Below are positions 1-64,000 of a stretch of DNA of 64,000 nt, one piece after another. Under the pieces are notes generated by a model. The model searched no databases. It had not been told where the DNA came from and saw nothing but the letters and a program-made list of their open reading frames with translations. The position numbers were made by a program, and so were the translations under genes. Each line of letters starts with the position of its first letter. Position 1 is the first letter of the stretch. This stretch comes from Rathayibacter iranicus NCPPB 2253 = VKM Ac-1602 (GTDB lineage: Bacteria; Actinomycetota; Actinomycetes; Actinomycetales; Microbacteriaceae). The stretch lies in contig NZ_QGDV01000003.1 of NCBI RefSeq assembly GCF_003149025.1, forward strand, positions 186,001 through 250,000, read 5' to 3'.

Positions 1-472
1 GTCCGCCCCACGGAACGATGTTGAGCGTGCCGTTCGCGAGCCCTGCCACGCAGGTCAGCACGACCGGGTTCATCCCCAAGCGGAGGTAGATCGGCAGCAT
101 TGCGGCGGTGGTGACGATGAAGGTGGTCGAGCCGTCACCATCGAGGGACACCGCTCCGGCGAGTAGCGCCGTCCCGAGCACGACCTTCGCCGGATCGTCA
201 CCGAGCGCGCGCACGATGAAGCGGATGAGCGGATCGAAAAGCCCGACGTCGATCATGATGCCGAAGTACATGATCGCGAACATGAGCAGCGCGGCCGTGG
301 GCGCGAGGCTGCCGATCGCTTCGAGGACCATGTCGCCGATCCCGAGTCCGGCTCCCGCGAAGAGTCCGAAGATCGTCGGCACGACGATCAGGGCGACCAT
401 CGGCGTCAACCGCTTGGTCATGATCAGGGCCATGAAGGCCAGGATCATCGTGAATCCGAGTACTACCAACAC
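1..472 (-). CDS. CitMHS-type citrate/divalent-metal symporter, N-terminal part (runs off the window)
   Basis: The reverse strand opens with a GTG at 472-470, six bases after a strong AGGAG site, and stays open to the window edge (157 codons). The visible protein is very hydrophobic, starts LVVLGFTMILAFMALIM, and carries the stretch GAVSLDGDGSTTFIVTT, typical of the CitMHS family that imports citrate complexed with Mg2+ or another divalent metal together with protons at the inner membrane. It diverges from a CitA/CitB-like two-component system, the usual genetic partner of citrate or C4-dicarboxylate carriers, so that system probably controls it. Other members of the ion-transporter superfamily remain possible because the C-terminal half is missing. 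This gene is absent from a simple ATG-based reading because its start is GTG and its stop lies outside. Confidence 0.8.
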   Translation of the reverse strand, partial: MLVVLGFTMILAFMALIMTKRLTPMVALIVVPTIFGLFAGAGLGIGDMVLEAIGSLAPTAALLMFAIMYFGIMIDVGLFDPLIRFIVRALGDDPAKVVLGTALLAGAVSLDGDGSTTFIVTTAAMLPIYLRLGMNPVVLTCVAGLANGTLNIVPWGG

Positions 473-586
473 AACTGACTCCTTGTCGAGTTCCGCCGGT
501 CGAGGACGGCGGAACTTCGGCCGGGGGTGCTCGACACCCTAGGCACCTGGGCTGTTCGCTCTGGGGAATCGCTCATTACTGCGACA

Positions 587-621
587 TCTGCGCATAGTGT
601 GGGTTCTGCGCATTCTGCGCA
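587..621. promoter_or_regulatory. Three TCTGCGCA direct repeats in the citrate-transporter/two-component intergenic region
   Basis: TCTGCGCA occurs at 587-594, 605-612 and 614-621, with start-to-start distances of 18 and 9 bases, between the two divergent genes (473-642). The repeats end just before the ribosome-binding site of the histidine kinase. Response regulators of the CitB/DcuR type often bind repeated half-sites in such divergent regions, so this is a candidate operator. No clear -35/-10 pair was identified. Confidence 0.4.
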
Positions 622-642
622 CCAGGAGATCGAGGAGACCGG

Positions 643-2322
643 ATGCGTTTCGCGAGCCACGTGCTCGTCCTCCAGCTCGCGACCGTCTCGGCCGCGGTGC
701 TCGTCTGCGCCGGAGTCGTGACCGCGTTGAGTGTGCAGCAGTTGCGCGGCGAGGCGGAGGAGACGGCGCTCGCCATCGCCCGAACCGTCGCCGAGGATCC
801 TGACGTGCGCGAGGCCGTCACCGCCTCCTCCGCCGAGCCCGGTGTGCCGGCTGCCGCCGAGCTGCGCCGGGGTCCGCTCGAGACCATCGCCGCCGCGGTC
901 GAGCAGCGCACGGGCGCACTCTTCATCGTCATCACCGACGACCAGGGCATCCGCCTGGCTCATCCTGACGAGAACCGCCTCGGCGAGCGGGTCTCGACCA
1001 GCCCCGACGAGGCTCTGGCGGGGCGCGAGAGCGTGTCCTGGGGGACCGGCACGCTCGGCGAGTCGGCGCGAGCCAAGGTCCCCGTGTTCTCGGAGGGAGA
1101 GGGGCGGGTCGTCGGCGAGGTCAGCATCGGCTTCGCGCGTTCCAGCGTCTTCACCGACCTGCCCGCCGCTCTGCTCGGCGTCCTCGCGGCGGCGCTTGCG
1201 GGCCTGGTGCTGGCGGCGGTCGCGTCCGTCTTCATCCGCCGCCGCCTGCTGCGCCTGACGCTGGGCCTCGCGCCGGAGGAGTTGACGTCGCTGGTGCAAG
1301 ACCAGGCGGCCGTGCTCGACGGTGTCGATGAGGGAGTGCTTGCCCTCGACCGCGATGGGCGCGTCGGCGTCTGCAACGCGCGGGCGGCGGCGATCCTCGG
1401 CTCTGACGATCCGACCGGACGGGCGCTGCACGGGCGCGCCCTCTCTGAGCTCGCCCTGCCGACTCCGCTGGCCGACGCGATCGACGCGGCCTTGCGCTCG
1501 GCAGACCCGCCGCGCAGAGGCGGCGAGGAGGGCTTCGTCATTCGCTCGCGCATTGTCTACGTCGACATCCGGAGGGTCACCCGTGGTGACCGCGATCTGG
1601 GCGTGGTCGTCGTGCTGCGCGACCGCACCGACCTCGCCGCGCTCAGCCGCCGACTCGACGCGGTCGGCGCGATGACGAACGCGCTCCGGGTGCAGCGGCA
1701 CGAGTTCGCCAACCGTCTGCACGTGGTCGCCGGCCTCCTCGATGCGGGGCGGACGGGGTCGGCGCGCGACTACCTCGACGAGGTGCTGACCCGCGGTCCG
1801 CTGAAGTACCCGGTGCAGCACGCCGACCGGCTACAGGAGCCCTACCTCCAGGCACTCGTCGGCGCGAAGGGAATCGAGGCGGCCGAGCGCGGCGTGCTGC
1901 TCACGCTCGGCGAGGAGACACTGGTGCGTGGCACGGTCATCGAACCGGAGGATGTCGCCACGGTCGTCGGCAACCTCGTCGACAACGCGGTCCGCGCGGC
2001 GGTGGAGGGGCGGCGCGACGTGCGGTTCGTTGAGATTGAGCTGCTGGATGACGGCACTGCGCTCTTCGTGACGGTCGCCGACTCGGGCGACGGGGTCGTC
2101 TCTCCGGAGTCACTGTTTGATCGGGCCGGCACGAGCGACCCCGTGGCGGACGACGGCCGGGTGCACGGCCGCGGCTTCGGTCTCCGGCTCTGTCGCGAGG
2201 TGGCCACCCGACGCGGCGGGGAGGTCTGGTTGGCAGACGCTGGCGGGGTGGAGTCGGGAGCCGTGCTCTGCGCGCGCCTGCCCGGGTCGGTCCGGCCGCC
2301 GGAGCGGGACGGGGACGAGTGA
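643..2322 (+). CDS. CitA/DcuS-family sensor histidine kinase
   Basis: Membrane sensor kinase of 559 residues, the normal size for the citrate/C4-dicarboxylate-sensing CitA/DcuS family. Residues 7-29 and about 175-197 are membrane segments and enclose an extracytoplasmic sensor domain. A PAS domain follows (about 220-330, with GVDEGVLALDRDGRV). The phospho-accepting His is His353 in the H-box QRHEFANRLHVV, a motif peculiar to this family. The ATPase domain has the N-box GNLVDNA (Asn448) and the G-box DSGDGV (Asp480). The ATG at 643 has GGAG-type ribosome-binding sequences just upstream. The stop overlaps the response regulator start, so the pair is co-translated. It most likely senses an extracellular carboxylate and switches on the divergent transporter. 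Confidence 0.92.
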   Translation: MRFASHVLVLQLATVSAAVLVCAGVVTALSVQQLRGEAEETALAIARTVAEDPDVREAVTASSAEPGVPAAAELRRGPLETIAAAVEQRTGALFIVITDDQGIRLAHPDENRLGERVSTSPDEALAGRESVSWGTGTLGESARAKVPVFSEGEGRVVGEVSIGFARSSVFTDLPAALLGVLAAALAGLVLAAVASVFIRRRLLRLTLGLAPEELTSLVQDQAAVLDGVDEGVLALDRDGRVGVCNARAAAILGSDDPTGRALHGRALSELALPTPLADAIDAALRSADPPRRGGEEGFVIRSRIVYVDIRRVTRGDRDLGVVVVLRDRTDLAALSRRLDAVGAMTNALRVQRHEFANRLHVVAGLLDAGRTGSARDYLDEVLTRGPLKYPVQHADRLQEPYLQALVGAKGIEAAERGVLLTLGEETLVRGTVIEPEDVATVVGNLVDNAVRAAVEGRRDVRFVEIELLDDGTALFVTVADSGDGVVSPESLFDRAGTSDPVADDGRVHGRGFGLRLCREVATRRGGEVWLADAGGVESGAVLCARLPGSVRPPERDGDE

Positions 2323-2993
2323 TGAGCGCGGACACGGCGCAGGAGCGCACGGTGTTGGTGGTCGACGACGACTTCCGGGTGGCGCAGCTGCACGCGGATC
2401 TCGTGGCGGCGCGACAGGGCCTCACCGCGCTCGCTCCGGTGCACACCGCCCGCGCCGCCTGCGCGGCTGTCGCCGAGCACGCGCCCGATCTGTTGCTGCT
2501 CGATGTGCATCTGCCTGACCAGAGCGGCATCGCCCTGCTTCACGAGCTCGATATCGACGCATTCGTGGTGAGTGCCGCCTCCGACGGGGCAACGGTGCGG
2601 CGGGCGCTGCACGCGGGGGCGCTCGGTTACCTGATCAAGCCGTTCGAGGCGCGACTGCTCAGCGAGCGCCTCGACGCCTACGTGCGGTTTCGGAACGTGC
2701 TGCGCGAGGATCGCGTGGCCGATCAGGAGGCGGTGGAGCGGGCGCTGCGGATCCTGCACTCGGGTGACACTGCGGCCGCGCAGCCCTCGCGCTCGGCGAC
2801 CGAGCAGTTGGTCCTCGCGCGCCTCGCGGAGTCGGGGGCCGAGCTTTCGGCACTCGACGTCGCCGAGCGCGCCGGCATCTCGCGGGCCACCGCCCAGCGC
2901 TACCTCTCCGGCCTCTCCGGCCGTGGCCTGGTCGAGATGACCCTCAGTTACGGGAGTACCGGTCGCCCCGAACACCGCTATCGGGCGAAGTAG
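2322..2993 (+). CDS. CitB/DcuR-family response regulator
   Basis: The receiver domain occupies about residues 8-125: acidic pocket VVDDD near the start, phospho-acceptor Asp61 in LLLLDVHLPD, and the switch Lys in YLIKPFEAR. A linker leads to a C-terminal helix-turn-helix (LDVAERAGISRATAQRYL), the arrangement of CitB/DcuR regulators. I chose the ATG at 2322, which shares one base with the kinase stop; a GTG one codon earlier at 2319 is the alternative. Its partner is the upstream kinase, and the divergent carboxylate transporter is the expected target. Confidence 0.92.
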   Translation: MSADTAQERTVLVVDDDFRVAQLHADLVAARQGLTALAPVHTARAACAAVAEHAPDLLLLDVHLPDQSGIALLHELDIDAFVVSAASDGATVRRALHAGALGYLIKPFEARLLSERLDAYVRFRNVLREDRVADQEAVERALRILHSGDTAAAQPSRSATEQLVLARLAESGAELSALDVAERAGISRATAQRYLSGLSGRGLVEMTLSYGSTGRPEHRYRAK

Positions 2994-2999
2994 CCGCAC

Positions 3000-3061
3000 A
3001 ACGAAGGCTGGGACGTGGGATTCGGGGGTTCTCGGCTTCGAAAGGCGTCCTAGCCTTCGTT
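3000..3061. terminator. Inverted repeat between convergent response regulator and TerC genes
   Basis: Sixteen-base arms AACGAAGGCTGGGACG (3000-3015) and CGTCCTAGCCTTCGTT (3046-3061) pair with one mismatch around a 30-base loop. It lies in the 79-base gap between two converging genes, where a bidirectional transcription stop is expected. The loop is long for a simple intrinsic terminator. Confidence 0.55.
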
Positions 3062-3072
3062 ATGCAGACGAC

Positions 3073-4086
3073 TCAGTGCGGAGCGTCGACGTCGGCCACG
3101 CGGTGGCGTGTTGCGGCCTCGGCGGCCATGCGGCGTCCCTTCGGGCTGACGAGGGAGGCGATGACCGTGACCACCAGGACGCCGACGATGACCGAGAGCG
3201 AGAGGCCGGTGCCGATCTCGAAGACCTCGACGTGCTCGCCGTTGTTGATGAACGGCAGGGTGTTCTCGTGCAGCGCGTGCAGGATCAGCTTCACGCCGAT
3301 GAAGGCGAGGATCACGGCCAGGCCGATGCTGAGATAGACGAGGCGGTCGAGCAGTCCGTCGATGAGGAAGTACAGCTGGCGCAGTCCCAGCAGCGAGAAT
3401 GCGGTCGCCGTGAAGACGAGGAATACGTCGCTGGTGAGGCCAAAGATCGCCGGCACACTGTCGAGGGCAAAGAGGATGTCTGTGCCGCCGATCGCCGCCA
3501 TGACGAGGATCATCGGCGTGAGAACCTTCTTACCGTCGACCCGGGTGTAGAACTTATCGCCGTCGTACTGGTCGCTCGTCTTGAAGATCCGCTTGGCGAG
3601 CCGCACCATGACGTTGTCGCCGGAGTGCTCGTCGCCCGGCTTCACGAGATTGAACGCGGTGAGCAGCAGGATCAGGCCGAAGAGGTAGAAGACCCAGGCG
3701 AACGAATTGATCAGCGCGGCGCCGAGGAAGATGAATCCGGTGCGGGCGATAAGCGCGAAGACGATGCCGAAGAGCAGCACCTTCTGCTGATCGGCGCGAG
3801 GCACCTTGAAGCTCGCCATGATGATCAGGAAGACGAACAGATTGTCGACCGACAACGCCTTTTCGGTGATGTAGCCGGCGAAGTATTCGGAGCCTGGCGT
3901 TGGCCCGCCGAATACGAGGACGCCGAGGCCGAAGACGACGGCGATGCCGACGTAGAGCGCGGACCACAGGGCCGACTCCTTTAGGGTGGGCTCGTGGGCT
4001 TTGCGGACGTGGAAGAAGAAGTCGAAGAGCAGGAGCAGGACGATGAAGACGATCGTCAGGGTCCAGATCAGGGGCGACACGGTCAT
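3073..4086 (-). CDS. TerC-family integral membrane protein (putative metal exporter)
   Basis: Protein of 337 residues when started at the ATG at 4086 (MTVSPLIWTL), close to the usual length of bacterial TerC/Alx proteins. The open frame continues upstream to 4308, but those residues look non-membrane and would overlap the next gene. About eight or nine hydrophobic segments are visible. The two family signatures are present: EKALSVDNLFVFLI and DILFALDSVPAIF, whose Asp residues lie in the membrane. TerC relatives are linked to manganese efflux and to tellurite or pH stress. Unlike the transporter gene at 28120, no riboswitch-like leader was found in the 170 bases upstream. Its transcript converges on the response regulator. 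Confidence 0.88.
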   Translation of the reverse strand: MTVSPLIWTLTIVFIVLLLLFDFFFHVRKAHEPTLKESALWSALYVGIAVVFGLGVLVFGGPTPGSEYFAGYITEKALSVDNLFVFLIIMASFKVPRADQQKVLLFGIVFALIARTGFIFLGAALINSFAWVFYLFGLILLLTAFNLVKPGDEHSGDNVMVRLAKRIFKTSDQYDGDKFYTRVDGKKVLTPMILVMAAIGGTDILFALDSVPAIFGLTSDVFLVFTATAFSLLGLRQLYFLIDGLLDRLVYLSIGLAVILAFIGVKLILHALHENTLPFINNGEHVEVFEIGTGLSLSVIVGVLVVTVIASLVSPKGRRMAAEAATRHRVADVDAPH

Positions 4087-4258
4087 GAAGGGGCTGGCCT
4101 CGCTCGAGAAGGGGTGGGGACGGTCGGAGAACTCGCTCGTCACAAGAACGCTAGCGACGCCGTGACGAGAGAACGGCGTCCGCCGTTCAATCATGAGTAT
4201 CTTCTCAGTGATGAGAGCGCGAGCTGCGCTGGGTGGCCGGTCGGCCAGACTGGACATC

Positions 4259-5131
4259 ATGACCGACGATGCTGTCGACAGGACTTTCGAGGACGCTGAC
4301 GGCGTCACGATCCATTACCGCTGGTGGACACATCCGTCTCCCCGAGCGATCGTGCAGATCGCGCACGGGATCGGTGAACATTCGGGCCGCTACATCGAAC
4401 TCGCCGAGGCGCTGCTTGCGGCGGGATACGCGGTGGCCGCCGATGACCATCGTGGTCATGGGCGGACCGGCCTCGAGCAGCACGGTGGCGAGGCGTCCCG
4501 GCTGGGGCTGCTCGGCCCGGGCGGCCTGCGCGCGACGGAGGCGGCAATCAGCCGACTCTCGAGCGAGCTGGGCGAGGAGAGCCCCGGCGTGCCGATCGTG
4601 CTTCTCGGCCACTCCTGGGGCTCATTGATGGCACAGCGGATCGTTGATCACCACTCCGCCGACTACGCGGCCCTGGTGCTCAGCGGCACGGCCTACCGCC
4701 TCCCGGGCTACATGAATGCGGGCGACCTGACGAAGCGCCACCGGGTGGCCGGTGGCCTCGGTCTCGAGTGGCTCTCGCGCGACCCGGAGGTGTGGCAGCG
4801 GTTCCACGACGATCCGCTGACCTTCACTACTCCGCTCGCGGCGCGCATCGGACTCACCGAGACACTGCGGCTCATCGGGCGGCCTGCTCGCCGGCCCGCG
4901 CACCCGCTGCCCTTGCTGCTCGTCGTGGGGGCCGAGGACACGCTCGGTGGCGAGCGCTCGGTGCGGGCGCTCGCCAACGCCTACCGTCGGCGCGCCGGGT
5001 ATACGGACGTCTCGGTGCGGGTGTATCCGGAGGCGCGGCACGAGCTGTTCCAGGAGCTGAACCGGGCCGAGGTCACGGCCGATCTGGTCGAGTGGCTGCA
5101 CGCGCGCTTCCCCGCCTCGTCTCCCGCTTAG
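4259..5131 (+). CDS. Alpha/beta hydrolase, monoacylglycerol lipase/lysophospholipase type
   Basis: A 290-residue serine hydrolase of the Hydrolase_4 (monoacylglycerol lipase-like) group. The nucleophile elbow is GHSWGS with Ser119. The acid is the Asp in GAEDTLGG and the base is the His in PEARHELFQE near the C-terminus. The oxyanion stretch HGIGEHSGRY matches the family signature. The start is placed at MTDDAVDR (4259) because the longer frame begins inside the upstream region of the divergent TerC gene. It is nine bases from the lipoate ligase gene and may be co-transcribed with it. The natural substrate cannot be told from the sequence. Confidence 0.88.
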   Translation: MTDDAVDRTFEDADGVTIHYRWWTHPSPRAIVQIAHGIGEHSGRYIELAEALLAAGYAVAADDHRGHGRTGLEQHGGEASRLGLLGPGGLRATEAAISRLSSELGEESPGVPIVLLGHSWGSLMAQRIVDHHSADYAALVLSGTAYRLPGYMNAGDLTKRHRVAGGLGLEWLSRDPEVWQRFHDDPLTFTTPLAARIGLTETLRLIGRPARRPAHPLPLLLVVGAEDTLGGERSVRALANAYRRRAGYTDVSVRVYPEARHELFQELNRAEVTADLVEWLHARFPASSPA

Positions 5132-5140
5132 GCTGACGTC

Positions 5141-6190
5141 ATGCATGGCGAGTACAAAGTCCCCGGTGGAAAGCTCGTGGTCGTCGACCTCGATGTGGTC
5201 GAGGGAAGGTTCGCGGGCTTCCGGCTCGCGGGCGACTTCTTCCTCGAGCCTGATACGGCGCTCGATGACATCGACCGCGCGGTGATCGGACTGCCGGTCG
5301 AGACCGACGCGAAGTCGATCGCCGCCGCCATCCGGCAGGCTCTGCCGAGCGACGCGGTGCTGCTCGGCTTCACCCCCGAGGCCGTCGCGGTCGCGATCCG
5401 GCGCTCACTGCAGAAGGCGACGAGTTGGCGCGACTACGACTGGCGGATCGTGCACGACGGGGCCGTGTCTCCGGCAACCCACCTCGCGCTCGACGAGGTG
5501 TTGACCGCCGCCGTCGGCGAAGGCCGTCGCGAGCCCACCCTGCGCATCTGGGAGTGGGACCGACCGGCTGTCGTGATCGGCAGCTTCCAGTCGCTCCGTA
5601 ACGAGGTCGACCTCGACAACGCGGCGAAGTACGGGGTCGACGTGGTGCGGCGTATTTCCGGCGGTGGCGCGATGTTCATGGAGGCTGGCAGCGTCGTCAC
5701 GTACTCGCTCTATGTCCCCGGCGACCTCGTGCAGGGCCTGACGTTCGCCGACTCCTACGCCTTCCTTGATGAGTGGGCGGTGAGCGCCCTGCAGTCGCTC
5801 GGGATCGACGCGGTGTACCAGCCGCTCAACGACATCACCTCGCCCTCGGGCAAGATCGGCGGAGCGGCGCAGAAGCGGCTCGGCTCCGGCGCAGTCCTGC
5901 ACCACGTGACCATGAGCTACGACATCGACGCCGAGAAGATGGTGCAGGTGCTGCGGATCGGACGCGAAAAGCTGTCCGATAAGGGCATCGCCTCCGCCGT
6001 GAAACGCGTCGACCCGCTGCGCAGCCAAACCGGGCTCAGCCGCGCCGAGATCATTGAGCGGATGAAGGCGACGTTCGTGCAGCTGCACGGCGGGGAGCCG
6101 GACACCCTCAGCGAGGAGGAGTACGCGGCGGCCGAAGAGCTGGTGCGGACGAAGTACTCGACCCCGGAGTGGCTGCGTCGCGTCCCCTGA
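5141..6190 (+). CDS. lplA: Lipoate-protein ligase A family protein with N-terminal accessory domain
   Basis: Attaches lipoate (or octanoate) to the E2/GcvH lipoyl domains. Residues 1-88 resemble the small accessory domain that follows the catalytic domain in classical LplA (MHGEYKVPGGKLVVVDL, then PVETDAKSIAAAI). Residues about 95-349 are the BPL_LplA_LipB catalytic domain, with RRISGGGAMF for adenylate binding and Lys238 in SPSGKIGGAAQ as the key lysine. The order is therefore accessory-catalytic, reversed from E. coli LplA. The start codon lies nine bases after the hydrolase stop. It could work in lipoate scavenging or as an octanoyl transferase; LipB and LipA are not in the window. Confidence 0.85.
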   Translation: MHGEYKVPGGKLVVVDLDVVEGRFAGFRLAGDFFLEPDTALDDIDRAVIGLPVETDAKSIAAAIRQALPSDAVLLGFTPEAVAVAIRRSLQKATSWRDYDWRIVHDGAVSPATHLALDEVLTAAVGEGRREPTLRIWEWDRPAVVIGSFQSLRNEVDLDNAAKYGVDVVRRISGGGAMFMEAGSVVTYSLYVPGDLVQGLTFADSYAFLDEWAVSALQSLGIDAVYQPLNDITSPSGKIGGAAQKRLGSGAVLHHVTMSYDIDAEKMVQVLRIGREKLSDKGIASAVKRVDPLRSQTGLSRAEIIERMKATFVQLHGGEPDTLSEEEYAAAEELVRTKYSTPEWLRRVP

Positions 6191-6222
6191 GGGACGGGTG
6201 AGACCGGGTCGGGGGATGCCGC

Positions 6223-6507
6223 TCAGCCCGCGAGGAGTTCCTGGTAGTCGGGATGCTCGGCGATGAACTCCGCGACGAACGGACACGCCGGAACGATGCG
6301 TGGGCCGAAGCGCCGGTGCGCGTCGTCGAGCGCCCCTCCGACGAGTGTCTCTCCGAGGCCCTCGTGCCGGCGCGTCGGAGCGATCTCGGTATGGAGGAAC
6401 ACGACGTCGCCGCCGCGGACGGCGTAGTCGGCAAGCCCGACGTTCTCGCCGTCGACCCAGAGCGTGTAGCGGGAACCGTCCTGATCGTGTCGCACTTCTG
6501 AGACCAT
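6223..6507 (-). CDS. Small GNAT-fold N-acetyltransferase (NATD1/YidJ-like)
   Basis: A 94-residue protein of the short GNAT branch (COG2388 type), which consists of little more than the acetyl-CoA binding core. The core is TEIAPTRRHEGLGETLVGGAL followed by VPACPFVAEFIAEHPDYQ, the latter being the hallmark ending of this group. Length and ending both match the family. It converges with the lipoate ligase gene, and its start is 97 bases from the divergent methyltransferase. Substrates of this group are not known. Confidence 0.88.
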   Translation of the reverse strand: MVSEVRHDQDGSRYTLWVDGENVGLADYAVRGGDVVFLHTEIAPTRRHEGLGETLVGGALDDAHRRFGPRIVPACPFVAEFIAEHPDYQELLAG

Positions 6508-6604
6508 CGCGCCACTCTACGCCGCCGCCTCCTGGACACCGGCCGAGCGCCATGCGACCCGCGGAGCGTGCCGTCGACTCCTCGCGCACTGGCACAATTG
6601 CCGG

Positions 6605-7477
6605 ATGCCCCGGACGATCCAGATTGCGGACGGCGTCCCGCAGACACGGAGCGCGGTGTTCCACGCCGACAACCTCGAGGTTCTGCCGCAGCTAGCCGAC
6701 GGGGCCTTCACCGTCGTGTATCTCGACCCTCCCTTCAACACGGGGCGGGCGCAGGTGCGGACGTCGACCACCTCCGTGCGCTCGGACACAGGGACGATCG
6801 CGGGCTTCAAGGGCCACAGCTACGAGCGGATCCGCGGCGACCTGCTCCGCTACGATGACCGCTTCGACGACTACTGGTCGTTTCTCGAGCCCCGTCTCGC
6901 CGAGGCGTGGCGCCTCCTCGCCGACGACGGAACGCTATACCTGCACCTCGACTACCGCGAGGCGCACTACGCCAAGGTGCTGCTCGACGCGCTCTTCGGC
7001 CGCGAGTGTTTTCTGAACGAGATCATCTGGGCGTACGACTACGGGGCGAAGGCGACGCGGCGCTGGCCCACGAAGCACGACACGATCCTCGTCTACGTGA
7101 AGAATCCGCGCGGCTACCACTTCGACTCCGTCGCCGTCGACCGTGAGCCGTACATGGCGCCCGGCCTCGTCACGCCCGAGAAGGCCGAGCGCGGTAAGCG
7201 GCCGACAGACGTCTGGTGGCACACCATCGTCTCGCCGACCGGCCACGAGAAGACCGGATATCCGACGCAGAAGCCGGAGGGGGTCCTCCGCCGAATCGTG
7301 CAGGCCTCGAGCCGTGAGGGCGATGCCGTGCTCGACTTCTTCGCCGGGTCGGGGACGACCGGTGCGGTGGCGCACGCCCTCGGCCGGCGCTTCGTGCTCA
7401 TTGATGAGCACGTCGACGCGATCGCGGTCATGCGCCGGCGGTTCGCGGGCTTTGACCCCGAGCCGCTGTTCCTCTGA
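6605..7477 (+). CDS. Orphan site-specific DNA methyltransferase (N4-C or N6-A, beta-class order)
   Basis: A 290-residue amino-methyltransferase. Catalytic motif IV is DPPF (Asp41) and the S-adenosylmethionine motif is FAGSG starting at Phe246, so motif IV precedes motif I as in beta-class enzymes such as CcrM and type III Mod subunits. LNEIIWAYDYGAK and TKHDTILVYVKN are typical of Mod-like enzymes. There is no long N-terminal target-recognition insert, and no restriction gene lies beside it. It therefore looks like a regulatory or anti-restriction methylase, or the remnant of a system. The next gene downstream is a palindrome-flanked DUF559 nuclease-like gene; a functional link is only a possibility. 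Confidence 0.88.
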   Translation: MPRTIQIADGVPQTRSAVFHADNLEVLPQLADGAFTVVYLDPPFNTGRAQVRTSTTSVRSDTGTIAGFKGHSYERIRGDLLRYDDRFDDYWSFLEPRLAEAWRLLADDGTLYLHLDYREAHYAKVLLDALFGRECFLNEIIWAYDYGAKATRRWPTKHDTILVYVKNPRGYHFDSVAVDREPYMAPGLVTPEKAERGKRPTDVWWHTIVSPTGHEKTGYPTQKPEGVLRRIVQASSREGDAVLDFFAGSGTTGAVAHALGRRFVLIDEHVDAIAVMRRRFAGFDPEPLFL

Positions 7478-7492
7478 GGTCTGGGCGCGTCT

Positions 7493-7548
7493 CCACTGTC
7501 CACAAGTTGTCGCACTCGACGTCGAGTGCGACAACTTGTGGACAGTGG
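7493..7548. repeat. 56-bp perfect palindrome, left boundary of DUF559 element 1
   Basis: Bases 7493-7520 and 7521-7548 are exact reverse complements: 28-base arms with no loop, centre CTCGAC/GTCGAG. It begins 15 bases after the methyltransferase stop and 99 bases before the DUF559 start. A near copy lies at 8583-8632 on the far side of that gene. It could also terminate methyltransferase transcription, but a loopless 28-bp stem is unusual for a terminator. Confidence 0.9.
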
Positions 7549-7647
7549 TGCGCGGGATGCTTCCTCCACAGGCAGCGGTTGGAGGAACTGTCCCCAGAAG
7601 TACCGGAACGAGGTCCGCGAGGTTCGTGTGCCGTCCAGGCTGGCGGC

Positions 7648-8556
7648 ATGTCCAGCACCGATCTCAACGCCTTCACCCGACGCGCGGCCCTCCGCGCGGG
7701 GGCGACGGACGCGCAGCTTCGCTCCCCGGCCCTGGCCCAGCCTTTCCACGGCGTCCGCACCCGCGTCACTCCGGTCACGCATCTCGAGCGCGCCACGGCG
7801 TACGTCCCGCGGCTTCGACCCTGGCAGCTCTTCTCGCACCTGACCGCCGCGCATGCGTGGGGAGTTCCTCTCCCCTTGCCGCCTCTCGAGGACGACCCGA
7901 TCCACGTCTCGGCGCGGCCACCTCATCGACCCCCACGGACTCGGGGCGTCATCGGTCACACGCTCGCCGACACGGATCCAGACGTTGTGGAGCGCCACGG
8001 CCTGCGGATCACAGGCGCAGCGTCCACCTGGATTGCCCTGGCGCCGATGCTCTCGGCCCGCGATCTCCTCGCCGCCACCGACTACTTTCTCTTCGTGCCG
8101 AGGCGCCCCCGCCGAGACGATCCCCGCCCGTTTGTCACCTTCGCCGAACTTGAGGGGCGGCTCGCGACGCATCGGGGCCGTGGGCGTCGAGGGCTCGTCG
8201 TTGCACTGCGGCTCGCCTCGACGAGGGCAGCCTCGCGCAAGGAGTCCTGGCTGCGGTCACTCGTCCTGCGGGCAGGGCTGCCCGAAGCCGAAGTGAACGC
8301 CGAGATCCGGGTCAATGGTCGACTCCTCGCCATCGGCGACGTGGTGTTCCGACGGTGGAAAGTGGTGGTCGAGTACGACGGCGGGCAGCACCGCACGGAC
8401 GATGCTCAATTCGCGCGTGACCGGGAACGGCTCCTTGCCCTGCAGCTCGCCGGCTGGATCGTCGTGGTCGTCCGGGCCGAGGGCCTGAGCCGAGGCCGCG
8501 CGAGGACCGTCGCTGAGATCCGAGCCGCCCTGACGGCCCACGGGTGGAGACCGTGA
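7648..8556 (+). CDS. DUF559-domain protein, predicted Vsr/PD-(D/E)XK-like nuclease (element 1)
   Basis: A 302-residue protein started at the ATG at 7648; the frame is open further upstream but would then read through the palindrome. The first two thirds lack a clear motif (possibly the AbiEi-like arrangement common in actinobacterial DUF559 proteins, inferred only). The last 100 residues have the DUF559 nuclease core: Asp231 in IGDVVF, Glu242 in VVVEYDGGQHR, then FARDRERLL and AGWIVVVV. The spacing Asp-x10-Glu-Tyr equals that of the second DUF559 gene at 23955. The gene is bracketed by two copies of one palindrome (7493 and 8583). No partner toxin or methyltransferase is fused to it. The activity is predicted, not known. 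Confidence 0.8.
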   Translation: MSSTDLNAFTRRAALRAGATDAQLRSPALAQPFHGVRTRVTPVTHLERATAYVPRLRPWQLFSHLTAAHAWGVPLPLPPLEDDPIHVSARPPHRPPRTRGVIGHTLADTDPDVVERHGLRITGAASTWIALAPMLSARDLLAATDYFLFVPRRPRRDDPRPFVTFAELEGRLATHRGRGRRGLVVALRLASTRAASRKESWLRSLVLRAGLPEAEVNAEIRVNGRLLAIGDVVFRRWKVVVEYDGGQHRTDDAQFARDRERLLALQLAGWIVVVVRAEGLSRGRARTVAEIRAALTAHGWRP

Positions 8557-8582
8557 TGCATGGATCACGTTCGCCGCGCCGA

Positions 8583-8632
8583 GAGTCCAGAAGTTGTCGC
8601 ACTCGGCGTCGACTGCGACAACTTGTGGACAC
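8583..8632. repeat. Degenerate second copy of the element 1 palindrome
   Basis: Arms 8583-8607 and 8608-8632 pair with four mismatches in 25. The sequence reads the same as the palindrome at 7493-7548 over about 47 bases with only a few differences (for example GTCCAGAAG for GTCCACAAG and TCGACTGCG for TCGAGTGCG). It sits 26 bases after the DUF559 stop and before the converging LacI gene. The two copies enclose just the one gene. Confidence 0.88.
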
Positions 8633-8675
8633 TCGCGGCGCGGCAGCGCGTCGAAGTGCCGCGCCGACGTCCGCG

Positions 8676-9704
8676 TTAGCTGCTGGCGCGCGCGACGAGC
8701 GTCGTCGGCATCAGCGTGCGGTGGTCGACGGGCGATCCCTCGATCCGAGCCGTCAACAGCTCGGCCATGCGCGCGCCGAGTTCGACCGGCAGTTGACGGA
8801 CCGTCGTCAGCGCCGGCACTGCGTTCTGGGCGAACAGGTCGTCGTCGAAGCCGACGACCGAGACGTCCTCGGGGATGCGGCGTCCGGCCTCACGCAGAGC
8901 AGCGTACGCGCCGACGGCCATCTGGTCGTTGGCCGCGAAGACGCCGTCGATCGAGGGGTCACGCGCGAGGAGGCGGCGCATCGCCACCGTGCCGCTGCCC
9001 GGCGAGAAGTCACCCCACTCGACCAGGTCGTCGGCAAGACCGACGGCCGAGAGGGCTCCGCGCCAGCCCATCAACCTGTCGACCCCGGGAGGCATGTCGG
9101 CCGGCCCGGCGATGGTCGCGATGCGACGCCGTCCGCGCTCGATCAGGTGGGCCGTCGCGACGGCCGCTCCGTCGGCGTTGTCGACGTCGACGTAGTACGA
9201 GCCGCGTTCCTCGGGCGAGAGCGGGCGCCCGCCGAACACGATCGGAAGCGAGCCCGAGAGCGCCGCGTAGGAGTGGTCGCCGGAGTGGTGCGACACGACG
9301 ATCGCGCCGTCGACGTTTCCGCCAAGGAGGTAGCGGCGGGTCTTCTCTCCGTCCGTCTCGGAGGCGATCAGCATCGAGAGCGTGTAGTCGGTGTCGGCGA
9401 GGCGCATCGCTGCGCCCTGCACGATGGCGGCGAAAAACGGGTCGGCGAAGACACGGGCCGTCGACTCCGGCACGATCAGCGCGATCGAGTGGGTGCGCCG
9501 CGAGGCGAGCATCCGCGCCGCGTGGTTGGGCACGTAATCCAGCTCGCCGATCGCCTTCTCGACGGCAGCGACGATCTCGGCTGCGACTTGCGGCGCTCCG
9601 TTGACGACCCGCGAGACCGTCGCCCTCGAGACGCCCGCCCGAGCCGCGACCATCTCGAGGGTGGGAGAGCGACCCCCTCCGCGGATACTCGATCCCTCGC
9701 TCAC
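8676..9704 (-). CDS. LacI-family transcriptional regulator of the beta-glucosidase operon
   Basis: A 342-residue LacI/GalR repressor. The DNA-binding helix-turn-helix and hinge are at residues 15-65 (TLEMVAARAGVSRATVSRVV, then YVPNHAARMLA). A periplasmic-binding-protein-like sugar sensor fills the rest, with FAANDQMAVGAYAALRE and VSVVGFDDD as family landmarks. It starts three bases after the beta-glucosidase stop, so both are one transcript. It probably represses that operon until a beta-glucoside or its product binds; an AGCGCT-centred palindrome upstream of the first gene is the likely operator. Confidence 0.93.
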   Translation of the reverse strand: MSEGSSIRGGGRSPTLEMVAARAGVSRATVSRVVNGAPQVAAEIVAAVEKAIGELDYVPNHAARMLASRRTHSIALIVPESTARVFADPFFAAIVQGAAMRLADTDYTLSMLIASETDGEKTRRYLLGGNVDGAIVVSHHSGDHSYAALSGSLPIVFGGRPLSPEERGSYYVDVDNADGAAVATAHLIERGRRRIATIAGPADMPPGVDRLMGWRGALSAVGLADDLVEWGDFSPGSGTVAMRRLLARDPSIDGVFAANDQMAVGAYAALREAGRRIPEDVSVVGFDDDLFAQNAVPALTTVRQLPVELGARMAELLTARIEGSPVDHRTLMPTTLVARASS

Positions 9705-9707
9705 GGC

Positions 9708-11183
9708 TCAGCTCAGCCCTCTCGCGGCGCTGCCGCCGATCAGGCGCGCGAAAACCAGGCCAGAGTCCTTGACGAGGCGCTCCTGCGACTCGTAGTCGAC
9801 GCGAACGATCCCGAACCGCTTCTCGTAGCCCCAGGCCCACTCGAAGTTGTCCAGCAGCGACCAGACAAAGTAGCCGCGCACGTCGGCGCCCTGGTCGATC
9901 GCCTCGGCGACCTTCTCAATGTGGTCGAGCACGTACTGAGTGCGGTCGGCGTCGTGCACGCGGCCCTCGATGACAACGTCGTCGTAGGCGGCTCCGTTCT
10001 CGGTCACATACAGCGGAGGCAGGTTCTCATACTCGAGGCCGAGGCGGGTGAGCAGGTAGCGCAGTCCGTCCGGATGCACCTCCCAGTCCATCGCTGTGCG
10101 GGGCAGATGGCGCGAGGGGAAGGTGAGGAACTCCGACCCGACCCACGGGGAGCCCACCTCACGGTCGGTGGCCTGGGCGAAGTCCTCGGTGCCGTTGGGC
10201 AGCGGATGCGCCGAGACGTTGTCGTCGTGGTAGTGGTTCACGCCGAGGAAGTCGAGCGGGAGCGAGATCAGGTCGAGGTCGCCGTCGATGATCAGCTCAT
10301 CAAGGCCGAGACCCGCGACGTCTTCGAGCAGGTCCTCGGGGTACTCGCCGCGCAGCAGCGGATCGAGGAAGATGCGGTTCTGCAGCGCGTCGAAGCGCCG
10401 CGCGGCGTCGAGGTCGGCGTCGTCCTCTGGGTCGTCCGGGACGGCGTTAGACAGATTGAGTGTGATGCCCACATTCTGCGCGCCGAGCTGCCGCAGCGTC
10501 GAGACCGCGAGGCCGTGGGCAAGGTGGGTGTGGTGCACGGCGGCCAACGCCTTCTGCTGCGAGATCACGCCGGGGGCATGCACGCCCGCGCCGTACGAGA
10601 GGAGGGTCGAGCAGAACGGCTCATTGAACGTGGTCCAGTGCTGGACGCGGTCGCCGAGGCACTCGTAGACCGCCTCGGTGTAGTCGCGAAAGCGTTCCGC
10701 GGTATCGCGGCTGGCCCAGCCGCCGGTTTCCTCGACCGCCTGCGGCATATCCCAGTGATAGAGCGTCAGCCACGGCAGGATGCCCGCGCCCAGCAGCTCG
10801 TCGACGAGGCGGGAGTAGAAGTCAAGGCCCTCCGCGTTTACCGAGCGGTCGCCCGGCTTGACCCGCGACCAGCTCACCGAGAAGCGGTACGAGCCGAGTC
10901 CCAGCTCCTTCATCAGGTGCACATCTGCCGGCATGCGGTGGTAGTGGTCGACCGCGACCTCGGGAGTCTCGCCGTTCGCGACCGCGCCGGGAACGCGGGA
11001 GAACGCATCCCAGATGCTGTCCTCCTTGCCCGCCTCGTGGCCCGCGCCCTCGATCTGCGCGGCGGCGGTGGCGGAGCCCCACAGGAACCCGGCGGGCCAG
11101 TCCCGCACCGCCAGTCGCTCGGCTCTCGCGGTCTGCTCCGCGAGGTGTGGGGTCACGGGGGAGGGGATGCTGGCGGCGCTCAT
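9708..11183 (-). CDS. GH1 family beta-glucosidase
   Basis: A 491-residue cytosolic glycoside hydrolase of family 1 that cleaves beta-glucosides such as cellobiose. FLWGSATAAAQIEGA is the N-terminal GH1 signature. The acid/base is Glu188 in TFNEPF and the nucleophile is Glu395 in YVTENG. NFEWAWGYEKRFG near the end closes the sugar-binding site. The start at 11183 is supported by AAGGAG six bases upstream; the frame is open further upstream but without such a site. No signal peptide is visible. It is the first gene of an operon with its LacI regulator, and no dedicated sugar transporter is adjacent. Confidence 0.95.
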   Translation of the reverse strand: MSAASIPSPVTPHLAEQTARAERLAVRDWPAGFLWGSATAAAQIEGAGHEAGKEDSIWDAFSRVPGAVANGETPEVAVDHYHRMPADVHLMKELGLGSYRFSVSWSRVKPGDRSVNAEGLDFYSRLVDELLGAGILPWLTLYHWDMPQAVEETGGWASRDTAERFRDYTEAVYECLGDRVQHWTTFNEPFCSTLLSYGAGVHAPGVISQQKALAAVHHTHLAHGLAVSTLRQLGAQNVGITLNLSNAVPDDPEDDADLDAARRFDALQNRIFLDPLLRGEYPEDLLEDVAGLGLDELIIDGDLDLISLPLDFLGVNHYHDDNVSAHPLPNGTEDFAQATDREVGSPWVGSEFLTFPSRHLPRTAMDWEVHPDGLRYLLTRLGLEYENLPPLYVTENGAAYDDVVIEGRVHDADRTQYVLDHIEKVAEAIDQGADVRGYFVWSLLDNFEWAWGYEKRFGIVRVDYESQERLVKDSGLVFARLIGGSAARGLS

Positions 11184-11226
11184 TGCGGACTCCTTCGGCG
11201 GCTGTCTGATCAGTCTAGGGCGTCGA

Positions 11227-11239
11227 TGGAGCGCTCTCT
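11227..11239. promoter_or_regulatory. Candidate LacI-family operator upstream of the beta-glucosidase
   Basis: TGGAGCGCTCTCT contains the perfect palindrome GAGCGCTC (11229-11236), about 46 bases upstream of the beta-glucosidase start. It resembles the TGGGAGCGCTCCCA operator bound by actinobacterial cellobiose regulators of the LacI family. Position and resemblance make it the probable autoregulatory site. Confidence 0.5.
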
Positions 11240-11321
11240 CGCTTGTGATCACGGTGCACGCGAGCCGAGGCCGCCGGCCGCCGTTGAGCCGCCGCGGGAG
11301 GGACGGCGCCTCGACGGCGCC

Positions 11322-11358
11322 GGTGGTGTCTCGGGGCTGAGGGGTTCGAGACACCACC
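11322..11358 (-). terminator. Hairpin terminator after the MFS transporter gene
   Basis: GGTGGTGTCTCG (11322-11333) and CGAGACACCACC (11347-11358) are perfect 12-base arms around a 13-base loop. It lies between the MFS gene stop (11403) and the beta-glucosidase promoter region on the same strand, and so separates the two transcripts. Confidence 0.6.
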
Positions 11359-11402
11359 TGCGGGTGCTCCTTGGCCAGCCAGCGGCGCGTGCTCGAGCGA
11401 GA

Positions 11403-13235
11403 TCAGGCGCCGCTGGCAGGACCCTCGCGAGGCGGAAGCGTCCGCATCGAGTCGGTCCGGACGTCGGGTTCGATGCTCCCGGCGGCGAGGTCCGCTCCGG
11501 CGCGCGCGGCGAGCTGCGGATCCGTTCGACGCAGTTGCGCCGCGGCGTCCTCGTTCGCGAGGTCGTGCGCCTCCTGCATCGCCGACTTCGCTCGCAGGGG
11601 CGGCGTGCGGAGGAACCAGGAGAGCACGAAGGCGAGCAGCACGACCCCGAGCGCGACCTGGAACACCGTGACCGTCGCGTCGTTGAAGCCCGTCAGGAAC
11701 GGAGCCGAGAGCGCCCGGTTGGCGGTATTCAGGAACGAGGTGTCGCCGTCGAGCGCCGAGCCGATCGCCGCGGTGTCCTGCGACTGCAGGAGCCTGAGGA
11801 TGCCCGAGTTTGCGGGGTCAGCGACGATGGTCGGGTCGGTGGCGGCTTGCTGCAGATCCGCCGAGATCGTCGGGTTCCTGAAGGCCGCGGCGATCGTCTC
11901 GGGGATCCGGCTGAAGAGCACCGAAAAGATCACGGCGGTGCCCAGTGTGCCGCCGATCTGGCGGAAGAACGTCGAGGCGCTGGTCGCGACTCCCATGTTC
12001 GCCACGTCGACCGAGTTCTGCGAGGCGAGCGTGAGGGTCTGCATCATCTGGCCGAGCCCGAGGCCCAGCAGCAGCATGCCGCCCATCATGAAGATCACCG
12101 GCTTGTCGATCGTCACGAAGGTGAAGAGGAAGAAGGCGGCCGACATCAGCAAAGTGCCAAGAATCGGGAAGGCGCGGTAGCGACCCGTGCGCGAGATGAT
12201 CTGGCCCGACACGATCGAGGCGATCATCAGGCCGAGGATCATCGGCAGCATCAGGAAGCCGGACTCGGTGGGAGTAGCGCCGTTGACGAGCTGCAGGTAC
12301 AGCGGGATCGCCATCATGCCGCCGAACATGCCGAAGCCGACCAGCACACCGAGCACGGTCGCCATCGAAAAGGTGGGCGAGCGGAAAAGCTTGAGCGGGA
12401 TCAGCGCGTCATCGCCCATCATCCGCTCGGCCGCGATGAAGCCGATGATTCCCAGCGCGCCGACAATGTAGCAGACCCACGCGATGGGCGAGCCCCAACC
12501 CCACTCGCGGCCCTGCTCGGCGATCAGCAGAAGCGGACCGGCTGCGACGATGACGAGCGAAGCGCCCCACCAGTCAATCCGCACCGAGCGCTTTCCGGCC
12601 GGCGTTGGCAGGTGCAGGAAGCGCACCACGATGAACAGCGCGACGGCGCCGATCGGAAGGTTGATCAGGAATACCCATCGCCAGCCGGTGATGAAGAGAA
12701 TCTCGGGAGTGCCAGCGAGCAGGCCGCCGATGAGCGGCCCGACGACGCTCGAAATGCCGAAGACGGCCAGGAAGTAGCCCTGGTACTTCGCGCGCTCGCG
12801 TGGGGGGAGGATGTCGCCCATCACGGTGAGGGCGAGCGACATCAGTCCGCCGGCACCCAGCCCCTGCACAGCGCGGAAGCCCGCGAGCCCGAGCATCGAG
12901 GTCGAGAATCCGGCGAGCGTCGAGCCGATCAGGAACAGCACGATCGCAATCAAGTACAGCGGCCGGCGTCCAAAGATGTCCGAGAGCTTCCCGTAAATAG
13001 GAGTCGCGATTGTCGAGACGATCAGGTAAGCGGTGGTCACCCACGCCTGCTGCGAGAGGCCGTCGAGGTCATCCGCGATGGTGCGCATGGAGGTGCCGAC
13101 GATCGTCTGGTCAAGCGACGACAGGAACATTCCCGCCATCAGACCGAAAATCACGAACAGAATTTGCCGGTGCGACATGATGGCGCCCGAGGGCGTCGGT
13201 GTCGATGCGGAAGATGTGGAGGCGGAGTCGGCCAC
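11403..13235 (-). CDS. DHA2-type (EmrB/QacA) MFS drug exporter, 14 membrane segments
   Basis: A 610-residue proton-coupled multidrug exporter. The N-terminal half has LDQTIVGTSMRTIADDL and KLSDIFGRRPLYL, the two signature motifs of the 14-segment DHA2 family. The large extracytoplasmic loop between the last two segments (IPETIAAAF to TANRALSAP) is usual for the group. A charged cytoplasmic tail closes the protein. The start is a GTG at 13235 preceded by AAGGGGAC. It follows the MurE-like gene by about 140 bases on the same strand. No TetR or MarR regulator is adjacent. The substrate is unknown. Confidence 0.92.
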   Translation of the reverse strand: MADSASTSSASTPTPSGAIMSHRQILFVIFGLMAGMFLSSLDQTIVGTSMRTIADDLDGLSQQAWVTTAYLIVSTIATPIYGKLSDIFGRRPLYLIAIVLFLIGSTLAGFSTSMLGLAGFRAVQGLGAGGLMSLALTVMGDILPPRERAKYQGYFLAVFGISSVVGPLIGGLLAGTPEILFITGWRWVFLINLPIGAVALFIVVRFLHLPTPAGKRSVRIDWWGASLVIVAAGPLLLIAEQGREWGWGSPIAWVCYIVGALGIIGFIAAERMMGDDALIPLKLFRSPTFSMATVLGVLVGFGMFGGMMAIPLYLQLVNGATPTESGFLMLPMILGLMIASIVSGQIISRTGRYRAFPILGTLLMSAAFFLFTFVTIDKPVIFMMGGMLLLGLGLGQMMQTLTLASQNSVDVANMGVATSASTFFRQIGGTLGTAVIFSVLFSRIPETIAAAFRNPTISADLQQAATDPTIVADPANSGILRLLQSQDTAAIGSALDGDTSFLNTANRALSAPFLTGFNDATVTVFQVALGVVLLAFVLSWFLRTPPLRAKSAMQEAHDLANEDAAAQLRRTDPQLAARAGADLAAGSIEPDVRTDSMRTLPPREGPASGA

Positions 13236-13374
13236 GGTGGTCCCCTTGTCTGGCGGACGCGTCCAGGCACGGCGATCCGCCGCAAACGTTGCGTGCTGCG
13301 CAAACTTACATCGTGTGCGGAGTTCGAGGCAGGATATCGGGCGAGCCTGAGCAGGATCTCAGGTCAACGGCCCG

Positions 13375-14919
13375 TCATGCGCTCGCTGACACCGCCTCGT
13401 CCGCCCAGCCGGCCTCGCGGAGCGCAGCGCGCGCCTCCGCTCGCGCGGAGTAAGGGGTGCGCACCCCGAGGACATCGCGGTAGTTCTGGTGGCCTGGACC
13501 CGCCCAAAGAATGGCGTCGCCTTCGCCCGCAAGAGAAACCGCAACCCGGATGGCACGCTTGGGATCGTCGACCTCGTGCACCTGCGCATCGGGGCGCGCC
13601 GCGAGCGCGGCGTCGATAAGGGTGCGCCGGATGGCGACGGGATTCTCGAAGCGGGGATGGTGGTCGGTGACGACCAGGATGTCGCTTCCTCCCACCGCCG
13701 CCTCGGCCATCGCGGGGCGCTTGAGGGCGTCGCGGTCGCCGTCGGCGCCGAACACCATGATCACGCGGCCGGGCGTGACCTGTCGGACCGCCTCGAGCGT
13801 GCGGTGGAACGCGTCGGCGCTATGGCCGAAGTCCACGTAGACGGTCGGCCCACGCTCGCCCGACACGCGCTCGATGCGGCCGGGAAGGGACGCGTCGACT
13901 CCGCCGTCGCGGTGCAGCGCGGCCCGGATCTCGCCGATCGGCCAGCCCGCCTCGATCAGCATCGCTATCGCGAGCGCAGCGTTGGCAGCCATGTGTGCGC
14001 CGATGATCGGCACCGACGTCGTAATGGCGCGTCCCTCGCGGTTTTCCATCCGAAAGCGCGTGCGGCCAAATTCCTGCGTGAGCACGGTCACTCGCCAGTC
14101 CGCGTCGACGCCCGGGAGGGAGGCGATGGTCGTCACCGGCACTCCGGCCGCGGTGCAGATCCGCTCGCCGTAGGGGGAGTCGAGTGAGACGACGGCACGG
14201 CGGGCTCGATCGGACTGGAACAACTGCGCCTTCTCGCCGAAGTAGGTATCCATGTCCCCGTAGTCGTCGAGGTGGTCGTGGCTGAGGTTGGTGAATCCGG
14301 CGACATCGAACACGACGCCGTCGACACGGTGTCGGGTGAGGGCCTGGGCACTGACCTCGATGGCCGCGGCACCGACTCCCTCCTCCTCCATGCGGGCGAC
14401 GAGAGCGTGGAACTCGGTGGCCTCGGGAGTGGTCAGGCCGCTGGTCACCGACGTGTCACCGATGTGCCGTTCGGCCGTGGAGCTCAGCCCGGGAACCACG
14501 CCGAGCTGGCGCAGGATGCCCTCGAGCATGTGCACGGTCGAGGTTTTTCCGTTGGTTCCGGTGACTCCGAAGAGCACCGGGGAGCGCTCGGCGGTGCCGT
14601 ACACGGCGGCGGCGATGGCACCGAGGCGGGAGCGCGGCTCCGACACCACCAGGACGGGCAGGCCGGTCGTGCGCGCGGCACTCTCGCCGAACAGGTCGGT
14701 GAGTACCGCGACCGCGCCCCGGGATACTGCCTGCTCAATGAAGTCCGCGCCGTGGCGATGTGCGCCTGGTAGGGCGACGAAAAGGTCTCCGGGTTCGACG
14801 TCGGAGGCAATCAGCGTGACTCCGGTGACCGCCGCGGCCAGCGCGTCGTCGCTCTCGACCTCGAGGGTACGGGCGAGTGCGACGAGAGGAACGGACGGAG
14901 CGTGGCGGGGTCGGAGCAT
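13375..14919 (-). CDS. murE: MurE-like Mur ligase (third-residue amino-acid adding enzyme) with altered substrate motif
   Basis: A 514-residue Mur ligase that adds the diamino acid at position 3 of the peptidoglycan stem peptide. It has the ATP loop GVTGTNGKTST (Lys125), the UDP-MurNAc region with GLTTPEAT, the central domain AAIEVSAQALTRHRVDGVVFDVAGFTNLSHDHLD split by normal spacing, and a C-terminal domain with VVTDHHPRFENP. In diaminopimelate enzymes this last segment reads DNPR; here it is HHPR (His420, His421, Pro422, Arg423), which argues for another diamino acid. Microbacteriaceae often use diaminobutyrate, ornithine or lysine there. The start at 14919 has GAGAGGAC upstream. It lies outside any division/cell-wall cluster, next to a D,D-carboxypeptidase, so it may be a paralogue. 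Confidence 0.85.
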   Translation of the reverse strand: MLRPRHAPSVPLVALARTLEVESDDALAAAVTGVTLIASDVEPGDLFVALPGAHRHGADFIEQAVSRGAVAVLTDLFGESAARTTGLPVLVVSEPRSRLGAIAAAVYGTAERSPVLFGVTGTNGKTSTVHMLEGILRQLGVVPGLSSTAERHIGDTSVTSGLTTPEATEFHALVARMEEEGVGAAAIEVSAQALTRHRVDGVVFDVAGFTNLSHDHLDDYGDMDTYFGEKAQLFQSDRARRAVVSLDSPYGERICTAAGVPVTTIASLPGVDADWRVTVLTQEFGRTRFRMENREGRAITTSVPIIGAHMAANAALAIAMLIEAGWPIGEIRAALHRDGGVDASLPGRIERVSGERGPTVYVDFGHSADAFHRTLEAVRQVTPGRVIMVFGADGDRDALKRPAMAEAAVGGSDILVVTDHHPRFENPVAIRRTLIDAALAARPDAQVHEVDDPKRAIRVAVSLAGEGDAILWAGPGHQNYRDVLGVRTPYSARAEARAALREAGWADEAVSASA

Positions 14920-15145
14920 GATGTCCTCTCGTTGACGGTCCCTGAGGTCACGCGGCCGAAGGACGCGGGCGCACGCGGGGCCGTGCATGTCACCCAAGAT
15001 AGGGGGTCCGCTTATGTGAATCCTTAGAGGATATGCAAGACGCGCGTGGAGGGGGACGGGTGGACAGGATCGCGGGTCGGTGCATCCATCTCCCGCGTCG
15101 GGTGATGTCCACGGACGAGCGGAGCTCGCTGTCTAGGCTTGGAGG

Positions 15146-16012
15146 ATGACGACGAACGAGAACGAGCCGACCGGCGGGCGCCCCGTCCGCCGCCGCGCCC
15201 TGGTCATCGGGGGAGTCGCGGTCGCCGCAGGCGTGACCGCTTTCGGAGTTGGAGCCGCGTTCGGCAGCGGCGGACGCTCGCCCATTGTGTCGGGATCGCC
15301 CACTGCCGCGCCGGCAAGTGGTTCCGCCCCGGCCGCTCCGGAAACACCGGCATCGACCGCGGAACCGGTCGCGACGCCCACGCCCGGGTTCGACCTCGCC
15401 GCCCACTCCACCGACGATCCGGAGAGTATCTGGGTCGTCGTCAACAAGCTGCGAACGCTCTCGCCGGTCGACTACGTCCCGGCCGACCTGACCTTCCCTG
15501 ACGTGTCCTTCGTGAATCGCCAGCCGATGCGGAAGGCGGCCGCCGACGCTCTCGTCCCGCTGTTCGCGGCTGCGAGTGCTGAGGCCGGCCTCGCCCTGGC
15601 CGTTCAGAGTGCATACCGTTCCTACGACACGCAGGTCTCTGTCTACGCCGGCTGGGTTTCCTCCCGTGGCCAGGCGGGCGCAGACGCAACCAGCGCCCGC
15701 CCGGGGCACAGCGAGCATCAGACGGGCTGGGCCGTCGATGTCGTTGGCGCTTCGGGAGCCTGTGCGCTCGAGATCTGCTGGGGCGATACGGCGGAGGGGC
15801 AGTGGGTCGGCGCGAACGCGCATCGCTTCGGCTTCCTCGTGCGTTACAAGCCCGAGTCCACTCCGATCACCGGCTACGAATCAGAGCCGTACCACTTGCG
15901 CTATGTCGGCACAGAACTCTCGCAGTACCTGCACGACTCCGGAATCGAGACGTTGGAGCGCGCGTTCGGCCTTCCGGATGCGCCCGATTACGCGCCCGGA
16001 ACCAGCGATTAG
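15146..16012 (+). CDS. Secreted M15B (VanY-type) D-alanyl-D-alanine carboxypeptidase
   Basis: A 288-residue zinc peptidase that trims the terminal D-Ala of peptidoglycan stem peptides. The N-terminus RRRALVIGG plus a hydrophobic stretch up to residue 35 is a twin-arginine-like signal or membrane anchor, followed by a Pro/Ala/Thr-rich linker. The catalytic domain (about 110-270) shows SAYRSYDTQ, the zinc motif GHSEHQTGWAVD (His191, Asp198) and EPYHLRY with the third ligand His250. All active residues are present. It diverges from the MurE-like gene across a 226-base gap, suggesting a local cell-wall module. Confidence 0.9.
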   Translation: MTTNENEPTGGRPVRRRALVIGGVAVAAGVTAFGVGAAFGSGGRSPIVSGSPTAAPASGSAPAAPETPASTAEPVATPTPGFDLAAHSTDDPESIWVVVNKLRTLSPVDYVPADLTFPDVSFVNRQPMRKAAADALVPLFAAASAEAGLALAVQSAYRSYDTQVSVYAGWVSSRGQAGADATSARPGHSEHQTGWAVDVVGASGACALEICWGDTAEGQWVGANAHRFGFLVRYKPESTPITGYESEPYHLRYVGTELSQYLHDSGIETLERAFGLPDAPDYAPGTSD

Positions 16013-16196
16013 CTGCCCGAACGATCCGAAGCGGGCCCGACCGGACGCGACACACGCCGCTCGTTACCGTCCTGTTATTCGGAGCGCTTTCGGAGGTCCG
16101 TCCAACAGGTCTCCCACCTTCGCCTGGTGACATTGCCGCTTCCCCCGCTCCCGAGCTCGGTCCCCCTGCCGCGCCGCCGAACCCCGAGATCCCTCT

Positions 16197-17606
16197 GTGC
16201 CCCCTCGCTCCATCCGTTCCACCCTGCCCGCCGGCCTTCGCCAGACCTCTACTCCAGATGACACTCCCGTCGCTGCTCCGCCGCTCACTCGCCGCGAAGC
16301 TCGCGAACGCGAGGGCCGAAGCCGGCCTTCCTCCCCGAGAGCGACCCCGGCGCCTCCTGCCGCCGTCGCTCCCGAGAGCCAGACGTCGCCACCTTCTCCG
16401 CGCTCGGCGGACGCCGCCGCTTGTCACTCCCGCCGCGACCGCCGTGCCGCAGAGCGCGATCGCGCCGAACCCTCCGCCCGGCGCGGATCGTCCTTCGCTC
16501 GTCCGTCGCGGCGCACGATGGCGCTCGCCGTCTCGGGCGGACTCGTCGTCGTGGCCGTCGCCTCCGGTCTTGCCCTGACTGTGGGAACCGCGCCGTGGGC
16601 TCGCTCCGCGCCCATCGCGCCGTCCCCGTCGCCGACCAGCGTCGCCGTGCTCCCCGCGACCACCGGCTCGACGCGGGTCGTGCTGAGCGCGGTCTCGACG
16701 ACCTCGGGAACCGTCGCGGGTGGCACGAGCGTCACGCTCGAAGGCGGCAACCTTGACGCTGTCGCCACGGTCCGCTTCGGCGGGGCCGAGGGCAGCGTCG
16801 CAGTCGAGAACCCTGACCAGATCACGGTCACCGCGCCGCCCGCCGCGGAGGAGGCCGAGGGCGTCGTCCCGGTGGCCTTCTTCGATGCAGAGGGCGAGCC
16901 GGTCAGGTTCGACGCTGTGACCGACGCCGCTGCTGCCGTGACCGTCGACGGCGCTCCCGCCGAGACTGTGCAGTCGACTCTCGACACGACGACGGCGCAG
17001 GAGTCGGTCGCCGCGTCGACCGATCTGGCCGTTCCCACCCCGACACCGAGCGAGGCCGCGACCGGCGTCCTCGCGAGCACCAAGGTGGTCGCCTCCGCAA
17101 TCACCTTCGCGTACACGCCCGACCCGGCAGTCGAGGCGGCGAAGGCCCAGGCCGCGCTCGATGCCAGCCGCCTCGCCTCGCAGCTCGACTATCTCGGCAC
17201 GTATTGGAGCGACTACAACTCCGCCCAGTACGGCGTGATACCCGGCAACGACTGCGTCAACTTCACGTCGCAATCGCTGATTGCGCGCGGCTGGGAGATG
17301 GACGGCGAGTGGAACTACTCCTTGGCTGGTGGCTATAGCTCGGCGTGGGCGTCGTCGACGGCGTTCAATTCCTACCTCGCCGGGCATCCCGAGCGGGCGA
17401 CGCCGATTGCCAACACGGAGCGGAGCCGGGTGAAGCCCGGAGACATCGTCCAGTTCGACTGGGACGGCTCCGGCGACTGGGACCACACGGGCGTCGTAAC
17501 GAGCGTTGTCGGCGGCACGATCCTGTACTCGTCGCACACGATGAACAATCACGACCAGAGCATCGACGCGGCCTCGGCGCAGCGGATCATGTTCTGGGGC
17601 GTCTGA
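16197..17606 (+). CDS. Membrane-anchored IPT/TIG plus amidase-domain (Amidase_6) protein
   Basis: A 469-residue envelope protein. The first 100 residues are Arg/Pro/Ser-rich and cytoplasmic; a membrane segment (MALAVSGGLVVVAVASGLAL) follows at about 107-126. An IPT/TIG immunoglobulin-like domain covers about 160-235 (GTSVTLEGGNLDAVATVRFGG). The C-terminal putative amidase domain (about 325-469) has Cys353 in GNDCVNFTSQ and His430 in DWDHTGVVTS, the CHAP-like catalytic pair. It probably cuts peptidoglycan or a cross-bridge. The GTG start at 16197 gives the longest form; a shorter start nearer the membrane segment is possible. A broken gene of the same amidase family lies in the island at 34432. 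Confidence 0.8.
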   Translation: MPPRSIRSTLPAGLRQTSTPDDTPVAAPPLTRREAREREGRSRPSSPRATPAPPAAVAPESQTSPPSPRSADAAACHSRRDRRAAERDRAEPSARRGSSFARPSRRTMALAVSGGLVVVAVASGLALTVGTAPWARSAPIAPSPSPTSVAVLPATTGSTRVVLSAVSTTSGTVAGGTSVTLEGGNLDAVATVRFGGAEGSVAVENPDQITVTAPPAAEEAEGVVPVAFFDAEGEPVRFDAVTDAAAAVTVDGAPAETVQSTLDTTTAQESVAASTDLAVPTPTPSEAATGVLASTKVVASAITFAYTPDPAVEAAKAQAALDASRLASQLDYLGTYWSDYNSAQYGVIPGNDCVNFTSQSLIARGWEMDGEWNYSLAGGYSSAWASSTAFNSYLAGHPERATPIANTERSRVKPGDIVQFDWDGSGDWDHTGVVTSVVGGTILYSSHTMNNHDQSIDAASAQRIMFWGV

Positions 17607-17737
17607 CCGGGTTCCGGCCAGACAGCAGCAAGGGGCCGCCTCCGCTCAGCGGTGACGACCCCTCCCAGACGTGTCCGTCTCCTCCGCCTTGAGCTGATCG
17701 CTCGCCGACAGGTATCGAGAAAAGACGCGAGGCCGGG

Positions 17738-18358
17738 TTAGGCGACTCGATCCTCTTTGGAGAAGCCGGCGCGTGCGCTCGAGGCGACCTCGAGCACGAC
17801 GGGCAGGCGAGCGCCGAGCAGGGTGTCGAGAGCCTCGACCTCCCGGTGCACAGCGTCGATCACGGTGCGGGGCGAGACTCCTGCGCGCGGCAGGGCCCGT
17901 ACCTTCAGCGCGGTGTCTGAGCCGTGACGGTAGGCGGAGACTGTGACGTCGAGCAGCTCGGAGCGACCGGCAAGCGCGTTCTCGAGAACGTCCTCGGCAA
18001 AGCCGGTGGCGATCTCGATCCCGCCCGCAGGGCCCTCGTCGGACTCATCGTGGAGCACCGTGTTCACGCGGCCGTGGCCGTGCGCGAATATGAGCACCAG
18101 CGCGAGGACGACGCCCAGGAGGCAGACACCGATGATCGCGTAGAGCGGCCAGAGGACCGCGCCGTCGTTCCAGGCCGTGCCCCGCTCGGGCGAGATCCGG
18201 GAAACGAGCGCAGCACCCTGGTCGTCACCGAAGGACGAGACAGCGTCGCGCACAGGTTGCGACACGGCGATGAGGACGGCGCCGGCGCTGACTGCGGCGA
18301 GGACGAGGCCCACCACGAGCAGGACGAGGCGATTGACGAAGCGGTTGCTCGTGGTCAT
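17738..18358 (-). CDS. AmaP-like membrane protein of the Asp23 operon
   Basis: A 206-residue protein with two membrane segments (RLVLLVVGLVLAAVSAGAV, about 10-32, and LYAIIGVCLLGVVLALVLI, about 75-95). A cytoplasmic domain follows with alternating strand/helix character (LLDVTVSAYRHGSDTALKV). The layout resembles AmaP, the alkaline-shock membrane anchor that holds Asp23 at the membrane in Gram-positive bacteria. It is the last gene of a five-gene operon and its start overlaps the previous stop by four bases. The AmaP link rests on layout and neighbours more than on detailed sequence identity. Confidence 0.6.
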   Translation of the reverse strand: MTTSNRFVNRLVLLVVGLVLAAVSAGAVLIAVSQPVRDAVSSFGDDQGAALVSRISPERGTAWNDGAVLWPLYAIIGVCLLGVVLALVLIFAHGHGRVNTVLHDESDEGPAGGIEIATGFAEDVLENALAGRSELLDVTVSAYRHGSDTALKVRALPRAGVSPRTVIDAVHREVEALDTLLGARLPVVLEVASSARAGFSKEDRVA

Positions 18359-18957
18359 CAGATCTTCCCGGAGTCGGAGACACGGACGGTGGCGCGAGTG
18401 GCCGGCGCCGCCGCGATGCGGGCGAGTTCTTCGTCGACCGCCTTCTGCACCAGATCGCGCTCGACCGCAATGCCGGAGGCGGGAGTCACCTCGACCAGCG
18501 CGGTGCGCCGCCCGAGAGAGGCGCGGGTGTCCTCGCGCCGTGAATGAGCGGCGGTCCGCGCGGTCCGCGCGAGAGCGGAGGCGATGACGCCGTCGTCGAC
18601 GACGACCGCGAGACGGTCGTCCTCGACGGTGTGCCGGGCACGGGCTCCTGGCGCTACGGCAAGCACCAGCAGGATCAGCGCGAGGATCCCCGCGGCGACC
18701 GCCACCCCGATCAGGGCGGGCTGAGCCAGCGCCGCGACGGACACGAGCGCGTTGAGCAGCGCTGACGGGGCGAGGAGGAGCGGGGCTGCGCCGAGAACGG
18801 CCAGTACCGCCTCCGTGCCGACAGAGGCGGCGAGAAGTGCGATCAGGACCAGTACGACGATCTGCGCGGCCGAGCGCGAACTGTGCGTCTCGCGTCGGAG
18901 GTAGCGGCGGTAGCGGGCGCTGGGTTCAGCGTCGCGGGCGCTGGGTGCGGTACTCAT
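18358..18957 (-). CDS. DUF6286-type membrane protein of the Asp23 operon
   Basis: A 199-residue protein. Hydrophobic segments lie at about 31-60 and 72-118 (AAQIVVLVLIALLAASVGTE, then LIGVAVAAGILALILLVLAV). A soluble C-terminal half follows, containing HTVEDDRLAVVVDDGVIASALARTA. That pattern (a short Asp23-like strand-helix domain behind membrane helices) is seen in actinobacterial DUF6286 proteins encoded with Asp23. It is overlapped by four bases by the gene on each side, so the products are probably made in fixed ratio and act together at the membrane. Confidence 0.6.
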   Translation of the reverse strand: MSTAPSARDAEPSARYRRYLRRETHSSRSAAQIVVLVLIALLAASVGTEAVLAVLGAAPLLLAPSALLNALVSVAALAQPALIGVAVAAGILALILLVLAVAPGARARHTVEDDRLAVVVDDGVIASALARTARTAAHSRREDTRASLGRRTALVEVTPASGIAVERDLVQKAVDEELARIAAAPATRATVRVSDSGKI

Positions 18958-19295
18958 GCGACTCTCCTCGTGGTTCGGGTGCGGGTGCCCGTCACTCGGA
19001 CGTCGACCCGAGTGACGGTGCGGCCGGTGAGCACCTGCATTCGGGAGGCGATGCGCGAGCGGTCGCGGTGGAGGCGATCGAGCAGCGAGTCGCCGGTCTC
19101 CTGCTCGAGGACCACGGGAGCGGTGACGGCGAGCGCGAGGCCGCCGCGATCATCTGAGAGTCGGACGCGGATCGCGGAGACCTCGACGCCTAGCTCCTCG
19201 TGGACGATCGCCACAGCCGCACGCTCGAGAGAGCGGGTGGTGATGGTGACGGTGCCCGCCACCGGCGAGGCGGGACGCATGTCGAGAGCGGTCAC
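18954..19295 (-). CDS. Small Asp23/Gls24-like protein
   Basis: A 113-residue soluble protein. SLERAAVAIVHEELGVEVSAI and GGLALAVTAPVVL resemble the helix-strand core of Asp23/Gls24 proteins in shortened form. It ends in an Arg/Thr-rich tail. No catalytic residues are seen. It sits between the DUF2273 gene (nine-base gap) and the DUF6286 gene (four-base overlap). Its role is unknown; a partner subunit of the Asp23 membrane assembly is the likely reading. Confidence 0.55.
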   Translation of the reverse strand: MTALDMRPASPVAGTVTITTRSLERAAVAIVHEELGVEVSAIRVRLSDDRGGLALAVTAPVVLEQETGDSLLDRLHRDRSRIASRMQVLTGRTVTRVDVRVTGTRTRTTRRVA

Positions 19296-19304
19296 GAGGG
19301 ACTC

Positions 19305-19538
19305 CTAGCGGGAAGTCGTGCGGCCGCGGAACACGTCCACGAGGCTGCGCACATCGAGGGAGCCGTCGGCGACCCGGGCGATGGCGACGCCCAGGGCCAT
19401 GAAGACGGCCGTGAGCACGAAGCCCCAGAATCCGAAGAGCAGGGCCGCGAAGGCGAGGATCGCACCGATCGCCACGCCGAGAACGGTGCTGCGGCCGCCG
19501 GGAGCGGTGGGGCGGGAGGAATCGCCGAAGCCGCTCAT
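19305..19538 (-). CDS. DUF2273-like small membrane protein of the Asp23 operon
   Basis: A 77-residue protein made of an N-terminal polar stretch and a helical hairpin in the membrane (LGVAIGAILAFAALLFGFWGF and LTAVFMALGVAIARV). It ends in a charged tail, LDVRSLVDVFRGR. Size and hairpin match the DUF2273 family, which accompanies Asp23/Gls24 genes in many Gram-positive bacteria. It overlaps the asp23 stop by four bases. Confidence 0.75.
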   Translation of the reverse strand: MSGFGDSSRPTAPGGRSTVLGVAIGAILAFAALLFGFWGFVLTAVFMALGVAIARVADGSLDVRSLVDVFRGRTTSR

Positions 19539-20038
19539 CGGACGCGGCTCTCGGCCGACTCGTCGTCCTTGTCGGACTTGTCATCGCCGGGGATGTGTAC
19601 ATCGACGATGGCGATATTGATGTCGGCGACGTCCATGCCCACCAGCTCAGTGATCGCGCTGGCCACGGCCGCGCGGACGGCATTGGCAACCTGTTGCATC
19701 GGGACCGGGTACTCAACGACGACGGTGACGTCGGCGGCGACCTGCGTCTCGCCCACCTCGACGCTCACTCCCTGGGAGTGGTCGGCGCCGCCAACCGCCT
19801 GGCGGATCGCGCCGAACGCGCGGGCGGCGTTGTTACCGAGGGCGTAGACGCCGGGAACTTCGCGGGCGGCAATGCCCGCGACCTTCGCGACGACTCCATC
19901 GTCGATGACCGTGGTTCCCTGCGCCGTGCCGGAGCCGGCGTCGCCGCCGAGACTCGTCACCGTGTCGACGGGAGTTGTGGTGCCGGCGGACGCTGTGCCG
20001 ACGCGGGCGGTAGAAGGAGTAGGAGTGCTGTCGCTCAT
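19535..20038 (-). CDS. Asp23/Gls24-family envelope stress protein
   Basis: A 167-residue protein, first gene of the operon. After a disordered Thr/Ser/Gly-rich head comes the Asp23 domain (about 42-145): VIDDGVVAKVAGIAAREVPGVYALG, broken here only by normal spacing, then VSVEVGETQVAADVTVVVEYP and VVDVHIP. The tail is acidic. Family members coat the inner face of the membrane and are induced by alkaline or envelope stress. The operon diverges from an ECF sigma gene. Read on the minus strand, the gap holds GGGAAC (20188-20183) followed by an A-tract, a possible ECF -35 element, so the sigma factor may drive this operon. Confidence 0.9.
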   Translation of the reverse strand: MSDSTPTPSTARVGTASAGTTTPVDTVTSLGGDAGSGTAQGTTVIDDGVVAKVAGIAAREVPGVYALGNNAARAFGAIRQAVGGADHSQGVSVEVGETQVAADVTVVVEYPVPMQQVANAVRAAVASAITELVGMDVADINIAIVDVHIPGDDKSDKDDESAESRVR

Positions 20039-20239
20039 GATGTCTCCTGAACGTCTTATCGGCCGTACTACGAGCAGACCGGAGTCGAAAGCCCGGCGGT
20101 TCTCCGCTCGGGCTGTGCTTTCATGAGTGAGACGGATCCCCGCGCGGCTTCGTCACGGTACGGATCACGATTTTTTCTGACTGTTCCCTGAGAGTCCCAT
20201 CCCGGCTGCTGTGGCCGGTCCCGCGAACGGAGGCGGCAC

Positions 20240-20788
20240 GTGCCCGGACTGGAGTCGGCGAGCGATGCGCTCCTCGCCGAGCGCTCCGCCGAGGGCGATG
20301 TGCGGGCCTTCGAGGTGCTGGTCAAGAGGCACCAGTCGATCCTGCGCGCCTACGCCTGGCGGCTCACCGGCTCGCAAGCGGACGCCTCGGACGCCGTGCA
20401 GAACGCGCTGATCACGGTGTGGGCGCAGTTGCCGCAGCTGAAGGAGCCCGCCAGTGTGCGCAGCTGGATGATGCGGATCGTCAGCCGCTCGAGCGTCGAC
20501 CTGCTGCGCCAGCGCCGCCCGACCGACGACGTGGATGCTGTGGAGCATCCACCGTCGCGTGAGCCCGGCCCGTTCGAGGCCGTCGAACAGAGCGACGCCA
20601 TGCGGGCGCTCGCGCACGCGCTCTCGGAGCTGCCGGAGTCGCAGCGTCAGTGCTGGTTGCTGCGTGAAGTCGGTGGGGAGTCGTACCACGAGATCGCCGA
20701 TCATCTCGGGCTGACGCCCACCGCCGTTCGGGGCAAGCTCGCCCGCGCGCGCGACGCGCTGGTCGTGGCGATGGAGGACTGGCGATGA
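20240..20788 (+). CDS. ECF-type RNA polymerase sigma factor next to the Asp23 operon
   Basis: A 182-residue sigma-70 factor with regions 2 and 4 only. Region 2 is about residues 17-85 (FEVLVKRHQSILRAYAWRLTG with DAVQNALITVW). Region 4 is about 130-178 (LPESQRQCWLLREVGGESYHEI, read with its helix-turn-helix LGLTPTAVRGKLARAR). The GTG start is preceded by GGAGG. It is followed by two small genes ending in Asp23-like domains, one of which occupies the usual place of an anti-sigma factor. Its targets probably include the divergent Asp23 operon. Confidence 0.92.
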   Translation: MPGLESASDALLAERSAEGDVRAFEVLVKRHQSILRAYAWRLTGSQADASDAVQNALITVWAQLPQLKEPASVRSWMMRIVSRSSVDLLRQRRPTDDVDAVEHPPSREPGPFEAVEQSDAMRALAHALSELPESQRQCWLLREVGGESYHEIADHLGLTPTAVRGKLARARDALVVAMEDWR

Positions 20789-20801
20789 GGGAGCAGACGC
20801 G

Positions 20802-21434
20802 ATGAACGCGGATCAGACCCCCGGCGACGGGCAGGGGCTCGGTGAGGAGCACGACGTCGTGCTGCCGCCCGTGCACGAACACGACGGCGTGGGGATCGAC
20901 GAGTTGAGCGAGTACCTCGATCGCGGCCGTTCTCCCTACGATCCGGCGATCGAGGAGTCCCCCGAGCACCGTCGCACTCTGCGCGCCCTTGAACGAGTCC
21001 GCGCGCTCTCAGGCGCGCTAATCGACGACGACGCTGCGCGACTGCCTGCTCCGGAGGCGAGTTGGTTCGGCTCGATCCTCGCCCAGGCTCGGCGGGAGGC
21101 TCGCGCGGGCCGCGACATCCCGTTCGCGAGCATGCAGCCGGAGATGTCGCTGACGATCACGGAGGGGGCTGTCCGTGGCCTCGTCCGGGAAGCGGGCGAC
21201 AGCGTCCCGGGTGTCCTCGTCGGCCGCTGCCGTCTGGTCGGCGACATTGAGGTCGGCGGCGAGGTGGTGGTGGAGATGACGATCTCGGTCTTCTGGGGCG
21301 TCCCGATCGCCGAGGCTGCTCAGCAGGTCCGTGAGCGCGTGCACACGCGGCTGCTCACCCAGACCGAGCTGCGGGTCTCGACCATCGACGTCCGCGTCGA
21401 GGACGTCTACCTTCCCGAGGCGGAGGAATCGTGA
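20802..21434 (+). CDS. Asp23-like-domain protein co-encoded with the ECF sigma factor
   Basis: A 210-residue protein. The N-terminal half is acidic and predicted helical (ESPEHRRTLRALERVRALSGALI). The C-terminal half (about 110-205) is an Asp23/Gls24-like domain: LTITEGAVRGLVREAGDSVPGVLVGRC, broken only by normal spacing, with VEMTISVFWGVPIAEAAQQVR and VEDVYLP. It starts 13 bases after the sigma factor. The position is that of an anti-sigma factor, but there is no membrane helix or zinc motif. It could bind both the sigma factor and Asp23 partners, an idea from context only. Confidence 0.65.
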   Translation: MNADQTPGDGQGLGEEHDVVLPPVHEHDGVGIDELSEYLDRGRSPYDPAIEESPEHRRTLRALERVRALSGALIDDDAARLPAPEASWFGSILAQARREARAGRDIPFASMQPEMSLTITEGAVRGLVREAGDSVPGVLVGRCRLVGDIEVGGEVVVEMTISVFWGVPIAEAAQQVRERVHTRLLTQTELRVSTIDVRVEDVYLPEAEES

Positions 21435-21808
21435 GCCCGCGACCGCCCGCTGCGCAGGGCCCGACGGCGGCGCTCGCCGACGAGTTGCGCCTGCTCGAGG
21501 GAGTGGCGACCCTCGTGCCTGTGCGGCCGGAGGTACGGGACGTCCTCGCCCAGGCGGCCTCGGTGTTGAGTGCACGACGGCTCGCGATCGAGGCCCTCGG
21601 CACGGCCAGCGGCGGCACGTCCGCCGAGCCGGTGCTGGTGCGGATCGTGGGCGAGGAGGTGTCCGTCTCGGTGGACGTGGGCGTGACGGCCGATGCCTCG
21701 GCTCCCGACGTCGCCCGAGCGGTCGGAGCGGCCGTGCGCGAGTGGTGCCGTCGCGAGCATCCGCACCTGCGCCCCCGCGTCGCCGTGCGGATCGCCGCCG
21801 TCGACTAG
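21431..21808 (+). CDS. Short Asp23-operon-associated protein of unknown function
   Basis: A 125-residue protein with a helical N-terminal part (LADELRLLEGVATLVPVRPEV) and a C-terminal strand-helix-strand part (VRIVGEEVSVSVDVGVTA, then APDVARAVGAAVREW). The second part resembles a minimal Asp23/Gls24 fold. Its start overlaps the previous stop by four bases. Other than context no function can be assigned. Confidence 0.55.
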   Translation: MSPRPPAAQGPTAALADELRLLEGVATLVPVRPEVRDVLAQAASVLSARRLAIEALGTASGGTSAEPVLVRIVGEEVSVSVDVGVTADASAPDVARAVGAAVREWCRREHPHLRPRVAVRIAAVD

Positions 21809-21815
21809 GGCGTGC

Positions 21816-22754
21816 TCAGTGAAGGCGCTCGCGCTTGGCGAGGAACGCCTCCGTCTCGGTGGCCGTGGGGGCCGAGACCGCCGCTCCGTGCCGCGTGACG
21901 GAGATCGCGGCGGCCGCACTCGCCCACCGCACGAGCGCGACGAGGGGCTCGGGGTCATCGAGCCGGACTCCGGTCGCCGCCAGACGGGCGGCGAAGGCGC
22001 CGCAGAAGGTGTCGCCGGCACCGGTGGTGTCCACCGCCTCCACCCTGAACGCCGGAGTGCTCTCGGGTCTGCGCCCGCGGATCGCGATCACCACGCCGTC
22101 CGAGCCGAGGGTGATGAGCACGAGCGGGACCAGCGTGGTGAGCGCGGAGGCGAGTGCATCGTCGTCCGACGCGGCAATCCCTCGATCAGAGGCGAGTTCG
22201 CGTGCCTCGTGCTCGTTCACGATCAGCACATCGAGCGCGTTCAGCAGGTCCGTGGGCAGTGGCCTGATGGGAGCGGCGTTCAGGATCGACACGGTGCCGG
22301 CCGACCGGGCGGCGCGCGCCGCCTCCGTCACGCTCGCTAGCGGAATTTCGAGCTGCAACAGGAGCGCGTCGGCGGCTACCACCAGGGCTTCTTCCTCGGC
22401 GGAGAGTCGGAGCAGGGCGGTGTTGGCACCGGAGTCGACGACGATCGCGTTCTCGCCGCGTTCGTCGACCGTGATGTGTGCGGTGCCGGTGCGCAGCTCG
22501 CCGCGCCGGGCGTGCAGCGTGAGCGGTTCGTCGCCGAGCACGCCCGCGAGTTCGTCGCCCGCAGGATCCCGGCCCAGGCTGGTGATGAAAGCGGTGCCCG
22601 GCTCGGTGCGTGCCGCGGCGACCGCCTGATTGAGGCCCTTGCCGCCGGGGAACGTGCGGGAATCGAGCGCCAGCACGGTCTCGCCCGGCGCCGGGATGCG
22701 GACGACCCGGTGCACGTGGTCGAGGTTGGCGCTGCCGAGGACGAGGAGAGGCAT
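21816..22754 (-). CDS. rbsK: Ribokinase-family (PfkB) sugar kinase
   Basis: A 312-residue PfkB-fold kinase that phosphorylates ribose (or a similar sugar or nucleoside) at the expense of ATP. The N-terminal signature is TFPGGKGLNQAVAAAR (ribokinase-type). The C-terminal signature DTTGAGDTFCGAFAARLA contains the catalytic Asp and anion hole. NEHEARELA is also typical of ribokinases. No ribose ABC transporter or rbsD is beside it, so ribose is the default but not the only reading. It converges with the Asp23-linked gene (7-base gap) and diverges from the aldo/keto reductase. Confidence 0.85.
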   Translation of the reverse strand: MPLLVLGSANLDHVHRVVRIPAPGETVLALDSRTFPGGKGLNQAVAAARTEPGTAFITSLGRDPAGDELAGVLGDEPLTLHARRGELRTGTAHITVDERGENAIVVDSGANTALLRLSAEEEALVVAADALLLQLEIPLASVTEAARAARSAGTVSILNAAPIRPLPTDLLNALDVLIVNEHEARELASDRGIAASDDDALASALTTLVPLVLITLGSDGVVIAIRGRRPESTPAFRVEAVDTTGAGDTFCGAFAARLAATGVRLDDPEPLVALVRWASAAAAISVTRHGAAVSAPTATETEAFLAKRERLH

Positions 22755-22819
22755 GCTCTCGACGGTAGGGCATGCGCAAGGGGGTCCGTCGGGTCAGGGG
22801 CCGCGCCTACGGTGGAGGC

Positions 22820-23806
22820 ATGGACACTCGAATCCTCGGCCGCACTGGTGCGCCCGTTTCCGTCGTCGGCCTCGGAACCTGGCAGCTCGGTGCCGACTGG
22901 GGGGATGTCGCCGAGAGCGATGCCCTCGCCGTGCTCGACGCCGCGGTGGAGTCGGGCGTCACTCTGTTCGATACCGCCGACGTGTACGGCGACGGCCGCA
23001 GCGAGCGCACGATCGGCGCCTATCGCGCCGCGCATCCCGACGCGCAGGTCTTCGTCGCCACCAAGATGGGCCGCCGCGCCGAGCAGATCCCCGCGAGCTA
23101 CGTGCTCGACAACTTCCGCGCCTGGACCGACCGCTCGCGCGCGAACCTCGGCGTCGAGACTCTCGACCTCGTGCAGCTGCACTGCCCGCCCACCTCCGTC
23201 TACTCCGACAACGCCGTCTACGACGCGCTGGACACCCTCGTCGCGGAGGGCGCGATCGCGGCCTATGGCGTCTCGGTCGAGCGCACGGAGGAGGCGCTCG
23301 CCGCGATCGCGCGGCCGAACGTCGCGAGCGTCCAGATCATCCTGAACGCGTTCCGTCTCAAGCCGCTCGACGAGGTGCTGCCGGCGGCCCGGGAGGCGGG
23401 CGTCGGCATCCTCGCGCGCGTACCGCTCGCCTCCGGTCTGCTCAGCGGCCGCTATACGACTGAGACGGCGTTCGCTCCGGACGATCACCGCAGCTACAAC
23501 CGTGATGGCTCGGCCTTCGACGTCGGCGAGACGTTCTCGGGCGTCGACTTCGCGACCGGCGTCGAGGCCGCGCAGGAATTCTCGCGTCTCGCGGACGACC
23601 ACGGCCTCGCCCCCGCCGCAGCGGCTCTCGCGTGGATCATCCAGCAGGACGGCGTCACCTCGGTGATCCCTGGCGCCCGCTCGCCAGAGCAGGCCCGTGC
23701 CAACGCGGCCGCCGCCTCCGCCGCCCCCCTCGGCCCCGCCTTCATGGAGGCGGTCAACGCCCTCTACGACACCCACTTCCGCCCCACCATCCACCCCCGC
23801 TGGTAA
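22820..23806 (+). CDS. Aldo/keto reductase
   Basis: A 328-residue NADPH-dependent oxidoreductase of the AKR superfamily, (beta/alpha)8 barrel. The tetrad is visible: Asp in LFDTADVYGDG with the following Tyr, Lys in VATKMGRR, and the His in LVQLHCPP. The C-terminal cofactor loop is VIPGARSPEQARANAAA. The start is the ATG at 22820 in GGTGGAGGCATGG; the frame is open 16 codons upstream but those overlap the divergent promoter region. It resembles the general-stress type of AKR. The substrate is unknown. Its stop is 10 bases from the first palindrome of DUF559 element 2. Confidence 0.92.
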   Translation: MDTRILGRTGAPVSVVGLGTWQLGADWGDVAESDALAVLDAAVESGVTLFDTADVYGDGRSERTIGAYRAAHPDAQVFVATKMGRRAEQIPASYVLDNFRAWTDRSRANLGVETLDLVQLHCPPTSVYSDNAVYDALDTLVAEGAIAAYGVSVERTEEALAAIARPNVASVQIILNAFRLKPLDEVLPAAREAGVGILARVPLASGLLSGRYTTETAFAPDDHRSYNRDGSAFDVGETFSGVDFATGVEAAQEFSRLADDHGLAPAAAALAWIIQQDGVTSVIPGARSPEQARANAAAASAAPLGPAFMEAVNALYDTHFRPTIHPRW

Positions 23807-23816
23807 CCCCGCCGCT

Positions 23817-23878
23817 GCTGACTCGCCCGAGAAGGCTCGTTCTCGGGGCGGAGAACGAGCCTTCTCGGGCAAGTCAGC
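23817..23878. repeat. Palindrome, left boundary of DUF559 element 2
   Basis: Arms 23817-23844 and 23851-23878 are 28 bases with one mismatch (positions 23824/23871), around the loop GGGGCG. It differs wholly in sequence from the palindrome of element 1. A copy with the same arms and loop is at 24783-24840. The two copies share about 60 bases and continue alike for several bases beyond the right arm (AGCGCGGG). Confidence 0.92.
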
Positions 23879-23954
23879 GCGGGGCTGTGGAAAGTTTGCG
23901 CGGGAGGAGGGGCTCGGGCGCCAGCATGGGGACGTGCAGGAGGGCGTGTTCAGG

Positions 23955-24785
23955 GTGGCTGAGGGGTCCGCGGCGGGGTTGTCGCGGGCGGCGATGCGGA
24001 GGATCGACGCGCCGGTCTACGGGATGCGGTCGCGCACTCCTGCCGTGACGCTGGTTGACCGGTGCTCAGCGCTCCTTGCCCGGCTGGGCGGTCACGCGTT
24101 CGTCTGTGGACCGACCGCGGCGCTGCTCTGGGGCGCGCCTCTTGATCGCCACTGGGAGGAGCGCACTGCACTCGACATCGCCGTTGAGGCGCCGGCTCGC
24201 GCTCCGCATGCCGCAGGGATCGTCGGACGCTCCGTCCGCCTCGGGCCCGGGGACGTGCTCGACGGGCGGCGCGGGCGCCTGACCGGTCCGGCTCGCACCT
24301 GGTGCGACCTGGGCGCGGTCCTGCCACTCGCCGATCTCGTGGCCGTCGGCGACTTCCTCCTGCACGCTGGGTTGATCGACGCGGCTGGCCTGGCGGCTGC
24401 GGTCGAGCGCTACCCCGGTCGCCGGGGGCTGCGCCTGCTGCGCACCGCGCTCGCGCTCCTTGACGGGCGGGCCGAATCGCGCCCGGAGTCGCTGGTGCGG
24501 GTCGCGCTGGTACTCGCCGGGATTGCGGGCATCGAGGCGAACGTCGTGATCCGCGACGAGACGGGCGGATTCCTCGCCCGCGTCGACCTCTGCATCGCCT
24601 GGGCTCGGGTTGTGATCGAGTACCACGGCGACTACCACCGGGTCGAGAAGGGCCGTTGGCGTCGAGACCGCGCCCGCGCCGGGCGCCTCCGGGCCGCAGG
24701 ATGGAACGTCATCGAGCTCACTGGCGACGACCTCGCCGACCTTCCCGCCGTCGTCGCCGCCGTCCGCGCGGCGCTCCATCCGTGA
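23955..24785 (+). CDS. DUF559-domain protein, predicted Vsr/PD-(D/E)XK-like nuclease (element 2)
   Basis: About 276 residues. The first ATG is late, so the start is uncertain: GTG at 23955 (AGGAGG ten bases upstream) is preferred over GTG at 23946 or 23934. The C-terminal core matches that of the gene at 7648: Asp211 in ARVDLCIAW, Glu222 in VVIEYHGDYHR, then RWRRDRARAGRL and AGWNVIEL, again Asp-x10-Glu-Tyr. The N-terminal half contains CGPTAALLWGAPL and a GPARTWCDLG segment that parallels GAASTWIALA in the first gene. The two proteins share architecture and motif order but are clearly diverged. The stop codon TGA is the first codon of the right-hand palindrome, so gene and repeat are joined as one unit. 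Confidence 0.78.
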   Translation: MAEGSAAGLSRAAMRRIDAPVYGMRSRTPAVTLVDRCSALLARLGGHAFVCGPTAALLWGAPLDRHWEERTALDIAVEAPARAPHAAGIVGRSVRLGPGDVLDGRRGRLTGPARTWCDLGAVLPLADLVAVGDFLLHAGLIDAAGLAAAVERYPGRRGLRLLRTALALLDGRAESRPESLVRVALVLAGIAGIEANVVIRDETGGFLARVDLCIAWARVVIEYHGDYHRVEKGRWRRDRARAGRLRAAGWNVIELTGDDLADLPAVVAAVRAALHP

Positions 24786-24840
24786 CTCGCCCGAGAAGGC
24801 TCGTTCTCGGGGCGGAGAACGAGCCTTCTCGGGCGAGTGA
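24783..24840. repeat. Palindrome, right boundary of DUF559 element 2
   Basis: Arms 24783-24808 and 24815-24840 (26 bases, one mismatch) around GGGGCG; the inner 24 bases pair perfectly. Left arm and loop equal those at 23817-23878. The DUF559 stop codon forms its first three bases, and the converging pgm stop lies eight bases beyond. Confidence 0.92.
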
Positions 24841-24847
24841 GCGCGGG

Positions 24848-26479
<1,632 letters not shown>

Positions 26480-26529
26480 AGTGGCAGTCGGCCAGCTCCT
26501 GGGGTACCGCGGCTGGCTAGGCTTGCGCC

Positions 26530-27489
26530 ATGCCCGACACTGCCTCCGCGACCCGCGCCTACAGCTATCTCGGGCCGAGCGGCACGTTCACCGAGGCGGC
26601 GCTCGCGCAGGTCCCGGAGGCGCGCGGGCAGCTGTGGCACAGCGTCGCGAACGTGGGGGAGGCGCTCGCCGACCTCGTCTCGGGCCGGAGCGTGGGCGCT
26701 GTCATCGCGATCGAGAATTCTGTCGAGGGCGGAGTGACGGCCACGCAGGACGCGCTCGCCCGGATCCCGGGGCTGCGGATCGTCGGCGAGTACCTCGTCC
26801 CCGTGTCGTTCATTTTGGTCGGCCGCCCCGGCACGCGCCTCGAGGATGTGCGCACGGTCTCCGCGCATCCGGTCGCATATGGCCAGTGCCGGGTGTGGCT
26901 CGATCGCGAGATCCCCAGCCACGAGCACCTGCCTGCCTCCAGCAACGTCCAGGCCACGGTCGATCTTCTCAGCGGATCGCCCGCGCAGGCCGCCATCGCG
27001 CCACCCGGCATCACCGCGCACCACGACGTCGCCGTGCTCGCCGAGCGGATCAGCGACAATCCGAACGCAGTCACCCGCTTCGTGCACGTCTCGCGCTCGC
27101 GGGCGCTCCCCAAGCCGACCGGAGCCGACAAGACCAGCGTGATCGCCGAGCTGCCGGCCGACGAGCCAGGCTCCCTGCTCGACATGCTCGAGCAATTCGC
27201 GACCCGCGGAGTGAACCTGAGCACCATCCAGTCACGCCCGATCGGTGACGCTATGGGCCGCTACCGCTTCGTTATCGACCTCGACGGACACGTGCAGGAC
27301 GAGCGGGTGGCGGACGCTCTGATGGGTCTTCGCCGTTTCAGTCCGAAGGTCGTCTTCCTCGGCTCGTACCCGCGCGCCGACCGTCGGCCCGTCACCTCGG
27401 TGCGGCGCTACGACGACGAGGTGTTCGTCGAGGCCCGCGACTGGCTGCGTGGCATCCTCTCCCACGAGCCGGAGATCGACGATGACTGA
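26530..27489 (+). CDS. pheA: Prephenate dehydratase
   Basis: A 319-residue monofunctional enzyme turning prephenate into phenylpyruvate for phenylalanine synthesis. The dehydratase domain (about 8-190) begins YLGPSGTFTEAAL and ends with the catalytic motif TRFVHVSR. A C-terminal ACT regulatory domain (about 203-285) has PGSLLDMLEQFATRGVNL and the SRP motif for phenylalanine feedback control (here QSRP, not the common ESRP). No chorismate mutase is fused. In many actinobacteria pheA lies upstream of serS as here, with a few genes between. Confidence 0.95.
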   Translation: MPDTASATRAYSYLGPSGTFTEAALAQVPEARGQLWHSVANVGEALADLVSGRSVGAVIAIENSVEGGVTATQDALARIPGLRIVGEYLVPVSFILVGRPGTRLEDVRTVSAHPVAYGQCRVWLDREIPSHEHLPASSNVQATVDLLSGSPAQAAIAPPGITAHHDVAVLAERISDNPNAVTRFVHVSRSRALPKPTGADKTSVIAELPADEPGSLLDMLEQFATRGVNLSTIQSRPIGDAMGRYRFVIDLDGHVQDERVADALMGLRRFSPKVVFLGSYPRADRRPVTSVRRYDDEVFVEARDWLRGILSHEPEIDDD

Positions 27490-28159
27490 GGACGCCGAGC
27501 GGATCGATCCCCGCTATGACCCCGCTTTCCAGCGCGGGTTTTCGGGAGACGTGGAGCGGCTGCGCGTGGACGAGCGGGCCTTCGCCCGGCCCGGGACGGG
27601 GGCCGCGGTGTCACCGAGTGCCACGGGCAGTCCCGAGGGGACGCGCTTTCAGCGGAGCACACGGGTGCCCTCCGTCGAGCGGGCGGCGCTCCTGCACGAG
27701 CCGGGCAATGGGGCCCCGGCAGCGCCGACGCCCTCCGAGCCGCCTGCCGAGGTGCCGCCCGGTCTCGCCGACACTCCCGACGTCGTCCGCGAGGCTCCGC
27801 TGCTGCGCAACCCGTGGCTGCTCGTGCTGCTGTTCGCCGGCCTCGCAGGGACGGTTCTCGGGCTCGCGCTGCTGTGGACCGGCTACTCGTCCCCGCCACC
27901 GCCCTACTACGGCGACTCCGATGTCCCGTCGCCCGCGTGGATTCAGCGTCAGCTTCTGTATTACTCCTGTATCCCGCTGCTCGGTTGCCTGCCCGCCGCC
28001 CTCCTTCTCGCCGTCGGCGTGGCTGCGTTGCGCTGGCCGGGCGTTCCGGTGCAGCGCCGCGGAGAGGAGGGGCCGCAGCTCCTCGACGCGCAGGCTCGGA
28101 TTGTGCAGACTCCGAAGCCTCAGAGTCCTGATGCGCCGAACACGAGGCCGAGCAGGTAG
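27482..28159 (+). CDS. Hypothetical protein with two membrane segments
   Basis: A 225-residue protein I do not recognise. About 105 polar residues (YDPAFQRGFSGDVERL near the start, a pattern seen in conserved actinobacterial proteins beside pheA) precede two membrane helices: LLVLLFAGLAGTVLGLALL and PLLGCLPAALLLAVGVAAL. A short polar tail follows. The ATG at 27482 lies inside the pheA stop region, overlapping by eight bases, so the two are translationally coupled. Its 3' end overlaps the convergent transporter gene by 40 bases. Confidence 0.75.
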   Translation: MTEDAERIDPRYDPAFQRGFSGDVERLRVDERAFARPGTGAAVSPSATGSPEGTRFQRSTRVPSVERAALLHEPGNGAPAAPTPSEPPAEVPPGLADTPDVVREAPLLRNPWLLVLLFAGLAGTVLGLALLWTGYSSPPPPYYGDSDVPSPAWIQRQLLYYSCIPLLGCLPAALLLAVGVAALRWPGVPVQRRGEEGPQLLDAQARIVQTPKPQSPDAPNTRPSR

Positions 28160-29217
28160 GTCACCAGGGCGGCGCCGTAGCCGATCCCGAGCTGCCGAAG
28201 TGCGCGCGCTAAAGGCGGCGCCCCCGAGAGCAGACCGACCACGGCCCCGGTCGCGAGCAATGCGAAACCGACGAGGACGCAGGCGAGGACCACCGCCGCG
28301 AGACCCGAGAGCCCGATCAGGTAGGGCACCACCGGGATGATCGCGCCCGAGGCGAAGAAGCAGAAGCTCGAGAGTGCCGCGCCCAATCCGGTGCCGACCG
28401 ACTCGTGCTCGTCGATGTCGGGATCCACCGCTGCTCTGCCGAGCGTGATCGGCGAGGTGACCGCGCCCCCGCGGAGGCCGGCGAAGACGGAGGCGGCGCG
28501 CGCATCCGCCTGCTCTTGCGTCATTCCCCGGGCTCGATAGACCAGCGCGAGCTCGTTGGCATCGACGTCCAGGTCGGGCACGATGCGGTTGGCATCGAGG
28601 TCGGGGTTGGAAGCCGAAAGCAGCTCGCGCTGCGAGCGCACCGACACGAACTCTCCGGCGCCCATCGACAGCGCACCCGCGAGCAGTCCGGCGATGCCGG
28701 TAAGGAGGACGACGCCCGTGCCCACTCCACTCGCCCCGACGCCGAGCACCAGCGCGAGGTTCGAGACCAGGCCATCGTTCGCTCCGAACACCGCGGCTCG
28801 GAACGTTCCCGAGAGGCGCGAGCGACCGCGCTCGGCAAGCCCGCGGACCACCTCGCCGTGGATCCGCTCGTCGGCCGCCATCGCCTCGGTCGCGTCGTCG
28901 TCGTCGGCGTAGGGAGAGCGTGCCTCGGCACGCTGGATCAGCGCGAGCACGAAGACGGAGCCGAAGCGACGGGTGAGAAAGCCCAGGAGGCGCGTGCGCA
29001 GGTCGGCATGCGGCGCCGGGTCGGCTGCCGGGCCGAGCAATTCGCGCCAGTGCTCCTCGTGGCGTCCCTCGGCGACGGCGAGGGCGAGCAGGATTTCGCG
29101 CTCCTCTCCCGACCGGCGGCCGGCCAGATCGCGGTAGACCGCCGCCTCGGCGAGTTCGTCGGCGAGGTAGCGGCGCCAGCGGCGCACCTGGGCGGGGCTG
29201 GGATGGGTGGTCGCCAT
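28120..29217 (-). CDS. Ferritin-like domain plus VIT1/CCC1 metal transporter (MbfA-like)
   Basis: A 365-residue fusion. Residues 1-140 form a rubrerythrin/ferritin-like helical bundle with metal-binding Glu/His positions (ADELAEAAVYRDLA, EGRHEEHWRELL, ADERIHGEVV). Residues about 145-365 are the VIT1/CCC1 transporter with five membrane segments (FGANDGLVSNLALVLGV, then AGALSMGAGEFVSVRSQREL). MbfA-type proteins export iron, and the family also moves manganese. A manganese-type riboswitch in the leader (29281-29408) indicates control by Mn2+. The start at 29217 follows TAGGAG. The 3' end overlaps the convergent hypothetical gene by 40 bases. Confidence 0.9.
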   Translation of the reverse strand: MATTHPSPAQVRRWRRYLADELAEAAVYRDLAGRRSGEEREILLALAVAEGRHEEHWRELLGPAADPAPHADLRTRLLGFLTRRFGSVFVLALIQRAEARSPYADDDDATEAMAADERIHGEVVRGLAERGRSRLSGTFRAAVFGANDGLVSNLALVLGVGASGVGTGVVLLTGIAGLLAGALSMGAGEFVSVRSQRELLSASNPDLDANRIVPDLDVDANELALVYRARGMTQEQADARAASVFAGLRGGAVTSPITLGRAAVDPDIDEHESVGTGLGAALSSFCFFASGAIIPVVPYLIGLSGLAAVVLACVLVGFALLATGAVVGLLSGAPPLARALRQLGIGYGAALVTYLLGLVFGASGL

Positions 29218-29280
29218 GCGATCTCCTAGGGATAGGTCTGCCGACCCACGCGAGAGGACCGGTCAGGACGTGCGTCGACT

Positions 29281-29408
29281 GACCGAAGGTCTCGTTCGCC
29301 CCCGCCGCTCGGGCCGGGGTGGAGCGCCGGGCCCGGATCATCCCGGACCAGCATGTCGACGCGCCTCGTCGTCCGCTCGGCGGACGGTGGGAACTACTCC
29401 CCTTCGCG
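29281..29408 (-). promoter_or_regulatory. yybP-ykoY (manganese) riboswitch upstream of the VIT1-family gene
   Basis: Read on the minus strand, this leader carries the conserved pieces of the yybP-ykoY aptamer in order. AAGGGGAGTAGTTCCC lies near 29405-29390, GTCGACATGCTGG near 29359-29347, a GC-rich stem is in the middle, and CGAACGAGACCTTCGG closes it near 29298-29283. These match the invariant GGGGAGUAG, the bulge loop CAUxCUG and the CGAGACC pairing element. The aptamer ends about 64 bases before the gene start. It senses Mn2+ and usually turns on efflux genes. Confidence 0.85.
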
Positions 29409-29485
29409 CGACCCACCGTAGCCGAGATCGCACCCGGCCGCCCGCGGCGTCCAGCGATCCGCCGGAGTGGCTTCCCCAGGCCCGT

Positions 29486-30301
29486 TTAGCGCGATGCCAC
29501 GGCTCGGGCGGCTCGGCGGAGTTGGCGCTCGTGCTCGACGTCAAGCAGCGTGCGGGTGGCGGGGACGTCGAGGAACTCGACCAGGATTCCGGTCTCCTCC
29601 TCGATGCGTTCCGCGCGGTCGAGCGGATCCGTGCGCAGCAAGCGGCGTGCGGCCGCCGCGACGTGCGCGGGCTTGGCGGCGAGAGTCCGGACGCGCTCGT
29701 CGACGCGGGCGGCGAGGTCGGCGCGCGGCACGATCTCGGTCACGAGCTGCCACTCCAGCGCCTCGATCGCGCGGACCGGACGGCCCGAGAGCACGAAATC
29801 GAGCGCGCGGCGGCGGCCGATCAAGCGGGGGAGAGCAGTGGTGACGCCGACATCAGGGACCAGGCCGACGTCCCCATAGGCGCTGAGGAACAGCGCGGCC
29901 GGAGTGGCGACGACGATGTCCGCGGCGAGCGCGAAGGCGATCCCGGCTCCGGCCGTCATGCCGTCGATCGCGCAGACCACGACCGCAGTGCCCTCCTCAA
30001 GGAGACGGATGGCCTCGGCCGTCGTGGTTGCCAGATCGCGGAGGTAGTCGCCGGGCCGGGCAGCGCCCATGATCGCCGAGATGTCTCCGCCGGTACAGAA
30101 CGCCCGACCGGCCGCAGCGATCACGATGACGGAGCAGTCGGGATCGGCATTCAGGTTGGCGACGATGCGCAGCAACAAGCGTGCGGTGCCGAGGTCGATA
30201 GCGTTCAGTGCGTCGGGGCGGTCGAGCGTGATCCGGGCGACGGAGCCGTCGCGCTCGAGCACGACGCCGGGGGACGCGTCGGTTCGGACGATGGAGTGCA
30301 T
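29486..30301 (-). CDS. Enoyl-CoA hydratase/isomerase family protein
   Basis: A 271-residue crotonase-fold protein. The oxyanion-hole segments are AAGRAFCTGGDISA and AIDGMTAGAGIAFALAADIV. The core LFLSAYGDVGLVPDVGVTTALPRLIG has the residues around the active site, with Asp in place of the second catalytic Glu of classic hydratases, so isomerase or another crotonase activity is possible. The start is the ATG at 30301 with GAAGG upstream; the frame is open for 27 more codons without a good ribosome-binding site. No other fatty-acid genes are adjacent. Confidence 0.88.
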   Translation of the reverse strand: MHSIVRTDASPGVVLERDGSVARITLDRPDALNAIDLGTARLLLRIVANLNADPDCSVIVIAAAGRAFCTGGDISAIMGAARPGDYLRDLATTTAEAIRLLEEGTAVVVCAIDGMTAGAGIAFALAADIVVATPAALFLSAYGDVGLVPDVGVTTALPRLIGRRRALDFVLSGRPVRAIEALEWQLVTEIVPRADLAARVDERVRTLAAKPAHVAAAARRLLRTDPLDRAERIEEETGILVEFLDVPATRTLLDVEHERQLRRAARAVASR

Positions 30302-30454
30302 ACAGTGCCTTCGGGGGAGCGGGACAGGGACCGGGGGACATCTGACATTCGCAGGCCTGCCCGTCATCGGATGGCTGTCCACGGCCGATGCTCAGCCGCA
30401 GTGGCAGGATCGCGGAAGCCGCGGCCGCTTGCGGGCCTCCCCTAAACTGCTCGG

Positions 30455-31720
30455 GTGATTGATCCCGTACTTCTGCGTGAGCACCCGGACGTCCTCAAGC
30501 GCTCGCAGGAGGCGCGCGGCGACTCCGTCGAACTCGTCGACGAGGCGCTCGAGGCCGACCGCGTGCGTCGCGCCGCGATCACCGAGGCGGAGCGGCTGCG
30601 CGCCGAGCAAAACGCCTTCGGCAAGACAGTCGCGAAGGCCACAAAAGAGGAGAAGCCCGCGCTCGTGGTCGAGGCCCAGCGCCTCGCCTCCGCCGCACGG
30701 CAGGCGCAGCAGGAGGCGAGCGACGCCGATGATCGCTTCACTGTGCTCGTCAAAAAGCTTGCCAACCCGATCATCGAAGGCGTTCCGGCGGGCGGCGAGG
30801 AGTCGTTCGAGCTGGTCAAGACAGTCGGCGAGCGTCCGACATTCGACTTCGCGCCCCGCGACCACCTCGAACTCGGAGAGCTGCTCGACGGCATCGACAT
30901 GCAGCGCGGCGCCAAGGTCAGCGGCGCGCGCTTCTACTTCCTCAAGGGCCTCGTCGCCCGCCTCGAGATCGCCCTGATGAACCTGGGGCTCGAGAAGGCG
31001 CTCGCCGCCGGCTTCACGCCGTTGATCACGCCCACCCTGGTACGCCCCGAGATTATGGACGGCACCGGCTTCCTCGGCGAACACGACGACGAGGTGTACC
31101 GCCTCCGCGACGACGACCTCTATCTCACCGGCACCAGCGAGGTGGCCCTGGCCGGCTATCACGCTGACGAGATCCTCGACCTCTCCAGCGGCGCCAAGCG
31201 CTACGCCGGCTGGAGCACCTGCTACCGCCGCGAGGCCGGCTCCGGCGGGCGCGATACCCGCGGCATCATCCGCGTGCACCAGTTCAGCAAGCTCGAAATG
31301 TTCGTCTACACCCTGCCCGAGGACGCGGAGGCGGAACACGCGCGCCTCCTCTCGTACCAGGAGGACATCCTGCAGAGCCTCGGCCTGCACTACCGCGTGA
31401 TCGACACCGCGGCCGGCGACCTCGGCCAGAGCGCCGCACGCAAGTTCGACGTGGAAGCCTGGGTGCCGACGCAGGAGACCTATCGCGAGCTGACGTCGAC
31501 CTCGAACTGCACCACGTTCCAAGCCCGCCGCCTCGACACGCGCTACCGAACCGAGACCGGCAAGACGGCTCCGGTCGCGACCCTGAACGGCACGCTCGCG
31601 ACGACGCGCTGGATCGTCGCCCTGCTCGAAACTCACCAGCGGGCGGACGGCTCGGTGCTCGTCCCCGAGGCGCTACGTCCCCACCTCGGTGGCCTCGACG
31701 TTCTCGAGCCCGTCTCGTGA
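30455..31720 (+). CDS. serS: Seryl-tRNA synthetase
   Basis: A 421-residue class II synthetase charging tRNA-Ser. The N-terminal coiled-coil arm (about 25-100) that grips the long variable arm of the tRNA is clear. Motif 2 is [21 protein letters not shown] and motif 3 is [18 protein letters not shown], split by normal spacing. [12 protein letters not shown] is the serine-binding loop. The start is GTG at 30455. It overlaps the HAD gene by four bases, and a tRNA-Ser gene follows closely, as in related actinobacteria. Confidence 0.97.
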
Positions 31721-32529
31721 GCACGCGCTCCTCCGGACGCCGCCTCATCGCCCTCGACATCGACGGCACCGTCATGCACGAGGACGGCACCATCACCGAC
31801 GCCGTGACGGAGGCGATCACCCGTGTGGCCGCGCAGGGCGACGAGGTCATGCTCGCTACCGGCCGCTCGCCGTCGGCGACCCTCCCGGTTGTCGCGCGCC
31901 TGGGCATCGCTCCCGAGTACGTCGTCTGCTGCAATGGCGCCGTCACGCTGCGTCGGGACTCCGACGGCGGCTACCGCGTCGAGGCCGTCGAGACCTTCGA
32001 CCCGACCGACGTCCTCGAAACCATCCGTCGCTCCCTCCCCGACGCGCACTACGCGGTCGAGGATGCCGCCGGCGCCTTCTTCTACACCGAGGCCTTCCCC
32101 GGCGGAGCGGTGATGGGCGCCGAGACCACCCACGTCCCCTTCGAGGACCTGCTCGGTCGGCTCTGCACCCGAGTCGTCGTGATCTCACCCGCGACCGGCA
32201 TCGACGATTTCACTGCCCTCGTGGAGGAGATGGGCCTGCACCAGGTGAGCTACGCCATCGGCTGGACCGCCTGGCTCGACATCGCCCCGAACGGCGTCAA
32301 CAAGTCGACCGCGCTCGAAGTCATCCGGCAAGAGCTGGGCATCGAGCGCAGCGACGTGGTCGCGCTGGGCGACGGCCGCAACGACATCGAGATGCTCACC
32401 TGGGCCGCCGCGGAGGGAGCGGGCCTCGCGATGGGCCAGGCGCCGGACGAGGTCCGCGCCGTCGCGTCTGCGGTGATACCGACGGTGCACGAGGACGGCG
32501 TGGCGGCGGCGCTCTCGGGGCTGCGCTGA
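31717..32529 (+). CDS. HAD-superfamily (Cof-type) phosphatase
   Basis: A 270-residue HAD phosphatase of the Cof/IIB type. Motif I is ALDIDGTVM with the nucleophile Asp and general acid Asp. Motif II is LATGRSP, the Lys of motif III is in [12 protein letters not shown], and motif IV is [12 protein letters not shown]. The cap domain lies between about 85 and 190. It likely removes phosphate from sugar phosphates or similar small substrates. The GTG start overlaps the serS stop, so the pair is coupled, an arrangement also common in related genomes. Confidence 0.92.
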
Positions 32530-32539
32530 CTCCGCCCGT

Positions 32540-32611
32540 TCGTAGCCGAGGTTGGATGGCCTCAGAACCCCCGTCCCAGGCCCGGATCCGGGCTGCCAGC
32601 CTCGGTAACGA
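32540..32611. repeat. 72-bp dispersed repeat, copy A (imperfect inverted repeat)
   Basis: Terminal arms 32538-32555 and 32596-32613 pair in 15 of 18 positions (outer bases GTTCGTAGCCGAGG and CCTCGGTAACGAAC). A second member of the same length, with nearly the same ends (CGTAACCGAGGTTG and CCAGCCTCGGTTAC), is at 46830-46901. The interiors differ. It lies between the HAD gene and tRNA-Ser(UGA). Confidence 0.7.
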
Positions 32612-32669
32612 ACGCGCGTCCCAGGGCTGACCTGGGTATTATCGGGTGTCGCTTCCGCGGGAGCGTCGA

Positions 32670-32757
32670 GGAGGGCTGTCCGAGCGGCCGATGGAGCCAG
32701 TCTTGAAAACTGGTGGGCAGAGATGTCTCGTGGGTTCGAATCCCACGCCCTCCGCCA
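32670..32757 (+). tRNA. tRNA-Ser (anticodon UGA)
   Basis: The acceptor stem GGAGGGC/GCCCTCC closes around a D-arm, an anticodon arm with loop CTTGAAA (anticodon TGA), a long class II variable arm (GTGGGCAGAGATGTCTC region) and the T-arm GTGGGTTCGAATCCCAC. The discriminator is G and CCA is encoded (32755-32757). It lies just after serS and the HAD gene. The accessory island begins immediately at its 3' end. Confidence 0.97.
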
Positions 32758-32759
32758 GG

Positions 32760-32905
32760 AAAACCGTGGGATCGGCTGAGTCGCTGGTGCAGACAGCCCG
32801 AAGGCGCCGCACCCGCACCGTGACAGGCCGCAAGAGCGTCGAGGTCGTCTACCTGATCGGTTCCCTCGACCACGCCCAAGCGCCGCCACGGACACTCGCC
32901 GCGTG
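32760..32905 (+). pseudogene. ISAs1-family transposase, C-terminal fragment
   Basis: The frame after the tRNA ends in TGRKSVEVVYLIGSLDHAQ and stops at 32905. This matches the late-domain pattern of ISAs1 transposases (VVYxxxSLxxxxAxPxxLAA). Catalytic N-terminal parts are missing. An N-terminal fragment of a similar transposase lies at 34108 on the same strand, so the order is C-part then N-part. The remaining bases to 33027 are AT-rich and hold only the promoter region of the next gene. Confidence 0.65.
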
Positions 32906-33027
32906 ACCTGTCGACAGAGTCGCGCATTGTCCCCCGAACTGTCCTCTAAACGGCCGACATCCAATGTGGAAGAAAAAAGTTAAGATAAACCTAGTAAGTT
33001 TCACTCTTCGGGAAGACTGGGATATTT

Positions 33028-33555
33028 ATGAGAAGAAAAACTCGAATGGATCGAGGTTTCGTTGCGGTGATCGCGACGCTGGCCGTAATAGGGGGATCGA
33101 TCCTGGTCGCGACGCCAGCCCAGGCCGCTGTCGTCGTGGGTGTCTGCACTATGAAGGCGAACATCCCACACCCCTCACACCACGTGGGCGGGATGATCAA
33201 CGCTCAAGGCACCGCAGATTGCGGAAGTGTTGTGATGAAAGAAATCTATGTCAAGACGACGCTCGAGAAGGCAAATGGCCAAAGGTGGCCTGGCGACGCA
33301 TACGACAGTTTCAACACCCGAACTGGAAGAAGCAACTCCGCTATCCCCTGTTAGACTGGTGTAGGCGCATATCGCACAGTCACTTCCTGGGTGCTCTACG
33401 CTCCTGCAGGCTACAGCCCCTCCTACTCGACAGGAACCACCTACTCGGCATGGACCTCCGTGGCATGCGGCATTTCGTCCCGCGTAGCCCCCCAGGAGAC
33501 CACCATGAGCGCTGGGGAACCGGATACACAAACAATCTCGATTACTGCCAATTAA
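33028..33555 (+). pseudogene. Secreted Cys-containing protein of unknown function, interrupted by an amber codon
   Basis: The start codon ATG at 33028 opens a signal peptide (RRKTRMDRGFVAVIATLAVIG up to TPAQAA). A mature part follows with VGVCTMKANIPHPSHHVGG. TAG at 33352-33354 ends the first part at 108 residues. The same frame continues for 66 codons with sensible secreted-protein composition (VTSWVLYAPAGYSPS, TTYSAWTSVACGI) to TAA at 33553. The intact form would have about 175 residues. I do not recognise the family. The 108-residue product could still be made. GC content is lower than in the flanking core genes. Confidence 0.6.
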
Positions 33556-33592
33556 GAGCGGCTGAGGCGGCGGGATAGACTTACCCGTCGTC

Positions 33593-33919
33593 TCAATCCT
33601 CGTGAATCTCCACCGAGGAGACGCCAGCGCCTTCGTCTTCATCAAAAAGATCACCAAATATCCGCGTGAAATGGGTCTCATCGAAGAATCCTTGAGGTCC
33701 CTCCGCAATGCTCTGTGTGACGACGTACACGGCAAACTGCCCGTCCCTCAACTCCCTCTTCGCCCAAGCGATCACTTCCAGCACATCTTTGACTTCGACG
33801 ATGTCGTAATCATCCACAAGCCAATTCGTTGCGGATGGAACCGCGTGCCTGACACGAAATCGCGTTCCGCGATCAAAGTCATACGTGGGGTCAGTTGGAG
33901 CCGCGAGGGAGACCTTCAT
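33593..33919 (-). CDS. Hypothetical small protein of the island
   Basis: A 108-residue acidic protein when started at the ATG at 33919 (MKVSLAAPTDPTYDF); the frame continues far upstream but then reads through transposase sequence. It is predicted to be an alpha/beta mixture with EVKDVLEVIAWAKRELRDG and FTRIFGDLFDEDEGA. No signal peptide or membrane helix is present. The family is not recognised. It lies convergent to the broken secreted-protein gene, and its small acidic character would suit an immunity-type protein, which is only a guess. Confidence 0.55.
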   Translation of the reverse strand: MKVSLAAPTDPTYDFDRGTRFRVRHAVPSATNWLVDDYDIVEVKDVLEVIAWAKRELRDGQFAVYVVTQSIAEGPQGFFDETHFTRIFGDLFDEDEGAGVSSVEIHED

Positions 33920-34107
33920 GCGCACACCATAGAGTAATCGCCAGCGATGTGCCCACCAACATCTCTCAGGGTTCCGTCGAAGTCTTCGGCGCGTGGTTTG
34001 ACCGGCGGTTGTGGCGTGTGACACGCCGGTGACGGGGCAGGCGTGGTGTTCGTGCTGAGGACGGAAGTTATTCACGCTCACCATCTGCGAGAGAAACCAC
34101 GCATACC

Positions 34108-34282
34108 ATGTCATCTTCCCCCGCCCTTGACGCGTCGGTCGGATCGGGATCAGTCGGCTCCGCGCGCCCTCGGCTGATCGAGTCGCTGTCGACGGTTCCT
34201 GATCCGCGTCGGCGGCGGGATCCGGCATCGGATCGACGCGATCCTCGCTGTCGGGATCGCGTTGTTTGGCCTGATCGGGGCA
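34108..34282 (+). pseudogene. ISAs1-family transposase, N-terminal fragment with frameshift
   Basis: From ATG 34108 the frame reads to RLIESLSTVPDPRRRR, the conserved opening of ISAs1 transposases. After a frame change near 34210-34219 the next frame continues it with GIRHRIDAILAVGIALFGLIGA. Homology stops at about 34282 and the catalytic domain is absent. It is the second trace of this IS family in the island. Confidence 0.75.
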
Positions 34283-34431
34283 CCCCGCCGGAGCCGGCGG
34301 CGATTCGCTCCCCCGTCCCTCCGGCTGGTCGCCCAACAGCGCCTTGGGCGACGCATTCTGCATGCGTCAACGTTCAAAAGGCATAACAAGACTAATCGGC
34401 TTCCTCGTGCGCGCCCAATAAAGCCAACGCG

Positions 34432-34893
34432 GTGAAGTACGCACTCGATCACGCGGAAAATCGTGCCCCATGGTGGGAGTGCAAATCACTCGATGATGAT
34501 TGCGCGAACTATATTTCGCAGGTTCTTAACGCAGGTGGATGGCCGAAAGTATACGGGAACCCGTTAGGCCCAAAATGATGGAGATACCCAGTTGTCGATT
34601 CGGATACATGGGGTAAAGCGCAGAATCTATTTGATTACGGATTCCACACAACTGGGCGCTTCCACTACGTTTCGAACAGTGCCAAGCCTGCCGTCGGGGA
34701 CATCACCTTCTGGATTTGGTCGAACGATGAAGACGGCTTAAACTATGTCTTTGACCACGTCTCGATCGTTACTGCTGTAGACTCAACCGGGATGCCTTAC
34801 TACAGCTACCACACAAGCGACAACAAGAACAAATCACTTGCAGCCATTCTGTCACAAGACCCGGGTGCGACTTATTCGGCATGGGCATGGTGA
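34432..34893 (+). pseudogene. Amidase_6-type protein, truncated and interrupted by TGA
   Basis: The frame beginning at GTG 34432 encodes VKYALDHAENRAPWWECKS, then DDDCANYISQVLNAGGW with the catalytic Cys. TGA interrupts at 34576-34578, just before a Trp codon. The rest of the domain follows in the same frame: KPAVGDITFWIW, DHVSIVTAVDSTG with the catalytic His, and YYSYHTSDNKNKSLA, ending at TGA 34891. This is the same domain as the C-terminus of the gene at 16197. There is no signal peptide on the remaining 5' part, and the upstream sequence is transposase debris, so the gene is both truncated and nonsense-mutated. GC content is visibly lower than in core genes. Confidence 0.75.
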
Positions 34894-34917
34894 CGCAACC
34901 ACTACAGGAAGTAGCAG

Positions 34918-35334
34918 ATGGCAATTGAGAGTCATACTAGGCGGATACTCTGGTCGCTTGGAACGGTAGTGGCGATTGGCGTGGTTGCTCTGGGATCTGT
35001 ACTTCTCTTCCTTGTGCAACAAGATGATACGAAAGGCACAGTTCCTCCCCAAGGTTCAGGGCAATCGGCAGCAGAACTGCTAATGATTGATCTGGCTAAG
35101 AGCGATGTGACTTCTGCTCTGACTGATTCGTTTCCACGGTCAGATGCAAGTCTAGTATCGAAAACCGCCGACAAATGCTCTTCCCTAGTTTTGGCTGGTG
35201 CGAGACTTTCCGTAGTCGATGACGCAATCCCATCGCCGATCGTTGCAAAGATCGCTGATTCAGCGGCGGGGCAGTGCACCGTCCGCCTCGCGTGGATAGA
35301 TAAGGATGAGTGGAAAATCGTTACAGTAGATTGA
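34918..35334 (+). CDS. Hypothetical membrane-anchored extracytoplasmic protein
   Basis: A 138-residue protein with one N-terminal membrane segment (ILWSLGTVVAIGVVALGSV, about 10-32). A soluble part of about 105 residues faces outward and has two Cys (ADKCSSLVLAGARLS and GQCTVRLAWIDKDEWK), which could form a disulfide. It starts 24 bases after the broken amidase, with AGGAAG before the ATG, so both were once one operon and this may be the amidase's partner or inhibitor. The family is not recognised. Composition is AT-rich relative to the chromosome. Confidence 0.65.
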   Translation: MAIESHTRRILWSLGTVVAIGVVALGSVLLFLVQQDDTKGTVPPQGSGQSAAELLMIDLAKSDVTSALTDSFPRSDASLVSKTADKCSSLVLAGARLSVVDDAIPSPIVAKIADSAAGQCTVRLAWIDKDEWKIVTVD

Positions 35335-35416
35335 CGACGTCTTATGATAGATAGAGGGTCGGGAAATATTCTCGACCCTCTATCTATTGTAGATTCTTGC
35401 GTAGGGGGCGCGGCTG

Positions 35417-36123
35417 ATGAAGCGCGTCCTGTGCGCTCTACTCCAACGCCTGCATCGCTGCGTGGCGTCAGGACTGCTTGGCGTGCGCTCGATTCGAGGT
35501 CTGCTGGCGTGCTGCTACCTCGGCAGCGCGGTCGAGCAGGCGCTTCGTGGGGCAGTGCTACGCCAACTCTGGGCGGAGCCCGACTTCTTCGTTCGCGAGA
35601 CTCTCACCGGGCGGCAGTCCGCTCCGGCACTGCGGCGGTGCCGCTGGTCCTCGAGGTGCTCGCTCACAGCCCCAACGCGGTGACGCGAGTGCAGGAGCTG
35701 CACGTCTTGAGCAAGATCGCCTATCCGAGCACTGTCGATGACATCGTCCCCCTGATAGACGACGCCGATCACGCGGTCGCGGCGAAAGCCCGGTGGGCTT
35801 TGTCGCGGATCGGGGACCAGTGCGCTGTGCCGTTGCTGACGGCCTAGCTTGGCGCTGGCGACGCGGAAGCGCAGAATGCTCTGACTGATGTGGTGGCCGC
35901 TTTCGGGGCGGTAGTGGTTGCGGACCTAATCGACGCCTTGAGTCACGACGAGGCAGCTGTCCGCAAGTATGCAGCAGAAGTGCTCGGTTACTTCGGAAGT
36001 CCAGACGCAGAGTTCGCAGTGCTTGCTCTTGGCCTGGCTGTTGAGGATCCGGACGCCGAGGTGGCCATTTCCACGCTGGTGGCGGTGGGCGCCCTCTCCG
36101 GCAGTGAAGGACACCAATTTTAG
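35417..36123 (+). pseudogene. HEAT-repeat (PBS-lyase-like) protein, frameshifted and nonsense-mutated
   Basis: Helical repeats of the HEAT/PBS-lyase type are spread over two frames. Frame one (from 35417) holds LWAEPDFFVRETLTG. After a shift near 35620-35640, frame two reads VPLVLEVLAHSPNAVTRVQ, DDADHAVAAKARWALSRIGD and VPLLTA, stops at TAG 35845-35847, then continues in the same frame with VVVADLIDALSHDEAAVRKYAAEVLG to 36123, broken only by normal spacing. Related actinobacterial proteins are about 220-230 residues of the same repeats. At least one frameshift and one stop make it a pseudogene. Confidence 0.75.
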
Positions 36124-36372
36124 TCAACCTTCGTAGGGATCAGCACACTTCAGTCGGAACCGTTCCACTGCACGGAAATGACGGAGGTATCCACTGAGGT
36201 CGCGAAGCCCTCGCGCGGTCGGGCGTCGACGTCTCGCCCCGCGGCCGAGGACCCGCTTCAAGCCCCCAACTCGCCACTTCCCTTCGGATCGCGCCACCCT
36301 CTGTATAGGATTGCGCGACGCCCGCGGCCGATCCCGGGTTCGCACGACTGACGCCTCAACATCGGGAGACGG

Positions 36373-37692
36373 ATGCGCCGCACGGGCCCCTCGACACTGA
36401 CTCGCGACTCCGCACGCACTCCGCACCCGTTCGTGCGACACGGCCGCCAGAAGCAGCACTCGCTCGCGCGCACGCTAGTGAAGGGCGCCGTCATGGTCGG
36501 AGGAGTCGGCGTCGTCGCCTCCGTGGCGGTCGTCGCGATTGCCGCGACCCTGGTCGTCCAATCGGCCCAACCGTCGGTTGACCTGCACCCGGGCGCCGCG
36601 GGCTCAGGTGTGCAGGCCGGCGCGGCGCCCGAGATCGGCGCCCTCGAAGGAGGCTTCAACGTCCTCGTCGTCGGCAGCGACTCCCGGAAGGGGCAGGGCG
36701 ACGCCTACGGTGATCCCGACCAGGAGACGAGCGTCCTCAACGACGTGAACATGCTGATGCACGTCTCGGCCGACCACAGCAACGCGACGGTGGTCAGTTT
36801 CCCGCGCGATATGTACGTCGACATCCCCTCCTGCGTAAATGCCGTGACCGGTGAGACCATCCCGGCCCGGCCGGACATGAAGATCAACGAGGCGATGGGG
36901 AGCGATGTCAGCCTCGGCTGCGTCGCGGGAGTCGTCGAGGACCTGATGGGAGTCCGCGTCGATTACGGCGCGGTCGTGCAGTTCAATGGCGTGATCGAGA
37001 TGTCGAACGCGATCGGTGGAGTCGACGTCTGCGTCGCGACCGAGATCGCCGACCCCTACACCAACACCTACCTCGAGCCGGGCGTGCACTCCCTTGAGGG
37101 CATGGCCGCGTTGCAGTTCCTCCGCAGCCGCCACGGCATCGGCGACGGTAGCGACCTCACCCGGATCAGCAACCAGCAGGTGTTCCTCTCCTCCCTCGTG
37201 CGAGAGATCAAGAGCGCCGACACGCTGCTGAACCCGGTCGCCCTCTACGGCCTCGCCAAGGCGGCGCTGGGGAATATGACGCTCTCGACCGAGCTGAACA
37301 ACGTCAACACGATGGTGCAGATGGGTCTCGCCCTGAAAGACGTCGATCTCGCGAACGTTGTCTTCGCGCAGTATCCGACCGGTCCGACGGGAAGCGGCGT
37401 CATGCCCGACCGTGCCGCGGGCGACGTCCTTGCTACCGCGCTCCAGACCGACCAGACCATTGCTCTGACCGGCGGCACGGGCGCCGGAGCGAAGACGGAG
37501 GGCGAGACACCGGCTCCGTCCGATCCTTCTGCTCCCGCCGGCTCGGCGAGCACCGACCCGCTCGCGACGGCGCAGGCGACGCCCGGCACTTCCGCATCCG
37601 CCGCCGAGGACGAATCTAAGGTTGCCCTGCCACAATCGGTGACCGGCCAGAGCGCCGACCAGCAGACCTGCTCGGTCGGGTTCTTCGGCTGA
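36373..37692 (+). CDS. LytR-CpsA-Psr (LCP) family cell-wall glycopolymer transferase, copy 1
   Basis: A 439-residue membrane enzyme of the LCP family, which moves lipid-linked wall polymers (teichoic-acid-like or arabinogalactan-like) onto peptidoglycan. A cytoplasmic Arg/His-rich head precedes one membrane segment (about 42-62, VMVGGVGVVASVAVVAIAA). The LCP domain (about 92-330) has VVGSDSRKG, DVNMLMHVS, VVSFPRDMYVDIPS and FLRSRHGIGDGSDLTRISNQQ, split by normal spacing. A Ser/Ala/Thr-rich tail ends with two Cys-region residues (QQTCSVGFFG). The start has GGGAGA upstream. It is followed after 92 bases by a close paralogue. Confidence 0.92.
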   Translation: MRRTGPSTLTRDSARTPHPFVRHGRQKQHSLARTLVKGAVMVGGVGVVASVAVVAIAATLVVQSAQPSVDLHPGAAGSGVQAGAAPEIGALEGGFNVLVVGSDSRKGQGDAYGDPDQETSVLNDVNMLMHVSADHSNATVVSFPRDMYVDIPSCVNAVTGETIPARPDMKINEAMGSDVSLGCVAGVVEDLMGVRVDYGAVVQFNGVIEMSNAIGGVDVCVATEIADPYTNTYLEPGVHSLEGMAALQFLRSRHGIGDGSDLTRISNQQVFLSSLVREIKSADTLLNPVALYGLAKAALGNMTLSTELNNVNTMVQMGLALKDVDLANVVFAQYPTGPTGSGVMPDRAAGDVLATALQTDQTIALTGGTGAGAKTEGETPAPSDPSAPAGSASTDPLATAQATPGTSASAAEDESKVALPQSVTGQSADQQTCSVGFFG

Positions 37693-37784
37693 GTCGAGGG
37701 CGGGCGCGCACTGCGGGTGCGTACCTCCTCGCACGCTGACTCCGGGACGACCCGCGCCCCGCAGCCGAGAGAGAGTACGACCCG

Positions 37785-39002
37785 ATGAGAGAACGCGCCC
37801 CCGGCAGGACCACCGCAGCACGGCACGGCCGCCTGCGACGTCAGAGCGGGCTGCGCTTCCTCGCGCAGGTCCTCGCGGCCTGTGTTGGAGTCGGAGTGGT
37901 GAGTACCGTCTGCATCGTCGCTATCGCGGTCTCGATGATCGCGGGTGGCGCGCGGGACGCCGTCGATCTCGGCAGTGGGCCGGCTCCCGAAATCAGTGCG
38001 ATCGAGGGCGGGGTCAACATTCTGCTCGCCGGTAGCGACAGCGCGGAGGGATCGGCCGCGGGCGCGTTCGGGGAGCGTTCCGAGAACCTCAACGACGTCA
38101 CGATGCTGATGCACATCTCGGACGATCACTCGACAGTCGAAGTCGTTAGCTTTCCGCGCGACCTCTACGTGCCGATCCCCTCGTGCACGAACCCGGCCAC
38201 GGGCGCTGTCTCCTCGGCGGTCGACTCCGCCAAAATCAACACCTCGCTCGAGGCCGGAGGATTGGCCTGCACCGTGAAGACGGTGGAGCAGCTCACCGGG
38301 CTGCAGATCCCCTATGCCGCACTGATCCAGTTCGAGGGCGTCATCGAGATGTCGAATGCGGTCGGCGGAGTCGATGTCTGCGTCGCCTCGCCGATCCAGG
38401 ACGAATACACGGGGCTGAACCTCGGCGCCGGGACCCACACGCTGGTGGGAGCCGAGGCGCTGGCCTTCCTGCGCACCCGGCACGGAGTCGGCGATGGCAG
38501 TGACCTGACGCGCATCTCGAGCCAGCAGGTCTACCTCTCGTCGCTCGTGCGAAAGGTGAAGAGCGCGTCGACGCTCTCGAATCCGGTCAACCTCTACGGA
38601 CTGGCGAGGGCGGCGGTCTCGAACATGCAGCTCTCGACGTCACTCGAGAACATCAACACGCTTGTCTCGATCGGGCTCGCCGTGAAGGACGTCGACCTCG
38701 CCAAGGTTGTCTTCGTGCAGTACCCGACATTCATCGAGGGCAATGGCGTGTATCCCAGCAAAGAGGCGGCGTCGGCACTGAACGCCGCGCTGCTCGCCGA
38801 CCAGCCGATTACGCTGACCGGCACGACGGGCGGAGGAGCGCAGGCGCCGGGTGCCACTCCGGCTCCGACCGCCGCGGCTTCTGCGGATCCTGCCCCCGCT
38901 GCGCCGACGACGCAGGGCCCGGTGACTCTTCCGACTGACGTCTCGGGCCAGACTGCTCAGCAGCAGACGTGCACGGTCGGTCGCCCGCTCTCGGACCAGT
39001 AG
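37785..39002 (+). CDS. LytR-CpsA-Psr (LCP) family cell-wall glycopolymer transferase, copy 2
   Basis: A 405-residue paralogue of the preceding gene with the same layout: short basic head, one membrane helix (about 34-54), LCP domain and a Pro/Ala-rich tail ending QQQTCTVGRPLSDQ. The domain shows LLAGSDSAEG, DVTMLMHIS, VVSFPRDLYVPIPS and FLRTRHGVGDGSDLTRISSQQ. The SDSR arginine of copy 1 is replaced (SDSAEG), one of the clearer differences between the copies. Same orientation and spacing suggest a recent tandem duplication and shared transcription. Confidence 0.92.
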   Translation: MRERAPGRTTAARHGRLRRQSGLRFLAQVLAACVGVGVVSTVCIVAIAVSMIAGGARDAVDLGSGPAPEISAIEGGVNILLAGSDSAEGSAAGAFGERSENLNDVTMLMHISDDHSTVEVVSFPRDLYVPIPSCTNPATGAVSSAVDSAKINTSLEAGGLACTVKTVEQLTGLQIPYAALIQFEGVIEMSNAVGGVDVCVASPIQDEYTGLNLGAGTHTLVGAEALAFLRTRHGVGDGSDLTRISSQQVYLSSLVRKVKSASTLSNPVNLYGLARAAVSNMQLSTSLENINTLVSIGLAVKDVDLAKVVFVQYPTFIEGNGVYPSKEAASALNAALLADQPITLTGTTGGGAQAPGATPAPTAAASADPAPAAPTTQGPVTLPTDVSGQTAQQQTCTVGRPLSDQ

Positions 39003-39179
39003 GGTGGCGGCGCACCGCTGTCGGCGCACCGCGACGGTCCGCTGGTGCGAAGACACCGTCGCCGCCGGGCCGTCTCGGTTGGCCTCGCGGTGTCGGACCG
39101 CTGCTGCCGAACGCCGGTGTCGCAGGCGTCGCGTACGTGCGGTTATGATGGTCGTCGTGCGTCCGCCAGCGGGCGCTCA

Positions 39180-39270
39180 GGAGTCGTCGCATAGTCCGGC
39201 CGAGTGCACCACCCTGCTAAGGTGGAGAACCCTTTATTGGGTTCCGTGGGTTCAAATCCCACCGACTCCG
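39180..39270 (+). tRNA. tRNA-Ser (anticodon GCU)
   Basis: The acceptor stem GGAGTCG (39180-39186) pairs with CGACTCC (39263-39269), discriminator G at 39270. The anticodon loop CTGCTAA gives GCT. A long variable arm (GAGAACCCTTTATTGGGTTC region) and the T-arm GTGGGTTCAAATCCCAC confirm class II tRNA-Ser. CCA is not fully encoded (CAC follows). This is the second tRNA-Ser of the window. Confidence 0.96.
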
Positions 39271-39385
39271 CACTTCCCGAATGCCCCGCTCCGGCGGGGC
39301 ATTCGCCGTTTTTGAGCGTGTCGCCTGGGGGCCGCACGACCTCGCGGTCGGGCCTGGCGTCGGATGGACCGGCTACCCTAATCGA

Positions 39386-39895
39386 ATGCCCAGCCCGATC
39401 CTCGACACCCTGTCCGCACCTCCCGCGCGGAGGGACGTCGCCTCGATCCGCGGCGCGCTCGCGGAGGTCGCGATCGGTGACTCCGTCCGCGTCCTCGTCC
39501 GCTCGCCGCGCTACGGTCTCTACGGCATTGAGGGTGTCGTCAGGCAGGCGGTTGGCGGCGAACTTGTTGTCGCTGACGTGTTCCTCGGCACCGGCACCGA
39601 GATTCAGAGCATCGCTCTTGCGCCGGTTGCCGACGAGGTGGGCGGAGAACGCTCGGTCGAGGGGCTGCAGCACGGGGACTTCGTGCGGGTCGCCTTCTCC
39701 ACTCCCGCGCTCGGCTCTTTCACGATCACCGGTCCGCTGACGGCCGGTGGTCGCGATCCGCTCCTTCTCGTGGGCAGCTGGATCGTCGCCGATGGCTCAG
39801 ACGTTGGGCGCCATGTCGACCGCATCGAGCGTGTAACCGCATCGAGGATTCACGAGAAGCACGTCCCTGGGCACCGGTCGGCGGTCGAGGAGTAG
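39386..39895 (+). CDS. Hypothetical protein, conserved-looking, 169 residues
   Basis: A soluble protein without signal peptide, rich in beta strand. AIGDSVRVLVRSPRYGLYGIEG and GGELVVADVFLGTG suggest a small barrel, and LQHGDFVRVAFSTPALGSFTITG a second. The duplicated pattern hints at two similar halves. The start is the ATG at 39386 (MPSPILDTL). It converges with nei. No function can be assigned. Confidence 0.7.
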   Translation: MPSPILDTLSAPPARRDVASIRGALAEVAIGDSVRVLVRSPRYGLYGIEGVVRQAVGGELVVADVFLGTGTEIQSIALAPVADEVGGERSVEGLQHGDFVRVAFSTPALGSFTITGPLTAGGRDPLLLVGSWIVADGSDVGRHVDRIERVTASRIHEKHVPGHRSAVEE

Positions 39896-39927
39896 CCGCC
39901 GTCAGCTTTGGTGGTTCTGGTGCTCGG

Positions 39928-40719
39928 TCAGCTCTGACAGTGCGGGCACCAGTACGTGACTCGCAGCTGTAGCTCGTCGTCGCCGAGTTCGCCGCGCTCG
40001 ATCGGGGTGCCGCACCGACGGCACGGCTTTCGGTCGCGCCCGTACGCCCAGAGCTGCTGACCGGGGCGCAGGTTACCGGTGGTGGTGCGCTCGATGCGCT
40101 CGCGGTTGACCGTGATGAGGCGTTTCGCGAGCGCGATGGTGCGCACGAGGTCGCCGCTGTCGCCGACCGGGCGAGTGGGGAGAACGCCACGAAGGAAGCA
40201 GAGTTCGGCGCGGTAGACGTTGCCGAGTCCGGCCATGATCCGCTGGTCGAGCAGGGCCAGTCCGATCGGGCGATCGCGGTCGGCGGAGAGACGGCGCAGC
40301 GCCTCATCGGGGTCCCAGTCCGGGCCGAGCAGGTCGGGGCCGAGGTAGCCGACGACGTCGTCCTCCGCTGAGCGCGGCACGATCTCGAGCAGACCGAGCT
40401 CGAAGCCCACGGCTTGCCAGCGCTCGGTCTCGAGGATGATCCGCGCCTGGAACGCCGGCCGATGCCATTTCGGCTGCCGGTCGTCGCTCCGCGCATAGAG
40501 GTGCCAGCTGCCCTCCATCTTGAGGTGGGAGTGGATCAGCGCGTCACCCACCCGCATCAGCAGATGCTTGCCGCGGGGGATGACCTCGTGGATCGTCTCG
40601 CCGGAGAGATTGATGGTCGCGTACTTCGGTACGCGGACGTCGCAGCGGGTCAGCACATGGCCATCGAGCGCTTCGGCGAGGTTGCGGGCGGAGCGGTAAA
40701 CGGTGTCACCCTCGGGCAC
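39928..40719 (-). CDS. nei: Fpg/Nei-family DNA glycosylase/AP lyase (endonuclease VIII type)
   Basis: A 263-residue base-excision repair enzyme for oxidised bases. It begins with PEGDT, the catalytic proline-glutamate of Nei-type enzymes (Fpg has PELPE). The helix-two-turn-helix IMAGLGNVYRAE is complete, and the C-terminal zinc finger has CRRCGTPIE and YWCPHCQS with all four Cys. It is 18 bases downstream of the Lhr helicase on the same strand. The nei-lhr pairing recurs in actinobacteria, so both probably serve one DNA-repair process. Confidence 0.94.
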   Translation of the reverse strand: MPEGDTVYRSARNLAEALDGHVLTRCDVRVPKYATINLSGETIHEVIPRGKHLLMRVGDALIHSHLKMEGSWHLYARSDDRQPKWHRPAFQARIILETERWQAVGFELGLLEIVPRSAEDDVVGYLGPDLLGPDWDPDEALRRLSADRDRPIGLALLDQRIMAGLGNVYRAELCFLRGVLPTRPVGDSGDLVRTIALAKRLITVNRERIERTTTGNLRPGQQLWAYGRDRKPCRRCGTPIERGELGDDELQLRVTYWCPHCQS

Positions 40720-40737
40720 GGCTGCCCCTTCCTGCGC

Positions 40738-43700
40738 TCACGAGCGCATCCTCAGGCCGCGGGGGTTGGCGACGAAACCCGCGGCGACGAGCGCGTCGCC
40801 GAAGGGCGTACCTAGTGCGAAGACACCGTCGATCTTCTCGACGGTGAGTTTGTCCACTCCCCGGGAGCGCACGAGCTGCGAGAGCGCTCCGGCGGCGTCG
40901 GCCAAGACGGCCTGGTCGTCGCTGAAGGTGAGCGCGGTCTTCCCGCCGCGCTCGAGGTACACCGCGAGCGCGCCATCGACCACGGCGACGAGGGCGCCCG
41001 CTTTGCGGCCAGGACGGTGGCCCTCGCTCTGCGGCCACGGGAGCGCTGCTCCGAAGGGGTTGGCCGGGTCTGTCGCGGCCAGCGCGAGGACCGGCCATGG
41101 TCGCTCCTGGGCCTCGTCCTGCGGCGCGAAGGTGCGGAGGCGGTCGACGCTGCCAGCGGTGCCGAACTGGGCCGCGCCGAGCTTCTCGATGAAGTAGCCG
41201 CGGCGAGCCCGGCCCTGCTGCTCGAAGCCGCTCAGCACCTTGTAGGCGAGCGCGAAGCCGCCAAGAACCCCCTCGGCCTGCACGGAGCCGCGAGTCACGA
41301 TGCCGTAGCGCTCGAGCAGGGTTTCGCCGAGCGCGTGCCCGCGGACCGTCGCGTCGGACTCGGCCAAGGGCACGATCGACCAGCGACCGCCCGCAGTTGG
41401 GGGACCGACCCGGGTGGCCATGGTGGGGCGCACGGTCATCCGGCCTCGGGGGGCGCGAGCCCGGGCAGGTGCGCGCGGCTGCCGATGCGCACCCCCGGTC
41501 GATCCGACGAGCGTGCGCAACGGCGCGAGCGTGTCGTTGGTGACCAGCCCAGCCCATACCAGCTCCCAGAGGGCCTGGACGAGGCCGGCGTCGTCAGTTG
41601 AGCCCACCGCGTCCGAGAGCTGGCGGAAGAAGTAGCCGCCACCGGAGCCGAGTACGCCGACGATCTCCTGCTGCAGATCGCCGAGCGGCACAGTCTCGGC
41701 GGCGGGGACAGGCAGGGTCAGGCCGGCGGTATCGGCGAGGTGCAGGCTCACCCAGCCGTCGTTGCCGGGGAGGGTGCCAGCGCCGGCCCAGAGCACCTCG
41801 CCAGTGGCGGTCAGCTCATCGAGCATGGCGGGAGAGTAGTCACGTACCCGCGCGGGTAAAATCAACGACTCCCAGGCCGAGGCGGGGATCGGTGCGCCAG
41901 CGAGCTGGTCGATGACGGACGCGACGCCGTCGACTCCGCGCAGCGAGCCTCCGACGTGCTGCCAGGCGGGGAGGAAGCGGCCGTACACGGCGGCATCGAC
42001 CGGCTCGACCTCTTTGCGGAGCGCGGCGAGCGATCGGCTGCGCAGGCGCCGCAGCACCTCAGCGTCACACCACTCCGTGCCGGTGCCGTTCGGCCTGAAT
42101 TCACCCTCCGAGACGCGGCGCTCCCCGGCGAGCCGGCGCAGGGTATCGGTGACGACCGCGACGCCGAGGCCCAGCCGCGCGGCGACTGCGGCAGCGGTGA
42201 ACGGGCCGTGGGTGCGGGCGTAGCGGGCCGCGAGATCGCCGAGCGGATCACGGACCGGGTCGATGAAGGCGACGGGCACACCGATCGGGAGGGGCACGCC
42301 GAGTGCATCGCGCAAGCGCGAGGCGTCCTCCATCGCGGCGTAGCGCTGCTCGCCGCCGAGGCCGACCGGCAGCACGCGCTTGGCGCGCACGAGTGCGGCG
42401 ACCTGCGTCTCCAGGACTTCGCGGTCGATCGGCGCGGCCTTCGCGACGTCGGCGGAGGTGACCGACTCGTCGACCAGCCGCTCGCCGAGTTCGTCGATGG
42501 TCAGGGGTCCGAGCAGGCGGAGGAGATCGGCGGCCCCTTCGAGGCCGCGCAATCGGCGTTCCGGCTCGACGCGCTGCAACTCCCGCTCGATCTGCGCGAG
42601 GACGAGCGGATCAAGCAGCTCGCGCAGTTCGGCGCGGCCGAGGAGTTCACCCAACAGGGTGGCGTCGACCGAGAGCGCGGCGGCGCGGCGCTCGGCCAGC
42701 GGGCTGTCACCCTCGTACATGAAGGCGGCGACATAGCCGAACAGCATCGAGCGGGCGAACGGGCTGGCGGTTGGAGTCTCGACCTCGAGAATTCGCAGCT
42801 CGCGGCCGTCGAGACGTGCCGCGAGGCGCAGCAGCGCGGGCAGGTCATAGACATCCTGGAGACACTCGCGCACGGTCTCGAGGATGATCGGGAAGGTCGG
42901 GTAGGTGCGCGCGACGTCGAGAAGCTGCGCCGCGCGCTGACGCTGCTGCCAGAGCGGGGAGCGCTTGCCGGGGTTGTAGCGGGGGAGCAGCAGTGCTCGG
43001 GCCGCGCACTCGCGGAAACGGGCGGCGAAGAGCGCCGAACCACCGACCTCGCTGGTCACCAGCTGCTCCAGCTCCTCGCGCTCGAACAGGAACAGCTCGG
43101 CGCCGGGCGGCTCGGATTCTGTGTCGGGGATCCGCACGACGATGCCGTCATCGCCGGCCATCGCCGCTCCGTCGACCCCGTGTCGCTCGCGGACGCGGGC
43201 ACCGATGGCGAGTGCCCACGGCGAGTGCACCTGCATGCCGTAGGGCGAGTGCAGGATGAGCCGCCAGTCGCCCAGCTCATCACGGAAGCGCTCGAGCACA
43301 AGGGTGCGGTCGTCAGGGATCTGCCCGGTCGCGAGTCGCTGCTCGTCGAGGAAGGAGAGCAGGTTGTTCGTCGCGAACTCGTCGAGACCTGCCGCGATGC
43401 AGCGCTCGCGGGCCGTCTCCGGCGCTGATCCGCCGACCTCCCGGGTGAAGGCTCCGATTGCCTCGCCGAGTTCGGCAGGGCGGCCCTGCGAATCGCCCTT
43501 CCAGAAGGGGAGGCGCCCCGGCTCGCCGAATGCGGGCGTCACGATCACGCGGTCGTACGTGATCTCTTGAATCCGCCAGCTCGTCGCTCCGAGCGCAAAG
43601 ACGTCGCCTACGCGCGACTCGTACACCATCTCCTCGTCGAGTTCGCCCACCCGGTTGCCGGTGGAGCCCGGCTCGCCGACCATGAATACGCCGAAGAGCC

Positions 43701-45420
43701 CGCGATCGGGGATGGTGCCGCCGCTCGTGACGGCGAGGCGCTGGGCGCCCGGGCGGCCCGTGAGCGTGTTCGCATCGCGATCCCAGACCAGGCGCGGACG
43801 CAGTTCGGCGAACTGATCGGAGGGATAGCGGCCAGAGAGGAGGTCGAGGGTCGCCTCGTACGCCGATCGCGGGAGCGACACGAATGGGGCGCTGCGGCGG
43901 ACGGTGTCGAACCACTCATCGACATCGAGACTTTCGAGTGCGGTTGCCGCGACAGTGTGCTGGGCGAGGATGTCGAGCGGGTTCGCCGGCACCGAGAGGG
44001 ACTCGATCATCCCTGCGCGCATTCGCTCGGTGGTGACGGCCGTGTGGAGCAGGTCGGCGCGGTGCTTGGGGTAGAAGGAGCCGCGCGAGACCTCGCCGAC
44101 CTGGTGCCCGGCGCGGCCGACGCGCTGCAGAGCGCTGGCGACCGAAGGCGGCGTCTCGACCTGCACGACGAGGTCGACCGCGCCCATGTCGATGCCGAGC
44201 TCGAGGCTCGAGGTCGCTACCACACAGCGCAAACGACCCGACTTGAGGTCGTCCTCGATGATCGCCCGCTGCTCCTTGCTCACGGAGCCGTGATGCGCGC
44301 GGGCAAGCAGCGGTTCGTCTTCTAGAGCCGACTGTCCGATTCCGCTGGTGCCACCGGCAGCGCCCATCAGCTCGGCAGGTGGGCGGCGGGTAGAGGAGGA
44401 GACGGCTTCGCCCAGCAGCGTGCCGACCGCGACCGGTTCGCTCGCCTCGCGCGCCCGCTCGGCCTCTGCCTCCCGGCGCTCAGCGTGGATCTCGTTTAGC
44501 CGGGCGGTCAGCCGCTCGGCAAGCCGTCGGGAGTTGGCGAAGACGATGGACGAGGTGTGCGCGAGCACCCGGTCGACGATCGACTCCTCGACGTGCGGCC
44601 ATATCGATCCACTCTGCGGGCCGGTCGCCCCCATCGTCGAGCCCTCCTGCGGCGTGGCGGCGCCCAGCTCGGACATGTCTTCAACGGGGACGACGACGCT
44701 GAGGTCCCATTGCTTCTCGGAGGCGGGCGCCACGATCGCGACGGGCGAGCGGCCTGCAAGAAACCGCGCCACCTCCTCCCGGGGTCGCACGGTCGCGGAG
44801 AGGCCGATCCGCTGGACAGGCTTCGGGAGTAGCGCGTCGAGCCGCTCGAGCGAGACGGCGAGGTGCGCACCGCGCTTGGTCGACGCGACGGCGTGCACCT
44901 CGTCGACGATGACCGTCTCGACCCCGCGCAGCGACTCCCGCGCCGCAGAAGTCAGCATGAGGTACAGCGACTCGGGCGTGGTGATCAGGATGTCGGGCGG
45001 CGTCTTCTGCAAAACCCGACGCTCGGCAGCCGGAGTGTCACCGGAGCGGACGCCGACCGTGACAGTAGCCGGCTCTGTGCCGACGCCCTCTGCACTGAGC
45101 CGGAGCGCGGTCTGCGTGACGCCGACCAGCGGAGAGCGGAGATTGCGCTCGACGTCGACCCCGAGTGCCTTCAGTGGCGAGACATACAGCACGCGTGTGC
45201 GGTGCTGCGGATCCTCCGGAGGTGGGCCCTGCACCAGCCGGTCGATCGCCCAGAGGAACGCAGAGAGCGTCTTGCCCGAGCCGGTGGGAGCAACGACGAG
45301 GGCGTGCGCTCCGCTCGAGATGGCCGACCACGCCCCCACCTGAGCGGCGGTAGGAGCCGGGAACGCGCCCTCGAACCATGCCCGCGTGGCGGGGGAGAAG
45401 CGATCGAGGACGTCCGGCAT
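40738..45420 (-). CDS. lhr: Large ATP-dependent DNA helicase Lhr
   Basis: A 1560-residue superfamily 2 helicase, full length for the actinobacterial Lhr group. Two RecA-like domains carry motif I APTGSGKTLSAF, motif II VDEVHAVAST (DEVH box), motif III GLSATVRP, and VATSSLELGIDMG and QRVGRAGHQVG as motifs V and VI. A winged-helix and beta-barrel Lhr-core follows. A very long C-terminal part (after about residue 860) is the tetramerising Lhr-CTD, which contains HTH_42-like segments. It translocates 3' to 5' and unwinds RNA:DNA hybrids in mycobacteria. It is co-oriented with nei, as expected for a repair operon. Confidence 0.97.
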   Translation of the reverse strand: MPDVLDRFSPATRAWFEGAFPAPTAAQVGAWSAISSGAHALVVAPTGSGKTLSAFLWAIDRLVQGPPPEDPQHRTRVLYVSPLKALGVDVERNLRSPLVGVTQTALRLSAEGVGTEPATVTVGVRSGDTPAAERRVLQKTPPDILITTPESLYLMLTSAARESLRGVETVIVDEVHAVASTKRGAHLAVSLERLDALLPKPVQRIGLSATVRPREEVARFLAGRSPVAIVAPASEKQWDLSVVVPVEDMSELGAATPQEGSTMGATGPQSGSIWPHVEESIVDRVLAHTSSIVFANSRRLAERLTARLNEIHAERREAEAERAREASEPVAVGTLLGEAVSSSTRRPPAELMGAAGGTSGIGQSALEDEPLLARAHHGSVSKEQRAIIEDDLKSGRLRCVVATSSLELGIDMGAVDLVVQVETPPSVASALQRVGRAGHQVGEVSRGSFYPKHRADLLHTAVTTERMRAGMIESLSVPANPLDILAQHTVAATALESLDVDEWFDTVRRSAPFVSLPRSAYEATLDLLSGRYPSDQFAELRPRLVWDRDANTLTGRPGAQRLAVTSGGTIPDRGLFGVFMVGEPGSTGNRVGELDEEMVYESRVGDVFALGATSWRIQEITYDRVIVTPAFGEPGRLPFWKGDSQGRPAELGEAIGAFTREVGGSAPETARERCIAAGLDEFATNNLLSFLDEQRLATGQIPDDRTLVLERFRDELGDWRLILHSPYGMQVHSPWALAIGARVRERHGVDGAAMAGDDGIVVRIPDTESEPPGAELFLFEREELEQLVTSEVGGSALFAARFRECAARALLLPRYNPGKRSPLWQQRQRAAQLLDVARTYPTFPIILETVRECLQDVYDLPALLRLAARLDGRELRILEVETPTASPFARSMLFGYVAAFMYEGDSPLAERRAAALSVDATLLGELLGRAELRELLDPLVLAQIERELQRVEPERRLRGLEGAADLLRLLGPLTIDELGERLVDESVTSADVAKAAPIDREVLETQVAALVRAKRVLPVGLGGEQRYAAMEDASRLRDALGVPLPIGVPVAFIDPVRDPLGDLAARYARTHGPFTAAAVAARLGLGVAVVTDTLRRLAGERRVSEGEFRPNGTGTEWCDAEVLRRLRSRSLAALRKEVEPVDAAVYGRFLPAWQHVGGSLRGVDGVASVIDQLAGAPIPASAWESLILPARVRDYSPAMLDELTATGEVLWAGAGTLPGNDGWVSLHLADTAGLTLPVPAAETVPLGDLQQEIVGVLGSGGGYFFRQLSDAVGSTDDAGLVQALWELVWAGLVTNDTLAPLRTLVGSTGGAHRQPRAPARARAPRGRMTVRPTMATRVGPPTAGGRWSIVPLAESDATVRGHALGETLLERYGIVTRGSVQAEGVLGGFALAYKVLSGFEQQGRARRGYFIEKLGAAQFGTAGSVDRLRTFAPQDEAQERPWPVLALAATDPANPFGAALPWPQSEGHRPGRKAGALVAVVDGALAVYLERGGKTALTFSDDQAVLADAAGALSQLVRSRGVDKLTVEKIDGVFALGTPFGDALVAAGFVANPRGLRMRS

Positions 45421-45512
45421 GCGTTTATCCTCTCTGCCACCACCGACATTGCCCGGCGCGTCCGCCGGGGGCGAGCCCTTGACGGCGGGTCTGGAGCGCT
45501 CGGTGGCGTGCG

Positions 45513-46160
45513 TCAGGCGAAACCGAGGCGGATAAAGGTGCCGATGTCGGCGAGCTCCGCCTGGCTCACGCCGTGGGCTACTCCCTCGTAGACGCGCGCG
45601 TCCAGGGCCGTGTGCTCAACAAACCACGCTCCCGCGTCTCGGACGAGCTGCTCGGGAATCACGGAGTCGAGCGTGCCGCGTCCCCAGAAGACCGCAGGAC
45701 GGTCGCGGGCGAGACGCTCGTCGGCGTCGTCACCTTCGGCGAGCGGCACGACGAAGCCAGAGAGCGCGACGGCGAAAGCGAAGCGGCCGGGCGCCCGCCG
45801 CAGCAGCTGCACCGCGAGGGCCGCGCCCTGCGAGAAGCCGAGCAGCCCGACCGGACCCGAGTATTCGAGGGCGTCGAGCCAGTCGAGGACCCCGCCCACT
45901 GCCTCCTCGACCGCGGTGGGGTCCGCGCGCGGCTGGTCCGGATCGAGCGGAACTTGCAGTGACCACCAGGCGTTCGCTCCGCCGCCCAGAGGCAGGGGCG
46001 CCCGCAGCGATGCGAGCACCGGCTCTAGCGGCAGGTAGGCGCCGAGCGAGAAGAGATCGCCCTCGTGGGAGCCATAGCCGTGCAGCAACACCAGGAGAGG
46101 ACGTCCCCCGTGATCGCGTTCGGACGAGGACCACAGCACTGCGTTCGCGTCAATTCCCAC
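45513..46160 (-). CDS. Phospholipase/carboxylesterase-type alpha/beta hydrolase
   Basis: A 215-residue serine esterase of the Abhydrolase_2 (carboxylesterase/thioesterase) group. The oxyanion segment LLVLLHGYGSHEGD is followed by the nucleophile motif GLLGFSQGAALA, the Asp in RGTLDSVIPEQ and the His in YEGVAHGVSQAE. The start is placed at GTG 46160 with GAGAGGA seven bases before; the frame is open to 46586 but would overlap the divergent gene at 46243. The substrate is unknown. Confidence 0.88.
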   Translation of the reverse strand: MGIDANAVLWSSSERDHGGRPLLVLLHGYGSHEGDLFSLGAYLPLEPVLASLRAPLPLGGGANAWWSLQVPLDPDQPRADPTAVEEAVGGVLDWLDALEYSGPVGLLGFSQGAALAVQLLRRAPGRFAFAVALSGFVVPLAEGDDADERLARDRPAVFWGRGTLDSVIPEQLVRDAGAWFVEHTALDARVYEGVAHGVSQAELADIGTFIRLGFA

Positions 46161-46242
46161 CTGACCATCCTCTCCCGAAGCGCCCGAAGCGCCCGTGGCG
46201 GATGTGGCCCGAAGAGCCTTCGCGTCGGGTAAGAATGGCACC

Positions 46243-46782
46243 ATGAGCGTGCGAACCCCTGACCCGAACTCTGGGTGGCTGTCTGACGATGAACTCGCCG
46301 AGATCCGCCGTCGGCTCCCGCTGCTGTACGTCGAGGCGGTGCCGGTGCGGGTCGACGGACTCGGGCAGGTCATTGAGGTTGGCATGCTGCTACGCGCGAC
46401 GCCCTCGGGCCAGATCACGCGCACGATCGTCTCGGGCCGCGTGATGTACGGGGAGACGTTACGCGACGCGCTCTTCCGCCACCTCGAAAAGGACCTCGGC
46501 CCGATGGCCTTCCCCCTCCTTCCGGCGAGCCCCCTGCCCTTCCACGTCGCGGAGTATTTCCCGATGCCTGGGATGGGCCCGTTCACCGACGACCGTCAGC
46601 ATGCGGTCTCGCTCGCCTACGTGGTCCCGGTCACCGGCACGTGCGACCCGCGTCAGGACGCGCTCGAACTCACCTGGATGACCCCCGACGAGGCGTGCTC
46701 CGAAGCAGTCTCAGCCGAGATGGAGGGCGGCCGCGGCGCCCTGCTGCGCGCCGCACTGGCGTCCGTCGGCAAGCTGAGCTGA
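46243..46782 (+). CDS. Nudix-like (DUF4916-type) protein
   Basis: A 179-residue protein resembling the actinobacterial DUF4916/Nudix-related group: WLSDDELAEIRRRLPLLYVEAVPVRVD, broken only by normal spacing, then GRVMYGETLRDALFRHLEKDLG in the place of the Nudix box. The canonical Nudix glutamates (REVxEE) are not preserved (RHLEKDLG), so hydrolase activity is doubtful. The start is the ATG at 46243. It diverges from the esterase, with 82 bases between the starts. Confidence 0.7.
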   Translation: MSVRTPDPNSGWLSDDELAEIRRRLPLLYVEAVPVRVDGLGQVIEVGMLLRATPSGQITRTIVSGRVMYGETLRDALFRHLEKDLGPMAFPLLPASPLPFHVAEYFPMPGMGPFTDDRQHAVSLAYVVPVTGTCDPRQDALELTWMTPDEACSEAVSAEMEGGRGALLRAALASVGKLS

Positions 46783-46829
46783 CCATCGTGGACGCTGGTT
46801 AACAGACCTGGTAGCCGTCGGAGGCCCGC

Positions 46830-46901
46830 TCGTAACCGAGGTTGAGAATCGGTTTTCGGGGGATTCCGAGAGGTGTGGCCGCGACCAGCCTCGGTTACAG
46901 A
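46830..46901. repeat. 72-bp dispersed repeat, copy B (imperfect inverted repeat)
   Basis: It is the same length as the copy at 32540-32611, with the same left end (CGTA-CCGAGGTTG) and right end (CAGCCTCGGT-AC). Its own arms are GTAACCGAGGTTG (46832-46844) and CCAGCCTCGGTTAC (46885-46898). The interior is unrelated to copy A. The gap 46783-47048 around it holds no convincing gene. Confidence 0.7.
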
Positions 46902-47048
46902 CACGAGTGACTGCTGCATCCGATGCCGCAATCGAAGATCGCGGTGGATCACGACAAGCTCGACGCCGTGGTTCTTACTCGTGCGGGCGGATCGGCGTGG
47001 CCCGCTGCACCCCGCTCCGCAAGAAGCAAGAAACACCGACAAGCGGCG

Positions 47049-47075
47049 TTGGTGCGCCGCCTCGCGGCGCACCAA
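47049..47075 (-). terminator. Hairpin terminator after the DEAD-box helicase
   Basis: TTGGTGCGCCG (47049-47059) and CGGCGCACCAA (47065-47075) pair perfectly around CCTCG, four bases after the helicase stop. There is no U-tract, as is frequent in high-GC genomes. Confidence 0.75.
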
Positions 47076-47079
47076 CCCG

Positions 47080-48606
47080 TCAGCCCTGCGCGCGTCGCCC
47101 TCCGCGGCGCTGACCGCCGGCAGACTCGCGGGCGGGTGCAGCCGAGGAGGCACCGCCCGTGGCGGTGCTATAGAACGAGCGCGATCCACCTGAGGTCGAG
47201 GGTGCGCCGGCCGAACGACCGCGGCCACCGCGCGCACCCCCGCGAGCGGCTCCCTCGGTGGCGCGGTCGCGACGGGGACGGTCGGAGTCCGCGTTCGAGC
47301 GTCCTCCGCGGGATGCCATGGTGCCCTCGGTGCGTGCAACGCGCTTGCGCTGAGCGTTCGCGCCCTGAGAACGGCCGCCCTGCGACTGGCCGCGGACAGG
47401 CTCGACGACGGCGGTCGGTGTGACGTAGGCGGCGACGTCACCGACGAGCTTCGCGACGGCGGCCGAATCGGCCGTGACCTGCTGAGGGGCGACCTGGATC
47501 GCGGCCTTGCGCAAGAGCGTCTTCACGTCGCCGCGCTGCGTCGGTAGAACGACGGTGACGACGTCTCCCTCGCTGCCGGCGCGGGCGGTGCGGCCCGAAC
47601 GGTGCAGGTACGCCTTGTGTTCCATCGGCGGGTCGACATGGATCACGAGCTCGACGTCATCGACGTGCACGCCTCGAGCGGCGACGTCGGTGGCGACGAG
47701 GACCCTCACGGTGCCGGCTCCGAACGCCGCGAGGTTGCGGTCGCGAGCAACCTGCGAGAGGTTGCCGTGCAGGTCGACGGCGGGGATGCCCTGGCCAGTG
47801 AGCTGCTTGGCGAGCTTCTTCGCGTGGTGCTTGGTGCGCATGAAGAGGATCCGGCGGCCGGTACCCGATGCGAGCGTCTTCACGAGCGCGTTCTTGGCGT
47901 CGAGACCATCGACCTCGAACACGTGGTGGGTCATCAGAGCGACCGGCGAATTAGCCTCGTCCACCGAGTGCAGTACCTCGTTCTGCAGGTACTTCTTCAC
48001 CAGCTTGTCCACGCCGTTGTCGAGCGTGGCCGAGAACAACAGACGCTGGCCACCACGCGGGGTCTTGTCGAGGATCCGCGTCACGACGGGGAGGAAACCG
48101 AGGTCGGCCATGTGGTCGGCCTCGTCGAGCACGGTGATCTCGACGGCGTCGAGGTTGACGAAGCCCTGCTTCATCAGATCCTCGAGGCGCCCGGGGCAGG
48201 CCACGACGATGTCGACGCCCTGCTTGAGCGCGGCGACCTGACGCTGCTGCGACACGCCTCCGAAGATCGTGGTGGTGACGATGCCGTAGGCGTCCGCGAG
48301 GGGCTGCATCGCCGCGGTGATCTGCGTCGCGAGTTCGCGGGTCGGCGCGAGGATCAGGCCGAGCGGACGGCCCGGACGGCGGCGACCACCGGAGAGGGCT
48401 CCGCCAAGTCGGGCGATCATCGGGATGGCGAAGGCGAGGGTCTTGCCGGAGCCGGTCTTGCCCCGGCCGAGGACGTCGCGGCCGTTCAGGGTGTCTGGCA
48501 GCGTGTCGACCTGGATCGGGAAGGGCTCGGTGATGCCGCTCGCGGTGAGCGCCGCCACGAGCGGGGCCGGAACGCCGAGAGCGCTGAAGGAGGGGATGTT
48601 CGACAT
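47080..48606 (-). CDS. DEAD-box RNA helicase (RhlE-like)
   Basis: A 508-residue ATP-dependent RNA helicase. The Q motif is near FPIQVDTLPD, followed by motif I GRGKTGSGKTLAFA, motif II VLDEADHMAD, motif III FSATLDNG, motif V ATDVAARGVHVDDV and motif VI HRSGRTARAGSEG. The tail after about residue 400 is basic and Arg/Gly/Ser-rich, ending RRGGRRAQG, typical of RNA-binding tails. Such helicases act in ribosome assembly or cold growth. The 250 bases upstream hold no gene; a long untranslated leader, as in cold-induced helicase genes, is possible. Confidence 0.95.
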   Translation of the reverse strand: MSNIPSFSALGVPAPLVAALTASGITEPFPIQVDTLPDTLNGRDVLGRGKTGSGKTLAFAIPMIARLGGALSGGRRRPGRPLGLILAPTRELATQITAAMQPLADAYGIVTTTIFGGVSQQRQVAALKQGVDIVVACPGRLEDLMKQGFVNLDAVEITVLDEADHMADLGFLPVVTRILDKTPRGGQRLLFSATLDNGVDKLVKKYLQNEVLHSVDEANSPVALMTHHVFEVDGLDAKNALVKTLASGTGRRILFMRTKHHAKKLAKQLTGQGIPAVDLHGNLSQVARDRNLAAFGAGTVRVLVATDVAARGVHVDDVELVIHVDPPMEHKAYLHRSGRTARAGSEGDVVTVVLPTQRGDVKTLLRKAAIQVAPQQVTADSAAVAKLVGDVAAYVTPTAVVEPVRGQSQGGRSQGANAQRKRVARTEGTMASRGGRSNADSDRPRRDRATEGAARGGARGGRGRSAGAPSTSGGSRSFYSTATGGASSAAPARESAGGQRRGGRRAQG

Positions 48607-48857
48607 GGAGTGGTGCCTTTCAGGGGCATCATGCCGATCGGGAGTCGCGCGGGCGGTGGCCGGGGCGCGGTGATCGGCGTTCGGGCGAAGGTGACGGTGG
48701 TCACATCCGTTCGCCGTACGATTCGGTGCGCGCGGCCGGGGGCCTCATGCACGTGCGCCAGATGGTCGGGACGGATCCTCGACGGTCAGAGTCCTAGGGG
48801 ACAAGGGGCGTTCTACGACGCGGGGGAGCGCAGTCGTCGCGCTCGCACCGCTCCACT

Positions 48858-49706
48858 CTAGCGCGTGGCGATCCATCCGCGCATCGCCGCCTGCACCCGG
48901 GAGCCGTCGATGTCGCTCAGCTTGGTGCTGACGAAGCGTTCCGCCCAGTCCGAGGTCTGCACCCGGAACGGCGGCATCTCTTCGCGCAGGGTCCTCAGGA
49001 TGACGGCGGCGACGTCGCCCGGATCCTGCGCGTGTGTCGAGGAGAAGGTGGACGCGGCACGGTCGAGGTACGCGCTGAGTGCGGACGCGTAGGGGCCGGC
49101 CTGGGCGAGCATCGCGCTCGCGTCGATGCCTGCGTTCTCGACAAAGCTGCTCCGCACGGCACCCGGTTCGACAAGTGACACCTGCACGCCGACCGTGGCG
49201 GCGACCGGAGCCAGCGACTCGAAGAAGCCCTCGACGGCGAATTTTGCGGCGCAGTACGCCTCGGCGAACGGTTGGCCGACCGCGCCGCCAATGCTCGAGA
49301 CCGTGACGATCCGCCCGCGCGAGCACCGGAGCATCGGTAGTGCGGCGCGCGTAACCGCGACCGTGCCGAAGAAGTTGACCTCCATCACCCGGCGCAACTC
49401 TGCCGGGTCCTCGTGCTCCGCCGTGCCGAGGTGACCGACGCCGGCGTTGTTGACGAGGGCGTCGAGTCGGCCATGCTCCTTCTGCACGGTGTCCAGGCAT
49501 ACAGCGACGGAGTCCGCATCCGTCACGTCGAGTTCCCGGATGTCCATGTCGACCCGGGCTTCTGCGGCCGCGGCGCGAAGTCCCTCGGCCCGCTCCGAGT
49601 CGCGGACCGTCGCGACCACCTGCCAACCGGATCGGGCGGCCTCGACCGCGGTCACGCGGCCGATCCCGGTAGAGGTTCCGGTCACGAGGAGGACGGGACG
49701 GGGCAT
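48858..49706 (-). CDS. Short-chain dehydrogenase/reductase (SDR)
   Basis: A 282-residue classical SDR. The cofactor loop is GTSTGIGRVTA, the structural motif NNAGVGHLG, the catalytic Ser in VSSIGGAVGQ and the pair YCAAK. TVRDSERAE after strand 2 has an Arg suited to NADPH. The start is set at ATG 49706 (MPRPVLLVTG), directly before the first strand; the frame is open 31 codons upstream. The substrate is unknown. It lies downstream of a DUF1684 gene on the same strand. Confidence 0.92.
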   Translation of the reverse strand: MPRPVLLVTGTSTGIGRVTAVEAARSGWQVVATVRDSERAEGLRAAAAEARVDMDIRELDVTDADSVAVCLDTVQKEHGRLDALVNNAGVGHLGTAEHEDPAELRRVMEVNFFGTVAVTRAALPMLRCSRGRIVTVSSIGGAVGQPFAEAYCAAKFAVEGFFESLAPVAATVGVQVSLVEPGAVRSSFVENAGIDASAMLAQAGPYASALSAYLDRAASTFSSTHAQDPGDVAAVILRTLREEMPPFRVQTSDWAERFVSTKLSDIDGSRVQAAMRGWIATR

Positions 49707-49811
49707 GCGAGGTTCCTGCTTCCCGGCGCTCGGCAGCACCGCGAGGAGGCTAGCGGCCGAGGCTCCGAGCGCGTCCAGCCTCAGGCCGGGCCGCAGCATT
49801 CGATGCCCGAA

Positions 49812-50543
49812 TCAGCCGCGGTAGCGCTCGCCCACCGGCACCTCGACCGCAAGCGTGTTGCCCGCCGGGGCGAGAGGGCACGCCCAGGCCGGGTCATACG
49901 CGCACGAGGGGTTGTAGGCAAAGTTGAAGTCGAGCACCAGGGTTCCGGGCGCGGCACCCGGTCCGAGATCGGCTCCCTTGATGGTGTCGAGAAGGTAGCG
50001 CCCGCCCCCGTAGGTGCCCCCGGGCGTCCCGGCCAGGGCGTCCTTGACCGGGAGAAACAGCCCGCCGCCGTAGGAGGCGAGCCGCCACACATCGAGGCTG
50101 CCGACGTGAGGCACCTCGACCGTGCCGACCAGCTCGAACGGTACGGTGCCGTCGGTGCCGGTCTCCACCTCCATCTGGCGTGCTTCCTCAGCCGGAGCGA
50201 TCGCCAGCTCGAATCGCCAGGCAGCGTCGTAGGGCGCGATCGGGAGGGAACGGAAGTGCGCTCGATCGCCCGGTAGGAGGGGAGTGGCTGGATGCTGTGC
50301 GAAGAGCGCGTTCCGCCCGCGGATCCACGAGGCGTGCGCGGCGAGCAGGTCGACGTTCGAGAGACGACGAACCTCGGCGTAGAGGGCCTGCGTGCGGCGG
50401 CGCCAGTCCGTGACCTCGATCGCGCTCGCCAGCGTCCTGCTCGGTGAGGCGATGCCGGTGTCCTGCTCATCCTCTCCGGCCGAAGGCCAGTGCAAGTGCA
50501 AGAGCTCAGAGCGCGAGATCTCTTCCGTGCCGTCGGGACTCAT
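49812..50543 (-). CDS. DUF1684 domain protein
   Basis: A 243-residue soluble protein of the DUF1684 family: WRRRTQALYAEVRRLS near the start, then FRSLPIAPYDAAWRFEL, and the hallmark LVLDFNFAYNPSCAYDPAW followed by CPLAPAGNTL. The start at ATG 50543 overlaps the stop of the upstream SRPBCC-like gene by four bases. Family function is unknown; the fold is thought to be mostly beta. Confidence 0.9.
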   Translation of the reverse strand: MSPDGTEEISRSELLHLHWPSAGEDEQDTGIASPSRTLASAIEVTDWRRRTQALYAEVRRLSNVDLLAAHASWIRGRNALFAQHPATPLLPGDRAHFRSLPIAPYDAAWRFELAIAPAEEARQMEVETGTDGTVPFELVGTVEVPHVGSLDVWRLASYGGGLFLPVKDALAGTPGGTYGGGRYLLDTIKGADLGPGAAPGTLVLDFNFAYNPSCAYDPAWACPLAPAGNTLAVEVPVGERYRG

Positions 50544-51067
50544 TCTGCGGCCTCCCCACGCGCGCGGGTGTCGGCGCCGACGTCGTGCCGCCACGAGGGC
50601 GCGAGCGAGCGGATGCGGATGCCCCGCCACTGCCAGAACGCCCACACAGACGGCCAGAGCGCCGCGGAGGCAAGGCCCGCCGAGAATTCGAGCCGGTCGC
50701 GGAACAGGGTGCGTCCGTCAGCGAGCGGTGCGACGGCCATGCGGTGATCCCAGGCGGTGATGAGGCGGAGGGAGCCCGAGAGCGGACCGCCGCTGTCGCG
50801 GAGGATCCGCACGTGAGGCATCGAGGGCACGCGGCGGTAGGAGAGGTCGATTTCCTGCGCGCCCATCGGCAGGATCCCGAGCGCGTCGATCGCGACGTCA
50901 TGCGGGCCCAGCCCCCAGGTCGGCCGGAAGCCGCCCTCGTCGAGCGAGGCAGCGCTGAGGAGGGGGGACATCACCTCGCGGAATACGGCCGGACTCTGCA
51001 GGGCGCGCCAGGCGGAGTCGGCGTCGGTATCGAGCACGTGCTTGAGCATCACCTTCACGAAGGACAT
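50540..51067 (-). CDS. SRPBCC-like (polyketide cyclase/START-fold) protein
   Basis: A 175-residue protein (KHVLDTDADSAWRALQSPAV opening, FREVMSPLLSAASLDEGGF, then DHRMAVAPLADGRTLFRDRL), the pattern of SRPBCC ligand-binding folds. The ATG at 51067 directly abuts AGGAGG; GTG at 51055 (VKVMLKHVL) lies nine bases after it and may be the real start. It overlaps the DUF1684 gene by four bases, so both are co-translated. The ligand is unknown. Confidence 0.75.
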   Translation of the reverse strand: MSFVKVMLKHVLDTDADSAWRALQSPAVFREVMSPLLSAASLDEGGFRPTWGLGPHDVAIDALGILPMGAQEIDLSYRRVPSMPHVRILRDSGGPLSGSLRLITAWDHRMAVAPLADGRTLFRDRLEFSAGLASAALWPSVWAFWQWRGIRIRSLAPSWRHDVGADTRARGEAAE

Positions 51068-51151
51068 CCTCCTCTGCCGGCCGCCGCGCGGGAACCGGAT
51101 GCGCACGCGCGCTGCGACGTGTATGCGCCGCGTGCTCGGTAGCGTGGCAGC

Positions 51152-51691
51152 GTGATCGCCGCTTCCCTCGACCAGTCGACGTACCAGATCCGCTTCGACT
51201 GGGGAGCTCGGGCGCTGCGCGTGCTCGCCCCCGCCGCTGTCACTGTCGTCGTGGATGCTCTGCCGGGCGGTCGCGAGTTCGACGCGGGCTCCGTCGAGGG
51301 CTCCGTCGAGGGCCGGATAATCCGCGCCGGGCTGACCGACCGCACCGCTGTCGCCCGCTGGATCCTAGCCCGTCAGCACGAGAACGGTGGCCGCATCAGC
51401 ATCAACGTCGTCGCGATGGGTGATGTCGACGAGAGCGGCGAGGTGCGCTTCGCAATGGAGGACCAGCTCGCCGCCGGTGCCGTCATCGACGCCCTGATTG
51501 GCCTCGGCGTCGACCACGTGTCGCCCGAGGCGGCCGTGGCCTGCGCCTCCTATGACGGACTGCGCCGCGCCTGTGCGCACCTGCTCACCGCCTCCGCCTC
51601 CGGTCGGCTGCTGGCTGCGGAGGGACGCGCCGATCAGGTGCGCGCCGCCGCTCGCGTCGACACGGTCGATGAGGTGTCAGTGCTGCGCTGA
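51152..51691 (+). CDS. 2-phosphosulfolactate phosphatase (ComB)-family protein
   Basis: A 179-residue protein of the ComB family: WGARALRVLAPAAVTVVVDAL at the start (ComB: cytoplasmic, Mg-dependent phosphatase), NVVAMGDVDESGEVRFAMED and SPEAAVACASYDGLRRA in the second half, the last being the metal-site region. It is shorter than archaeal ComB (about 220). No coenzyme M genes are present, and the family is widespread in bacteria lacking that cofactor, so the substrate is probably different. The start is GTG at 51152. Confidence 0.75.
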   Translation: MIAASLDQSTYQIRFDWGARALRVLAPAAVTVVVDALPGGREFDAGSVEGSVEGRIIRAGLTDRTAVARWILARQHENGGRISINVVAMGDVDESGEVRFAMEDQLAAGAVIDALIGLGVDHVSPEAAVACASYDGLRRACAHLLTASASGRLLAAEGRADQVRAAARVDTVDEVSVLR

Positions 51692-51721
51692 TCCGCGCGC
51701 GCCTCCCTCGACTCCGGCCTC

Positions 51722-51939
51722 GTGCGATTCGCAGGACGACGTGCGATTCGCAGGACGACGTGCGATTCGCAGGACGACGTGCGATTCGCAGGGGATCCAT
51801 GCCTCGACATCGCGATCGTGCGGTGGGATCCACGTCCGCGGACGCATCCCCTGCAGATCGCACCGTCCCCTGCAGATCGCACCCGTTTCCTGCAGATCGC
51901 ACGAGTTCCCGCGCCCCCTGCAAGCCCCGCGGATCGCAG
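51722..51939. repeat. 19-bp tandem array facing an inverted array
   Basis: GTGCGATTCGCAGGACGAC repeats head to tail at 51722, 51741 and 51760, with a partial fourth unit at 51779-51794. After about 55 bases come reversed units containing CCTGCAGATCGCAC (ending near 51863, 51883 and 51903) and a decayed one to 51939. The two sets are complementary over TGCGAT--GCAGG, and the inner flanks GGGGATCC and GCATCCCC extend the pairing. It fills most of the 336-base gap between the ComB-like and DUF427 genes. No gene is seen in it. Confidence 0.85.
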
Positions 51940-52027
51940 CCCGCCCTCGACCACCGCGCCCGCATCGGCGTAGCGTTCGGACGGGAGCGGATACTCCGCC
52001 CCTGCGCCCCGACCGAAAGCTGGCCCC

Positions 52028-52330
52028 ATGAAAGCCGTCCTCCACGACGTCGTCCTCGCCGACGCGCCCGACTCCGACCTGATCTCAATTGAGGGCAACT
52101 GGTACTTCCCGCCGTCGAGTATCGCCGAGGGCGTCCTCGTCGAGAGTCCCACCCCCTACACCTGTCCCTGGAAGGGCGAGTGCCAGTACTTCTCGGTACA
52201 GACCAGCGACGGTCTCGAAAAAGACAAGGCCTGGTCGTACCCGCACCCGTACCCGACTGCGTTCGACCGCGTCGGCAAGGACTTCTCGGGCTACGTCGCT
52301 TTCGACGCCTCCGTCCGCGTCTCCGACTGA
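52028..52330 (+). CDS. DUF427 domain protein
   Basis: A 100-residue protein of the DUF427 family (small beta-tent fold). It contains IEGNWYFPPSSIAEGVL, then TPYTCPWKGECQYFSV with the conserved Cys-Pro-Trp-Lys-Gly, and AWSYPHPYP. It is full length for the family. Function is unknown. It stands alone between the repeat array and the converging CGNR gene. Confidence 0.92.
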   Translation: MKAVLHDVVLADAPDSDLISIEGNWYFPPSSIAEGVLVESPTPYTCPWKGECQYFSVQTSDGLEKDKAWSYPHPYPTAFDRVGKDFSGYVAFDASVRVSD

Positions 52331-52355
52331 CCCGCTTGCCGTGGCGTCGACGCAA

Positions 52356-52994
52356 TCACTCGGACGGCGCCACGGCAGGTCGCTGGGAGGCGGCCGCACG
52401 CTCGCGATGGGCGCGCACCTTCGCCCGGTTCCCGCAGCGCTGCATCGAGCACCAGCGCCGGGATCCCGCGCGCGACGTATCGAGGTACAGCATCCGGCAC
52501 TCGGGAGCCGCGCATCGCCGCAGCCGGTCGGCCGCAGACCCCAGCAGCTCGACCGTCTCGCGAGCGATGGTTGCTAGCGCTTGCCCGCCCGACGCGCTTG
52601 CGCGCCCCGCCTGTCGCGAGCCGCCGCTGAGCGTGGGTGGGATGTCGGGCATCGCCGCGACGAGATTCACCACGTCGATGTCGCGCGGGTCGAGTCCCGT
52701 CGCAGCCTCGGCCGCCTCTGCCAGCCGAGCGATCGCCGAGCGGAGCATCAGGGCGTCATCGAGCCGAGCGTCGCGGCTTCCCGTGTCCACCGCATCGAAG
52801 TGCTCGGCGAGCCAGAGAGTGAGCGCAGCGTCGGAGCCAAACTGCTCGGTCGCCCCGAAAGTGAGGGCTCCGGTCGTCGCAAAGTCGAGCGCGAGGCTTC
52901 CGGAGTCGAACCACCAGCGCCGGCCGTCCGCCTCGGCGAGCCATTGCCCGGTGCTCGGAGCGTGCCCGCGGATCGTCCGTAGCTCCCTGCTCAT
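52356..52994 (-). CDS. CGNR zinc-finger (ABATE-domain) putative regulator
   Basis: A 212-residue protein. The N-terminal ABATE-type domain begins WWFDSGSLALDFATTG. The C-terminal zinc finger is CAAPECRMLYLDTSRAG then RRWCSMQRCGNRAKVRAHR, with four Cys and the name-giving CGNR. Such proteins are thought to be transcription regulators under stress. The start at ATG 52994 overlaps the SprT-like stop by four bases. Confidence 0.88.
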   Translation of the reverse strand: MSRELRTIRGHAPSTGQWLAEADGRRWWFDSGSLALDFATTGALTFGATEQFGSDAALTLWLAEHFDAVDTGSRDARLDDALMLRSAIARLAEAAEAATGLDPRDIDVVNLVAAMPDIPPTLSGGSRQAGRASASGGQALATIARETVELLGSAADRLRRCAAPECRMLYLDTSRAGSRRWCSMQRCGNRAKVRAHRERAAASQRPAVAPSE

Positions 52995-53452
52995 GGAAGC
53001 TGCACCGTTCGTCGCCGCCACTGGATCGCGTTCGCCGCGTCGAACCTGCGCGCGCACCTTCCGCAGGCGAGCGGCCGGGTGGGGCGACGGTGGCGGTAGA
53101 AGAGGTGCCCGCCCGGGCAGCTGCCGATCCACGGGGCGAGTTCATCTGCGGTCGGGCTGTTGTGTGTGCGCCCTCCGGTATAACCCAGGCGATCCGCGAT
53201 CCGGCGCCACTGGCTGCCGTGCGCCGCATCCGGTCCGGCGAGTGCGTGCGCGACCTCGTGCAGAAGAGTCTGGTGTACCTCCTCGTCGCTCCAGCGTGCG
53301 GCGAGATGGCGGGAGACGGTGATGCGGTGCCGCGTCCAGTTGCAGGCTCCTGCTCGGGTGCGCGCGTGATCGAAACCGAAGCTCCACGAGTCGTCGAGGT
53401 GCTTCTGGATCAGTGCGTGCGCCCAGCGGGTGACGTCGTCGAGGTCAGCCAC
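52991..53452 (-). CDS. SprT-like zinc metalloprotease-domain protein
   Basis: A 153-residue SprT-fold protein: HRITVSRHLAARWSDEEVHQ, then the zinc site LLHEVAHALAG (HEVAH) and a downstream His in HGSQWRRIA. A C-terminal zinc ribbon is suggested by CPGGHLFYRHRR and LACGRCARRF. It resembles SprT/Spartan relatives linked to protein-DNA crosslink repair, but its bacterial role is unproven. It is coupled to the CGNR gene by a four-base overlap. Confidence 0.9.
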   Translation of the reverse strand: MADLDDVTRWAHALIQKHLDDSWSFGFDHARTRAGACNWTRHRITVSRHLAARWSDEEVHQTLLHEVAHALAGPDAAHGSQWRRIADRLGYTGGRTHNSPTADELAPWIGSCPGGHLFYRHRRPTRPLACGRCARRFDAANAIQWRRRTVQLP

Positions 53453-53470
53453 GCGGCGTCTCTTGAAAGG

Positions 53471-54085
53471 TCAGGACTCGTCGGCCCGGCGGCGGCCGCG
53501 GAGACTGCCGTCGGCGCGCGAGCCGCGCTCGGACTCGGACTCCTCCTGGAACTCGGAGGCAGCGGCGAACCCCAGCCGCGCGACTTCCAGATCCGCCTCG
53601 GAGACGCCGACGCGCTCGCCGAGGGCCGTGGCCGCGTCGAAGTCGCGGACGGCCCGGCCGTACTCACCGAGCTCGAAGAAGGCCAGCCCGCGGTGCTTGA
53701 GCGCGAAGGAGTGTTCGAGGTGCCACTCGTGGGTACGCGCCTCTTCGACGCACAGGGCGAGTTCGGAGAGTGCCTCGTCGGGGCGGCCGCGGAGCTGCAT
53801 CAGGCGGGCGCGGCGGACGCGCGCGGTGAGCAGCTCGGCGCGGTCGCCCGAGAAGCGGGTGCGGCGGACGGCCTCGTTGGCGATATCCCATGCCTCGTCG
53901 ATCCGGCCCAGCAGGCGCAGCAACTCTGCCTTCTCGGTGAGTGCGGCGAGGCTGCGCAGCGCTCCGATTTCCTCCAGGCGGTCCTGGGCGGCGTCGGCGT
54001 CGATCTCCTCGCGCAGTGTCGCGGGGTCGTGGCGGATGATGATGCTCAGGGCGATGCTTCCTCGTGGAGTGCGGATCCGGGTCAT
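53471..54085 (-). CDS. Tetratricopeptide-repeat protein
   Basis: A 204-residue soluble protein with about four TPR-like helix pairs: AALTEKAELLRLLGRIDEAW, LTARVRRARLMQLRGRPDEAL, FALKHRGLAFFELGEYGRAV and AATALGERVGVSEADLEVAR, split by normal spacing. It ends in a charged tail. TPR proteins act as adaptors. It is 18 bases upstream of the SprT-like gene and probably co-transcribed with it and the CGNR gene. Confidence 0.78.
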   Translation of the reverse strand: MTRIRTPRGSIALSIIIRHDPATLREEIDADAAQDRLEEIGALRSLAALTEKAELLRLLGRIDEAWDIANEAVRRTRFSGDRAELLTARVRRARLMQLRGRPDEALSELALCVEEARTHEWHLEHSFALKHRGLAFFELGEYGRAVRDFDAATALGERVGVSEADLEVARLGFAAASEFQEESESERGSRADGSLRGRRRADES

Positions 54086-54211
54086 CGCGCACGGTGGACG
54101 GGAGGATGGGCGGCGGCGCGTGGGGACGCCGACCCCCCGGCGTCGAGTGTACCGGCGGGTCCGGCGCCCAGATCCCGGCGTGCGGCGCGTTCGGTTCCGC
54201 TTGCTGCCTGC

Positions 54212-55102
54212 TCAGCCGCGACGAACCTGGAAGACGCTGCGCGCCGGTAGCGGCGAGGGAGTTGCCGTCTCATCAGTGACGGCGAGGGCGCCCGCCACGA
54301 AGTTCGCGAGTTCGTGCCCGTGCACCAGCTTCGATGGCGCGGGGTCGGCGGCGAGGCGCCGCGGTAGCGCGTCGAGCGGCAGCGGGTTGGCGGAGGCGAG
54401 CATCACCACATTCCCGAATCGCTGTGCCTTCAGCATCTGCGTGTCGGTCATGATCGCGGTGTGCGCGAAGACGGAGGCGAGGGTCGCCGCCTGCGCGCGG
54501 GCGAAGGCGAGCGCACCCCCGTCCGCGACGTTGACCGCCACAACGCCGCCCGGTGCGAGCAGCGGTCCGATCGCTCCGTAGAACTCGGCGCTGGTCACGT
54601 GCGCCGGTGTGCGGGCGCCCGAAAAGATGTCCACGACGACCACATCTACTGCGCCCCGGAGGCCGGGCGGGAGCGTGCCGAGCACCTCGCGCGCGTCACC
54701 CTGCCGTATGCGGATCTGCGCACCGCGCGGCAAGGGCAGCTGGGCGCGGACGAGTTCCACGAGTGCCGCTTCGATCTCGATGACCTGCTGGCGTGAACCT
54801 GGCCGCGTCGCGGCGACGTAGCGCGGGAGGGTGAGCGCGCCGGCTCCGAGGTGCAGCGCCGTGATGCTCTCGCCCTCGGGAGCGAGGAGGTCGATCGCGT
54901 GCCCGATGCGCCGGACGTACTCGAACGAGAGGTGGGTGGGGTCGGCCAGGTCGACGTGCGACTGCGGCGTGCCGTCGACGACCAGCGTGGCCGCCTGGGC
55001 CGAATACCGGTCGGGCTCGATCTGCGCGGTATAACCACTCGCGAGTACCGCGCGGGGGTGATCGGAGTCGTCCTTGCGTCGGCGTCCGGTGCGTTCCTGC
55101 AT
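54212..55102 (-). CDS. Spermidine synthase-like (PABS domain) protein
   Basis: A 296-residue Rossmann-fold aminopropyltransferase-like protein. LHLGAGALTLPRYVAAT is the S-adenosyl-binding glycine loop, IEIEAALVELVRAQLPL holds the ribose-binding acid, and RQGDAREVLGTLP and VVVVDIFSGARTPAHVT follow. Actinobacterial members of this group often lack polyamine substrates and are annotated as 'fused MFS/spermidine synthase' without the MFS part. Start at ATG 55102. It diverges from rpoB across the rpoBC promoter and leader. Confidence 0.85.
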   Translation of the reverse strand: MQERTGRRRKDDSDHPRAVLASGYTAQIEPDRYSAQAATLVVDGTPQSHVDLADPTHLSFEYVRRIGHAIDLLAPEGESITALHLGAGALTLPRYVAATRPGSRQQVIEIEAALVELVRAQLPLPRGAQIRIRQGDAREVLGTLPPGLRGAVDVVVVDIFSGARTPAHVTSAEFYGAIGPLLAPGGVVAVNVADGGALAFARAQAATLASVFAHTAIMTDTQMLKAQRFGNVVMLASANPLPLDALPRRLAADPAPSKLVHGHELANFVAGALAVTDETATPSPLPARSVFQVRRG

Positions 55103-55208
55103 CCGATCAGTGTGCCGTGGGAACGACGTGTGCCGCGGGAACGACGAGTCGCGCCGCCCGGGAGCCAGCCGTATACCCGACCCCGGGGAGCGACGCAAGC
55201 ATCTGCAC

Positions 55209-55238
55209 TTGCGCGGCGTGGCGCCGTGCGTCTATAGT
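55209..55238 (+). promoter_or_regulatory. Candidate rpoBC promoter
   Basis: TTGCGC (55209-55214) and TATAGT (55233-55238) are separated by 18 bases, a good fit to a vegetative sigma promoter. Transcription would begin near 55245, giving a leader of about 215 bases to the rpoB TTG. That leader holds no gene; a small hairpin AGACCC/GGGTCT (55432-55447) lies just upstream of the GGAGG site. Confidence 0.6.
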
Positions 55239-55462
55239 CGTACTTTGCGCTCCCGAGTACCCATGCCCTCATATCGCGGTCGGCAGGTCACCGGAACCCG
55301 GCATCAGATGGTGGATGCCGTTGCCACACTCTAGCTCCGCTCCGAAGACCGAGTCACGTCGGTCCGCACGGCTCGGCAGACGAGTGTCGGCCCGCGACGG
55401 CGGGAGCCCACTCCACACATCCCACAGATTGAGACCCGCGAGGGTCTACGGAGGTTCCTTCC

Positions 55463-58400
55463 TTGGCTGCTGCGTCCACCGCGACCACCACCTCACCCAA
55501 GAACGGACGCGGAGCATCGCGTCTTTCGTTCGCCAAGATCAGCGACACCCTGACCGTTCCGGATCTGCTCGCGCTGCAGACCGAGAGCTTCGACTGGCTC
55601 GTCGGCTCGGAGGCGTGGAAGACCCGCGTGGCCGAGGCGAAAGCCGCGGGCAGGGAGGACCTTCCTGCCAACTCCGGTCTAGACGAGATCTTCGAGGAGA
55701 TCTCCCCGATCGAGGACCTCAGCGAGACGATGCAGCTGAGCTTCACGAACCCGTACCTCGAGCCCGAGAAGTACACCATCGGAGAGTGCAAGGAGCGCGG
55801 TAAGACCTATGCCGCCCCGCTCTACGTCGAGGCTGAGTTCATGAACCACCTCACGGGTGAGATCAAGACTCAGACGGTCTTCATGGGCGACTTCCCCCTG
55901 ATGACCGAGAAGGGCACGTTCATCATCAACGGCACCGAGCGTGTCGTGGTGTCCCAGCTCGTGCGTAGCCCCGGTGTCTACTTCGAGCGTCAGCAGGAGA
56001 AGACGTCCGATAAGGACATCTACTCGGCCCGAGTCATTCCGAGCCGCGGTGCCTGGCTCGAATTCGAGATCGACAAGCGCGACCAGGTCGGCGTGCGTAT
56101 CGACCGCAAGCGCAAGCAGTCGGTCACCGTGTTCCTCAAGGCTCTGGGCCTGACGAGCGAAGAGATCCTCGAGCAGTTCGCCGGCTACGAGTCGATCGAG
56201 CTGACCCTCGAGAAGGACAACATCCTCACCAAGGAGGACGCGCTCCGCGACATCTACCGCAAGCTGCGCCCGGGCGAGCAGGTCGCCGCCGAGGCCGCGC
56301 GTGCGCTGCTCGATAACTTCTACTTCAATTCCAAGCGCTACGACCTCGCAAAGGTCGGTCGCTACAAGATCAACCGCAAGCTCGGCATTGATAAGGCGCT
56401 GTCCGACTCGGTGCTCACGGTCGAGGACATCATCGCGACCATCAAGTACCTGGTCGCGCTGCACGACGGCCGTACCACGCTCCCCGGCGTGCGCGACGGC
56501 GGCGCTGTCGACCTGCGCCTCGATGTGGACGACATCGATCACTTCGGCAACCGCCGCATCCGCGCGGTCGGCGAACTGATCCAGAACCAGGTCCGTACCG
56601 GCCTATCCCGCATGGAGCGTGTCGTCCGCGAGCGCATGACCACGCAGGACATTGAGGCGATCACCCCGCAGACCCTGATCAACGTTCGCCCCGTCGTGGC
56701 TGCGATCAAGGAGTTCTTCGGGACGAGCCAGCTCTCGCAGTTCATGGACCAGAACAACCCGCTCGCGGGCCTGACCCACAAGCGCCGCCTGTCGGCGCTG
56801 GGCCCCGGTGGTCTCTCCCGTGAGCGCGCCGGCGTCGAGGTCCGCGACGTCCACCCGTCGCACTACGGCCGGATGTGCCCCATCGAGACTCCCGAAGGTC
56901 CGAACATCGGCCTGATCGGTTCGCTCGCCTCCTTCGCGCGGATCAATTCGTTCGGCTTCATCGAGACCCCGTACCGCAAGGTCGTCGACGGCACCGTTAC
57001 CTCGCAGATCGACTACCTCACGGCGTCGGAGGAGGACGAGTACCTGGTTGCCCAGGCGAATGCTCCCCTCACCGCCGATTTCCGCTTCGCCGAGGGCAAG
57101 GTCCTGGTTCGTCCGAAGGGCGGAGAGGTCGAGCTCGTCGATGCCGACCGCGTCGACTATATGGATGTCTCCCCGCGCCAGATGGTGTCGGTCGCGACCT
57201 CCCTGATCCCGTTCCTCGAGCACGACGACGCGAACCGCGCGCTGATGGGCGCCAACATGCAGCGTCAGGCCGTCCCGCTGCTGCGCAGCGAGTCGCCCGT
57301 GGTCGGTACCGGCATGGAGGGCTTTGCGGCCGTCGACGCCGGCGACGTGATTACCGCCGACAAGGCGGGTGTTGTCCAGGAGGTCTCCGCCGACTCCGTC
57401 ACTGTCCAGCTGGACGAGGGCGGCACGCAGACCTACTTCCTCCGCAAGTTCGACCGCTCCAACCAGGGCACCTCGTACAACAACCGCGTGGTCGTGTCGG
57501 CCGGTGAGCGCATCGAGGTCGGCGAGGTCGTCGCCGACGGTCCCGCCACCGAGAAGGGCGAGCTCGCACTCGGTAAGAACCTGCTGGTCGCGTTCATGCC
57601 GTGGGAGGGCCACAACTTCGAGGATGCGATCATCCTCAGCCAGAACCTGGTGAAGGATGACGTCCTCTCCTCGATCCACATCGAGGAGTACGAGGTCGAC
57701 GCCCGCGACACCAAGCTGGGCAAGGAGGAGATCACCCGCGACCTCCCGAACGTCAGCCCCGAACTCCTCGCCGATCTGGACGAGCGCGGCATCATCCGCA
57801 TTGGAGCCGAGGTTCGCCCCGGCGACATCCTCGTCGGCAAGGTCACGCCGAAGGGCGAGACCGAACTCTCCGCTGAGGAGCGCCTGCTCCGCGCCATCTT
57901 CAATGAGAAGAGCCGCGAGGTCCGTGACACGTCGCTGAAGGTGCCGCACGGCGAGCGGGGCACGATCATCGGCGTCAAGGTGTTCGACGCACAGGACGGC
58001 GACGACGAACTCGGTTCGGGCGTCAACCAGCGCGTGGTCGTCTACATCGCCCAGAAGCGCAAGATCACCGAGGGCGACAAGCTCGCCGGCCGCCACGGCA
58101 ACAAGGGCGTCATCTCGAAGATCCTGCCGGTCGAGGACATGCCCTTCCTGGTCGACGGCACTCCGGTCGACATCGTCCTCAATCCGCTCGGCGTCCCCGG
58201 TCGGATGAACTTCGGCCAGGTCCTCGAGATCCACCTCGGCTGGATTGCGAAGCAGGGGTGGAAGGTCGAGGGTCAGCCGGAGTGGGCTGCGCGCCTGCCC
58301 GAGCACGCCCGCGAGGCGGCGCCCGGTACCAAGGTCGCGACTCCCGTCTTCGACGGTGCGGCGGAGGAAGAACTCGCCGGCCTCCTCGACTCGACCATCC

Positions 58401-58954
58401 CCACGCGGGATGGCGAGCGCTTGATCGGTTCGTCCGGCAAGACGCAGCTGTTCGACGGCCGCTCGGGCGAGCCCTACCCGGACCCGGTCTCGGTTGGCTA
58501 CATGTACATCTTGAAGCTGCACCACCTTGTCGACGACAAGATCCACGCGCGCTCGACAGGCCCGTACTCGATGATCACTCAGCAGCCGCTCGGTGGTAAG
58601 GCGCAGTTCGGTGGTCAGCGCTTCGGCGAGATGGAGGTGTGGGCCCTTGAGGCCTACGGCGCTGCATACGCCCTCCAGGAACTCCTCACCATCAAGTCGG
58701 ATGACATTCTCGGCCGCGTGAAGGTGTACGAGGCCATCGTCAAGGGTGAGAACATCCAGGAGCCGGGCATTCCGGAGTCCTTCAAGGTCCTCATCAAGGA
58801 GATGCAGTCGCTCTGCCTGAACGTCGAGGTCCTGTCTGCCGACGGCACCGCGGTCAGCCTGCGCGACACCGACGACGAGGTCTACCGCGCCGCGGAAGAG
58901 CTCGGGATCAACATCTCCTCCCGGTTCGAGTCGTCCTCCGTCGACGACATCTGA
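55463..58954 (+). CDS. rpoB: RNA polymerase beta subunit
   Basis: A 1163-residue core RNA polymerase subunit, full length for actinobacteria. The start is TTG at 55463 after CGGAGG, as is usual for actinobacterial rpoB. The rifampicin-binding region reads [19 protein letters not shown] then [10 protein letters not shown], with Asp429, His439 and Ser444 (the classic resistance sites) all wild type. The DNA-binding and active-site segments ([14 protein letters not shown], then [20 protein letters not shown] as a near form) are present. It is followed after 65 bases by rpoC in one operon. Confidence 0.99.
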
Positions 58955-59019
58955 TCCGCGCCAGCCTCCGACGACTCCCGTCTCTACGAGACACCCTGTT
59001 TTCCGACAAGGAGAAAACA

Positions 59020-62919
<3,900 letters not shown>

Positions 62920-62939
62920 CTCCAGTGAGCTGACTGATC

Positions 62940-62971
62940 GAGGGCCCCGCCGGCATGCTGGCGGGGCCCTC
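62940..62971 (+). terminator. Strong hairpin terminator after rpoC
   Basis: GAGGGCCCCGCC (62940-62951) pairs perfectly with GGCGGGGCCCTC (62960-62971) around an eight-base loop, 21 bases after the rpoC stop. It is the clearest terminator in the window and closes the rpoBC transcript. Confidence 0.9.
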
Positions 62972-63016
62972 GTCGTACCTGGTCGCGATCAACCGCACGG
63001 ACGGCGGAAAAGCTGG

Positions 63017-63661
63017 TTAGGGCTGGTCGTCACTGATGACGTTTCGGTGACGTGAGGTGGGGAAATGTGGGCCCTTCCCGTATCGAACTGCCGTACCGCG
63101 TGTCTGAACAGAGGTCCTCACCAGGATCTCCTGACCTACGAGTTCTTGAAGTATGTCGCGAGACGTGTAGACATCGACGTCGAAAAGCCGCTGAATTGTC
63201 GCATTGTTGATGGAGTCGTATTCGCGGACATGGTCGACTATCTTGCGGTTTCGATCGCTAGCCGACCGTGTCTGGTACGACAGCGCTGGTCCGAGTGCTG
63301 CGATGGCTGTGGCGCGTAATCGGTAATCAGGGTACAAGCGGGAGGCCGTGCGGGACGTCGGTTCGATAAGACCCACCTCGTCGGCCGCCAGCCTCAGGAG
63401 GGTCGATTGCGCAGCTGGTGCATCGCGTTGGGCGATGGGGGCAAGCTTCGTCGCGTTGGTCCACCGTTGATGTGTCAGGATCGTCACGACGAGCAGACCG
63501 TTCGTGTCGTCCTGCGCCTGTTCCGGCAGGGAAGAAATGAACTTCGCGATCCTGATGTTCGGCGGGCCGCCGAGGAAGCGCACAATCGTCTCCGAACCTT
63601 CTCCGACTGATTCCGAGAATGTCGGCGTGGATCTGCCGTTTCGAATCGTCTCTCGATACAT
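63017..63661 (-). pseudogene. AlbA_2/RecG-like ATP-binding protein, C-terminal fragment
   Basis: The reverse frame from 63661 encodes 214 residues matching the rear half of AlbA_2-type (Schlafen-like) ATP-binding regulators: TIVRFLGGPPNIRIAKFIS, then TILTHQRWTNATKLAPIAQ, LLRLAADEVGLIEPTS, and a C-terminal winged helix with IQRLFDVDVYTSRDILQEL. The N-terminal AlbA_2 domain is missing and upstream lies transposase-like sequence, so this is a remnant. It may still be translated from the ATG at 63661. GC content is lower than in rpoC. Confidence 0.65.
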
Positions 63662-63664
63662 CCG

Positions 63665-63761
63665 ACGCGAGCGAGAGTGTGCGTGGCCGTCCTCGACGCC
63701 GATTCCACGTGAACTCTTTCTCGATCCGTTCTGCGAGGATCGCGTAGTGCTCGGCCGTCAT
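63665..63761 (-). pseudogene. Transposase N-terminal fragment (IS5-like, DDE_Tnp_4 type)
   Basis: From ATG 63761 the reverse frame reads MTAEHYAILAERIEKEFT then RRRGRPRTLSLA, the opening of IS5-group transposases (xxLTxExFxxLxxRVE, GRPRxLSL). Similarity ends at about 63665, where the AlbA-type fragment begins in another frame. This junction suggests insertion and deletion. Confidence 0.5.
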
Positions 63762-63886
63762 TCCCGTAGTAGTCTGTGTGCACACCGGCTGGTTCCTTTG
63801 CGAAGAGTGTCTGTCAGATGTTGCTCTTCAAGCACAGCGGACCAGCCGGTGTTAACCGTGAACGACACGCACAAATCCATCTCTAT

Positions 63887-63975
63887 GAGGCTTATGCAAA
63901 ACGGAATCACGCGCTTAACGAAGGTGCCTTTGACCTGGGGTTTTGTGACGCTCAAGCGAGTTTTGCATAAGCCTC
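63887..63975. repeat. 16-bp inverted repeat resembling DNA-invertase half-sites
   Basis: GAGGCTTATGCAAAAC (63887-63902) and GTTTTGCATAAGCCTC (63960-63975) are perfect inverted copies 57 bases apart. TTATGCAAAAC is close to the half-sites of Hin/Gin-type serine recombinases (TTATCxAAAACC). Seven bases beyond lies an ATG at 63982 (MATNDQ...), possibly a gene that runs off the window. No ribosome-binding site is evident before it. Confidence 0.55.
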
Positions 63976-64000
63976 TATACAATGGCAACAAATGACCAAC

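Follow-up and report, generated by a model that had tools for sequence, protein, structure and literature searches.

The window analysed here, a 64,000-nt stretch of DNA from the genus Rathayibacter, contains two genes of the DUF559 type, each located between two palindromes. The second of these units, referred to as element 2, consists of the following features:

23817–23878, no strand assigned: left palindrome of element 2, with 28-nt arms, one mismatch and the loop GGGGCG
23934–24785, plus strand: DUF559/Vsr-like PD-(D/E)XK nuclease gene of element 2, encoding 283 aa, with the stop codon TGA at 24783–24785
24783–24842, no strand assigned: right palindrome of element 2, overlapping the stop codon, with the loop GGGGCG

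The GTG at 23934 is the presumed start codon of the gene. The right palindrome has perfect 24-nt arms at 24785–24808 and 24815–24838. As the sequence-only reading of this DNA had claimed, the palindromes around the gene are near-identical (97% identity over 65 nt as direct repeats, spaced 964 nt from start to start), and the first codon of the right repeat is the stop codon of the gene. To the left of element 2 lies the end of a gene of putative aldo/keto-reductase (AKR) type, a label taken from the earlier reading, and to the right a pgm-type gene on the minus strand (24848–26479). Folded as single-stranded DNA, the left and right palindromes reach -32.9 and -32.6 kcal/mol (z -10.2 and -10.8), values equalled by none of 200 shuffles. 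Their hairpin scores are 24 and 24, compared with a maximum of 15 in 12 first-order Markov copies of the window. A chance origin of the element 2 hairpins is not expected. It is also hardly credible that hairpins arising by chance, or transcription terminators, account for the palindromes. The position of the right copy at the gene end would fit a terminator, but no terminator-like site was found in 23700–24950, the same sequence occurs upstream of the gene and elsewhere in the genome, and flanks match each other at 81 of 112 related loci (see below). The same interval gave no Rfam match at gathering scores, and distant blastn retrieved no copy of the element from a plasmid collection. A further hairpin with 19-nt arms (ATAGATAGAGGGTCGGG..) lies at 35347–35387 of the window, with no DUF559 gene noted alongside.

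The element 2 protein matches Pfam DUF559 (PF04480) with 20.7 bits, just over the gathering cut-off of 20.6. The match covers its C-terminal part, where MTES_1575 also matches, below the cut-off; no Pfam family matches the N-terminal part. In PMC3710099, MTES_1575 is presented as an REase domain of the Vsr family. Among 25 members of the protein family scanned with Pfam (E 1e-3), MTES_1575 was detected in 16, DUF559 in 13, DUF2726 in one, and nothing else, with neither a Y1 (HUH) transposase domain nor any other transposase domain among the matches. Among solved structures, a profile search retrieved 3hrl (E 4.3e-4), labelled an 'endonuclease-like protein', and 3r3p (E 0.036), labelled a 'mobile intron protein'. 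Six residues, E185, D218, E229, Y230, H235 and R248, are invariant in all 25 proteins. They include the Asp-x10-Glu-Tyr core pointed out earlier, which is present in element 2 as D218...E229-Y230. By analogy with Vsr, E185, D218, E229 and H235 presumably have active-site roles. Median dN/dS is 0.28 in clade A (28 pairs), 0.19 in clade B (21 pairs) and 0.24 in clade C (28 pairs), indicating that the protein is under purifying selection. The two window proteins have no PADLOC match and no NCBIfam match at E 0.01.

The other unit in the window, element 1 (7493–8635), has the plan of element 2 with a different palindrome, in agreement with the earlier reading. It consists of:

7493–7548, no strand assigned: left palindrome of element 1, with perfect 26-nt arms and a sequence different from that of element 2
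7648–8556, plus strand: nuclease gene of element 1, encoding 302 aa, protein clade B
8580–8635, no strand assigned: right palindrome of element 1, with several arm mismatches

Six PF04480 matches are present in the genome of the window (3.38 Mb, 49 contigs). A matching palindrome pair is absent at four of them, one of which has a single upstream hairpin.

All 15 genomes of the genus contain relatives, as do 97 of 150 genomes of the family and 136 of 197 of the class, the last identified by profile. For flank comparison, 135 loci were fetched (61 from the genus, 60 from the family and 14 named ones; one without a hit). Proteins shorter than 270 or longer than 345 aa, loci with short flanks and locus L114 were left out, giving 123 loci, and removal of 11 more at >95% identity gave 112 non-redundant loci. 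The 60 family loci are the top of an E-value-ordered list, with a few skipped because they lay near contig ends or for other reasons, which biases the sample towards element 2-like proteins. The match threshold was the 99th percentile among 11,864 pairs of flanks whose proteins are <50% identical. Above it, the left and right flanks of the same locus match at 81 of the 112 loci (38 of 49 within the genus and 43 of 63 beyond it). Flanking palindromes had been expected at most DUF559 loci. This holds for the relatives compared here, but not for every DUF559 gene, as the four unpaired genes among six in the genome of the window show. The 31 unmatched loci include all eight non-redundant members of clade F, and some of those outside clade F have a hairpin on just one side. 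The 81 matched loci have a shared repeat whose median starting position is -136 nt relative to the start codon on the left and +3 nt relative to the end of the stop codon on the right. The right repeat starts in or before the stop codon at 31 loci, 0–40 nt beyond it at 43 and farther away at seven. Beyond the family, 9 of 21 loci pass a like threshold, which is raised by kin included in their null, and their palindromes are different.

Several features of these palindromes were noticed during inspection. Relatives in other families of the class repeatedly have palindromes starting GTTGATCATGG next to them (L289, L290, L299 and L300). By eye, the outer tips are alike in many otherwise unrelated palindromes, with TGAG followed by TTGCC, GTGCC or GGGTC. 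At the family loci, this TGA often doubles as the stop codon of the gene.

The protein subgroup predicts the palindrome, as the sequence-only reading had supposed. Palindrome similarity tracks protein identity over the 112 loci (Mantel r 0.546; 0 of 2000 permutations). When the left flank of one locus is compared with the right flank of another, matches rise from 1% at 30–40% protein identity to 2% at 40–50%, 14% at 50–60%, 60% at 60–70% and 83% at 70–80%, with 71% above 80%. Common descent would suffice to give this correlation, but would not by itself give a concerted change of the left and right palindromes. Such a change is observed in clade A. At 13 clade-A loci, 10 of them at the AKR-pgm site, the palindrome arms are 92% identical within a locus and 62–63% identical between loci, and each of the 26 palindromes is closer to the partner at its own locus than to the mean of the palindromes on the same side elsewhere. 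Among 19 clade-A palindromes, both-sided changes occur at 8 of 24 arm pairs, in 38 cells compared with 14.8 in shuffles, the independent events being few since arm changes are common to related species. Further pair types are not raised in these 19 palindromes (13 versus 15.0). The arms pair in 96.5% of cells, compared with 33–52% in slid controls, and the both-sided changes preserve this pairing. Together, these patterns suggest that each protein recognises its own palindrome.

Copies of the palindromes are dispersed through the genomes, as counted for three palindrome families of the genus. In the genome of the window, palindrome 1 has 56 half-sites, four of which are the element itself, compared with four in a reversed control. 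Palindrome 2 has nine, compared with none in the control; four are the element itself and one is a 3-mismatch match that may be due to chance. Palindrome-1 copies are mostly single, with about four doublets among some 28 palindromes. The third family, family C, whose partner is protein clade C, has 9–183 half-sites per genome in 15 genomes (controls 0–2), or up to about 90 copies in one genome. The 24 copies compared share a 61-nt unit whose asymmetric loop is conserved. A heuristic gene caller was used to place 46 dispersed copies: 19 lie in convergent, 15 in codirectional and three in divergent intergenic regions, four lie within an ORF and five are undetermined. The dispersed palindromes are REP-like families located mostly near gene ends. 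In many family-C flanks (L313–L332, L263–L269), the left side is pyrimidine-rich and the right side purine-rich, perhaps a target preference.

Since the dispersed copies resemble REPs in look and placement, they could be REPs of the ordinary kind that owe their mobility to an unrelated Y1 (RAYT) transposase encoded elsewhere, with the DUF559 genes as passengers. We consider this very improbable, because across the 112 loci the palindrome type tracks the DUF559 subgroup and the spacing is constant, and a GTAG tag was found within the 14-nt flanks of just one of 24 family-C copies.

The number of dispersed copies was also compared with the gene content of the genomes. Family-C copy number is higher in genomes with a clade-C gene, which is a trend only (p = 0.09; 9 versus 6 genomes). 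The ATGA subtype has 33–65 half-sites in the three genomes whose gene carries that subtype, and 0–2 in 10 of the 12 other genomes. The exceptions are G006 (54) and G010 (52), whose gene carries the other subtype, yet ATGA copies are abundant; the test is small, with these two exceptions (p = 0.017; 3 versus 12 genomes). In the genome of the window, a clade-C gene was not found at E 1e-8 despite about 33 family-C palindromes. There the family is an orphan, and a CCTCTT variant is frequent among the matches listed.

Close relatives differ widely in copy number, with 60 family-C half-sites in genome G003 and nine in G007. Seven family-C sites of G003 were sought in selected stretches of G007 and five could be placed. 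At three of these, colinear flanks of 90–96% identity are present and the palindrome is missing from G007. The fourth site has other sequence in G007, and at the fifth the flanks lie apart. These differences represent the presence or absence of lone palindromes, which may have arisen by gain or by loss. At the cleanest junction, the palindrome copy is without its outer left tip and there is no target-site duplication; sequence divergence affects the remaining junctions. One of the three empty sites in G007 holds another hairpin. Insertion into an existing hairpin was considered but is not claimed, since permutation tests gave only weak flank complementarity for family C (129 of 5000) and none for family B (4544 of 5000).

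The gene itself has a mostly stable position at the AKR-pgm site. Relatives were checked for empty sites between the AKR and pgm genes, as the sequence-only reading had proposed; a clade-A element is present there in 12 of 15 genomes of the genus and missing in three. Eight genomes have the orientation found in the window and four the inverted one, with the gene in two pieces in two of the inverted ones; the two orientations (L248–L262) look as if the element inverts between its two palindromes. The genomes without the element there are G005, G012 and G009, the last two having lone palindromes from other families at the site. A single clade-A palindrome was not observed at any of these three sites. 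In G009 (L262), a palindrome GGGTTGTCACTCCGTC.. is followed by three GTCAAAGAAACGGCAACCC-type hairpins in a row, and this genome has its own gene with that palindrome (L118). The G005 site (L256) and the right flanks of L107 and L115 carry another repeat, with the ends ..GGGCTACTCGA.. and ..GTATCGAGA.., which has no obvious tie to a DUF559 gene. Near the relatives in Plantibacter, Cryobacterium and Leifsonia, neither pgm nor AKR was found within 5.4–6.9 kb.

These sites bear on another explanation, a homing-type element in which the gene entered a pre-existing palindrome, whose duplication left a copy on each side, and palindrome alleles without the gene are cut by the enzyme. The stop codon inside the right copy, seen here and at the 31 of 81 loci described above, the profile similarity to the mobile intron protein 3r3p and the two orientations at one site are all compatible with homing. 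However, the lone palindromes, up to about 90 copies, would all be targets, and the three AKR-pgm sites without the element showed no single clade-A palindrome. We therefore regard homing as improbable.

The reading that we somewhat favour is a REPtron-like system, in which a Vsr-like nuclease acts on its own palindrome and spreads it, and the gene is mostly stationary. The Vsr-like PD-(D/E)XK endonuclease would target its own long palindrome, most likely as an extruded hairpin, and its activity would scatter and homogenise palindrome copies in intergenic DNA. The gene would mostly remain in place between two palindrome copies. The overall working would be that of a REPtron (RAYT/REP), with an unrelated enzyme in the place of the Y1 transposase. 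From the patterns described above, we infer that the palindrome is bound and cut by the protein, with the hairpin serving as substrate, and that this cutting drives dispersal or mobilisation. The 31 of 112 loci with unmatched flanks, the orphan family C in the genome of the window, the mere trend linking family-C copy number to the gene and the two exceptions in the ATGA subtype weigh against this reading.

Alternatively, the protein may be a palindrome nuclease or regulator that serves the host in genome maintenance, in a gene-end function or in control of its own gene, with the copies spread by recombination or another enzyme. Purifying selection, the mostly stable position at the AKR-pgm site and the location of dispersed copies mostly near gene ends all fit a host function. 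Moreover, the Caulobacter DUF559/Vsr-like protein VsrA is reported to act in the cell on its own chromosome and to trigger the SOS response upon methylase loss (PMC12907096). Nevertheless, the left and right copies change in concert, copy number is far apart in close species (G003 and G007), and many unrelated palindromes are found, which is unexpected under a shared host role. We consider a host function unlikely on these grounds.

More broadly, and tentatively, the REPtron-like system may represent a new class of mobile DNA that is widespread in Actinomycetes. In such a class, the nuclease would excise or copy the hairpin and spread non-autonomous palindromes, enzyme and palindrome would co-diverge into many distinct pairs, and the whole, based on a nuclease of the repair/restriction type, would parallel RAYT/REP by convergence. 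REP-like palindromes that have no enzyme of their own pose an unsolved problem, and several families here have an apparent partner. This apparent partner enzyme is unrelated to known RAYTs, and the plan recurs in Actinomycetes of other families. With dozens of matched pairs available, specificity and mechanism can be tested directly. If the proposal is correct, many genes labelled DUF559 would gain a function, and a natural collection of palindrome-specific nucleases would be at hand.

A published link between DUF559/Vsr-like proteins and palindromic repeats was not found among the papers listed in searches of chiefly open-access literature. The nearest described systems are the REPtrons, which are depicted as a mostly single-copy gene with cognate REPs adjacent and genome-wide and with no evidence of gene mobility (PMC8266576, PMC3116915). 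E. coli genomes without a RAYT gene are reported still to hold REPINs, though fewer (PMC8049555). The elements described here resemble REPtrons and REPIN-RAYT systems in several respects. A mostly single-copy gene is bordered by palindromes (here at 81 of 112 loci), cognate palindromes are scattered between genes, and several distinct gene-palindrome pairs occur per genome. The gene is single-copy and vertically inherited (here clade A at one site in 12 of 15 genomes), and copies are more numerous where the gene is present, which is only a trend here. They differ in the enzyme, which is Vsr-like PD-(D/E)XK here and a Y1 transposase in RAYT, and in the palindromes, which are 40–61 nt long and mostly single here, whereas RAYT systems have inverted REPIN doublets. 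The GTAG tag, near only one of 24 family-C copies, is a further difference. Because the bordered gene encodes no Y1 transposase and the GTAG tag is nearly absent from the family-C copies, the elements are not filed as a RAYT system.

CGTC-tagged REPs are likewise described as dispersed intergenic palindromes without a known Y1 transposase partner, and are said to lack a dedicated enzyme (PMC3733652). Their stems are given as 8–9 bp with a CGTC tag (PMC3733652), whereas the arms here are about 19–28 nt; 5 of the 24 family-C copies have CGTC in their flanks. E. coli-type Vsr, Caulobacter VsrA and 3r3p belong by profile to one nuclease superfamily with the element proteins. They are not known to be accompanied by flanking or dispersed palindromes, and the gene here is free-standing and encodes about 180 additional residues at the N-terminus. 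Insertion sequences such as IS200/IS605 are similar in having a gene flanked by end sequences capable of forming hairpins. In contrast, no transposase domain was found in the protein here, and the genomes of the genus mostly hold one member per subgroup at a shared site, not many identical copies. The gene also differs from those of homing endonucleases in being free-standing and intergenic, not inside an intron or intein. No defining feature of a RAYT system, a homing element or an insertion sequence was found in the system, whose palindromes are presumed to be mobile.
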